Source: a virus
Virus record (IMG/VR): IMGVR_UViG_3300020000_000042
Location: 1 to 37,801 of that record
Reading direction: 5' to 3' (one strand)
Length of the DNA stretch: 37,801 nucleotides
The notes beneath the pieces are model-generated. The model did not search any database, was not told the DNA's origin, and was given only the letters and a program-made list of their open reading frames with translations. The position numbers and the translations under genes are program-made. Numbering within the stretch: position 1 is the stretch's first letter; each line of letters begins with the position of its first letter. Below are positions 1-37,801 of the stretch, piece after piece.

Positions 1-104
1 GCAATCAGGACGTGGGCGGCAATCAGGACGTGGGCGGCAATCAGGACGTGGGCGGCTATCAGTGGGTGCGCGGCAATCAGGACGTGGGCGACTATCAGGA
101 CGTG
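1..104 (+). repeat. 18-bp tandem repeats, left-end copy
   Basis: Five full 18-bp units and one partial unit of the form [G/C]GC G[G/A]C [A/T]AT CAG [GAC/TGG] GTG. The order is partial GNQDV, GGNQDV, GGNQDV, GGYQWV, RGNQDV, GDYQDV. From base 12 on it is identical to 37676-37801. Bases 1-11 differ from 37665-37675, because the partial first unit is NQDV-type here but YQWV-type at the right end. Confidence 0.95.
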
Positions 105-338
105 CGATATATTTATTTGCATCTCTATTGCAAATATCATTTTCGTATAGACCGTGAATCGAATGAAATTAAAATCGGATGTGTTTCTAAAACTTCCGAT
201 GAATGGAAGGTATTTTTCGATCAAAAAGAGACTATTAAAATGACTCCCGATGATCGCAATTACAAAAAATTGGCATTGGCGTTGCCAATAGCGGTAGCTA
301 TGCGTGATTTACTTATCGGTATGAACGACAAAAATTAA
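1..338 (+). CDS. Hexapeptide-repeat protein, 3' part (continues from 37415 across the circular junction)
   Basis: This is the downstream part of one gene that starts at 37415 and crosses the ends of the window. Bases 1-104 are tandem 18-bp units encoding GGNQDV, GGYQWV, RGNQDV and GDYQDV. They are followed by a unique C-terminal region (RYIYLHLYCKYHF to GMNDKN) that ends at 338. Joining 37415-37801 to 138-338 gives one reading frame of about 195 residues. The GTG at 12 is open but sits inside the repeats, so it is not a credible start. Regular six-residue repeats with conserved V and Q suggest a beta-solenoid or similar stacked fold, which is an inference. I do not recognise a named family. 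It precedes recT in the early unit. Confidence 0.75.
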   Translation, partial: NQDVGGNQDVGGNQDVGGYQWVRGNQDVGDYQDVRYIYLHLYCKYHFRIDRESNEIKIGCVSKTSDEWKVFFDQKETIKMTPDDRNYKKLALALPIAVAMRDLLIGMNDKN

Positions 339-378
339 GACCATTTGCTTTTTTATTGACTCAGTAAAAATTTAAACT

Positions 379-1362
379 ATGGAACCAACAACATTAGCTA
401 TAACTCAAAAGGAATTTTACAATACTATCCGCCCGATGTGGATAGACCAATCTGGTTTAGATGAATCAGCATTCGCCAGGGAAATTTCTTTCGCGGTTCA
501 ACACGCCACAAAAAATCCTTATCTTCAAAAATGTACCTCTAATTCGGTTCTTCGTGCTGTAATGAACGTGGCACAAATTGGACTGACGCTTAACCCTGTT
601 TCAAAATATGCTTATTTAATTCCCAGATACAACGGACAGAGTAAGGAACTAGAATGTGTTTTGGAACCTTCATACATTGGACTCGCAAAACTTCTTACTG
701 ATTCTGGTTCGGTTACATCGATCGAATGTCATTTGATTTATCAGGGTGATTTGATAAAAGTAGATATGGCAAGCGAACAGAAAATACTTAATCACATGCC
801 ATACTTTTTGAATAACAAAGAGAAAGGAGGAATACTTGGGGTTTATTCGATTGGTATTTTGCTAGATGGAAGCAAGCATGTTGAGATGATGTCATTCATT
901 GAACTCAATGAGATACGTGATCGTAGCGAATCCTATAAGGCTTTCAAAGAGGGTAAAATCAAATCTACTACATGGGTAACTGATGAGGGCGAGATGTGTC
1001 GTAAAACAGTTATCAAAAGACACTCTAAATATTTGCCTAAATCCGAGAAGACCATTAAATTAGAAAGAGCAATCGATCTCGATAATGAAACCAACGGGTT
1101 TAAAGAGCCAATGGATTACGGTATGCTACAGTTCCTTGAGACCTCTATTGATCGATCAACTATTGACCACGATAGGAAAGCAAAATTAAAAATCGATATG
1201 AGTAAATGGGAATTCAAATCAGATGCTTACGAACTAATGAAAGAGCTGGGCGAATCGATACCACTCATGGGAACAATGGCAACCCCTCACTCAGTTAAAG
1301 AACAAGGCGAAGCAATAAGAAACGCAATGGATAGAGAGGATTTTAAAGAACGTAAGAAATGA
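379..1362 (+). CDS. recT: RecT-family single-strand annealing protein
   Basis: A 327-residue protein resembling phage RecT annealases, which pair complementary single strands during recombination-dependent replication and repair. The N-terminal half carries the family-like stretch GLTLNPVSKYAYLIPR (about residues 72-87), followed by LEPSYIGLAKL and, further on, GEMCRKTVIKRHSKYLP (about 205-221), typical of RecT. The length fits the family (about 270-330). The C-terminal 80 residues are charged and look poorly conserved. The stop overlaps the next start (ATG at 1359), suggesting translational coupling. No partner exonuclease of the RecE or lambda Exo type was recognised nearby. Confidence 0.9.
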   Translation: MEPTTLAITQKEFYNTIRPMWIDQSGLDESAFAREISFAVQHATKNPYLQKCTSNSVLRAVMNVAQIGLTLNPVSKYAYLIPRYNGQSKELECVLEPSYIGLAKLLTDSGSVTSIECHLIYQGDLIKVDMASEQKILNHMPYFLNNKEKGGILGVYSIGILLDGSKHVEMMSFIELNEIRDRSESYKAFKEGKIKSTTWVTDEGEMCRKTVIKRHSKYLPKSEKTIKLERAIDLDNETNGFKEPMDYGMLQFLETSIDRSTIDHDRKAKLKIDMSKWEFKSDAYELMKELGESIPLMGTMATPHSVKEQGEAIRNAMDREDFKERKK

Positions 1363-1721
1363 TTGAAGGTGTATTATTTGCGGGAGAGGTCGAAACTGTG
1401 CAGACACGCAGAGACAAGACTTTTAAAATAGTTTTAGGAACTCCCGAACTTGCACCCGCGAGAGCCGCTGAACTTTTTGGGCTAATGAATAAAGTTGTTG
1501 CTGTTTATATTTCTCCTAAGGAAACTTTGAATCAAAAAGAGATTGATCAAGTGGATAAAATCAATCCTGAATTCGGAGGTAAAACAAATAGCCAAAGATT
1601 GAGAAATGTGCTTTATAAATTGTTTGATCAATCAAATGAAGGATTCCATGACTTTGATTCTTACTACAAACATCATACTGAAATAATCATTGAGCATCTA
1701 AAGAAAAAGATTAACCCATGA
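1359..1721 (+). CDS. Hypothetical protein downstream of recT
   Basis: A 120-residue soluble protein with no recognised motif. It overlaps recT by 4 bases upstream and the NinG-like gene by 4 bases downstream (ATGA junctions), so it belongs to the recombination operon. It begins with a possible small beta domain (MIEGVLFAGEVETVQTRRDKTFKIVLG) and ends in a charged helix (IIIEHLKKKINP). Its position invites a role with RecT, but nothing in the sequence shows one. Confidence 0.8.
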   Translation: MIEGVLFAGEVETVQTRRDKTFKIVLGTPELAPARAAELFGLMNKVVAVYISPKETLNQKEIDQVDKINPEFGGKTNSQRLRNVLYKLFDQSNEGFHDFDSYYKHHTEIIIEHLKKKINP

Positions 1722-2098
1722 ACTGTATTGAATGCGATAATCCTATAGTAGAATTTAATGGCTTGTGTGCATCATGTAATCACGCACACAGAAAGGCAGA
1801 ACGTGATTCTAAAAAAGTAAAAGTGATTCATACGCCTAAAAAAGTTTCAGAATCTAAGGCAGCAGAATTAAAAGAATATGCTAAATTGAAAAAGCATTTT
1901 CTCGAAACAAAGATGGCTTGTGAAATTCGATTGCCAGGATGTTTTCTAAGTTCTTTTGAGGTACATCATTGCTCAAAAAGTGAATCTAATTTTTTGAATA
2001 CCAATACTTGGATGGCTGTTTGTCGGAATTGTCACCGTAAAATAGAAACTGAAATGACAGCAGAATCCAGACGCGAACAAGGATTGTTAACTGATTAA
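1718..2098 (+). CDS. NinG/HNH-like zinc protein
   Basis: A 126-residue protein with an N-terminal zinc-knuckle pattern (C3, C6, C17, C20), a lysine-rich linker, and a C-terminal region with C68, C75, the pair H83-H84 in EVHHCSKSES, then C102, C105 and H106 in VCRNCHRKIE. This order resembles phage NinG (lambda Rap-like) recombination nucleases and related HNH proteins that act on branched DNA. The location after recT fits a recombination role. The N in the expected HNH position is not obvious, so catalytic activity is uncertain. Confidence 0.7.
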   Translation: MNCIECDNPIVEFNGLCASCNHAHRKAERDSKKVKVIHTPKKVSESKAAELKEYAKLKKHFLETKMACEIRLPGCFLSSFEVHHCSKSESNFLNTNTWMAVCRNCHRKIETEMTAESRREQGLLTD

Positions 2099-2109
2099 AA
2101 TATTTCCGT

Positions 2110-2214
2110 ATGAATAACGAGAACAAGAGCATGTTTGAAACGATCACAGTAAGTCCTTGTTCGGGAATGGAGTCCAGAAGGAAATTCATTATACAACTGG
2201 CGGGCGGCTTGTAG
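2110..2214 (+). CDS. Possible 34-residue protein
   Basis: A short frame starting ATGAATAACGAG and ending at TAG, 11 bases after the NinG-like gene. It encodes MNNENKSMFETITVSP followed by a basic and hydrophobic tail. Gene order and same-strand spacing are the only support. There is no recognisable domain and no good ribosome binding site. It may be non-coding. Confidence 0.3.
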   Translation: MNNENKSMFETITVSPCSGMESRRKFIIQLAGGL

Positions 2215-2326
2215 CCTTGATTTGATGCGGCTAATAACACGCGGATAAATGCAAGCGACAACTATTTGACAGTCGGGAAAGACCGACATCTTTAACTGAT
2301 TGATAATTTAAACAAGAAAAAGGATT
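2215..2326 (+). other. Short intergenic stretch with a small hairpin
   Basis: No frame of useful length is present. A GTCGG/CCGAC hairpin with a GAAAGA loop lies at about 2270-2285. It has no clear T-run, so it is at best a weak RNA structure before the next gene. Confidence 0.4.
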
Positions 2327-2503
2327 ATGAACGCCTCCTCTTCAAATGCCGAACGCCCGCATTATATGCGACCTCTTTTTTGGAGTAAGCCGGAAAACCA
2401 ATTCTGGAACTCCGAAAAATATACAATGGCTTACAGAATTAGGATGCAGAAATTTATAAATGAACTGGAAAAAAGTAACAAGGTGTTAATTGATCTATTA
2501 TGA
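2327..2503 (+). CDS. Small hypothetical protein (58 residues)
   Basis: Starts at ATG 2327 after an AAAAAGGATT purine-rich site and ends in TGA overlapping the ATG of the HTH gene at 2500 (ATGA). The protein is rich in aromatic and basic residues (RPHYMRPLFWSKPENQFWN) with a short charged helix at the end (FINELEKSNKVLIDLL). The coupling and ribosome-site position support a real gene. Function unknown. Confidence 0.65.
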   Translation: MNASSSNAERPHYMRPLFWSKPENQFWNSEKYTMAYRIRMQKFINELEKSNKVLIDLL

Positions 2504-2700
2504 GCCAAAACGAAGCTATACTTAATTATCTCAAGCCGCCCGGGCGAACCATAACAGCAATGAAGGCCCTGAGACTTTTTAACTGCTGGGCTTTAAGTTC
2601 GCGCGTCTCCAATCTCAAAGCTATGGGGCATTCGATAAAATCGGAACTCATTAAAGACCGGAAGACGAAAAAAGTTTATGCAAAATATTATCTGATATGA
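2500..2700 (+). CDS. Small helix-turn-helix protein
   Basis: A 66-residue protein of the pattern (N)EAILNYLK-GRTITAMKALRLFNCWALSSRVSNLKAMGHSI, which matches the short phage winged-helix family known as HTH_39: a first helix, a turn rich in G and T, a recognition segment with ALRLF and RVSNL, then a beta wing (KVYAKYYLI). Likely a DNA-binding accessory or regulator. It overlaps both neighbours by 4 bases. Confidence 0.75.
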   Translation: MSQNEAILNYLKPPGRTITAMKALRLFNCWALSSRVSNLKAMGHSIKSELIKDRKTKKVYAKYYLI

Positions 2701-3035
2701 TACTTACCGCAAAAAACATAAAAGAGGTTAGGGTTAGAACACAATCCCGCAGAGCCATTATGAGTTGCGTATCTAATCAAATTCTATTTAATAAGTCAGC
2801 ATCACAATTTTTAATTCTTCCGCTAAAATTATCCTTTGAAAAATCAGGTGCATTATTCATGGGCTTTCGTGATGAGGACGGTTTTGAGGTTCATCTTTCC
2901 AGCAATGGAAGTTTTGCTATAAATAGTAGACCATTGATAAAGAAGATTGAATCAATTTTCGCTATCAAAAAACCAAAATTCTATATTCGATCGACATTTA
3001 CTTTAACTAAATTCGAATTAACCCTTATCAAATGA
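2697..3035 (+). CDS. Hypothetical protein (112 residues)
   Basis: A basic 112-residue protein without a recognised motif, coupled to the HTH gene (start overlaps its stop) and to the next small gene at 3032. Alternating hydrophobic and polar residues (FLILPLKLSFEKSGALFMGF, FEVHLSSNGSFAI) suggest a beta-rich fold. Confidence 0.75.
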   Translation: MILTAKNIKEVRVRTQSRRAIMSCVSNQILFNKSASQFLILPLKLSFEKSGALFMGFRDEDGFEVHLSSNGSFAINSRPLIKKIESIFAIKKPKFYIRSTFTLTKFELTLIK

Positions 3036-3184
3036 CACGCAATAAACTAGCTCTCTTTCAAAAGTTCCTCGAAGATTTGAAAGGCATAAAACCTCGCAAG
3101 GCTTACATTTTTAGATTTGATGAGGATATATTCTCGGAATATAATAGCTTATTGATCGGCAAAACTAAAATCGGATTACAATGA
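3032..3184 (+). CDS. Small hypothetical protein (50 residues)
   Basis: ATG at 3032 overlaps the preceding stop and its TGA overlaps the next ATG at 3181, so it fills the operon exactly. It encodes MTRNKLALFQKFLEDLKGIK, then KAYIFRFDEDIFSEYNSLLIGK. No family recognised. The tight overlaps are the main evidence. Confidence 0.65.
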   Translation: MTRNKLALFQKFLEDLKGIKPRKAYIFRFDEDIFSEYNSLLIGKTKIGLQ

Positions 3185-3369
3185 AAGAGATAAGACAAAT
3201 AGACAAAGTAATGATGGCGCGAATTAACCGATTCAATGAATCCAGATATGAGTCTGAGGGAAACGATTCGCTTCGCTCGACTTTTGCTATAGTTATTTAT
3301 GCGATCTGCATCACTATCGCTTTTTTAGAGGTAAATTGTTTCTGCATTCTAATCTCTAAATTCTTATGA
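3181..3369 (+). CDS. Small membrane protein (62 residues)
   Basis: A soluble, charged N-terminal half (MKEIRQIDKVMMARINRFNE) is followed by one hydrophobic segment (about residues 34-60, STFAIVIYAICITIAFLEV). It overlaps the next gene's start at 3366. Probably a single-span inner-membrane protein. Role unknown. Confidence 0.65.
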   Translation: MKEIRQIDKVMMARINRFNESRYESEGNDSLRSTFAIVIYAICITIAFLEVNCFCILISKFL

Positions 3370-3650
3370 AATATTTTTTTAGATTGATTGCCTTTCCTTT
3401 TGTTGCAATTATCATTTTGATTGCTTCATTAAGAAATTATTTTTATACCTGCTGGCTTTGGTTAAGCCGGGGCGGTGAGCTTCTAACTTATGACGAAGTT
3501 TTTAATCCAGAAAGTATTCGCGATCAGTTTAAAAAATTGAATGAATCAAGATTTTGCGAATGCTCAAAAGAGATTAAGACTGGAAGCGGAACGGCATGGC
3601 ATTGTAACATTTGCGGAAAATTAGAACAATCAGAAACTTGGTTAAAATGA
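3366..3650 (+). CDS. Membrane-anchored zinc-ribbon-like protein
   Basis: A 94-residue protein with an N-terminal membrane segment (residues 5-22, FRLIAFPFVAIIILIASL) and a C-terminal pair of cysteine motifs (CEC at about 63-65 and HCNICGKLE at about 78-86) that could bind zinc. The combination suggests a membrane-tethered early protein. No family recognised. Confidence 0.7.
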   Translation: MKYFFRLIAFPFVAIIILIASLRNYFYTCWLWLSRGGELLTYDEVFNPESIRDQFKKLNESRFCECSKEIKTGSGTAWHCNICGKLEQSETWLK

Positions 3651-3766
3651 ACGACCCCAACAAAAGCAGTTCGCATTTAATCTTCGCGTCCATGCTTATT
3701 ATTTCGGTCGGGTTATCGGCCCTTGCTTTTCTTAAATATTTATTCACAGTAATTTTTCTAAGGTGA
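3647..3766 (+). CDS. Tiny membrane protein (39 residues)
   Basis: ATG at 3647 overlaps the preceding stop (ATGA) and the frame ends at TGA 3764-3766. It encodes MNDPNKSSSH followed by a hydrophobic span (LIFASMLIISVGLSALAFL). The composition and coupling suggest a real single-pass membrane peptide. Confidence 0.55.
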   Translation: MNDPNKSSSHLIFASMLIISVGLSALAFLKYLFTVIFLR

Positions 3767-3791
3767 GACTTTATTAAATCAATTTTTAAAA

Positions 3792-4556
3792 ATGGGAAAT
3801 ATTTCTTCAATTCAATGGACTGATGCCACATGGAATATAGCGCGTGGATGCACGAAGGTCGATGAAGATTGTAAATACTGCTACATGTATCGCGACTCAT
3901 TCGATGGTACACGTTACAATCCTTTACAAATTGTCCGTACAAAAACCGTTTTCAATTTGCCGTTAAAATTGAAAGAGCCGTCTTTGATATTCACTTCATC
4001 ATTGACCGACTTCTTTCATCCGGCAATTGATAGTTACAGAAATGAGGCATGGGATATTATCCGTAAATGCCCACAACATACATTCCAGATTTTAACTAAA
4101 AGACCTGAGCTAATACTTGACCACTTACCGAGCGATTGGGGCGAAGGATGGGATAATGTTTGGCTTGGCGCAAGTGTTGGGAGTCCGAAAGGAATGCAAC
4201 GGGTTTACGACTTATTGAAAATTCAAACCAAAGTAAGATTTCTTTCAATGGAGCCATTGCATGAGCGCGTAGATATGAACATTGACATTACCGACTTATG
4301 CAAACTAAATTGGGTTATCATCGGTGGAGAAAGTGGAAATGAAAATGGTAAATACAAATACCGTCCATGCAAAATAGAATGGATTGAAGGGTTGATAAAA
4401 AATTTTACTCCAACTACATCAATCTTTGTCAAACAACTTGGAACGTATCTCGCTAAGGAAATGAATTTGAAAGACCGTCACGGGGGCGATATGTCCGAGT
4501 GGCCTAAACATTTACAAATTAGGCAAATGCCTATTAATTTTAATACCAAATTTTGA
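3792..4556 (+). CDS. DUF5131 / phage Gp37-Gp68 family protein, copy 1
   Basis: A 254-residue protein of the phage Gp37/Gp68 family (DUF5131). It begins with the family signature IQWTDATWN..RGCTKVDEDCKYCY, giving C20-X6-C27-X2-C30, a triple-cysteine motif like that of radical SAM iron-sulfur proteins. Other family landmarks are FTSSLTDFFHPAID, FQILTKRPE, WLGASVG, RFLSMEPL, WVIIGGESG and the C-terminal HLQIRQMP. The reaction and substrate are not established to my knowledge. A second copy lies at 35793-36596 on the other strand. This gene is preceded by a short gap and followed by a promoter-like region. Confidence 0.88.
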   Translation: MGNISSIQWTDATWNIARGCTKVDEDCKYCYMYRDSFDGTRYNPLQIVRTKTVFNLPLKLKEPSLIFTSSLTDFFHPAIDSYRNEAWDIIRKCPQHTFQILTKRPELILDHLPSDWGEGWDNVWLGASVGSPKGMQRVYDLLKIQTKVRFLSMEPLHERVDMNIDITDLCKLNWVIIGGESGNENGKYKYRPCKIEWIEGLIKNFTPTTSIFVKQLGTYLAKEMNLKDRHGGDMSEWPKHLQIRQMPINFNTKF

Positions 4557-4582
4557 CAGGAAATAAAATTTAGCTACTTTCG
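4552..4582 (+). promoter_or_regulatory. Bacteroidota-type promoter candidate
   Basis: TTTG at 4552-4555 is followed after 19 bases by TACTTTCG at 4575-4582. The Bacteroidota housekeeping sigma consensus is TTTG, about 19-21 bases, TAnnTTTG, so the -7 box has one mismatch. Transcription would start near 4588-4590, giving a leader of about 110 bases before the HNH gene. An imperfect palindrome (ACGTATGTGCGTACGT) at 4618-4633 could be an operator or a leader hairpin. Confidence 0.55.
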
Positions 4583-4649
4583 TATCGCGGATTAAGATAA
4601 TTCGCTACAATTTTTAAACGTATGTGCGTACGTAATGTAAACTTTTAAA

Positions 4650-4702
4650 GGCTCTTGTAGGGGGATGGCGCACACCTGAACCCGACAAGGGCTATTTTTT
4701 TT
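4650..4702 (+). terminator. Terminator-like hairpin with T8 directly before the HNH start codon
   Basis: GGCTCTTGT (4650-4658) pairs with ACAAGGGCT (4685-4693), with two G-U pairs. After an A-G mismatch, GGG (4660-4662) pairs with CCC (4681-4683). A then eight T residues (4695-4702) follow, running directly into the ATG at 4703. This is the form of a Rho-independent terminator. It could end a short RNA from the promoter at 4552, end read-through from upstream, or act as an attenuator for the HNH gene. Confidence 0.65.
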
Positions 4703-5236
4703 ATGTCCCTGTCTAAAAAAATACGTTTTGAAGTTTTCAAGAGAGATAATTTTAAATGCCAATACTGCGGAAGCATACCACCGATCGTAATACTGGAGGT
4801 TGACCATATTATTCCGGTATCTAAAAAAGGAAGCGATGAAATTGATAACCTTATTACATCTTGTTTTGATTGTAATAGAGGTAAAAGTAATAGAGAACTG
4901 ACATCATTGCCAAAAACAACAATTGAAAAAACCGAAGAGCTTAAAGAGAAAGAATCTCAATATGCTGAATATAAAAAAGTACTTGCTAAAATTAAAAAGC
5001 GCGAAAAAGACGAACTCGATTCGGTTGATTCTATCTATACTTCATATTTCCCTGGATGGGTTCTTAATGATCGATTTAGAAATGGTAGTTTAAAAATGTT
5101 TATTAAAATGCTTGGTATTGCAATAGTTGAGAATGCAATGCATACCGCTTGTTCGCGAATACATAACGATGATAAGGCAATAAAATATTTCTGTGGAATC
5201 TGTTGGAATCATATAAATGATAAAGGTAATGCCTAA
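4703..5236 (+). CDS. HNH endonuclease
   Basis: A 177-residue protein with a complete HNH fold near the N-terminus: C19 and C22, DHIIPVSKKG with D34-H35, N49 in DNL, then C54, C57 and N58-RGKS. HNH proteins are metal-dependent nucleases. The rest (residues 70-177) is helical and charged, then contains a segment (SYFPGWVLNDRF, FIKMLGIAIVENAM) seen in phage HNH proteins near replication genes. The end overlaps the initiator gene. The start codon directly follows the T-run of a hairpin, leaving no room for a normal ribosome binding site. It may be a free-standing homing-type nuclease or a replication or packaging helper. Confidence 0.85.
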   Translation: MSLSKKIRFEVFKRDNFKCQYCGSIPPIVILEVDHIIPVSKKGSDEIDNLITSCFDCNRGKSNRELTSLPKTTIEKTEELKEKESQYAEYKKVLAKIKKREKDELDSVDSIYTSYFPGWVLNDRFRNGSLKMFIKMLGIAIVENAMHTACSRIHNDDKAIKYFCGICWNHINDKGNA

Positions 5237-5936
5237 ACGTTTCACGGATACTGATAAATGGAAAAAGCCCTTTATAAGGGGCTTACAAGGGGCGTATAAA
5301 CTACTTTGGTTCTATATCCTTGATGATTGTGACCATGCTGGAATATGGCAAGTAGATTTTGAAGTAGCTCGAATTAGAACGGGCGAACAAATAGATAAAC
5401 AATCTGCTATAAATGCTTTCGGTGATCGGATAGAAATTTTTGCTGAGGGTTCAAAATGGTTTTTGCGCGATTTTATTGAATTTCAATACGGGCAATTGAG
5501 CGATAAAAATAGGATGCACTTATCAGTTATCAACATTTTAACAAAAAACAATATAGGGGCTTACAAGGGGCTTATAAGCCCCCAAGGACAAGGACAAGGA
5601 CAAGGACAAGGTAATGGATCAATTAAAGGACAAGGAGAAACGCTCGCGCAAGAAACAAGAAATTTTATTTGGTTTCAAAAACAGATTGATGAAATATGGA
5701 CGGATCAACTATCAACAGAAAAAAAGAAAAATTTACACCGCGCGATTGAAAACGCATGGACTTTCCTCAGCACCGATGACCACCGACTGAAAATTATAGA
5801 TTCCTCAGGGTGCAAAAAATTAGTTTCCAATGCATTCGAATTTTTAAAAACAGATAAATCAAATGGAAAAACTATCAGAAACACTAACTCAGCCGCAATC
5901 CTTGACGAAAACATCAAATATTCCGATAAGTTTTGA
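5229..5936 (+). CDS. O-like replication initiator / replisome organiser
   Basis: A 235-residue protein starting MPKRFTDTDKWKKPFIRGL, chosen over the ATG at 5217 because this matches how such phage replication proteins usually begin. The N-terminal 100 residues (AYKLLWFYILDDCDHAGIWQVD, INAFG, KWFLRDFIEFQYG) resemble winged-helix replication initiators. A glycine-glutamine linker (GQGQGQGQG) follows, then a C-terminal helical region. Its gene contains 11-bp tandem DNA repeats (5278-5299, 5556-5577) that may be the origin, as in lambda O. The loader gene downstream starts inside it (overlap 74 bases). Likely role: origin binding and helicase recruitment. Confidence 0.7.
   Translation: MPKRFTDTDKWKKPFIRGLQGAYKLLWFYILDDCDHAGIWQVDFEVARIRTGEQIDKQSAINAFGDRIEIFAEGSKWFLRDFIEFQYGQLSDKNRMHLSVINILTKNNIGAYKGLISPQGQGQGQGQGNGSIKGQGETLAQETRNFIWFQKQIDEIWTDQLSTEKKKNLHRAIENAWTFLSTDDHRLKIIDSSGCKKLVSNAFEFLKTDKSNGKTIRNTNSAAILDENIKYSDKF
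5278..5299 (+). repeat. Iteron candidate, locus 1 (two 11-bp units)
   Basis: GGGGCTTACAA (5278-5288) is followed directly by GGGGCGTATAA (5289-5299). The same pair occurs at 5556-5577 in another reading frame of the same gene. It is preceded by an inverted-like CCCTTTATAAGGGG stretch. A replication-initiator binding site is the leading interpretation. Confidence 0.6.
5556..5582 (+). repeat. Iteron candidate, locus 2 with 16-bp perfect palindrome
   Basis: GGGGCTTACAA (5556-5566) and GGGGCTTATAA (5567-5577), ending in GCCCC, so that 5567-5582 reads GGGGCTTATAAGCCCC, a perfect palindrome. Repeats of AAGGAC follow immediately. This is a candidate replication origin inside the initiator gene. Confidence 0.6.
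5583..5638 (+). repeat. Hexanucleotide microsatellite (AAGGAC)n
   Basis: Four to five tandem AAGGAC units at 5584-5612, and one further unit at about 5628, encode the GQGQGQGQG and KGQGE stretches. They sit directly beside the palindromic iteron locus. Slippage here would change linker length in steps of two residues without breaking the frame. Confidence 0.8.
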
Positions 5937-6657
5937 GCCGCCACAGTTCACAGAAATAGAATTGGACATAGATGAAACTGAATTAGCGGTCACTGAGGGG
6001 CTCAGGCTTGCCCGTGAGGCGAAGTACTACCGTTTGAAGCGTGAAGAGTACAACAAAAAAATAAACGCAACAGAGGCCTTTAAAACAGCCTCCAGCGAGG
6101 AACTATTTGAGGCATTTAAAGCATCTTTCAAATTTGCTGATGAAATCCACGAACGAAAAATAAAGCAACTGTGCTGCTATTTTGCTAACGACAAACGTTT
6201 CAATGGCGATTTATCGAAAGGCATCTTGATTGTGGGCAAGAAAGGAACAGGGAAAACTGAACTGATGCGTTTTTTTGCTGCAAATCAAAATCATTCCTTC
6301 CGGTTAGAAATTATGCTCGATCTCTCATTCGATTATAAAATGTCGGGTGAAAAAGGGCTTGAATGTTATAACACCAATTTCAGAATTACTCCTAATATTT
6401 TCGGAAAAACTGATTGCGGTTATTGCTTTGATGATCTTGGAACCGAAGAGATACCAAGTCGCCATTTTGCTGAGAGCAAAAATATTTTCTCTGAGATAAT
6501 TCAGTTACGTTACCATAATCAATTGCCTTTCAATTCAACTCACGCAATTTCAAACAAGCCACTTAGTGAATTTTCAGAATTATATGGATCTCGTTGCTCT
6601 GATCGCATGAAAGAGATGTTCAACGTGATAACTTTTGATCATGAGAGCTTTAGATAA
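5863..6657 (+). CDS. DnaC-like helicase loader ATPase
   Basis: A 264-residue AAA+ ATPase. The Walker A motif GKKGTGKT lies at 125-132 and the Walker B motif YCFDDLG at 187-193. A sensor-like region follows (FNSTHAISNKPL, residues about 223-234), then an arginine-rich end (SRCSDRMKEMFNVITF). The N-terminal 90 residues would contact the helicase or initiator. DnaC/DnaI-type loaders place the replicative helicase on the origin. No phage helicase was recognised, so the host enzyme is probably recruited. The start lies 74 bases inside the initiator gene, which is unusually deep for coupling. A later start is possible but would shorten the N-terminal domain. Confidence 0.82.
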   Translation: MEKLSETLTQPQSLTKTSNIPISFEPPQFTEIELDIDETELAVTEGLRLAREAKYYRLKREEYNKKINATEAFKTASSEELFEAFKASFKFADEIHERKIKQLCCYFANDKRFNGDLSKGILIVGKKGTGKTELMRFFAANQNHSFRLEIMLDLSFDYKMSGEKGLECYNTNFRITPNIFGKTDCGYCFDDLGTEEIPSRHFAESKNIFSEIIQLRYHNQLPFNSTHAISNKPLSEFSELYGSRCSDRMKEMFNVITFDHESFR

Positions 6658-6684
6658 AATGTAGTTTTTGAATTTAGAATAATA

Positions 6685-6812
6685 GAGCGATGGCTTGCAG
6701 AAGCGTGGGTTTGTGGCCATGTGTGCGAAGGTTTGCGGGTGGCCTCCGTGCCGGGGCGCACTTGTTCGTGGGGCAAAATATGGCACATAATGAACGTGGG
6801 TATATGCAGTGC
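6685..6812 (+). repeat. attC-like element A (right half only)
   Basis: The stretch from 6658 to 6885 has no convincing gene. It contains a block related to elements B-D: the 60 bases at 6731-6790 are identical to 9420-9479 in element D, ending in GGCACATAA, then an outer box GTATATGCAG (6800-6809). No matching left arm (GCATATAC...GTTATGTG) was found upstream, so it seems truncated. It lies directly 5' of the cytosine methyltransferase gene. Confidence 0.65.
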
Positions 6813-6885
6813 AGCCCTTCACTAAACTATATGAGCAAGGCTGGTTTGCGCAGCTTACCTGCCTTAGCGTATTGACGAAACTAAA

Positions 6886-7752
6886 ATGAAACACCTATCT
6901 TTATTTTCCGGTATTGGAGGATTTGACTTGGCTTCTCAATGGGTCGGATGGGAGAATGTGGCACAAGTGGAAAAAGATGAATGGTGTAGAAAAGTATTAG
7001 TCAAAAACTTTCCTTCATCAAAACAATTTGCAGATATAAAAGACTTCAATGGAAAAGAATACACAAACCAAATTGACATTGTTTCAGGAGGACTCCCCTG
7101 TCAACCATTCTCAGTTGCCGGGCAGCGAAAAGGCAAAGAAGATGACCGTTATCTCTGGGAAGAAATGCTTAGAGTCAACTCAGAGATTAAACCGGCCTTC
7201 ATTGTTGGCGAAAATGTTACTGGTATCATCGGCTTGGCACTCGACACGGTGCTATCTGACTTGGAAGCACAGGGCTACACCACAGAAACATTTATTATTC
7301 CAGCTTGCGGTAAGAACGCCTGGCACAGAAGAGATAGGGTCTGGATTGTGGCTTACTCCAACAGCATCAGATGGAACGATGAGCAAAAAGAAAACGAGCA
7401 GTTGCTACATAACGGAAACAGGAACGGTGAGATTAAGGAACAAAGCAGGAGGAAGCAGCAACGCGGGATTAGCCAACCAAGTATTATTCTTTCCAACACC
7501 ACAAGCCAACGACAACAGGGACAGATGGAACGCACAAAGTGGAGCAGTGATACGGAGGAAACAGAAAGGCAAACAGATTATGCTTTCACAAATGGTATCA
7601 ATAAACAGTGGACAGTTGAACCCCGATTGGGTAGAGTGGCTAATGGGATACCCGACAGGCTGGACAGACTTAAAGGACTCGGAAACGCCATCGTCCCGCA
7701 AATAGCTTATGAAATTTTCAAAGCGATAGACAAAATTTCCACATATGACTAA
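6886..7752 (+). CDS. C5-cytosine DNA methyltransferase
   Basis: A 288-residue enzyme that would transfer a methyl group from S-adenosylmethionine to carbon 5 of cytosine in DNA. Motif I is LFSGIGGFD (6-14), motif IV is GGLPCQPFS with the catalytic C72, motif VI is GENV (108-111), motif VIII is HRRDRVWIVA (147-156), and the end carries GRVANGIPDRLDRLKGLGNAIVPQIA (motifs IX-X). Between about 157 and 245 the protein is polar and repetitive (DEQKENEQ, RRKQQRG, QRQQGQ) and lacks a normal target-recognition domain. The same DNA encodes a different open frame of 218 codons. It is flanked by attC-like elements A and B. Probable role: protection from host restriction. Confidence 0.9.
   Translation: MKHLSLFSGIGGFDLASQWVGWENVAQVEKDEWCRKVLVKNFPSSKQFADIKDFNGKEYTNQIDIVSGGLPCQPFSVAGQRKGKEDDRYLWEEMLRVNSEIKPAFIVGENVTGIIGLALDTVLSDLEAQGYTTETFIIPACGKNAWHRRDRVWIVAYSNSIRWNDEQKENEQLLHNGNRNGEIKEQSRRKQQRGISQPSIILSNTTSQRQQGQMERTKWSSDTEETERQTDYAFTNGINKQWTVEPRLGRVANGIPDRLDRLKGLGNAIVPQIAYEIFKAIDKISTYD
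7049..7705 (+). CDS. Overlapping frame-2 protein inside the cytosine methyltransferase gene
   Basis: A 218-residue open frame lying wholly inside the methyltransferase gene in another frame. It reads like a real protein: SSAWHSTRCYLTWKHRATP, LLFQLAVRTPGTEE, SGLWLTPTASDG, FFPTPQANDNRDRW and GQLNPDWVEWLMGYPTGWTDL. From memory, similar segments (YLTWK, W-TPTA-D, NP-WVEWLMGFP-GWT-L) occur in proteins encoded beside or within phage cytosine methyltransferase genes. Where it overlaps residues 157-245 of the methyltransferase, this frame looks the more protein-like of the two. It could supply a recognition domain or a separate function. The start at 7049 is only the first ATG. Confidence 0.6.
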   Translation: MEKNTQTKLTLFQEDSPVNHSQLPGSEKAKKMTVISGKKCLESTQRLNRPSLLAKMLLVSSAWHSTRCYLTWKHRATPQKHLLFQLAVRTPGTEEIGSGLWLTPTASDGTMSKKKTSSCYITETGTVRLRNKAGGSSNAGLANQVLFFPTPQANDNRDRWNAQSGAVIRRKQKGKQIMLSQMVSINSGQLNPDWVEWLMGYPTGWTDLKDSETPSSRK

Positions 7753-7838
7753 ACCGATATACTCGTGGCTCTTGGCAATGCTTAGGACGCGCGTTGAATG
7801 TGTGGCATTGGCAAGTGCCACGCCTACGGGGCTGCATT

Positions 7839-7966
7839 GCATATACCTGTTGTTATGTGCCGTTTTTTGCAGTGCGGTGGGTTTGCGTGGGGAAGGATGT
7901 GCGCTTTGGTGGCAGCTTTTGATTGGAGGGCAAAGCAATGGCATACAATGATAGCGGGTTTATGCA
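7839..7966 (+). repeat. attC-like element B
   Basis: The 7753-7991 gap has no credible gene. It holds an imperfect inverted repeat of about 127 bp: left arm GCATATAC, spacer, GTTGTTATGTGCC (7839-7861), and right arm GGCATACAATG, spacer, GGGTTTATGCA (7940-7966). The first 43 bases match element D (9302-9344) with 4 differences. A diverged left-arm-like sequence (GATATACTCGTGGCTCTTGG, about 7758-7777) lies upstream and may be an older copy. The paired outer and inner boxes separated by unpaired spacers recall integron attC sites. Confidence 0.65.
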
Positions 7967-7991
7967 GTAAAATTTGTAAACAAAACTAACC

Positions 7992-8333
7992 ATGAAAAAT
8001 AAAACAGCATTTGAATTAAAAGCCGAGGGGCATCTATATATACCTCCCCCTTGGAATTATAATCCTGAAGATCAGATTATTCATATACCAAATGATTTTT
8101 CAAAATTGATTGCACAAGTTCGCGGATGGGGATGGATTCAAAAATTACCCAATGCTGAAAAAATACAGGATGCAAATGGAAGACTTATGGCATGCGCTCC
8201 TGAACTTCTTGAGGCTTTGGAAATGATGATTGATCGTTATACTCATTTAGGAAAAGGAGGATTAACAGAAATGAGAAGTGAAGCGATTGAAAAATCTTTA
8301 TCCGCTATTTCTAAAGCGCGTGGGGGCTTTTAA
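7992..8333 (+). CDS. Hypothetical protein with ALLAAAPELLEAL-like motif
   Basis: A 113-residue protein containing QDANGRLMACAPELLEALEMMI (about residues 58-79), a short motif common in many unrelated small phage proteins of unknown function. The N-terminal part (YIPPPWNYNPEDQIIHIPND) looks like a small beta domain, and the C-terminal part is helical. It is the single gene between attC-like elements B and C, so it occupies a cassette-like position. Confidence 0.8.
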   Translation: MKNKTAFELKAEGHLYIPPPWNYNPEDQIIHIPNDFSKLIAQVRGWGWIQKLPNAEKIQDANGRLMACAPELLEALEMMIDRYTHLGKGGLTEMRSEAIEKSLSAISKARGGF

Positions 8334-8390
8334 ATTCAAATGCTCCGCAGACACTAACCAAGTGATATGAACTATGGAACAAATTTTATT

Positions 8391-8525
8391 GCATAAACCC
8401 GCACGTTGTGCGCAAGTATTTTGTGAGCGTTGGCAATGGCTGTGAGGGATGGCACGTGCGGAACTCTGTGAGGCAAGCCATTATCGTAAGCAAAAATATT
8501 GCGCACAATGTATCTGGTGTATATG
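8391..8525 (+). repeat. attC-like element C
   Basis: An imperfect inverted repeat of about 135 bp in the 8334-8595 gap. The left arm is GCATAAACC-CGTTGTGCGCAA-TATTTTG (8391-8422) and the right arm is CAAAAATATTGCGCACAATG-TATCTGGTGTATATGC (8491-8525). An inner inverted repeat, AATGGCTGTG (8435-8444) with CAAGCCATT (about 8474-8482), continues the fold. Its inner sequence differs from A, B and D, but the outer boxes (GCATAAAC/GTATATGC) and layout are the same. Confidence 0.62.
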
Positions 8526-8595
8526 CTGTAAAAAAGGCGAACACGAACTGACCTATGAAAGACTGAACTAAAACTTTTTAAAAAACAAAAGAAGC

Positions 8596-9219
8596 GTGGG
8601 TATTGAATTATTAAACATCGATTGTAAACTCTATATGTCAACTTGTAAAGACAAACAGTTTGACCTTGCAATAGTTGATCCGCCATACGGTGGTGGACAA
8701 CACTTCAATTTTAGATACGGTGTAGATGATCAGGTTTACGAGAATCGTAAACCTGATCATGAATACTGGCAACAATTGTTTCGTATTTCAAAAAATCAAA
8801 TAGTATGGGGTGGAAATTACTTCACAAATGAACTGCCAGAAAACAGGTGTTGGATTTCATGGTTCAAAGGAAACCCACTTAATTCATTCAGTGATTTTGA
8901 ACTGGCGTGGACTTCATTTGATATGGTTGCAAAAGCAATAAAACTCGAAAGCTACGGGTTTAACCATGCAGACAAACGAGCTAACGGGCAAAGCACAATA
9001 CACCCAACACAAAAGCCAATAGCCTTATACCGTTGGCTTTTAGAAAACTTTGCGGAACCAGGACAAAAACTATTTGATTCACATGGCGGCTCAATGTCCA
9101 TTGCTTGCGCTGCGGCTGATTTGAAATACGAAATTGTCGTATGTGAAAAAGATCCAAAACATTACCAAGATGCTGTCAAACGATACTCTAATCACATTGC
9201 CCAAACTGTCCTCTTTTGA
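8596..9219 (+). CDS. N6-adenine (or N4-cytosine) DNA methyltransferase
   Basis: A 207-residue amino-methyltransferase. The catalytic motif IV is VDPPYGGG (DPPY at 28-31), and the S-adenosylmethionine-binding motif I comes later (FDSHGGSMSIACAAADL, about 159-175), preceded by HPTQKPIALYRWLL, giving the IV-then-I order. It starts at GTG 8596, the only start upstream of DPPY that keeps the LLNIDCKLYM strand; an internal ATG at 8635 is possible. Likely role: self-modification against restriction. It sits between attC-like elements C and D. Confidence 0.9.
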   Translation: MGIELLNIDCKLYMSTCKDKQFDLAIVDPPYGGGQHFNFRYGVDDQVYENRKPDHEYWQQLFRISKNQIVWGGNYFTNELPENRCWISWFKGNPLNSFSDFELAWTSFDMVAKAIKLESYGFNHADKRANGQSTIHPTQKPIALYRWLLENFAEPGQKLFDSHGGSMSIACAAADLKYEIVVCEKDPKHYQDAVKRYSNHIAQTVLF

Positions 9220-9300
9220 TGTGCGGTGGGTTTTGTTTTTTAAAAAGTTTTTAGACCGATGAACGATCCTATGAAATGCAATCTCTCCCGCCTTTTTTAT

Positions 9301-9496
9301 AGCATATACACGTTGTTATGTGACGTTTTTTGCAGTGCGATGGGTCAAGTGCGCAATGTGTGCGAGGGAAAAAACAGCACTGGCACATACGTTTGGTATG
9401 TGATTCACTTTCCGGTGCTGTTTGCGGGTGGCCTCCGTGCCGGGGCGCACTTGTTCGTGGGGCAAAATATGGCACATAACAATTGGCTATACGCCA
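9301..9496 (+). repeat. attC-like element D
   Basis: The 9220-9527 stretch has no convincing gene and is mostly this inverted repeat of about 195 bp. The left arm GCATATACACGTTGTTATGTGAC (9302-9324) in two parts (GCATATAC and TTGTTATGTG) is mirrored by GGCACATAACAA (9471-9482) and GGCTATACGC (9485-9494). Inside, AAGTGCGC pairs with GCGCACTT, AACAGCACTGG with CCGGTGCTGTT, and CACATAC with GTATGTG at the tip, so nearly the whole element can fold into one long hairpin. It shares 60 identical bases with element A. Confidence 0.68.
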
Positions 9497-9527
9497 TAAA
9501 CACAAATGTAAACGGCTAAATCAAAGA

Positions 9528-9731
9528 ATGATGGCAATTGTAATTGAGATATTTTTAATCTGTGACGGAGGATGTGGTAATAATTATGGGGTTGATACGC
9601 GCAATTATACCTCCAAGCAACAAAGAGAAGCAGCTAAAAGAAATGGATGGGTAACTGTTGGACGCAAAGATTACTGTCCTGAATGTAAACCGATGAAATA
9701 TATGTCGCCACGAGAAAAAACGATGTTATGA
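9528..9731 (+). CDS. Small zinc-binding-like protein
   Basis: A 67-residue protein with CDGGCGNNYG and YCPECK, which together could bind one zinc ion, as in other small phage zinc-finger proteins. The start at 9528 (or ATG 9531) is preferred over the open codons from 9483, because those overlap the right arm of element D. The stop overlaps the next start at 9728. Confidence 0.65.
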   Translation: MMAIVIEIFLICDGGCGNNYGVDTRNYTSKQQREAAKRNGWVTVGRKDYCPECKPMKYMSPREKTML

Positions 9732-10003
9732 AACACAAATTCAAAAGCGAACAGGAAAAAGCAAAAGAGGCTTGGAAAAACTATCTTACGAATAGAATCG
9801 TAAGAGGACAATATTATTCTGCTATCTCCGACTTCCAAATCGCCATTATAGAGGCGTTCAATGAAGAAATTAATGAGATAAAAGAATGTGCGCCACTTCA
9901 AAATGAACAATTAAAATTCATGGCTGGATGCAGAATTGATTCACTAGAAAGGGCAATAGATATAGTAAAGACATTAACACCTAAAGAATCAAAGCGAGAA
10001 TAG
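9728..10003 (+). CDS. Hypothetical protein (91 residues), last rightward gene
   Basis: A helical, charged 91-residue protein (FKSEQEKAKEAWKNYLTN, FQIAIIEAFNEEINEIKE, IDSLERAIDIVKTL) coupled to the zinc-like gene by a 4-base overlap. Its end overlaps the convergent spanin-like gene by 23 bases. No intrinsic terminator was seen between the two transcription units. Function unknown. Confidence 0.75.
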   Translation: MKHKFKSEQEKAKEAWKNYLTNRIVRGQYYSAISDFQIAIIEAFNEEINEIKECAPLQNEQLKFMAGCRIDSLERAIDIVKTLTPKESKRE

Positions 10004-10559
10004 CCCCTAGTACGCCACCAATACCTAACCCCTTAAAAAATCTCTTCCTTCCCTTTTTACGAATCTTTTTCTTCTCGATCTGATTGAGGCTGTCAATCTT
10101 GGTTAATTTGATCTTATCCGATTGTAGATCAGTGTTAAGCGAATCCAAGTTCTTGATTATGGCGTTGTCGGTGCTGATTTCAATGGTGAGCCCTCCAACT
10201 AGCTCCTTGGCCCGTAGCAGGGCGGAGTCGCAAGCCACGGTGTCACGCATCAAAAAAACTATCGTGTCCTTACGGGTCAAAGGAATAACCTTCCTGACCT
10301 CGGCATAACGTATCTCTGCCTTCCTTAATTTTTCTCTTTCGGTGATAACGTCTTTTGATAGGGCTTTTTTTTCGGCACGTTCGATCTTTAGGCTGTCTTT
10401 GATCTTCGCCTCTTTGAAGGAGCGCCATCCTATTTCCTCTTGAAGCTTGTGGATTACCGGATCTTCTAATTCCGCTTTATCTGACGGCCAGCAAGAAACC
10501 ACTACGATTCCAAGCCCGAAGCAGATCAACCCGAAGATAAGAGCTTGGAGGGGCTTCAT
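9981..10559 (-). CDS. Spanin-like protein (possible u-spanin)
   Basis: A 192-residue protein with a hydrophobic N-terminal segment ending in VVVSC (C23), which resembles a lipobox, a long charged helical middle (residues 35-165, rich in K, E and L), and a hydrophobic glycine-rich C-terminus (LGIGGVLGAILALIL). Outer-membrane lipid anchor, periplasmic coiled coil and inner-membrane segment is the architecture of one-piece spanins, which fuse the two membranes at the end of lysis. The basic KKKIRKKGRKR stretch before the last segment argues against the expected topology. It is the last gene of the late unit, after the DUF5675 gene (ATGA overlap). Confidence 0.55.
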   Translation of the reverse strand: MKPLQALIFGLICFGLGIVVVSCWPSDKAELEDPVIHKLQEEIGWRSFKEAKIKDSLKIERAEKKALSKDVITEREKLRKAEIRYAEVRKVIPLTRKDTIVFLMRDTVACDSALLRAKELVGGLTIEISTDNAIIKNLDSLNTDLQSDKIKLTKIDSLNQIEKKKIRKKGRKRFFKGLGIGGVLGAILALIL

Positions 10560-11068
10560 GGCTTCAGTAAATAGTCTTCATCCCTAACCGTAAGAAATGA
10601 TTTTCCTCCTGATTCAAGATGCGGATATACTTTTAAGTAAAATCTTTTCACTGCCTGCAAACTGCGTGCGCCCTGATTAGCGGGATCAATTGTATTATTT
10701 CCCATTGTGTCGTCAAGAAGAGGGCAACCATCAGTATGGCTTTGATCAATACCGGCATGAATAAGAATGCCTGCGCGGCCAGGTACTTTCGTAATCTCAA
10801 TAGGGAACTTAAACCAAGGCTCGACACCGGCATTATATTTTGTTCGATGATCTAAAACCCATTGATTCGGATTCTTGCCATCATTCCAAATCTTCAATTC
10901 ATAAAAACCAGCCGGAATGCGAGTTTCTTTCATTACCAGAACATCCCGCTTCTCATCCTCCAGGCAATGACACATAAACGGATTATCAAGAGTCTTCTCT
11001 ATCCAAATACCCTGAGAAGATCCTCCATTCGCGGCAACATTCGAGTAACGTTGTAAGATGAAGTCCAT
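10556..11068 (-). CDS. DUF5675 family protein, possible lysis enzyme
   Basis: A 170-residue protein resembling DUF5675: RIPAGFYELKIW (about 50-61), then GILIHAGIDQSHTDGCPLLDD (about 99-119), with a conserved His, Thr-Asp-Gly-Cys pattern, and a C-terminal FYLKVYPHLESGGK. The HxG...T-x-G-C arrangement recalls L,D-transpeptidase-like sites. Its position between small membrane proteins and a spanin-like gene suggests a cell-wall role, but the enzymatic activity is inferred. Confidence 0.7.
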   Translation of the reverse strand: MDFILQRYSNVAANGGSSQGIWIEKTLDNPFMCHCLEDEKRDVLVMKETRIPAGFYELKIWNDGKNPNQWVLDHRTKYNAGVEPWFKFPIEITKVPGRAGILIHAGIDQSHTDGCPLLDDTMGNNTIDPANQGARSLQAVKRFYLKVYPHLESGGKSFLTVRDEDYLLKP

Positions 11069-11070
11069 AA

Positions 11071-11310
11071 TTATAGATTCTTTGTCCTTTCGTGAAGTGT
11101 TGCGTTAAGCCCCTTTTGTTCCTCCACGAAGCTATGGAAATCATCCCGTATTTCCTTAACGTCAGCCTTAATTGAATTGATACTATTGAGAATGAAAGTA
11201 AAAATTACACTTACCATTGCGGTACATAAAACCACTACCAATCCAAGAGTATAGTCAGCCGACAATCCACCATCTTTAGTGATCGCTTCGAGAAGTATTG
11301 ATAAGCTCAT
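11071..11310 (-). CDS. Holin-like or XhlA-like small membrane protein
   Basis: A 79-residue protein with one strongly hydrophobic segment (about 21-43, TLGLVVVLCTAMVSVIFTFIL) and a C-terminal charged helix (ADVKEIRDDFHSFVEEQKGLN). Single-span proteins of this design occur in lysis cassettes. It overlaps the next upstream small gene by 35 bases and is followed after 2 bases by the DUF5675 gene. Holin function is an inference from position. Confidence 0.6.
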   Translation of the reverse strand: MSLSILLEAITKDGGLSADYTLGLVVVLCTAMVSVIFTFILNSINSIKADVKEIRDDFHSFVEEQKGLNATLHERTKNL

Positions 11311-11446
11311 AAATTTCTTTTTTCAATTTCTTAATCTCAATTTTTAAAATCTTAATCACCACTCGTAAATGGACAATTAATGTCCACAAAAAAGCGATCA
11401 TTAAAACAAGAAGTAATACTATGAGTCCGAAACCAAAATCATTCAT
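11276..11446 (-). CDS. Small membrane protein (56 residues)
   Basis: Begins MNDFGFGLIVLLLVLMIAFL, a membrane span, followed by a basic amphipathic helix (VIKILKIEIKKLKKEIYEL). ATG at 11446 lies inside the end of the upstream gene (8-base overlap), and the frame overlaps the start of the following gene by 35 bases. Such a span-plus-basic-helix design is common in phage lysis regions. No family recognised. Confidence 0.7.
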   Translation of the reverse strand: MNDFGFGLIVLLLVLMIAFLWTLIVHLRVVIKILKIEIKKLKKEIYELINTSRSDH

Positions 11447-11819
11447 CGAGCATGGCCTTTAATGTGACCAAACCTAACAAAATAAACATAATAGTGTCGT
11501 AACTAATAGCATAAACTCCTACAGAAACCCACCCCTGATTACATTCGAGTAAAAAATCTATCAAGTGTCCTGTTACAATCCAAGCCGCCATTCTCATTTC
11601 CTTAGGTCGTTCTGTCTCCTGACTTACCAACGTCCAAAGGTAGGCGATAGGCACGATGTTAATGCAGATGTTCCAAGCGTACTCTGGGTAGATTAATTTC
11701 AAATCAGAAAATAAAAATAGGTCGTGAAGGATAAATCTATTCCCCTGAATTTTACTGAAGGCAGCAAAAATCAAAGAAGCAAGAAATATTATCCACAATC
11801 TTTTCACTGTCCGGTGCAA
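11439..11819 (-). CDS. Multi-span membrane protein (126 residues)
   Basis: Three or four hydrophobic segments can be seen: residues 8-22 (LWIIFLASLIFAAFS), 45-63 (AWNICINIVPIAYLWTLV), perhaps 78-90, and 100-122 (VGVYAISYDTIMFILLGLVTL). Probably an inner-membrane protein of the lysis region. Not assigned to a holin family. Confidence 0.7.
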   Translation of the reverse strand: MHRTVKRLWIIFLASLIFAAFSKIQGNRFILHDLFLFSDLKLIYPEYAWNICINIVPIAYLWTLVSQETERPKEMRMAAWIVTGHLIDFLLECNQGWVSVGVYAISYDTIMFILLGLVTLKAMLDE

Positions 11820-12013
11820 TTAACATTTATAGACCCATCAGGGTTAGTTGTACATGTACATCCTGTGGGACAACCCAATGTAATTGGGCCCTTCACGTTT
11901 CCGTGATCGGGACGTGGGTGTGATTTTCCTTTTTCATGATGCCAACTTTCACCATCCCAACGTGCTGGAATTAAGAATCCATCGTGTTCAATTAAATAAT
12001 ATCCAGGTTCCAT
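11804..12013 (-). CDS. Cysteine-containing hypothetical protein (69 residues)
   Basis: A 69-residue protein with an N-terminal YYLIEHDGFLIPARWDGESW segment, resembling short DUF-type phage proteins with a W-rich beta hairpin, and a cysteine-rich end (GCPTGCTCTTNPDGSINVNC). It overlaps the next gene by 16 bases. Function unknown. Confidence 0.65.
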   Translation of the reverse strand: MEPGYYLIEHDGFLIPARWDGESWHHEKGKSHPRPDHGNVKGPITLGCPTGCTCTTNPDGSINVNCTGQ

Positions 12014-12016
12014 AAA

Positions 12017-12379
12017 TTATTGAAGTTTATCGAGTGCTTTCTTCTCTACAAAATCACGTGATTTTCCAAGTAATTTTAAAAATAATGCCTGACCGCCATA
12101 ACCTAAGATCAAAGCGATGCCGCATGAAATCAGGTTGTAATATTCAATTGAGGCAATAAATTCAGGGGCAAAGAATTCTATTGCAAAGTGAATAAGCTCA
12201 TTAAAAGCGAGAATGATAATTGAAAATAGCACCGTGAACCTATCCATCTTCCAGAATAGCTTGAACACTTCACCCGTAGAATCATCCGGTGATTTCTTAT
12301 CGAGTTCAATCACAATTTGAAAGACATAAGATGCGATGCCTACCAATTGGAATGCGAGAATGAAAAAATAGATTGCCAT
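12017..12379 (-). CDS. Membrane protein, holin candidate (120 residues)
   Basis: Hydrophobic segments lie near residues 3-24 (IYFFILAFQLVGIASYVFQI), 48-66 (FTVLFSIIILAFNELIHFA) and 83-101 (LISCGIALILGYGGQALFL). The tail is basic (LLGKSRDFVEKKALDK). Three spans with a charged tail fit class I holins, but phages often carry other membrane proteins here. Confidence 0.6.
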   Translation of the reverse strand: MAIYFFILAFQLVGIASYVFQIVIELDKKSPDDSTGEVFKLFWKMDRFTVLFSIIILAFNELIHFAIEFFAPEFIASIEYYNLISCGIALILGYGGQALFLKLLGKSRDFVEKKALDKLQ

Positions 12380-12391
12380 AATGTTTTTGGT

Positions 12392-14527
12392 TTAAAGTCG
12401 TATTTTAAATATCAAAATCTTATTATCACTCTGAGCGGTAACTGCGATATAGTGTACCCCTGATTTTTCCCAAGCCACATCATCATGAAAGTTTGCATTT
12501 CCTTGCGTATATGTAATCGCATTGTAATAGCCAGCTACTTCAGTAATTACCCCTAGTACATCCGTTTTTAAAACGCGTAATCCAGTTGTCCATGTTGGAA
12601 TAGAATAACGATTTCTATAAAAAGTTAAACCTGTTCCCTTGTTTAAAATATTGAAAGTTGTTGAAAGCGTAGGTGAAGTAAGGTTTGAAATATCTACTGT
12701 ATAAAAATAATTTGTCCCCGCTCCAGTAGTTACAGCTGAGACAGCATTTTGCCCCTGCAATACTCTTGCTCTGTTAGTATCTGAAATTGTGCCGTCAGAG
12801 AGAGACCCCTTCAATGTCCATGATCCTAGAGATATTAATGAGCCGTCTGAGTTTAGCACCTGATAAATTCCTATGTCTACTGAACCTGTAACACGATTAC
12901 AAATAACGACATGCTGACCATCGTCAGTAAAACTAATATCATGGCAACCACCCAGACCATCAGATGTTGAATTATATTCACCCACTAAAGTAAATGAGTC
13001 TGGATTAGTAACATCGAATACTTGGATGTATCCCCCTTTATTTGCTGCAAAGACATAGTTTTTATTTAATCTACTTATAGCAGCTCCATTTACGGATTGT
13101 CCTGAATAAGTAACTGTTGATAATCGTGTTGGATTCTTTGCATTCGAAACATCAAACATTAAAACTTGCTGATCTACAAAGTGCATTACTCTCCAAGGAT
13201 TAAGTATCAAAACTGTTTCACCATCATTTTGATTTGAGTGCCCTAAATATTGTCCAGCTAAAACGGGGACTAGGGGATTACTAATGTCGATTACGCTAAA
13301 AGCGCCATCCACTGATGTAAGTAGATCATCTCCCTTTCCAGAGACGTATAGATATTTTAGATCATCAGAAATCTGAACATCATGGGGATATTTAAGACTC
13401 GAACTTGATAGTGTGGCTACTAAACTAACATTGGCTTCACGATTTAGTAGATAAGAATAAATGGCGTTTCTATTTGAAGATTGCAATGTGGTAATCGCAA
13501 AATAATTTATCTGATTTGTATTTGGATTACTGAAAGCACTGCCGTTATTATTATAAGTTCCTATGTAGAAATTTTGAGTACAAGCATAAGAGCTTGGTGT
13601 AGTAGTATTAATGTTCCCACTGGTAAAACTACCAGCTACAGTTGAGCCATCTTTGTAAACTGTTAATGTATTATTAGGGAAATCAAAATGAGCCTCGAAA
13701 GAATGGAGGCCTGTAGTCGCATTTACAAAAACAGATGATGTACTCTGCCATACAAAACCCTGATATTTTATTCTGAGGTTCCCTCCTGTAGTAATATCAA
13801 TGATTAAACCTATATTAGTCGCATCGGTATTTCCACAAACTGCCCATGCTGTCGTGCTTTGTCCGTCATTCGATCTTACCCCCCATTGTACTGAAAATCC
13901 ACTTGCCCTGGAGAAGAATGTTGAACCTGTACCGCCAATACTTACTCCACCAGTTGTGGTAGTGCGCAGTGTCATAATTTGTAACGCTACATCAGCAGCA
14001 CTTAATAAATTTCCAACGGTAGGAGTATTTATTAAAGATAGGGATCGTGAATTTCCAGAAAGATCGTTCAATGCCGGATCTGCGGATCTAATGGCTATAT
14101 TCTGATCACTTATTAATTCTCTGAATTCATAATAAATATCACTCGTAGCTGATTGGGTGAGAAACTTCCAGTCTGTATTGACCGTGACTGTGATTGTATT
14201 GCTTGCTCGAGTAGGAACAGAGATAACAACATCCCCAGCACCAGTTGGGATAATATTGCAAGTCCATGATTTGTTATCCGCGCTAGATAGATTTGCGGCA
14301 GATCCGTTCGTTACGTTTATCTCCGAAAGAGAAAAAGAAGCGTCCGCTACACCAAGGACAATATATAATTGAAATCCTCCTTCAATGTTTCCGCTCGTCT
14401 CGACATAGACCTTGTTATCAACTATTACAGGAGGCGCAATCGTTGTTATACCTAAAGGCGAAGACCCATTTTGCGCTGAAGCAAAAAGAGAAAGGCAGAG
14501 CAGGAGTGGAAATAATATTCTTTTCAT
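12392..14527 (-). CDS. Secreted-type adhesin with LVIVD beta-propeller
   Basis: A 711-residue protein. Residues 1-18 form a Sec signal peptide (MKRILFPLLLCLSLFASA, then QNGSS). An Ig-like segment with FSLSEINVTNGSA follows (about 50-115), then a LamG/concanavalin-like region (about 195-345, with FSVQWGVRSNDG and LTVYKDGS). Repeats of the LVIVD type make up a beta-propeller from about 365: FSVIDISNPLVPVLAGQY, VLMFDVSNAKNPTRLSTV, IQVFDVTNPDSFTLVGEY, FYTVDISNLTSPTLSTTF. Likely a distal tail adhesin or receptor-binding protein. Its ATG overlaps the stop of the fibre gene. Confidence 0.75.
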   Translation of the reverse strand: MKRILFPLLLCLSLFASAQNGSSPLGITTIAPPVIVDNKVYVETSGNIEGGFQLYIVLGVADASFSLSEINVTNGSAANLSSADNKSWTCNIIPTGAGDVVISVPTRASNTITVTVNTDWKFLTQSATSDIYYEFRELISDQNIAIRSADPALNDLSGNSRSLSLINTPTVGNLLSAADVALQIMTLRTTTTGGVSIGGTGSTFFSRASGFSVQWGVRSNDGQSTTAWAVCGNTDATNIGLIIDITTGGNLRIKYQGFVWQSTSSVFVNATTGLHSFEAHFDFPNNTLTVYKDGSTVAGSFTSGNINTTTPSSYACTQNFYIGTYNNNGSAFSNPNTNQINYFAITTLQSSNRNAIYSYLLNREANVSLVATLSSSSLKYPHDVQISDDLKYLYVSGKGDDLLTSVDGAFSVIDISNPLVPVLAGQYLGHSNQNDGETVLILNPWRVMHFVDQQVLMFDVSNAKNPTRLSTVTYSGQSVNGAAISRLNKNYVFAANKGGYIQVFDVTNPDSFTLVGEYNSTSDGLGGCHDISFTDDGQHVVICNRVTGSVDIGIYQVLNSDGSLISLGSWTLKGSLSDGTISDTNRARVLQGQNAVSAVTTGAGTNYFYTVDISNLTSPTLSTTFNILNKGTGLTFYRNRYSIPTWTTGLRVLKTDVLGVITEVAGYYNAITYTQGNANFHDDVAWEKSGVHYIAVTAQSDNKILIFKIRL

Positions 14528-16662
14528 CGTATTCTAAATGGTTCAATAGAACAAACTACTTGCGGATTGCCTACAGTAAATGTTGATTGAGAATTTACAT
14601 AATATACTGTAGATGTCGCGGTCGGTATTTTAACTATAAATGGAACGAATGTTGTTGTAGCTTTTGCCGCATTACCAGATAAAAGACCCTCATTAAGGTA
14701 AATAATACTTTTAGCTTCGGTTGTTCCGGATGCGCTTGCCGTTGTTGTACTAATTGTAAAAATTGCATTAGCCGTTCCTGTAAGTGTTGCAGAATTTGTG
14801 CTGAAAGTACAAGAGCCTGATACCAGCCATGTACCAGATGTAAGCGTTGTTGATGTGATGTTTTGATATGTTGCTGAAGTGGTATAGTTAGTATAAGTAC
14901 TTTGAATGCCTTCTAAATTTTCCCCTAAATAGCCAGTTGTTGCAGATGAATTATCCGCTACACCTTGAATCTCTGAGCCATTAACATTCTCCCATGAAGG
15001 AGCCGCGCTAACTGAACCCGTTCCAACTTGGCGTATATATTTTGGTGCAGTCGTTGTATTTCCTGCAAGTCTTTGGGGTGCTGGTGTAGCATCTTCATAT
15101 AAAATATCTCCCAACGTTGTCATTGGGTTTGAAAGCTGATTTGTGGTATTGAAAATATACCATTCGTCAGTGCCTATTTTTAATGCCGATAATCCCGCAT
15201 ACTGTTTGGCAAAATTCAAAGTGCCGCTTGCGTTCCTAAAAGTCACACCTGATCCTGCGACTAGAGTAGTTGTTCCCGCACCGTATTGAGTCGCCACAAG
15301 CGTTATATAAAGAGGAAATGCTACGGATGAGTTAGGGGGAATGGTTAGGTTGTTAGCCGATCCCACATTCATTTCAATCGTTTTCCCTATGTCGGTTAAG
15401 GCAAATGTGTAGCTCGCTGTCTGTCGGTTTATAGTACTGACAACCGCAGGAGTAGTAATTGAAGGGGATGTTCCAAAAACAGCCACGCCCGTTCCTGTCT
15501 CATCGGTTAAGGCGCTCGCTAAATTCGCACTCGATGGAGTTGCAAGAAAAGTACTTACGTTACTACCTAATCCAGTGATAGAGCCAACCGCAGGGGTTAC
15601 CGTTTGTTCGCTGATTGAGGTTATCAATCCCTTGCCATTGGAGGTAACAGTTGTACTTTTTGTCGCGCTGCCGAAAGTGCCAACATTGCTGTTAACAGTA
15701 GCTAAAGTTGTAGTTATCGAAGTAGCCCCACTTCCGGTAACATCGCCTGAAAGAGTTATACTTTGATTGCCGGTTAAATAAGTTGAGCTATCAATACTCA
15801 AAGTGCCATCGCCTCCGCTTGTCTTCACAAATCCGTTAGATGTCAGGTTTGAAAGTTTGGCAATATTTTGTGAGGTGTTTACTGTGATCGTATTTGTCGA
15901 TCGAGTCAATCCAGTTGAAAACGTTAGAGCATTCTCGCCTCCTATATCTGAAAGTACTTGCGATGGCGAACGATATTCCTCAGCCGTTTCGCCTGCATTG
16001 ACACGATTGTAGTTTAAGGCCTTTCCGGTGAAGGAACCCGGGCCATCGGTTAATCCAGTGAAAGTTGAGGTCGTTGTTAAATCCCCACTTCCAAGCAATG
16101 AAGTCCCGTTTACAGTTTTAATGTTGGCTCCACTTACCAAAGTAGCTTGCTTTGCGTTTAGTGCAGTTTGTAAATCAGTTTGATCCGACAAAGTTCCAGT
16201 TATACCTCCCCATGTTCCTCCACCTGATCCACCCCCTCCAACGATTTGAAAATTTGTTCCGTCATAAACCAATTTTATGATCTGACCAGCTATAATGTCA
16301 CCGGAAATCAAAGCGGAACTTGCTGATTTTTTTATCGCCTTAGCACCTAATCCATTGATATTTATTGTTGCTGCGCCAGTGTTTGCATTTGTGAATTTAA
16401 TAATTACATTCAAATTAGTTTGATAGCTTGTTACCCATCCTATAGCAACGGTATAAGTGTTTGTTCCGCCTGCAGTGTATCCCTCAAGTCTCGATATTTT
16501 GCTATTGGTTAACTCATCGAAAAGAGTTGCTTCATTTGCTCCCGTAATTATTGGTGCCGTTCGAATCCAGTTGTTTGTATTCGTCTTTATCGTGGCATCA
16601 GGTGTTTGCCCGAAAGATGTTAAGGCGAATAATAGCAGTATTTGGAGAATAAGTTTTTTCAT
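14524..16662 (-). CDS. Tail fibre protein with signal peptide
   Basis: A 712-residue protein, low in charge and rich in T, S, G and N. It starts with a Sec-type signal (MKKLILQILLLFALTSFGQ). Fibre-like repeats fill the rest: IAGQIIKLVYDGTNFQIVGG (about 125-145), a GGGGSGGG hinge, NGFVKTSGGDGTLSIDSSTY, and LSGDVTGSGATSITTTLATV with GTVTSNGKGL-like repeats typical of phage tail fibres. The C-terminal 120 residues form a beta-rich domain that probably trimerises or binds the receptor. Function is inferred from composition and gene order between the tail-collar and adhesin genes. Confidence 0.8.
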   Translation of the reverse strand: MKKLILQILLLFALTSFGQTPDATIKTNTNNWIRTAPIITGANEATLFDELTNSKISRLEGYTAGGTNTYTVAIGWVTSYQTNLNVIIKFTNANTGAATININGLGAKAIKKSASSALISGDIIAGQIIKLVYDGTNFQIVGGGGSGGGTWGGITGTLSDQTDLQTALNAKQATLVSGANIKTVNGTSLLGSGDLTTTSTFTGLTDGPGSFTGKALNYNRVNAGETAEEYRSPSQVLSDIGGENALTFSTGLTRSTNTITVNTSQNIAKLSNLTSNGFVKTSGGDGTLSIDSSTYLTGNQSITLSGDVTGSGATSITTTLATVNSNVGTFGSATKSTTVTSNGKGLITSISEQTVTPAVGSITGLGSNVSTFLATPSSANLASALTDETGTGVAVFGTSPSITTPAVVSTINRQTASYTFALTDIGKTIEMNVGSANNLTIPPNSSVAFPLYITLVATQYGAGTTTLVAGSGVTFRNASGTLNFAKQYAGLSALKIGTDEWYIFNTTNQLSNPMTTLGDILYEDATPAPQRLAGNTTTAPKYIRQVGTGSVSAAPSWENVNGSEIQGVADNSSATTGYLGENLEGIQSTYTNYTTSATYQNITSTTLTSGTWLVSGSCTFSTNSATLTGTANAIFTISTTTASASGTTEAKSIIYLNEGLLSGNAAKATTTFVPFIVKIPTATSTVYYVNSQSTFTVGNPQVVCSIEPFRIR

Positions 16663-16665
16663 ATA

Positions 16666-17409
16666 TCAATATTTGATAATCATATTTAGGGTAACAAATG
16701 GAGGGCGGTTCTCATGGGCTGATCCGCTACCTGCATTATTGGTCATTACTCCTGTAATAGAACTAGATGTCTTGCCTACATTAGCCGTATTTGTATTTCC
16801 CGTAAGTTGGTAGTTATCGTCAGATCCAGCCCCTTGAAGTTCTCCTGAAATAGGATAAGAAGAAGATAACCCAACATTACCCACATTTCCTGAAGCATTA
16901 TAAACGGATAAATGAGTATGCCCGGGATCGGTAACTCCGTGGCTATGTGAAGGCATTTCACTTGTGGTTAGCACATGCGTTTTCTCTCCTCCTGTTTTAT
17001 TTATTGCGTTATAATCTGAATCACTAGATTTATAGCCTGCAACAAATTGACCGCCTCCATTTGGTAAATTAAATGTAGTGGAATGATCACCCGCGCCAAA
17101 AGTAGAATCTATGGCTGCAAATAAGTTAGCATAAGTTATTCTACTAATAGCCGATCCATCACAAGATAGCCAACCAACAGGAGCGGCTGTTGTTCCCCAG
17201 TACATTATCATTCCAGGTTGGAGTCCAGTAGAATCGGCAATGTTTGGTTTCGATTGATTTAATCTTGTATAAAGCCGCCAAAGAAAAGTAGCATTATTTT
17301 TTTTTGGAGTGTTAATCTTCAGTGAATCGATTGCAGTCTGATTTTCAGCATCGCTTTGAGCGAAGGAAAGAGCAGGAAGCAAAAAAATGAGATATATTAA
17401 TTTTTTCAT
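16666..17409 (-). CDS. Tail-collar domain protein with signal peptide
   Basis: A 247-residue protein starting MKKLIYLIFLLPALSFAQS, a Sec signal; the upstream ATG at 17472 is less likely. A tail-collar domain (PF07484 type) follows at about 70-140: PGMIMYWGTTAAPVGWLSCDG, YANLFAAIDSTFGAGDHSTTFNLPN. After it come MPSHSHGVTDPGHTHLSV and the C-terminal SGSAHENRPPFVTLNMIIKY, the usual end of microcystin-dependent-protein-like phage collar proteins. Likely a distal tail fibre or collar part. Confidence 0.88.
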   Translation of the reverse strand: MKKLIYLIFLLPALSFAQSDAENQTAIDSLKINTPKKNNATFLWRLYTRLNQSKPNIADSTGLQPGMIMYWGTTAAPVGWLSCDGSAISRITYANLFAAIDSTFGAGDHSTTFNLPNGGGQFVAGYKSSDSDYNAINKTGGEKTHVLTTSEMPSHSHGVTDPGHTHLSVYNASGNVGNVGLSSSYPISGELQGAGSDDNYQLTGNTNTANVGKTSSSITGVMTNNAGSGSAHENRPPFVTLNMIIKY

Positions 17410-17411
17410 GG

Positions 17412-18254
17412 TTAAATAATGTTTCGTATAACTCCTTTTGAAAGCCAAGTTGATGCCATGTCGAAAGCACATCTTTCATCTACGTCCGCACGATCAAAAC
17501 TTTCGTAATCTTGCCATTCTATGCCGTCAATTATTACAGATCCTTTTGGACAATGATCGAGAATGTCTTCAATTTTATCCAAAATATAATGAGGCAAAAG
17601 AATAATCTTTAATAATTGTTGCTTCGTTCTGATTATAGATGTTGTTACAATATTTGACTGACTTAAATCGAGATGAGTTGTAACCTTTACGCCACGAGTT
17701 TTATAAAATCTACATGGTAACCTGAAAGCAAAGTAATGCCCGTTGTTAGGATATTTTATGCCTGCAAAATTTGTGTCTGATTTGTAATAGGCCAACTTAG
17801 TGCCATAGGATTGTGTCAATGGAATATCGGAACTGAAAAGATGATAATCGCTTTTGTAAATATCGGTTCCGCTTCCGAGCGTGTCTAAGGTTTCGCTGTC
17901 TAAAGTCTCATCATCCAAAGTTCCCGGATTCAAGCTGATATAAAACCTAGCATATTGATCTGGAAGACTTAATGATGACCAAGTAAATTCAACATCGAAG
18001 CAATATTTACCAGAAACAATTGTTTTTGTGAAGTCTAAATATCCGATCTGCACGCCATCACAATCAACGATTCGTAAACCATAAGCGTTATCATTGTTTG
18101 TCTCATTACTGATCTGTAACTTGATTGTATCAGAAGTAAGCCATTCCTGATAAAAAGGCCGTGTATCTATGAAGGCGTTAATAGATTCATTGAAAGTAGG
18201 CTCCCCAATTGGCCAGAAATGTACCGGTAAAGCTTCAGATACTACTATCGCCAT
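17412..18254 (-). CDS. Predicted tail or baseplate protein (280 residues)
   Basis: A 280-residue beta-rich protein without a recognised motif. Segments such as LQISNETNNDNAYGLRIVDCDG and YCFDVEFTWSSLSL suggest a jelly-roll or galactose-binding-like core, and the C-terminal IVTTSIIRTKQQLLKIILLPHYIL is unusual. It lies between the large tail protein and the collar gene, so a tail-tip role is likely. A short GTLDDETLDSETLDTL repeat is present at about residues 114-129. Confidence 0.7.
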   Translation of the reverse strand: MAIVVSEALPVHFWPIGEPTFNESINAFIDTRPFYQEWLTSDTIKLQISNETNNDNAYGLRIVDCDGVQIGYLDFTKTIVSGKYCFDVEFTWSSLSLPDQYARFYISLNPGTLDDETLDSETLDTLGSGTDIYKSDYHLFSSDIPLTQSYGTKLAYYKSDTNFAGIKYPNNGHYFAFRLPCRFYKTRGVKVTTHLDLSQSNIVTTSIIRTKQQLLKIILLPHYILDKIEDILDHCPKGSVIIDGIEWQDYESFDRADVDERCAFDMASTWLSKGVIRNII

Positions 18255-18308
18255 GTCCCAAAGTTAAATATTATTCCCAATTTCATACCAATTACCATTT
18301 TAAAACTT

Positions 18309-21002
18309 TCAATCATAACGAGGCTCAAATCTAGACTCATGCCTGCGCGAGCTTCCGATTTGGCCGCTGCTTTCGTCCACAACAATATCAAAGGCATCAT
18401 CCAAGGTCTTAGGCCATGCGATTATTTTAAAGAAGCCAGTACCTACAATCCTTTCGCATAACTTAATATAAAATTTCTTGTAATCGGCCTCGGTTTGGCT
18501 TATCCCGATGGGTAAATATTTATTCGCCCGCAATGTTTTGTATTGCTCCAATGTCAATTTATGGTCTATTTCATAAGGCATAGGCACGAAAAGAGGTGTA
18601 GAACTTACCGGAATGTCGCCATTTTCAGCAACGGATTCGCCAGAGTCATCACCAGGGCAATCCGTTGTCATGGTTGATGTCATCACATAATTACCCTCAC
18701 CACTTGCGAACTTCCAAAGAGATGTCAAATAATTCTGAAGACATCCCGAAACGTAATTCAGCCCCCGCAAAAAATTACGGGCCGGTGTATAACGGTTATT
18801 GTAACGGGTGTCTGAATTACTAAGATTGGTTATCGAACTGAAATTCTCATCAAGCTCGGGAGTATAGCCGTCATCTGTTTCATTTCGGACAACTGCAATG
18901 CCGAAAGTATCATTGTCATAAGTGTAGTTAGCACTCAAAAGGTTGCCTATCCTTCGCGTTGTCTCCAATGTAAGGCTTGCCATCACCATTTTACTCAAAA
19001 ACTCTATAGCCTTACCTATTTTCTTGAATCGTGGGGTATAAGTGTGAACCGTTTGGGCATCATCGATACCGGATGGAGTGCCGACACCGGTTGCAGCCTG
19101 ACTCTGCCATTTTTGATGACCTATTTTAACCGAGTTGAACTGATGATCGGGGTCATAACTTCTTTTGATGAAAAACACGTTAGAAAGGAAAACAACTGGG
19201 TCACCATCAGGAAAGAAGTGATCTAAAGTCTCGCACCGGATAACATCTTGCTCCACATCATCAATAACTTTCTTTTCGTACCCAATGCCGATGAAATGAA
19301 CAGGATATTCCTCCTCAAACCAGTCCTGCATGCTGCTGAAATAGGGCTTGTTTTTGTTTGGGTCAGCATCGCCCGCCAATGGATAGCCGCGAAGATGCAA
19401 ACCCTTCATCTTGGCAAGTTGTGATCCGCATCCAACGGCATCATAAACCCGTGAAGTATGTTGGTTTCCGAAGTAATCAGAGTAGAAAAGGCCGCTTTGG
19501 CCGGTAATACGGTCTATAATACCTGAAGCCACATCATGGGTTAGAAATGCTTCGGTTGTGGAGTCGGGGCTTGTAGAATTAAAATAAATATTAGCTTCAC
19601 TATCACCATATGCCTCCAACCCCTCATAAATATGTTTTTTTTCAATTCTCCAATTAGCCCGTATTTGACCTGGTGCATTTATTATTGCTGTGATTACATA
19701 AGTGTCATCAACTAAAACCCCACCTAAATTACCAGAGCCAGAAATTAACCATGTATCCATTGCTTTAATACCACCTCCATCTAATTCTAAAGCCGGAAAT
19801 AAATTGATAGAGGCATCCCATTGCAATTGATTAAATTCATTTGGAGGAACTCCATTCTTAGCAACACCCCTAAAAAATGATGAAACACCAGTTACTATAG
19901 TATCGCTTCCTTGTTGAAAATAAATGCTTTCGTCAATTGATTCGTGAGCCCACCCTTCATTTCCCCATAACCAGAAACCCAAAAGTTTTGCCGCATCTGT
20001 TCCGTCTTGTTGTATTACTCCATAAACTTTTAAGGCATCATTTTTAGAGATTACTTTTTCAAATCCAGCTAAAGTATAATCTGTTACAGTGGTTTCTTGA
20101 TTAGTTATCAAATTACCATCATTATCTAAATATGTGGCAGGAACATTTCTATCAGATTTTGAGAAGGGGATTGGTTCTTGATTGTTTATCTGAATGTATA
20201 ATTCTAGATCTCCAATGGTTGAAGATAGTTTATCAGCTGTAGCTTGTGTAAAATATATTGATGTACCTGGGAAATTGGCATCTGTTTTGGAGTCCTCTTT
20301 TGAAAATGTGAATTTTAAATTATTGATTATTAATGTTCCCCCTGAGTCAAAATTGAATAATGGAGAAACTAACTCCTTCTCGGTTGCTGTCCCAAAGTTA
20401 AAATATGTTTCAATCTCTGTAATATTTACTAAGTCAAATGAAAGTGCTAAAATTAATTCTGGCGGTGGATGACCAAATGGATTAATAGAAAAGAATTGAT
20501 TATTCTTTTGAGACGCCTTAAATGATTTAGGAATTTTCTGACTCGGCAGGGGCAAAGTAAACTTAGGCGTAGCCGCAACCGCATTGCCATCCATATCAAC
20601 TGTCGATCTAATATCAACAGGTGAAGCTATGCGAGTTTTAAACCGTGTCCAGAAATCGGCCTGCGTGAAATTTATCTGTAATAAATGGCCGTCATTACCT
20701 AGCGTTTCAATGATAAGTCCTATCGGAATTTGACCTGAGTAAAAAAATTCAAACTGGTCATCATCATTCGGGTCTACCTCCACCAATACAGAAAGCAATC
20801 CATCGGGACCGAAAAGTTTTTCACGTGAAACAATCCATTCTCGCGCATCACCATAAGTAAGGAAAGAAGATTTGAATATCTCATCTAACCCCCACCACTT
20901 TTGATCTCGCGAAAAACCAATCGAGGCCGTATCCCATCCCGAAGGATCTGATATTACCTTAATGGTATTGGCCTCGTCTGTGAGAGTGAACTTGAAAGTC
21001 AT
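18309..21002 (-). CDS. Large tail-tip / baseplate protein (897 residues)
   Basis: A large protein placed directly after the tape-measure gene, where siphoviruses encode distal tail, hub or tail-associated lysin proteins. The N-terminal region (FTLTDEANTIKVISDPSGWDTASIGFSRDQ and FFYSGQIPIGLII) looks like a conserved tail domain of Bacteroidota phages. The middle holds beta-rich segments and FHHGI-like loops. I see no clear peptidase motif. The start follows the previous stop directly. Function is from position. Confidence 0.75.
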   Translation of the reverse strand: MTFKFTLTDEANTIKVISDPSGWDTASIGFSRDQKWWGLDEIFKSSFLTYGDAREWIVSREKLFGPDGLLSVLVEVDPNDDDQFEFFYSGQIPIGLIIETLGNDGHLLQINFTQADFWTRFKTRIASPVDIRSTVDMDGNAVAATPKFTLPLPSQKIPKSFKASQKNNQFFSINPFGHPPPELILALSFDLVNITEIETYFNFGTATEKELVSPLFNFDSGGTLIINNLKFTFSKEDSKTDANFPGTSIYFTQATADKLSSTIGDLELYIQINNQEPIPFSKSDRNVPATYLDNDGNLITNQETTVTDYTLAGFEKVISKNDALKVYGVIQQDGTDAAKLLGFWLWGNEGWAHESIDESIYFQQGSDTIVTGVSSFFRGVAKNGVPPNEFNQLQWDASINLFPALELDGGGIKAMDTWLISGSGNLGGVLVDDTYVITAIINAPGQIRANWRIEKKHIYEGLEAYGDSEANIYFNSTSPDSTTEAFLTHDVASGIIDRITGQSGLFYSDYFGNQHTSRVYDAVGCGSQLAKMKGLHLRGYPLAGDADPNKNKPYFSSMQDWFEEEYPVHFIGIGYEKKVIDDVEQDVIRCETLDHFFPDGDPVVFLSNVFFIKRSYDPDHQFNSVKIGHQKWQSQAATGVGTPSGIDDAQTVHTYTPRFKKIGKAIEFLSKMVMASLTLETTRRIGNLLSANYTYDNDTFGIAVVRNETDDGYTPELDENFSSITNLSNSDTRYNNRYTPARNFLRGLNYVSGCLQNYLTSLWKFASGEGNYVMTSTMTTDCPGDDSGESVAENGDIPVSSTPLFVPMPYEIDHKLTLEQYKTLRANKYLPIGISQTEADYKKFYIKLCERIVGTGFFKIIAWPKTLDDAFDIVVDESSGQIGSSRRHESRFEPRYD

Positions 21003-24000
21003 TTAATGGTTGCCTGATAATGCCAAAACTCTTTTTATGTGCGTGTCACTTTCTTGCCGTAGTTCATAAACACCCGATGCCATTCGGGCATAATTAGGGT
21101 AACGCGGTTTGTTGTTCTTCATATCGGAACGCAAGCCCTTAATTTCTGTTATTACCCCTGTCATGTTCAATGGAATTGTGTTACCGCTTTGTGAACTTGA
21201 AAGGCCTGCTAAGGCTAACACTTTCATTGTCTCTTTGCTTGGTAACACCTCAGTGCCGCTTGGTAAGTCCATAACCGTTGCGCGGTTAGGCGTTAGTTTA
21301 AGTTGTCCAGAAGGCAAGGTTAAAAGCTCTGTGCCTTGTTCCCCGACTAAAGCCTTACCGCCTGGGTGATTGTCAGTACCTAAGTAATACGCAGGTATTG
21401 GTGTAGATTCAACCTTTGCTAGTTCTAAAGCTCCCAATGCACCAACGATAACAGCTAACGGAATCGCAAAATATCCACCGGCCGCAATAGTTTCGCTTAC
21501 TGCTACAGCTGTGTTTATCAAAATCTTTGCTTCGCTTAATTCCTTATCTCTGACCGCCTGATCGTGTTTTAATTTTGCCTCTTCTTTTTGAATCTTTTTT
21601 TGCTCTTGGGCAAATCTTAGATCAATCTGTTTTTTAGCCTCTGCATTATCCCCTGCTAGAGTAATTTGTTTGTCATGATTTTCTTGAAGAGATGCTAATT
21701 GATTTTCAAGGTTTTGAATCTTTGAGTCAGTTTCATTTTTTGAAATAGTATCAATAGCATCAAGTGCAGCATTCGCCAAGGCTACCTCCTGTTGAAATAA
21801 TTTTTTCTTTCGATCGAGATAAGTTTGATTATTTCTATCTCGCATTGCTTCCCTTATCGCTGCTTCCTTAGCCTCTATATCTGTGAGTTTTAATTGAGTA
21901 TCAACTCCTTCTTTTATTACTAGCTTCTTTTGCTCTTCAAGATTGTCTATTTCATTTTGTGCTATCTTGTTTTCTGTGCTAATAATAATCCTGGCTTTCT
22001 CCGCCTCATAAGCAGTTGCTGAAATAGCCCCCGAATGTAGTTTCTCATTTAAATCAATAAGGTTTTTTTCAACCTCAATCTTTACTTTCTCATTTAAAAC
22101 CGTGGCATCACGCGCCAGAGTAGTGAATACATTTACCTTCGTGTCTACAAGCAATTTCTGATTTACTGCTTTTACTTTGTTTTCATAATTATCTTGTAGT
22201 ACTTCAATCTGAGCTTCAAGTTCTTTTTCATGTTGAAGTTTCAATCCATCAGCAGCAATCTTTTGCTTGCTTGCCTCTTTCGCTGATGCAATTTCTTTTT
22301 CAAGTCCATTTGTAGAGATTGCAATTTCTAAAGCCGCGTTTGATTTCAACGCGGACGCACGAGCCTCATAACTACTATCATCGGCCGCCAATATTTTGCT
22401 ATTGGTTTGAATTATTCCATTAAGTCGTGCGGTGTCTTGATCTTTTATTAGATTATAGTAAAGCAAAGCTGCATCACCTCGCCTTTTAGCGAAGTCAATC
22501 TCATTCTTTAATAAATCTTGCTTCAGTTTGAGGTCAATTACTTCTTTCTGACTAGTATAATTAATCTCTATTTTTAATCGTTCTGCTTGAAATACCTGAT
22601 CAGCAGCTAGGACATCTTCTTTATTAAAGTCTGCTTTCTCTCCATTGATCGCCTTGAATCTTTCAATAGCAGCTTTCTCTGCCTGCGCAAGCAAAACTAT
22701 TCCTGTGTTTTGCGCAATCTTCTTTTCATCCTCAGCATCTTTTAAATAAGCTTCTTTTTTTTGTTGCTCTGTTGATCGAAGGTTACCAAGTATTAAAGCA
22801 TTTCTAGAAATTTCAGACTGTAAAATCTCGTTGTCAATATCCTTGTTTGTCTTCACTAAAGATAATTGCCTTTCTGTTTCTTGCTTCGCTATTTCTATTT
22901 CAAGCGAAACAATTTGAGCCATTATTCTACGCGTTCCGGCATAGGCTTGCTGTTTAGCTTCATTAATTTTATTATACAGTTCGATGATCTCTTGAAAATC
23001 TTTTGCGCTGAATGTTTTCTTTAAATCAGCTACTGAAAGTTTTTCAAACTCTGCCTTGGTTCCATCGAATCTACCGGACTCAATAGCAATAGCGAAACCC
23101 TTTTGCTTGGCCTCTGCTTCGGCTTGTTTAGTGGCCGCCTCTGCTAGTTCTTGCTGAATTTTTAACGCCTCTTTATCAGCTTCAAGTCTCTTTTTTTGTG
23201 AGTTAAGAAGAGCATCACGGCTTTCAAAAATGAGTCTGTTCTTCTCAAGTTCCTGAGTACTTTCTTCTAGTGTCAACTCAATTCTATCCTTTTGCAAAGC
23301 CCTTCCTTCAAGCGCATTTTCCCGATACTCTTTGGCTCCTTCGCTTTCGATTGCTTGTTTGGCTTTTGATAAAAGTATAATGGCAGGCTGTGCTTTAAAG
23401 GCTTCTACTAAAGCTTGTCCAACATCAGCAAAAATATTTTTTGTCTGAATCCACGCATATTCTAAATCTGTCGTTACCTCAAATAATTCTTTCGCTCCTG
23501 CTGCGGTACGTGTGAAATAAGCGGCTATTGAGGTAGCAATAAAAGCCCCTGCTGCGGTAACTAACCCACCGACACTCAATGCCGCACCTTTAATCAATTG
23601 CCCTGCTGATAATGCTTTACTGCCTATCTCTTCAATCTTCTCACCAGCGGGGCCAAGTTTTCCTAGTAAGCCTTCAAATTGTCCTTTTAATCCTTCTGTT
23701 GCTAGTTCGTATTTACCTACATTTTGTTGATTTCTTCCGATGCTTTTAGAAAGTTCGTCATATCCCTTGAATTGGTCTTGAATTACTTTTAAAAGTTGTT
23801 GCCCTTGTGGTGCTTGCCGTTGCTGTTCGCTTGTAAGTAAAGAATATGCCTTTTGATTGGCCGCAAGTGCAACGCCTAACTGCTGACGAGATGCATTTTC
23901 TTTGGTAATGGAAATTGCAGCCCTATCCCCTAATTCGTTAGTGAGTTTAACCTTATCTTTTAGATCAGCCAATACTTTAGCTTGCGCCTGATAAGTATCT

Positions 24001-24254
24001 GTTAGTTTTGCATTCTGTGCCGCGATCTGGTTTTGAACTTGGTTAAGTGCTTTCTGATCGTCAGAAAGACCCCCTACTGTTTCGCGAAGTTTTGAAGCAG
24101 TAGTATTGTTATCGTTGATCGATTCTGAAAATGCCTTAGATGATGATCGTATCCCTTCGAGAGTATCTTTAAAACTTATCGCGTCTTTAGCGAGGTCCTT
24201 AAAAGTATCGGCAGCTTCTTGTGTTATTAAATCGGGTTTGGTTATTTCTGCCAT
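21003..24254 (-). CDS. Tape measure protein
   Basis: A 1083-residue protein, the longest in the window, with extensive coiled coil (AEAKQKGF, KEAYLKDAEDEKKIAQ, VEKNLIDLNEKLHSG) and hydrophobic segments near 225-250 (IKGAALSVGGLVTAAGAFIATSIAAYF) and near 925-950 (ETIAAGGYFAIPLAVIVGALGALEL). The C-terminal segment has YYLGTDNHPGGKALVGEQGTELLTLPSG, common in tape measures. Tape measures set tail length and pass DNA into the cell. By the usual 0.15 nm per residue, a tail of about 160 nm would follow. Its ATG overlaps the stop of a 46-residue frame. Confidence 0.9.
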   Translation of the reverse strand: MAEITKPDLITQEAADTFKDLAKDAISFKDTLEGIRSSSKAFSESINDNNTTASKLRETVGGLSDDQKALNQVQNQIAAQNAKLTDTYQAQAKVLADLKDKVKLTNELGDRAAISITKENASRQQLGVALAANQKAYSLLTSEQQRQAPQGQQLLKVIQDQFKGYDELSKSIGRNQQNVGKYELATEGLKGQFEGLLGKLGPAGEKIEEIGSKALSAGQLIKGAALSVGGLVTAAGAFIATSIAAYFTRTAAGAKELFEVTTDLEYAWIQTKNIFADVGQALVEAFKAQPAIILLSKAKQAIESEGAKEYRENALEGRALQKDRIELTLEESTQELEKNRLIFESRDALLNSQKKRLEADKEALKIQQELAEAATKQAEAEAKQKGFAIAIESGRFDGTKAEFEKLSVADLKKTFSAKDFQEIIELYNKINEAKQQAYAGTRRIMAQIVSLEIEIAKQETERQLSLVKTNKDIDNEILQSEISRNALILGNLRSTEQQKKEAYLKDAEDEKKIAQNTGIVLLAQAEKAAIERFKAINGEKADFNKEDVLAADQVFQAERLKIEINYTSQKEVIDLKLKQDLLKNEIDFAKRRGDAALLYYNLIKDQDTARLNGIIQTNSKILAADDSSYEARASALKSNAALEIAISTNGLEKEIASAKEASKQKIAADGLKLQHEKELEAQIEVLQDNYENKVKAVNQKLLVDTKVNVFTTLARDATVLNEKVKIEVEKNLIDLNEKLHSGAISATAYEAEKARIIISTENKIAQNEIDNLEEQKKLVIKEGVDTQLKLTDIEAKEAAIREAMRDRNNQTYLDRKKKLFQQEVALANAALDAIDTISKNETDSKIQNLENQLASLQENHDKQITLAGDNAEAKKQIDLRFAQEQKKIQKEEAKLKHDQAVRDKELSEAKILINTAVAVSETIAAGGYFAIPLAVIVGALGALELAKVESTPIPAYYLGTDNHPGGKALVGEQGTELLTLPSGQLKLTPNRATVMDLPSGTEVLPSKETMKVLALAGLSSSQSGNTIPLNMTGVITEIKGLRSDMKNNKPRYPNYARMASGVYELRQESDTHIKRVLALSGNH

Positions 24255-24394
24255 CAGTTCTGATTTTTAAGTTTAACCTTACAATTCTGCATACAAAAAC
24301 CGATACGCTGCATACCTTGATATGCCTGAAAATCTCCTTTGTTAAAAAGAGAATAGAGGATGGTGAGATGTGAATATGAAATGTATCTTACCAT
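24254..24394 (-). CDS. Small protein between the zinc-ribbon gene and tape measure (46 residues)
   Basis: ATG at 24394 lies inside the end of the zinc-ribbon gene and the TGA overlaps the tape-measure ATG (TGATG), so translation could be coupled. It encodes MVRYISYSHLTILYSLFNKG, then a short cysteine-containing basic end (GFCMQNCKVKLK). This is where tail-assembly chaperone frames usually sit. A frameshift from the preceding frame is unlikely because an in-frame TAG lies just before the ATG. Confidence 0.55.
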   Translation of the reverse strand: MVRYISYSHLTILYSLFNKGDFQAYQGMQRIGFCMQNCKVKLKNQN

Positions 24395-24594
24395 AATCTA
24401 AAGGGGCAATGAAGTTTTTTATTTGAAGTCCTCAGAGATAAATTACATCCGCATTGTGAACATGAATTCCATTTGCGATTGAATTGACCGCATGAATTAC
24501 CACGACATACCTTAAGTCTTATGTCACTAAGCTCAACATTGCTAAGTGTTGCCCAATTAATAATGGATACCGCTATGTCTTTAACTGAATCCAT
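24388..24594 (-). CDS. Small zinc-ribbon protein
   Basis: A 68-residue protein with a cysteine set C29, C34, C44, C47, C49 and CPF near the end: VCRGNSCGQF, NSCSQCGCNL, LHCPFRLW. Small proteins with this C-x4-C...C-x2-C-x-C...CP pattern appear next to tape-measure genes in Bacteroidota prophages. Its role is unknown, perhaps tail assembly. Confidence 0.75.
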   Translation of the reverse strand: MDSVKDIAVSIINWATLSNVELSDIRLKVCRGNSCGQFNRKWNSCSQCGCNLSLRTSNKKLHCPFRLW

Positions 24595-25297
24595 TCACTG
24601 GTTCTCTTTTAGAATTTCTTTCCTTCAAAATCTTTTTGTATTCGTTATACCTAGCAAGCGTTAAAGTATCTGGTAACTCAAAACCCAACATGAAGGAAAG
24701 GTTTGCAATAATTTCTTCGAATGAAACCGCCTGACTACCTCCGTTATCTTTCATCATAGCGTTGATTTCGTTGGCCTTCATCTTCATGCGTGTAACAAGA
24801 TGTTCGCTGCGCTGCATGGCTTTATTTAGGCTATCACAAAATGTATTCGAGTCTGTGGTATCGATTTTATATCCACGATTGCGCAGGTCTGCGATTAGGT
24901 CATCGTCTTGAATAAATACTTCATTAATTCCAATGACAATACCGACTTCAAGATTTAAAGTTATGAGTTTTAAAAGAGTGGCTTTGATGAGATTATACTC
25001 GGAAAGAAAATGGCCGTATGATTTCATCGAGTCAACGAAATTCAAGTAGTCATGGCCTCCGTTAGTCTGGTAGTTTTTCTGGATTATCAAATCCCACTGC
25101 TTCGCGCAAGCAAGTTCATCGGATTGGCCAGATACGATAAGCCTTTTGAAATCCAAAGTATTGACGATCTCTAAATACAGTTTTAACGCGATCGTTTCAT
25201 AACTGTAAAAAAGAACGAAAGAGGTCTTGGATGTCGGGCTTAATGTCTTGTCGGAACGATTCCAAATTCGCTTGATCCAATCCAAAAATATTTTCAC
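24581..25297 (-). CDS. Possible tail-assembly chaperone-like protein (238 residues)
   Basis: The C-terminal half carries VSFEEIIANLSFMLGFELPDTLTLARYNEYKKILKER, a segment that recalls Bacteroidota phage proteins encoded upstream of the tape measure. The N-terminal 35 residues overlap the preceding gene by 101 bases and may not be translated; the homologous-looking part begins near LYLEIVNTLDFKRLIVSG. No better start was found. The chaperone role is inferred from position. Confidence 0.6.
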   Translation of the reverse strand: MKIFLDWIKRIWNRSDKTLSPTSKTSFVLFYSYETIALKLYLEIVNTLDFKRLIVSGQSDELACAKQWDLIIQKNYQTNGGHDYLNFVDSMKSYGHFLSEYNLIKATLLKLITLNLEVGIVIGINEVFIQDDDLIADLRNRGYKIDTTDSNTFCDSLNKAMQRSEHLVTRMKMKANEINAMMKDNGGSQAVSFEEIIANLSFMLGFELPDTLTLARYNEYKKILKERNSKREPVNGFS

Positions 25298-25631
25298 CTC
25301 CTAATGATTTAAGTTTGTCCGTCTTAGAATCCGTTGAGTCAAATGTGATAGGAAACTTTCCGGTATTCACATAAAACCCTCTATAAAAATCACCTGTCAA
25401 TTTAAAGTCCACTACTCCCGCAGGGTTCAATGAAAGTTTAAAGGCCGCATAACTTCGTGAGTGATAAATGCCAAAACTTTGATCGTTTGAATCCTTACCC
25501 GCAAACAGTTGCGCGGTATTAAAATCAATAGCCTCACTTTTGTTTTTCTCGATAACTTTCAATAATCCTTCATCAATTACATCGTCTGTAATCGATTGCA
25601 GTTTATTGATAATGTCATCGAGTCGGCTCAT
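25197..25631 (-). CDS. Tail-completion or gp10-like protein (144 residues)
   Basis: A 144-residue protein with a helical N-terminus (RLDDIINKLQSITDDVIDEG), FAGKDSNDQSFGIYHSRSYAAFKLSLNPAGVVDFKLTGDFYRGFYV in the middle, and a DLFRSFL end. This organisation is like head-tail joining proteins of siphophages. The identification is by context. Its ATG overlaps the stop of a 40-residue frame. Confidence 0.6.
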   Translation of the reverse strand: MSRLDDIINKLQSITDDVIDEGLLKVIEKNKSEAIDFNTAQLFAGKDSNDQSFGIYHSRSYAAFKLSLNPAGVVDFKLTGDFYRGFYVNTGKFPITFDSTDSKTDKLKSLGGENIFGLDQANLESFRQDIKPDIQDLFRSFLQL

Positions 25632-25750
25632 ATCAGGTCGTCATCGTCAATTATAACCTTGCTGCAATTCCAAAAGCTGGCAAAATGTGCCGCACCATGA
25701 ATTGAATCAAATTTATAGATGCGATCATTTATTTTAACTGTACATTTCAT
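25628..25750 (-). CDS. Small hypothetical protein (40 residues)
   Basis: A frame starting MKCTVKINDRIYKFDS and ending DDDDLI, whose TGA overlaps the next ATG (ATGA). It begins just after a hairpin that follows the major-tail-protein gene. Size and coupling favour a real gene, but no family is recognised. Confidence 0.5.
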   Translation of the reverse strand: MKCTVKINDRIYKFDSIHGAAHFASFWNCSKVIIDDDDLI

Positions 25751-25758
25751 TTAAAACA

Positions 25759-25783
25759 AAGGCTGGCTAACCAAACCAGCCTT
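25759..25783 (-). terminator. Intrinsic terminator after the major tail protein gene
   Basis: On the minus strand AAGGCTGG pairs perfectly with CCAGCCTT around a 9-base loop, and TGTTTT follows. The eight-pair stem downstream of the major tail gene fits partial termination that would set its mRNA level above the next genes. Confidence 0.65.
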
Positions 25784-25800
25784 CTTTAAAAACCCCAAAC

Positions 25801-26667
25801 CTAAGTAACTACGACCGTAACAGTATTTGTTGCCTCATATCCCGGAACTGTAAGAGTGGCAGCGGAAATAAGAGTAACCGTATCGTCATCGGCAAACAAT
25901 GTAGCCGAAGCCAAGGAATAAACTCCATTAGCATAAGTAACAGTATGCACGATAGGATCTCCGGAGGAATCCAGAACATCGAAATCAGCGGCCTCAAGAC
26001 CCTCAACGTTGGTTCCATCACACGAAACCTTTACGCTGATTTTTATAAGCGAGTCGGTTGCCTCTCCCACTTGTTCCAAATCAACATCAGTCAAAGGCAA
26101 AAGGCTAGGGCGGAAAGCTGCTAGGCTTACCATGTGACCGTTGATGTTCTGCTCATTCGCATTGGCAAGAACCAAATAAATCGGAGTCTTAGATGTCACC
26201 TTGCCGTCATTTGTGGTCAGGTTATCAACGTCCAACATCTCTGAATCGAATCCACAGAACTCGCCATCAGAATTGATAGTTCCGAAAACATTATCATTCG
26301 TGTCTCCAATGAATACGCGTTGCTGTGAAATTGAGCTATGAGAATACATGGCCTTGTGTAGGCATAGGCTCTGCACAATCTCGATCTCATACTTCTTGCG
26401 GCCTCTCTTAACGAATTGAGTGCCTAAAGTACTTTCTTCATAACTGGTTTTCTCATCATTCGGCTTTGAACTAAAGAAGTTAGGCCATAGATAGATGCGG
26501 CTCGAAGGCGATGCCAACAATGCCGCCTGCCAAGCCGTAATACTTGCGGCCTCTTCAAGAGTAAGGCTGAAGTTACGCGGCGTGGTGATCATGAATCTTG
26601 GCTGACCAGGTAAGCTAATACACTTGCCGGGGCCAATATTTTTAGGTGTTACTAAACAATCTTCCAT
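25801..26667 (-). CDS. Probable major tail protein
   Basis: A 288-residue protein with a beta-rich first part (GKCISLPGQPRFMITTPRNFS, FVKRGRKKYEIEIVQSLCLH) and a C-terminal Ig-like domain starting near residue 205 (DSLIKISVKVSCDGTNVEGLEAADFDVLDSSG) and ending in VPGYEATNTVTVVVT. C-terminal Ig domains are common on siphophage tail-tube proteins. The position between connector genes and tape measure, and the terminator behind it, support a highly expressed tube protein. Confidence 0.7.
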   Translation of the reverse strand: MEDCLVTPKNIGPGKCISLPGQPRFMITTPRNFSLTLEEAASITAWQAALLASPSSRIYLWPNFFSSKPNDEKTSYEESTLGTQFVKRGRKKYEIEIVQSLCLHKAMYSHSSISQQRVFIGDTNDNVFGTINSDGEFCGFDSEMLDVDNLTTNDGKVTSKTPIYLVLANANEQNINGHMVSLAAFRPSLLPLTDVDLEQVGEATDSLIKISVKVSCDGTNVEGLEAADFDVLDSSGDPIVHTVTYANGVYSLASATLFADDDTVTLISAATLTVPGYEATNTVTVVVT

Positions 26668-26690
26668 TTTATTTTTTCATTTTGTTTGTT

Positions 26691-27272
26691 TTAATTATAA
26701 CGTTCTTCGAACTGGAAACTATGCCTTCTGGCGTTGCATCCATTATCCTCCTTACTAAACTTCAAATCAACGATCTCGATAGCACACATGGGTTCATTAA
26801 AGATGTTTTTCAAAGCACCCTCCTTATTTTCTGTTCCCCAAAAATATTTTATCATCGGAGTATGAGGCGGGAAAGATTTTCCATCCCACATAAAACCTAA
26901 AGGAGCATTTGAAAATGCATCTTTGAACATGTCATAAAGCGGCAAAAGAATAGGCTTGAATATTTCCCCCTCTCGCTCTTCACTGCTTTTGTTATTGTCC
27001 ACATTGATACCGATCACGATATTTAAATTGAAGTCCCACACATTGCCCCGAATACTTGGTGTTATGCTCATTGTGTTCAAGGCTATGAGTGGATATTTTT
27101 TTTTCTGACCTTTCGGCCTTTGTGATAGTTCTGATAATCGATTAGCGATCTCCAAACGATGACCATACATGTAGTAAGGCGAACCGTTTGTATCCTTGAA
27201 GTCATAAGCAGAGTAAGCGCCACTCCGTAAGAACTGCACTACCTTGCCGATATCGTCAACGATGGAGATCAT
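26691..27272 (-). CDS. Tail terminator or head-tail joining candidate
   Basis: A 193-residue protein. ATG 27272 gives an ATGA overlap with the upstream gene and is preferred to ATG 27284. Segments YMYGHRLEIANRLSELSQ and KYPLIALNTMSITPSIRGNVWDFNLNIVIG look like a small alpha-beta tail-terminator-type protein. Identification is by order: it precedes the major tail gene. Confidence 0.6.
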   Translation of the reverse strand: MISIVDDIGKVVQFLRSGAYSAYDFKDTNGSPYYMYGHRLEIANRLSELSQRPKGQKKKYPLIALNTMSITPSIRGNVWDFNLNIVIGINVDNNKSSEEREGEIFKPILLPLYDMFKDAFSNAPLGFMWDGKSFPPHTPMIKYFWGTENKEGALKNIFNEPMCAIEIVDLKFSKEDNGCNARRHSFQFEERYN

Positions 27273-28030
27273 AAGTCTAACCAATTCATTCGCCCTGGTG
27301 ATTTAAACTCGCAAGACAAATAGGATTTGAACGAACTCAGATTAGTTGTTGAAACAAGATCATCGAAGTCGGTAGATTTGCAATAGAGATAGCCGAAAAG
27401 CGTATCTTTTATCTGTTGATAATTGGCATTAAACCAAATTTCAAAGTTTCCCAATCTTGCATTTTCTCCACCAATTAAATATGAATACTTGTTCCATCCT
27501 CGGATAATCCTGTCGTTAGGTGAAATCGTGTTAGAGTTTTCTTTTGCTAAAACAACTGTTCCGCTAGCTGTGGGCTTATCCGCATTAAATTTAGTCCACA
27601 ATGAATAAATCAAAGGCACTATAATGCGATTAAAGCCCCACCATTTCTGAGGAACCGAGTTGTTATAAACAAATGAATCACCCCATTTCAATCTAACCCA
27701 ACGATTAGGATCTTGTTTAGTCCAGTAATCAGTATCGGTCGGAAGTTGTCCGGTGGTTTCTTGAATGCAGATATAAACATCTGCAACATCATCGACCAGA
27801 TAAACCACTTCATTATCAACCAAATAATTACCAGCCACAAACAAATCTAAGTCTTCGTCCAATTCAGCGAGGCCGTCAATCATTGCATTCCAGAACAAGT
27901 TGCCTAAGACTTCACGTAGATTTTCCTCTTCATGATAACTTACGAAATCATCAAATTCACCCGCATCGAGCGTTGATAGCCCAATCAGGTTAAAAGGTTG
28001 TCTATCAAAATCTGAGGCAACTACGAACAT
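27269..28030 (-). CDS. Head-tail connector-like protein with a carbohydrate-binding-like insert
   Basis: A 253-residue protein from ATG 28030, one base after the upstream gene. A start at 28153 is open but only because it runs antiphase through the end of the upstream gene. The N-terminal part is helical (EVLGNLFWNAMIDGLAELDE). A short segment, LFVAGNYLVDNEVVYLVDD then VYICIQETTGQLPTDTDYWT, resembles carbohydrate-binding modules found in phage proteins. The position after capsid genes suggests a head-completion role. Confidence 0.6.
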   Translation of the reverse strand: MFVVASDFDRQPFNLIGLSTLDAGEFDDFVSYHEEENLREVLGNLFWNAMIDGLAELDEDLDLFVAGNYLVDNEVVYLVDDVADVYICIQETTGQLPTDTDYWTKQDPNRWVRLKWGDSFVYNNSVPQKWWGFNRIIVPLIYSLWTKFNADKPTASGTVVLAKENSNTISPNDRIIRGWNKYSYLIGGENARLGNFEIWFNANYQQIKDTLFGYLYCKSTDFDDLVSTTNLSSFKSYLSCEFKSPGRMNWLDL

Positions 28031-28031
28031 C

Positions 28032-28469
28032 TTATTTGGATCTGAATAGTTGAGAGGTAAAACTTGCGGCCATCGTACCGGTCCCTGTCCAACTGACTCG
28101 ATAATATCGATACGGACTTCCTGAGATAACCCAATGGTAAGTATTCGAGGCATCAGTTGCTGTAAACGTTGCCAATGCTGTGGCTGTGTTCAAGGCATAA
28201 GCCGCCTTGAAATTTGTGCCATCCAATGACCCCTGTAGCGTAATTGTCCCGCCAACCGTGCCGCTGATCTTAGTTACTGCAACCCAAATAGTTGAAGTCA
28301 CAGCAGGGGCCGGTGAAACTAAAGCGCTTGTCAGATATGCGGTGCCTGTGTTTGTGACCGTGTCACTCGTGGCATACGGACTCAACGGATTAAGCAAATT
28401 GAAAACCTGGCCTTGTGAAATTGACGCGATGCCTAGCAAAGCGACAAATAAAAAGATAAACTTTTTCAT
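28032..28469 (-). CDS. Virion-region protein with Sec signal peptide (145 residues)
   Basis: A 145-residue protein beginning MKKFIFLFVALLGIASISQG, a clear signal peptide, followed by a beta-rich domain (TSTIWVAVTKISGTVGGTITLQGSLDGTNFKAAY and YRYYRVSWTGTGT), as in phage head-decoration proteins. It lies directly behind the major capsid gene. Export by Sec is unexpected for a capsid decoration protein. Confidence 0.75.
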   Translation of the reverse strand: MKKFIFLFVALLGIASISQGQVFNLLNPLSPYATSDTVTNTGTAYLTSALVSPAPAVTSTIWVAVTKISGTVGGTITLQGSLDGTNFKAAYALNTATALATFTATDASNTYHWVISGSPYRYYRVSWTGTGTMAASFTSQLFRSK

Positions 28470-28471
28470 AA

Positions 28472-29758
28472 TTAAGGAGCAGATAATGCTGCAATTGCTG
28501 CGGTGATGTCAGTTACTTTTACAAATGCGCCTAGGTCTGCGTTACGTTGCAAGAAACAAAGTTCCTGTTCCGCACGAATTGTCCATTGGTTCTTCAAGAA
28601 CTGGTCGTTAACCAATCCCATTTCGATTACCACATCTTCAGATTGATAGATGGTTCCATAAGAACCATCACCGACCATCATCGTGTTCACCGAAACTTTC
28701 GGAGATTCGATTATCTGAAGATTACCAACTCGGCCTTGATTCTGCATGAAGGCGGGAAATTGATAGTGTCCATCAGAAGATTTTACAAAGAACTTCAATG
28801 CATCCGCTGGGTTGATAAACAACACATTAGGCGCGTATTTACTTTGCGCCCCTGAAGCATCAGCCTTGTTCGAAACATACACAGATAGATTCATAGCAAG
28901 ATCAGCGATATTGGCACCCTGCACCGCTTGATACTGTGGTAGGCTCGCAAGCGTTACCGCTGTGGTGTAGGTATAAATACCCTTCAGGTTCGGAGCGAGT
29001 CCGTCACCCTTATAAATTTGCAGATCCTTTCTTTGCGCTTGATTCTTGCGTAGCAAACGGTCAACCTCAGACTGGATAAATCCCAAATGACGGTAGGAAT
29101 TACGGGTCACTGGAATAGTGTCCGCGATAACACGCAATGAAGCACTATATTCTTGCCATGTAATCGCAGATTCTGGCTTGTTGCCAGTGCCTACTGTATT
29201 GCCGGTTGACTCCGCGGTTTCAGCCGCATTGTTTGTTTCAGCGGTTACGTCCATGTAAGTGATCACACCATTCGAAACTTTCAAATCTGCCTCCGAAAGA
29301 TTTACGGTTCTGAAAACCTTATCGAAAACAGTATTAGGAGCGGCCAACATACCAATGGCCTGTTCGCGATAGCTAAGGGTAGAACCCGTTAAGCTACCTG
29401 ATTGAACCATAGTCTTATTTGCTCCGCTTACTTTCATTTTGAAAGATTTTTCACTGCCATCAGCAAGAGCCTTGATTGCATCAGCTTTTTCAGCAATCAT
29501 TTCATCGATTGACTTAACCTCATTGCCGCCTTTATTCAGCATCTTGTTAAGTTCCAAGCCTTGTTTTTCAACGGCCTCAGTCAATTCTTTGATCGACTTC
29601 GCGCTTACGCCTGCCTTCTCCAAGGAGTCAATAAGTCCGGTCTCAGTGATAAGGCCTTTCGTTGCCGCTCCTATTTGGTTTTTAACTGCCTCGCTGATTG
29701 CTTCGCCATTCTTTTTGGCTACATCATCGAGTAGTTTTTCTATTTCTTCTTTTTCCAT
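28472..29758 (-). CDS. Major capsid protein (HK97 fold)
   Basis: A 428-residue protein. The N-terminal 100 residues are a charged coiled coil (EIEKLLDDVAKKNGEAISEAVK), a delta-domain scaffold that a protease would remove. The rest has the HK97-type pattern TAESTGNTVGTGNKPESAITWQEYSASLRVIADTIPVTRNSYRHLG (about 175-225), FINPADALKFFVKSSDGHYQFP, and the end EDVVIEMGLVNDQFLKNQWTIRAEQELCFLQRNADLGAFVKVTDI. The position behind a protease-like gene supports it. Confidence 0.93.
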   Translation of the reverse strand: MEKEEIEKLLDDVAKKNGEAISEAVKNQIGAATKGLITETGLIDSLEKAGVSAKSIKELTEAVEKQGLELNKMLNKGGNEVKSIDEMIAEKADAIKALADGSEKSFKMKVSGANKTMVQSGSLTGSTLSYREQAIGMLAAPNTVFDKVFRTVNLSEADLKVSNGVITYMDVTAETNNAAETAESTGNTVGTGNKPESAITWQEYSASLRVIADTIPVTRNSYRHLGFIQSEVDRLLRKNQAQRKDLQIYKGDGLAPNLKGIYTYTTAVTLASLPQYQAVQGANIADLAMNLSVYVSNKADASGAQSKYAPNVLFINPADALKFFVKSSDGHYQFPAFMQNQGRVGNLQIIESPKVSVNTMMVGDGSYGTIYQSEDVVIEMGLVNDQFLKNQWTIRAEQELCFLQRNADLGAFVKVTDITAAIAALSAP

Positions 29759-29761
29759 TTT

Positions 29762-30589
29762 TCAAATGTGTTTTAATGGTTGATAATATTTACTCAGCTC
29801 ACTTGCTTTGAGAGTGGCCTTGACCGGCTCTTTTTTAGGAGTGGTAACTACCGGCTCCGTTTTCGTTTGCTGTATTGATTGAGTGGGCGTTGCCCAATTC
29901 GATCCTTTAACTACTGCACTGCCTTCGATGATTTTAGCCTCGGTGATTGCCCAGAAATATCCAGCTTGCAAAACATCTTCTTTATTGGCTATCTCTTTGA
30001 AATATTTCTCCCATGTCGCGAACTCCTTTTCATAACGGTCATCATTGACGGCCAAATCCATTTTGATGTATTGCATTCCCACAGAATGTTGTTTCACCTT
30101 TCCGGTGCGGTATTTTTCGAACATGAAGGGATTTTCTTGCTTGTCGATGACAGAATCAAATACAAGAGCTTGAGTTTTGCCCTCGAAATTTATTCCTAAT
30201 TCATTCCATGTCATTTGCTTAGTGAATGCTTTCACATTGTCGGAAATTATTCCTTCAAAGTCAAAATTGTGTTGCTTGACCAAGTAGAAATCCTTTTGCT
30301 CTTTCAATGATTTATTCCATAGCTGATCAAGGTGAACATCACCATGTGAGTCGAAAAGTTTAGTAGTATTTATGATTGAGCGGACTTTTATTTGCAGTGC
30401 ATCGGCTGGGATTGATGCATTTTCAGCTTTGATAACTGAATCGTCCTTACCAACAATTAATTGAATGCAATAAGATATTGCGTCAGCCTCCTTTGTGGCC
30501 GCTTTCTTCTGAGCGACCAAAGTAGATTTGTTGGCAACCAGGTAATCAACTAATTGCGCTTTGTCTGCAAATTCTGGTAGTTGTTTCAT
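29762..30589 (-). CDS. Prohead protease-like protein
   Basis: A 275-residue protein with prohead-protease features: KLFDSHGDVHLDQLW (about 77-91), a histidine in VKQHNFDFEGII (H107), KVKQHSVGMQYIKMD with a candidate catalytic serine (S169), and ITEAKIIEGSAVVKGSNWATPT (about 215-236), close to the EGS-x-V-x-x-GSN-x-x-T of serine proteases S78/U35. It would trim the scaffold domain of the capsid protein next door. A proline- and lysine-rich tail follows (TTPKKEPVKATLKAS). Confidence 0.85.
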   Translation of the reverse strand: MKQLPEFADKAQLVDYLVANKSTLVAQKKAATKEADAISYCIQLIVGKDDSVIKAENASIPADALQIKVRSIINTTKLFDSHGDVHLDQLWNKSLKEQKDFYLVKQHNFDFEGIISDNVKAFTKQMTWNELGINFEGKTQALVFDSVIDKQENPFMFEKYRTGKVKQHSVGMQYIKMDLAVNDDRYEKEFATWEKYFKEIANKEDVLQAGYFWAITEAKIIEGSAVVKGSNWATPTQSIQQTKTEPVVTTPKKEPVKATLKASELSKYYQPLKHI

Positions 30590-30669
30590 TTCTTTACAAT
30601 TTGCTTTTCCTTCACAATTTTCTCTCTATCAGCCTTGACCTGCTTTATGTCAACCTTTGGCTTATCCAT
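30586..30669 (-). CDS. Possible 27-residue peptide
   Basis: ATG at 30669 overlaps the stop of the upstream gene (TAATG) and TGA overlaps the protease ATG (ATGA). It encodes MDKPKVDIKQVKADREKIVK followed by EKQIVKK, all charged. The double overlap is suggestive but the size is marginal. It could simply be a coupling leader. Confidence 0.4.
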   Translation of the reverse strand: MDKPKVDIKQVKADREKIVKEKQIVKK

Positions 30670-30881
30670 TATTCCTGAGGATTCAAGTGCCTTGGGTCAA
30701 CAGCCTTTACTTTGCGGTTCTCTTCTTTAACCTCAGCTTGCGGTTTCAAATGATCTTTGTCTACTGCCTGCGGTCTTGGTGGAGGCCCTTTTGGCTCTGC
30801 TTGTGGCTTGAAATGGTCAGGGTTTGATTCCTTGGCAATCATTTCATTTAGTGTTTCATCATCCGATTTTCTCTTTGCCAT
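30669..30881 (-). CDS. Proline- and lysine-rich protein with short internal repeats
   Basis: A 70-residue low-complexity protein with three similar segments: DHFKPQAEPKG, DHLKPQAEVKE and RHLNPQE, separated by KVKAV or RPQAV. Such polar repeats often belong to flexible or disordered assembly factors. Located between portal and protease genes. Confidence 0.7.
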   Translation of the reverse strand: MAKRKSDDETLNEMIAKESNPDHFKPQAEPKGPPPRPQAVDKDHLKPQAEVKEENRKVKAVDPRHLNPQE

Positions 30882-30887
30882 AAAATT

Positions 30888-32174
30888 TTAATTTTGGTTT
30901 GAAATCTTTTTTATCCCGTATTTATCAAGCTCATCTTGATACTGTTCAATTGTAATTGCGTCATCAGATAGAGCTTTAGACAACGCTGTTATAGCTGACC
31001 CAAACGCATCGGCTCGCGCCTTTAGGTCTTCCTGAAGAATTGGTAAATGATTGTAATCCGCAATAAGGCTAACTTTTCCATCAGGGAAAAATTGTTTACG
31101 CAGTGACCCAATCCACTCGTTAGCCTCAGGAATAATCGTTCGCATGTAAAGCCCCTTCTCAGCTTGCTTCTGATTTTCAAATGTCGATCCACGTTCTTTG
31201 GCCGCGAACAAATCAACAGGAGTTCCATAACTATCACATATTTTGTAGAAGTCTTCCTGAATTTCTTCGAACAATCCCAGGTTAGCAGGATTCTTTATAC
31301 CGGCCTGCACCCAGGCAAGATCCTGTCTCGTAACGATAGTTTGATATTGCCCGCGAAGTGTTCCATATTTGTTATTCGCTCTCTGTAGTTCTTCTTTATC
31401 TTCTGGCTTAAGCGGAAGTGATTGACCAACTGCATCCTTAGATTTATTCACCCAAGCACCATCAGCACCGCGATATTTCAAAATGACGCCACGGCTTTCG
31501 TAAGCCATTTTGATGTTGTTAATAACAACGGTGAGTGCTTTCATTTTCGACTCACCATTCAATAAATTCTTATCGTTTGATGATTTTATAAAAGCACGGT
31601 TATCATTCAAATGAATTACTTGTAACGGGTTCAATTCCTTTTCAATGCCTGACGAATTAATAAGGTATTTTATACTAACAGAGTCATCAGCCAAATAGAA
31701 AGGGATGTCACTGCTATAAATTGATCGTGTGATGTTTGGCGGCAGCGTGAATATCTGTTTTACCCTATTCAAATTAGCATTGAATCCGAAAGGCACTTGA
31801 GAATAGATGTATTCATTGCCAAATATCTCTCTGAAAGTTTTGGTTTGAATTAAGAACTCCTGAAACTCCTGAAACCAGTTAGGATTTGAAAGCAACGCCA
31901 AAAATTTTTGTACCTCAGGAGTGTCCAATTCATTGCCATCTTGATCGACTGCCTTAACCCTCATATTACTGAAGGCGCGGGCCTTTAAGGAAATGACCCC
32001 ATTGATTTCGGGTATAGTTTCAAATGAATTGAGGTAATCGATACCATTCCAAGAATCAGATGAAAGCCTTAATATTTCTCCATTTGATCCTCCTGGAATA
32101 AACGATGAACTGTTACCAAAGAAATCGGAAAGATTATTGTAAACGATTGGGGGTATGAAGTCCTTAAACGTCAT
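30888..32174 (-). CDS. Portal protein
   Basis: A 428-residue protein resembling HK97-type portals: NGEILRLSSDSWNGIDYLNSFETIPEINGVISLKARAFSNM near the N-terminus, FREIFGNEYIYSQVPFGF (about 100-117), KALTVVINNIKMAYESRGVILKYRGADGAW, TIVTRQDLAWVQAGIKNPANLGL and a conserved YGTPVDLFAAKERGSTFENQKQAEKGLYM block. ATG 32174 is preferred over ATG 32213 because the first 13 residues of the longer form (FWVLILSVYLQC) do not look like a portal start. The portal forms the DNA entry ring of the capsid. Confidence 0.88.
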   Translation of the reverse strand: MTFKDFIPPIVYNNLSDFFGNSSSFIPGGSNGEILRLSSDSWNGIDYLNSFETIPEINGVISLKARAFSNMRVKAVDQDGNELDTPEVQKFLALLSNPNWFQEFQEFLIQTKTFREIFGNEYIYSQVPFGFNANLNRVKQIFTLPPNITRSIYSSDIPFYLADDSVSIKYLINSSGIEKELNPLQVIHLNDNRAFIKSSNDKNLLNGESKMKALTVVINNIKMAYESRGVILKYRGADGAWVNKSKDAVGQSLPLKPEDKEELQRANNKYGTLRGQYQTIVTRQDLAWVQAGIKNPANLGLFEEIQEDFYKICDSYGTPVDLFAAKERGSTFENQKQAEKGLYMRTIIPEANEWIGSLRKQFFPDGKVSLIADYNHLPILQEDLKARADAFGSAITALSKALSDDAITIEQYQDELDKYGIKKISNQN

Positions 32175-32214
32175 ACACTGGAGATAAACGGAAAGGATTA
32201 AGACCCAAAACACG

Positions 32215-32366
32215 GTAATACAATGTGGCAGGTGTTTAACTTGGCAGTAAAATAAAGCCTAATTTGGGATTAAACCTAATTCGGGAAATAATATTATTTT
32301 GGGAGGTGGTTTTGTATTTGGGAATGACGGTGGCGTGACGGACAAAAGCCCGCCATAAATTAGTAC
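32215..32366 (-). other. Short intergenic stretch between terminase and portal genes
   Basis: About 150 bases, A/T-rich on the late strand. No frame, clear promoter or hairpin was seen. It may hold a weak promoter for the portal gene, but no TAnnTTTG with a correctly spaced TTTG was found. Confidence 0.4.
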
Positions 32367-33779
32367 CTATAGACGATTGCTAATAGCTGTCATTCTAACC
32401 GCGTCCCAAATATGATTGTTTGCATCTATCGGGTCATCGGTAGTCACCATTACCCCGTTAACTTTGGCTTTGGCTTTCACGTATCCAGATTGTTCTTTTC
32501 GCATTTCGGGCGTCCCGATTGCGTGCAGTTTGTATTTTTTAATTATGGATATGCCGAATTTTATTGAACCCGGGAACGAACCCGCGGCAAATACCTGATA
32601 ACCGGCTTGCTGCGCTGCACTTATGTAGCCGCGCCCGCCATTATCCCCGCTAGGGTCCGCCCAAACTACTGTCTGCTTGTCTATGTGTTGCGCGAGTAGA
32701 TTTAAGTAGTCATTAGAGGTAGGTGTTGGTTCATAAAATTTATTGTCGATGAACATATTTGAGCCTATCACACCCACTTTTGGAAGGGTTGAGGGATCCA
32801 CTGTGTAGCCGAAGTCAGTTCCCCAATAGATTTTTTCGCACTCTTTAGGAAATTCAGTTATCCAGGTAACATTAGGAAATATGACCCCCTCCGGAGCCAT
32901 GCGCTCACCTAGGCCGTAAACCATCCATTTGAACTTATCGGCTGTGCCTACATCTTCATTAATCCTGCATCTGATCAATTCTTTGAGATCAGCAATAGGA
33001 AAATTTGCCTGGTTTTTGTCAGTATCGTATTTAAGCGCCTTTTGTATGGCAGTATGTTTTTTAACCGTGTCTTCATCGCCCGAACCATAAAACAATGCTA
33101 TTTTAGAAAGCTCGACCGGTTGATAACTTTCAATCTGTGTTCGTTCAGCCGGTGCAATTTGGTGATTGTCTTTGTAGGTAGTCTTTAAAAAGCCTACATC
33201 CTTACGCCCTATAGTCTGCGTGTATATGTCGTGATCGCTAGCCGATGGGTTGTAATCCATCCACCAGAATTTGCGGCAACGCTGCAGCGCTTGGTTTCGC
33301 ACATCCTTTGAAACATTCAGGGCCTCATTTATGTAAAGATAATCGCATCCAACGCCCAATTGTGCGCTCTCGCTGTCAGATCCTATAAGTGTTATCTTAT
33401 TGCCGAATAGCATGAAGCTCTTAACCTCCTGCTTTCCTTGAAATGGTGACCTTAGGCCGAATTGCGGAAACCGCCAATCCACATCGTTGTAAATCGTTGT
33501 CTTGAAAGATGTATAGGTCTCCTTCATGATGTTGATCACCGCATTGGTTTCTAGCTTAGAGCAGATATAAATTATGAAATCGAGACTTGAAATAGTCTTG
33601 AAGGCCCGGCTAGATCCCTCTAAAACTACCCCGGATTTAACGCCAAACTCCAGGCATTTGGCCTGAAACTCTTCGTAATCAATATGTTTTTCTTCGTAAA
33701 GGGAAAGGAGTTCGTTACGCTTGGTGTGCTTTAATTCAGCGTGAAGGAAGCGAAGATTAGGGTTGATGATTCGGCCCAC
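32367..33779 (-). CDS. terL: Terminase large subunit
   Basis: A 470-residue packaging motor. Walker A-like VVLEGSSRAFKTISS (GSSRAFKT at 55-62) and Walker B-like DYLYINEAL (146-154) give the ATPase. The nuclease half has the acidic cluster WGTDFGYT (about 319-326), VVWADPSGDNGGRGY (about 370-384) and the C-terminal NNHIWDAVRMTA. The GSSRxxKT loop is typical of PBSX-type terminases. It cuts and translocates DNA into proheads through the portal. Confidence 0.95.
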   Translation of the reverse strand: MGRIINPNLRFLHAELKHTKRNELLSLYEEKHIDYEEFQAKCLEFGVKSGVVLEGSSRAFKTISSLDFIIYICSKLETNAVINIMKETYTSFKTTIYNDVDWRFPQFGLRSPFQGKQEVKSFMLFGNKITLIGSDSESAQLGVGCDYLYINEALNVSKDVRNQALQRCRKFWWMDYNPSASDHDIYTQTIGRKDVGFLKTTYKDNHQIAPAERTQIESYQPVELSKIALFYGSGDEDTVKKHTAIQKALKYDTDKNQANFPIADLKELIRCRINEDVGTADKFKWMVYGLGERMAPEGVIFPNVTWITEFPKECEKIYWGTDFGYTVDPSTLPKVGVIGSNMFIDNKFYEPTPTSNDYLNLLAQHIDKQTVVWADPSGDNGGRGYISAAQQAGYQVFAAGSFPGSIKFGISIIKKYKLHAIGTPEMRKEQSGYVKAKAKVNGVMVTTDDPIDANNHIWDAVRMTAISNRL

Positions 33780-33809
33780 ATTATTTTAAGGATGGTGTTA
33801 AATTCATGC

Positions 33810-34097
33810 CTAAAGGCCAAAGTTTTTAATAGCAATCCTAAGAGTGCAATTATTCATTTTTTCTCCAAACCCATGCCATTCGATATTTTGACAATCAATA
33901 AGTGCAGCGAAAGTTTCGTGGTCAATTTCTTTCTGAATTACTCCTTCCTCTGATTCGGTGAATGAAAAAATTTCACATGTTTGTGGGTAAAATTTGAATA
34001 AAAGATAGTTTTCATTAATGGATTGAACCCTTAATGTGTAGCGGTAAGAACAAAAGTCATCATTTACCCATCCAACTTCTATTTTTTTTATTACCAT
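33810..34097 (-). CDS. Hypothetical protein between terminase genes (95 residues)
   Basis: A 95-residue protein with beta-strand-like segments (VIKKIEVGWVNDDFCSYRYTLRVQSI, LLFKFYPQTCEIFSF) and a helical EIDHETFAALIDCQN. Unlike most neighbours it has its own promoter-like sequence 5 bases before the ATG. Insertion between terminase genes suggests an acquired gene. No family recognised. Confidence 0.7.
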   Translation of the reverse strand: MVIKKIEVGWVNDDFCSYRYTLRVQSINENYLLFKFYPQTCEIFSFTESEEGVIQKEIDHETFAALIDCQNIEWHGFGEKMNNCTLRIAIKNFGL

Positions 34098-34101
34098 AAA
34101 A

Positions 34102-34109
34102 CAAATATA
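34102..34109 (-). promoter_or_regulatory. Promoter-like TATATTTG box
   Basis: Minus-strand TATATTTG matches the Bacteroidota -7 consensus TAnnTTTG perfectly, 4 bases before the ATG at 34097. A TTTG lies upstream but 23 bases away instead of 19-21, so the pair is weaker. If used, transcription would begin at or near the start codon. Confidence 0.35.
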
Positions 34110-34139
34110 ATTTTTGTTTTTGCGGTGCGCATCAAAATA

Positions 34140-34661
34140 TTATTTCGTTTCGCCTGCTTCATCTAATGGGAAAAGGTCACCTACAGCCTTGCGGGCATCA
34201 TTGAGGTTAACGTCATTAATGATTCTATCCCCGTATTTCTTGGGCTTTAGCTTGGAAGAAATCCATTTACGGGCATCTACTCGAAGTTTTGACCTGTTAG
34301 TAACCTCCTTGTTTTCTTGCTCATACAAAACATCGCCCTTTGTAATTGTCATTAGATCATTTGAACCGTCATCGGCAATTTCTAGAATCTCCTCAGCTAA
34401 AAAGTCGGCCTGTTGATCCTTCGCACGCGCGTATTGGCGCAAAAACTCTTTAAATTCAGGCTTAGAATCTTCTTTGTCTCCTTCTGAAAGCCAATAAAGA
34501 ACGGTTCTAACCGATGGCATATCATCAGGCTTGCATATCGTTTTAAGGCTTTTTGATGTTGTTGCAATCTGCTCACAAATAGCATTGGCCATATCATCGG
34601 TAAGTATATTAGGTCTGCCGATAGGATTTGTCTCTTCTTGCGGCTTGTATTGCTTAGACAT
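34140..34661 (-). CDS. terS: Terminase small subunit
   Basis: A 173-residue protein beginning with a DNA-binding helix-turn-helix region (GRPNILTDDMANAICEQIATTSKSLKTIC, then VRTVLYWLSEG), followed by a helical oligomerisation region with FLRQYARAKDQQADFLAEEILEIADDG, typical of Terminase_5/Sf6 gp1-like small subunits. It recognises the packaging site and partners TerL. Its ATG overlaps the stop of a 63-residue gene. Confidence 0.9.
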   Translation of the reverse strand: MSKQYKPQEETNPIGRPNILTDDMANAICEQIATTSKSLKTICKPDDMPSVRTVLYWLSEGDKEDSKPEFKEFLRQYARAKDQQADFLAEEILEIADDGSNDLMTITKGDVLYEQENKEVTNRSKLRVDARKWISSKLKPKKYGDRIINDVNLNDARKAVGDLFPLDEAGETK

Positions 34662-34852
34662 TACTTTTCAATTATTATCCAACTCTTTTCTTCTTCTGTT
34701 AACGGCCTACCATTGATTAAAAAATCATCATGGGTAAGTCCAGTTACTTTTTTACCGTCTGATTTGGCTGAAATATAGGTTTTATAGGAAATTTTACCAG
34801 CTACAATATTTGGTTGCCTTGTTTCAATATCAACATCGATTAATTTTTTCAT
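34661..34852 (-). CDS. Hypothetical protein (63 residues) upstream of terS
   Basis: A 63-residue protein, polar and mostly beta-like (KKLIDVDIETRQPNIVAGKIS, GLTHDDFLINGRPLTEEEKSW). Stop overlaps the terS ATG by one base. No family recognised. Confidence 0.65.
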   Translation of the reverse strand: MKKLIDVDIETRQPNIVAGKISYKTYISAKSDGKKVTGLTHDDFLINGRPLTEEEKSWIIIEK

Positions 34853-34882
34853 TTCGTCTTTAGTGCTTTGAATTTCTTGCCA

Positions 34883-34963
34883 TTAAAGTAAATAGGCGCT
34901 GCAGGCCTGTCTTATCTCTTTAGACTGCTCACTGAACCATTGGGTGTAAACTTCGTAAATCAT
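34883..34963 (-). CDS. Possible 26-residue peptide
   Basis: ATG at 34963 overlaps the stop of the preceding small frame (ATGA), and the frame ends in TAA 34885-34883. It encodes MIYEVYTQWFSEQSKEIRQA. The coupling is the only support. Confidence 0.35.
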   Translation of the reverse strand: MIYEVYTQWFSEQSKEIRQACSAYLL

Positions 34964-35118
34964 GCCTGAAGTATGAGTTTCTTTAGAAATTGAATCCTTT
35001 GCTTCAAAAGGCGTATTTGAGTCCCTGTTGGGGCTATCCTATCATATAAAATGGATGTCAAAAGAACGTCTGTTTCTAATGTTGCGTAATCGTCCAAGTA
35101 GGGCTTTATTCTTGCCAT
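34960..35118 (-). CDS. Small basic helical protein (52 residues)
   Basis: Starts inside the end of the preceding 49-residue gene (ATG at 35118) and ends in TGA overlapping the next ATG. It encodes MARIKPYLDDYATLETDVLL and a leucine-rich basic helix (IRLLKQRIQFLKKLILQ), which could be a coiled coil or DNA- or RNA-contacting segment. Unknown function. Confidence 0.55.
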   Translation of the reverse strand: MARIKPYLDDYATLETDVLLTSILYDRIAPTGTQIRLLKQRIQFLKKLILQA

Positions 35119-35255
35119 AAATACGCGAAGCCAACGAGTGTTTTAATTTCGCTGGCTTCTTTAAGTTCTACCGTCCTTGCAACGGATTCGAGATTTTTAG
35201 TCATATTCTTTGGATGATCATAGTACGAAAGTAGTAAATTACCTCTTAATTCCAT
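35106..35255 (-). CDS. Small hypothetical protein (49 residues)
   Basis: Encodes MELRGNLLLSYYDHPKNMTK, then ESVARTVELKEASEIKTLVGF. It overlaps the next gene by 13 bases. No motif. The helical alternation and chained overlaps favour coding. Confidence 0.5.
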   Translation of the reverse strand: MELRGNLLLSYYDHPKNMTKNLESVARTVELKEASEIKTLVGFAYLWQE

Positions 35256-35302
35256 AATCTGACTTCCTTAATTTGCACATCCTGCGGTTATTAGAGCCAA
35301 AT

Positions 35303-35488
35303 TTAGTTTGATCCATCGGGTTGTGATTTCTCAACTGGGTTTTCAAGTTCTTCCGCGGCCTTAATCAGGTTGACATAACTGCGAGCAAGTTTGTTCAAAG
35401 CCTTCAGGCGTGTCTCGCCTTCACCGATTGCGTGTGTCAATTGCTCTATTTCTTTTCGAACGGCATTAAGTTTTTCTTGTAAGTCCAT
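35303..35488 (-). CDS. Small coiled-coil protein (61 residues)
   Basis: A 61-residue protein with a continuous heptad-like helix (LQEKLNAVRKEIEQLTHAIGEGETRLKALNKLARS) and a polar tail. Probably self-associating. Function unknown. Confidence 0.65.
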   Translation of the reverse strand: MDLQEKLNAVRKEIEQLTHAIGEGETRLKALNKLARSYVNLIKAAEELENPVEKSQPDGSN

Positions 35489-35490
35489 AT

Positions 35491-35664
35491 TTATTTTTTT
35501 TGGTAGCTATTAATTTGAATGGCGGCAAGTGATGAATAAGCATCATTTAGCGCAATCCAATGTTTGTCTTTTAAGTAATTGCGGCCGGTGAATTTATAAA
35601 TAATCATTAATGAATCTATCTCTTTTTTAATAGCCTCCATCTGCTCTTTTATTGTCGTTTGCAT
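35491..35664 (-). CDS. Small hypothetical protein (57 residues)
   Basis: Starts MQTTIKEQMEAIKKEIDSLM (helix) followed by IIYKFTGRNYLKDKHWIALN. Stop lies 2 bases before the next gene's start. Mixed helix and aromatic content looks protein-like. No family recognised. Confidence 0.6.
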   Translation of the reverse strand: MQTTIKEQMEAIKKEIDSLMIIYKFTGRNYLKDKHWIALNDAYSSLAAIQINSYQKK

Positions 35665-35665
35665 T

Positions 35666-35791
35666 TTAGTTCAGTGGTAAAATATAGTTAACATCATTAA
35701 GTTCTATAGTCTTAAAAAACCAGGTGTTGTAAACATAACACTGGCAAAGTAAAAAGGCCTGCTCATTATATGGGCTATGAATGACTGTCAT
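35666..35791 (-). CDS. Small hypothetical protein (41 residues)
   Basis: Encodes MTVIHSPYNEQAFLLCQCYV then NTWFFKTIELNDVNYIL. The ATG lies inside a perfect palindrome (AATGACTGTCATT) just after the DUF5131 stop. A similar MTVI[HY]S start occurs upstream of that gene at about 36620. Confidence 0.45.
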   Translation of the reverse strand: MTVIHSPYNEQAFLLCQCYVYNTWFFKTIELNDVNYILPLN

Positions 35792-35792
35792 T
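35780..35792 (-). promoter_or_regulatory. Palindrome AATGACTGTCATT beside the DUF5131 gene
   Basis: A perfect 13-bp palindrome (AATGAC-T-GTCATT) within a 20-bp sequence (GCTATGAATGACTGTCATTT, 35774-35793) that recurs at 36604-36623 with 3 differences. The two copies flank the DUF5131 gene as direct repeats. They may be operators, recombination sites or duplicated translation starts. Confidence 0.45.
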
Positions 35793-36596
35793 TCACATTA
35801 AATAAAACTGTCTAATTTGTAAATCTTCTGGGATAGATTGAATTTTATCAATTTGTTTGAAGAAATATGGAATCCCAAATTCTTTGCATTGATCCCGCAT
35901 TGATCTAGCCCACGCTAAATCAAATGGTCTTTTACCGTGACCGCTTTCACCGCCTTGAATAATCCAGTCGATTGAAGTAAAGTTGTAAACAATATCTGAT
36001 TTGTTATCGTTGTTCTGAATTACTCCATTCAAGTGAACCCAATCAAGTTGGGGTTCGATACTGAAAAACTTTTTCCCCTTCAGTTTCATTATTTGTGTTC
36101 CAAGAGTCAACAAAGTTTCAAGGTTTACAATTGAAGTGCCATACATCACGTTTATTTGTGGCTTATCAAGCCATTCAGCCGGAACATATTTATGAATGTT
36201 GCTTGGTCGTTTAGTCAATAACAAAAACAATAGGTTTGGGTAAAGCCCCATGCTTATTTGAGTGAATAATTCCTGTCTTAAATCATCGGTATTTTCGAAA
36301 TGATCAACTGGATTAAGTAATGGCATTGGTTTTTCGAAAATATCCATCATTGAGCCAACAAAAACACGGTGAATTTCTCCGGCCTGTTCTGCCTTTCGTT
36401 GATATTTAGCTAAGTCCTTCCAAACTGACTTTATCATTCTCCTTGGAACATCTTTTCCCCATAGTGGATTTCCACCATCGTAACGGTGAGAAAATGCTTT
36501 TGCATAACAGTGGTCACATCCTTCGTGAACTTCTGTACAACCCCACCATAAATTAGCGGTATGATATGTCCATTCTATTTTTGAATTTTCGGCCAT
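35793..36596 (-). CDS. DUF5131 / phage Gp37-Gp68 family protein, copy 2
   Basis: A 267-residue protein of the same family as the gene at 3792. It has IEWTYHTANLWWGCTEVHEGCDHCYA, with cysteines at 20, 27 and 30 in the same C-X6-C-X2-C spacing, then VFVGSMMDIFEKP, LLFLLLTKRPSNI, YGTSIVN, KFFSIEPQLDWV, WIIQGGESGHGKRPF and the C-terminal DLQIRQFYLM. The two copies are clearly diverged, so this is not a recent duplication. The gene is flanked by 20-bp direct repeats. Function unknown. Confidence 0.88.
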   Translation of the reverse strand: MAENSKIEWTYHTANLWWGCTEVHEGCDHCYAKAFSHRYDGGNPLWGKDVPRRMIKSVWKDLAKYQRKAEQAGEIHRVFVGSMMDIFEKPMPLLNPVDHFENTDDLRQELFTQISMGLYPNLLFLLLTKRPSNIHKYVPAEWLDKPQINVMYGTSIVNLETLLTLGTQIMKLKGKKFFSIEPQLDWVHLNGVIQNNDNKSDIVYNFTSIDWIIQGGESGHGKRPFDLAWARSMRDQCKEFGIPYFFKQIDKIQSIPEDLQIRQFYLM

Positions 36597-36617
36597 AATA
36601 CATGCTATAAATAACAG

Positions 36618-36764
36618 TCATTTTATTTTAATGAAATTCACATCATCAATTTTCACCACATTCAATTTGCCTTCATTGATTAATTGGTAAATCCTTGATC
36701 TGTTGCGTTTTACCTTTTTGGCGTAATTGCCAACGGTTTTTAGATTGTCTGTTTCTACTTTCAT
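36618..36764 (-). CDS. Small HTH / excisionase-like protein (48 residues)
   Basis: Encodes METDN-type start MKVETDNLKTVGNYAKKVKR, then NRSRIYQLINEGKLNVVKID. The pattern of a short helix, RSRIYQLINEGKL recognition helix and a beta hairpin (VVKIDDVNFIKIK) matches small winged-helix DNA-binding proteins such as excisionases. It is the first gene of the leftward unit and has a perfect TAnnTTTG box 5 bases before its ATG. A possible regulator of the divergent control region. Confidence 0.65.
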   Translation of the reverse strand: MKVETDNLKTVGNYAKKVKRNRSRIYQLINEGKLNVVKIDDVNFIKIK

Positions 36765-36769
36765 GAGTA

Positions 36770-36777
36770 CAAACGTA
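36770..36777 (-). promoter_or_regulatory. Leftward promoter -7 box (TACGTTTG)
   Basis: Minus-strand TACGTTTG fits TAnnTTTG exactly, 5 bases before the ATG at 36764. No clear TTTG lies 19-21 bases upstream. Transcription from here would start at about the start codon, suggesting a leaderless message. A TGACAGATGTC sequence overlaps or borders the box and could be an operator. Confidence 0.5.
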
Positions 36778-36843
36778 TATGACAGATGTCTAATTTCCTA
36801 CTATAAAGGAAAAAATATATTCTGAAATAAATATCACTAAACA

Positions 36844-36875
36844 CTTGCGTAGTATTGCGCGGGTGTGTAGGTTTG
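36844..36875 (+). promoter_or_regulatory. Rightward early promoter
   Basis: CTTG (36844-36847) is followed after 20 bases by TAGGTTTG (36868-36875), a perfect TAnnTTTG. The start codon of the first rightward gene is 24 bases downstream. This is the best-formed promoter in the window and would drive the early unit through the circular junction. Confidence 0.65.
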
Positions 36876-36899
36876 TTCAACAATTAAACGAAAAGCATT

Positions 36900-37121
36900 A
36901 TGATAACTTATAGAAACTTCAACATCGAAAAAGGGGATTATGGATGGAATTATACCCATGTAAATTATGATGGCCCCGAAGATACTCGCATTGGTACTGC
37001 AAAAACTTTTGCGAACGCAATGTCAGAAGTAGATGAAATGATATATCTACTTGAATCAGGTGAATTGAAAGTCTATAGGCCAATGGAAGCTTGGTCAGGT
37101 GGAATAGCTGATAATCATTAA
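36900..37121 (+). CDS. Hypothetical early protein (73 residues)
   Basis: First gene after the rightward promoter. It encodes an aromatic and acidic protein (FNIEKGDYGWNYTHVNYDGPED, then FANAMSEVDEMIYLLESGEL). First early genes often act against the host, but no motif is recognised. Confidence 0.7.
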   Translation: MITYRNFNIEKGDYGWNYTHVNYDGPEDTRIGTAKTFANAMSEVDEMIYLLESGELKVYRPMEAWSGGIADNH

Positions 37122-37146
37122 CTCGAATCATTAAAAAACTAACATT

Positions 37147-37401
37147 ATGAGCTATCCTGACCCAACAGCAAGAACAATCGAACCGAGATTTCACCTAGAG
37201 CGAATCTACAGCAGAATATTCGACAAAGAAGGAAATGAAATGCCCTGCGTTATCTCTTATTGGCTTTCAGAAAATGAAATCAGAGAAGTAAAAGTGTTAA
37301 TTAAAGATACTGATTTTTCAGACTTCAATTATGATGTAAGAGTGTGTGTTTCCAGGCAACATCCAAATATTGACATCATTGGAGAAATCGAAAGAATATA
37401 A
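37147..37401 (+). CDS. Hypothetical early protein (84 residues)
   Basis: An 84-residue protein, charged and beta-like (RFHLERIYSRIFDKEGNEMPCVISYWL, VRVCVSRQHPNIDIIGEIERI). 25 bases follow the first early gene. No family recognised. Confidence 0.7.
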   Translation: MSYPDPTARTIEPRFHLERIYSRIFDKEGNEMPCVISYWLSENEIREVKVLIKDTDFSDFNYDVRVCVSRQHPNIDIIGEIERI

Positions 37402-37414
37402 AATAACCCACAAT

Positions 37415-37801
37415 ATGAATAATAAAATAATAAACGGCATTGAATATCTAGTTTATGAATCAGGAATGATTCTAAACGATGAAACAAAATCTTATTATTT
37501 CGAAAACGATCTAATTTATGAGGGAGATATAAAATGCCTTCATTTCTATGCCGTCAAAAATGTAAACCTGGGCGGCAATCAGGACGTGGGCGACAATCAG
37601 TGGGTGGGCGGCAATCAGTGGGTGCGCGGCTATCAGGACGTGCGCGGCTATCAGTACGTGGGCGGCTATCAGTGGGTGGGCGGCAATCAGGACGTGGGCG
37701 GCAATCAGGACGTGGGCGGCTATCAGTGGGTGCGCGGCAATCAGGACGTGGGCGACTATCAGGACGTGCGATATATTTATTTGCATCTCTATTGCAAATA
37801 T
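37415..37801 (+). CDS. Hexapeptide-repeat protein, 5' part (continues to 338)
   Basis: ATG at 37415 opens the gene that runs off the end of the window in frame. The first 52 residues (MNNKIINGIEYLVYESGMIL, then FENDLIYEGDIKCLHFYAV) form a short unique domain. From residue 53 come eleven 6-residue repeats (37571-37768): GGNQDV, GDNQWV, GGNQWV, RGYQDV, RGYQYV, GGYQWV, GGNQDV, GGNQDV, GGYQWV, RGNQDV, GDYQDV, then RYIYL. The rest lies at 138-338. Every difference between units changes an amino acid and none is silent. Repeats are GC-rich, unlike the surrounding gene. Function unknown; a surface-exposed or binding repeat scaffold is possible. Confidence 0.8.
   Translation, partial: MNNKIINGIEYLVYESGMILNDETKSYYFENDLIYEGDIKCLHFYAVKNVNLGGNQDVGDNQWVGGNQWVRGYQDVRGYQYVGGYQWVGGNQDVGGNQDVGGYQWVRGNQDVGDYQDVRYIYLHLYCKY
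37571..37768 (+). repeat. 18-bp tandem repeats, right-end copy (11 units)
   Basis: Eleven in-frame 18-bp units varying only at [G/C]GC, G[G/A]C, [A/T]AT and GAC/TGG/TAC. The last six units correspond to those at bases 1-104, but the unit before GGNQDV-GGNQDV-GGYQWV is YQWV-type here and NQDV-type there. Confidence 0.95.
37676..37801. repeat. Terminal direct repeat (126 bp) showing circular or permuted ends
   Basis: Bases 37676-37801 are identical to 12-137. Extending the alignment 11 bases further (37665-37675 with 1-11) brings 4 mismatches in one repeat unit. The overlap means coordinate 1 is an arbitrary break in a circular or terminally redundant genome of about 37.66 kb. Confidence 0.9.

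What the first reader, a model, noticed from the sequence alone, without database searches (positions are those of the whole stretch)
37571..37768. Hexapeptide-repeat gene in which every difference between units is amino-acid-changing
Eleven 18-bp units differ at four codons only: GGC/CGC, GGC/GAC, AAT/TAT and GAC/TGG/TAC. All differences are non-synonymous; third positions are otherwise constant. The variants occur in many combinations, as if a few substitutions were shuffled by unequal exchange and then kept by selection. The tract is GC-rich in an AT-rich gene near the start of the early unit. This looks like a diversifying repeat protein of unknown function.
Basis: partly seen in the sequence, partly recalled or inferred. 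Interest (0 to 1): 0.7.

Follow-up and report, generated by a model that had tools for sequence, protein, structure and literature searches.

The report
Shuffled repeat rod in phage protein
A phage gene in an early-type gene cluster encodes a rod built from six-residue repeats; its core residues hardly change, while three surface residues flip between two or three options in near-random order, and related phages show the same pattern with different DNA spelling, so evolution appears to keep the rod's surface varied.

Summary
In detail: eleven 18-bp units, 37571-37768, differing at four codons, all amino-acid-changing. The gene is larger than stated. It starts at 37415, runs off the contig end and finishes at 1-338. 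The two ends overlap by 137 bp with four mismatches, all at variable codons: a circular genome cut inside its own variable array. Taken alone, the all-nonsynonymous pattern is weak evidence, because only five variant codons are involved. Relatives make it strong. About a dozen other phage contigs carry hexapeptide arrays of the form xGxQxV. Positions 2, 4 and 6 are nearly fixed; positions 1, 3 and 5 switch between a few residues (G/R, N/Y, D/Y; or K/E, D/Y, R/I) in an order indistinguishable from random. Silent bases are nearly constant within an array but differ between phages. Collagen-like arrays from the same scan behave oppositely. A relative folds confidently as a right-handed beta-solenoid. 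Its C-terminal cap is shared with phage pentapeptide-repeat proteins. Two phages 99.6% identical have 23 and 12 units. Best reading: an early phage beta-solenoid whose surface is reshuffled by recombination and kept mixed by selection. Its target is unknown; an anti-host role is inference.

The parts
37415..37801 (+). 5' part of the repeat gene: ATG, N-terminal region MNNKIINGIEYLVYESGMILNDETKSYYFENDLIYEGDIKCLHFYAVKNVNL, repeat array, start of the cap; continues at 1-338
   Evidence: homologous to L018:2932-3588 (71% identity)
37571..37768 (+). array of eleven 18-bp units [G/R][G/D][N/Y]Q[D/W/Y]V
1..104 (+). the same array seen from the other contig end; differs from the 3' end copy only at variable codons (positions 3, 9, 10, 11)
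105..338 (+). C-terminal cap domain (CKY...KIGC..KT..EW..FF) and stop codon
   Evidence: homologous to caps of L018, L011, L014 and of pentapeptide-repeat proteins L027, L029-L031, L033, L034
37665..37801 (+). terminal overlap with 1-137 (133 of 137 identical, the last 126 exact): circular genome opened inside the array
36845..36875 (+). Bacteroidota-type promoter-like site TTG-N20-TAGGTTTG, 24 bp before the first ATG of the operon; one match in the window where 1.1 is expected by chance, so its position is the main support
   Evidence: consensus from own knowledge
36900..37121 (+). small upstream gene of the same operon, no family match
37147..37401 (+). second small upstream gene, no family match
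379..1362 (+). recT, ssDNA-annealing recombinase, directly downstream of the repeat gene
   Evidence: Pfam RecT 7.1e-31, phrog_148 2.8e-51

Best explanation
The gene encodes an early phage protein folded as a right-handed beta-solenoid, one 18-bp unit per hexapeptide strand. Positions 2 (G), 4 (Q) and 6 (V) build the turn and core and are nearly fixed; positions 1, 3 and 5 face outward and switch between two or three residues, giving a mosaic surface. The array grows, shrinks and reshuffles by recombination between units (block duplication shown in a relative; help from the adjacent RecT is inferred). Selection keeps the surface positions mixed while the silent backbone is homogenised within each phage. 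A C-terminal cap shared with phage pentapeptide-repeat proteins closes the rod. Most likely the variable surface binds a host target that differs between hosts, as a host-takeover or anti-defence protein; this last step is inference.
For: Shown: gene anatomy and contig overlap. Relatives L018, L011, L014, L009, L010, L045, L053, L056, L063, L067/L072, L068 with the same plan. Silent bases nearly constant inside arrays but different between phages (V is GTG, GTC or GTT), while G/R, N/Y, D/Y recur: within arrays 22 nonsynonymous to 3 synonymous variant types, between arrays about 8 silent consensus changes and no fixed replacement (1 used for caution), Fisher p = 7e-5 (the divergence count is my own parsimony count over five arrays). 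piN above piS in 13 of 13 selected arrays, opposite in most collagen-like controls. Surface-site frequencies intermediate, order random at lags 1-7, nearly free combination (89 distinct units against 98 expected). Array change: L009 against L010. Fold: AlphaFold2 model of L018, mean pLDDT 85.9, a strand Q-x-V every six residues; matches to right-handed beta-helices including Thermus bactofilin 6rib, Z 11.0, rmsd 2.4 A over 99 residues. Cap homology: hhalign E 9.4e-18. Location beside recT.
Against: No binding partner, expression or phenotype is known. The window protein itself gave a poor single-sequence model (pLDDT 32); the fold rests on its relative. Inside/outside assignment is read from strand positions, not from coordinates. 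The arrays are related, so the tests are not fully independent. L010, L076 and L093 do not show piN above piS. Foldseek alone gave no match below E 0.001.
Confidence: 0.5

Rival explanations
1. Structural tolerance only: any mixture of a few residues is acceptable on the solenoid surface, or a mixture is needed for stability and solubility (avoiding like-charge ladders or fibril formation). Arrays are young and homogenised, and no variable binding target exists.
For: Order is random at every lag and not conserved between phages; net charge of the hexapeptide arrays is near zero (between -9 and +6); alternatives often pair a charged residue with a neutral or oppositely charged one (K/E, D/Y, R/I).
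Against: If stacked like charges were avoided, unlike residues should alternate at some lag; none was seen, including lag 3. Simple tolerance does not easily explain why the same few residues recur, largely by single-base changes at the same three codons and at intermediate frequency, in lineages with different silent backbones.
Confidence: 0.27
2. A DNA-level element: the GC-rich 18-bp repeats act as iterons, an annealing site for RecT or a recombination hotspot, and coding is secondary.
For: Arrays are richer in GC than their flanks in all 13 arrays; third bases are nearly constant inside arrays; the gene abuts recT.
Against: Silent bases differ between phages while the protein pattern is kept; frame, start and cap are conserved; a strand appears every six residues in the model.
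Confidence: 0.08
3. Programmed diversification by a diversity-generating retroelement or a similar site-directed mutator.
For: Variation is confined to defined codons at intermediate frequency.
Against: No reverse transcriptase in nine phage records while three control genomes ring (records may be incomplete); changes are G/C, A/T, G/T and A/G at first or second codon bases, not adenine-specific.
Confidence: 0.04
4. Assembly artefact: the order of units, or their variation, is created by short-read assembly of a repeat.
For: The contig breaks in the array; in G009 (L067/L072) the array looks misassembled, with a frame break.
Against: Complete in-frame arrays with flanks exist in L018, L009, L010, L011, L014, L045, L053 and L063; the end mismatches fall only on variable codons.
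Confidence: 0.05

Closest known systems
Phage pentapeptide-repeat proteins (Pfam PF00805) carrying the KIGC..T..EW cap (L027, L029-L031, L033, L034)
   Same: Homologous C-terminal cap; repeats form a rod (established for pentapeptide repeats, own knowledge); arrays also show nearly fixed third bases and variable residues, piN above piS
   Different: Repeat is six residues xGxQxV, not A(D/N)LxX; no PF00805 match in the window
Bactofilins (right-handed beta-helix, polymer-forming cytoskeletal proteins)
   Same: Model of L018 superposes on Thermus bactofilin 6rib at 2.4 A over 99 residues
   Different: No Pfam bactofilin hit; has a C-terminal cap; repeat units nearly identical at DNA level and variable at inferred surface sites
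Left-handed beta-helix hexapeptide transferases such as LpxA
   Same: Six-residue period with V or I at one position; weak sequence matches only (LpxA E 0.071 in NCBIfam, 0.016-0.14 in PDB)
   Different: VIA-align rows have rmsd near 11-12 A against 2-3 A for right-handed helices; no catalytic domain recognised
PHROG families phrog_5070 and phrog_7964 (function unknown)
   Same: Match the repeat region of all six members tested
   Different: phrog_5070 also rings in six cellular control genomes, so this may be generic repeat similarity
Variable tandem-repeat proteins generally (VNTR genes, surface antigens; own knowledge)
   Same: Unit number and order change by recombination
   Different: A phage gene beside recT; nearly all variation confined to three sites with two or three states each

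Membership tests
Pentapeptide-repeat protein | Tandem A(D/N)LxX repeats (PF00805) | tested here: not met
   No PF00805 match in G000; repeat period is six residues
Pentapeptide-repeat protein | KIGC cap domain found in a subset of phage members (not a defining feature of the whole family) | tested here: met
Bactofilin | Pfam bactofilin signature | tested here: not met
   No such hit in Pfam scans of window and relatives at E up to 1
Bactofilin | Right-handed beta-helix core | tested here: met
   AlphaFold2 model of relative L018, 6rib Z 11.0, rmsd 2.4 A; a model, not a solved structure
Bactofilin | Forms filaments | not testable with these tools
   Needs purified protein
Left-handed beta-helix hexapeptide transferase | Left-handed helix | tested here: inconclusive
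   LbH rows align only at rmsd about 11-12 A
Diversity-generating retroelement target | Reverse transcriptase nearby | tested here: not met
   PF00078 absent from nine records, present in three controls; records may be incomplete
Diversity-generating retroelement target | Adenine-specific substitution | tested here: not met
   Variant bases include G/C and G/T
Diversity-generating retroelement target | Invariant template repeat | not tested
   No search for a template copy was made beyond the own-record pattern search, which found only the array itself
DNA-mimic protein (Qnr/MfpA-like) | Strong negative surface charge | tested here: not met
   Net charge of hexapeptide arrays -9 to +6, window -5 over 11 units; counted from sequence, not from a surface

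The most novel reading that the evidence does not exclude
A class of phage genes acts as a natural combinatorial library: beta-solenoid rods in which three surface positions per hexapeptide each take one of two or three residues in random order, so one phage population carries many versions of a binding surface. The diversity is generated by recombination between units, without a reverse transcriptase, and serves to keep pace with host defences. The same principle would extend to capped pentapeptide and Cys-tripeptide arrays in related phages.
Probability: 0.25. Interest if true: 0.85.

Novelty: new variant of a known kind. Interest (0 to 1): 0.62.

Why it matters
If right, phages own a second way, besides retroelement-driven mutagenesis, to make large numbers of protein surfaces from one gene, and they use it in a gene beside their recombination genes instead of on the tail. 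The small alphabet (G/R, N/Y, D/Y/W; K/E, R/I) on a regular rod is simple enough to read, to synthesise in defined versions and to test for targets. It also explains why such phage contigs tend to break at one gene.

Tried and rejected
tblastn and blastn of the protein, of its flanking domains and of the array against the phage and plasmid collections: no match; the low-complexity filter probably hides the repeats themselves. Seven hits of the strict pattern in bacterial genomes: on inspection unrelated frames or low-complexity stretches, judged spurious. A 54-bp (three-unit) higher-order period, suggested by TRF: only L018 shows it, pooled arrays do not. Neighbour avoidance or alternation between stacked units: none. 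DNA mimicry by charge: not met. DGR: no reverse transcriptase. Cap search with the wide alignment A4 found nothing; with the narrow one, A1, it worked. Single-sequence fold of the window's own part: uninformative. The cap has no solved relative by sequence; no fold of the cap alone was predicted. Literature searches for hexapeptide or solenoid repeats in phages under diversifying selection: nothing relevant seen in the lists; no paper was read in full. Arrays L010, L076 and L093 were left out of the 13-array sign test (L010 as a near-duplicate of L009, the others as divergent or doubtful members) and do not fit it.

Full report
What is there. The window is an IMG/VR virus record of 37,801 bases. 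At 37571-37768 lie eleven 18-bp units, each read as a hexapeptide [G/R][G/D][N/Y]Q[D/W/Y]V; the variants are GGC/CGC, GGC/GAC, AAT/TAT and GAC/TGG/TAC, and CAG and GTG never change. The gene is however cut by the contig ends: it starts at 37415, leaves the window at 37801 and resumes at position 1, ending at 338. The two ends overlap by 137 bp, the last 126 exact, with mismatches only at positions 3 and 9-11, the N/Y and D/W codons. The downstream flank occurs only at these two places. The simplest reading is a circular genome whose assembly broke inside the array because two versions of the array were present in the sample. Another phage, G009 (loci L067 and L072), is broken in the same way, with array at both ends and a 78-bp exact overlap, and the arrays of L068 and L015 also lie at contig or locus ends.

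How strong the pattern is on its own. About a quarter of random single-base changes in this unit would be silent. With five variant codons, finding none silent has a chance of roughly 0.25.

Relatives. DNA-pattern scans of viral contigs found hexapeptide arrays of the form xGxQxV in about a dozen other phages: L018 (closest; cap 62% and N-terminal part 71% identical in protein), L011, L014, L009/L010, L045, L053, L056, L063, L067/L072, L068, and the more divergent L013/L016, L017 and L015. Each array has its own fixed silent backbone: valine is GTG in the window, L014 and L009, GTC in L018, GTT in L011, L045, L053 and L063. Inside arrays the same alternatives recur: G/R, N/Y and D/Y in one group, K/E, D/Y and R/I in another, each usually one base apart with the third base unchanged.

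Selection. For five arrays I counted 22 nonsynonymous and 3 synonymous variant types within arrays, against about eight silent and no fixed replacement difference between array consensuses (one used for caution): Fisher p = 7e-5 (the between-array count is a manual parsimony count and the arrays are related, so this is a guide, not a clean probability). piN exceeded piS in 13 of 13 selected arrays, mean 0.133 against 0.030, whereas collagen-like G-x-Q arrays picked up by the same scan mostly had piS well above piN. Three arrays left out of that set, L010, L076 and L093, do not fit. Frequencies of the alternatives are intermediate in nearly every array, the order of units cannot be told from shuffles at lags 1 to 7, and the three sites combine almost freely (89 distinct units, 98 expected). 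Pentapeptide arrays with the same cap show much the same contrast.

Turnover. L009 and L010 are 99.6% and 99.5% identical over 5.7 kb and 3.1 kb on either side of the array, yet carry 23 and 12 units. Written as letters L009 is ABBCCDBEFGF-ABBCDBEFGF-HI, a block duplication whose exact 7-unit core is not reached in 2000 shuffles, and L010 is ABJABBEFGHGI. Arrays thus change by gain and loss of blocks, and probably by exchange of single units. In the window the gene is followed directly by recT, a plausible helper; that link is inference.

Fold. AlphaFold2 on L018 with nine related rows gave mean pLDDT 85.9 with a short strand Q-x-V every six residues through the array and a helical C-terminal region. 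VIA-align on Foldseek's candidates puts right-handed beta-helices at low rmsd (4wa0 Z 13.6, 2.2 A; bactofilin 6rib Z 11.0, 2.4 A over 99 residues), while left-handed hexapeptide transferases reach similar Z only at rmsd near 11-12 A. V and Q on one side of each strand imply that position 5 points outward, and positions 1 and 3 sit at the turns; I infer that all three are exposed.

Cap and context. The C-terminal domain (KIGC..KT..EW..FF) is found again in phage pentapeptide-repeat proteins, profile comparison E 9.4e-18. So one cap is joined to two kinds of rod. Neighbouring genes in the relatives include ParB-like and AAA_24 proteins (L009) and DUF932 (L018), fitting an early region. A promoter-like site TTG-N20-TAGGTTTG of Bacteroidota type (consensus from own knowledge) stands 24 bp before the first gene of the window's operon.

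How it most likely works. Shown: unit structure, relatives, silent constancy within and change between arrays, unit gain and loss, cap homology. Modelled: right-handed beta-solenoid. Inferred: early expression (from position), exposure of positions 1, 3 and 5, selection for a mixed surface, RecT involvement, and binding to a host factor in host takeover or counter-defence. The main rival is that the mixture is merely tolerated or stabilises the rod; random order fits that as well as it fits diversification. The recurrence of the same residue choices in lineages with different silent backbones favours active maintenance.

Novelty. Repeat rods, capped pentapeptide proteins and recombining tandem repeats are known. 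I found no description of phage hexapeptide solenoids whose surface sites behave as two-state symbols in random order (within the library searched). I rate it a new variant of a known kind.

Noticed in passing
L011:3838-4581: A second variable array in the same phage: Cys-x-x tripeptides (CRG, CSD, CWN) with a TTHCRAGWV cap, matching phrog_31265, a profile whose N-terminal part matches a pentapeptide-repeat protein (L034). Caps and repeat types seem to be swapped between phage rods.
   Followed up: partly
L027, L029, L030, L031, L033, L034 (match regions): Pentapeptide arrays of capped phage proteins also keep third bases nearly fixed and vary N/D and R/S/Y or similar sets at two sites.
   Followed up: partly
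L016:8600-10860 and L013:3100-4700: Three to five tandem paralogous genes, each with its own hexapeptide array and no KIGC cap.
   Followed up: no
window 6731-6790 and 9420-9479: A GC-rich 60-nt stretch repeated exactly, 2.7 kb apart, with another 47-nt pair (89%) at 7836 and 9299, in stretches that hold no clear gene.
   Followed up: no
window 3792-4556 and 35793-36596: Two diverged proteins that look like phage Gp37/Gp68 (DUF5131) in one genome; recognised by eye from the sequence, not searched.
   Followed up: no
window 37571-37768 and arrays in L011, L014, L017, L053: Arrays are far richer in GC than their AT-rich surroundings, in the window also at third positions (5 of 6 consensus codons against 2.0 expected); cause unknown, perhaps biased conversion or foreign origin.
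   Followed up: partly
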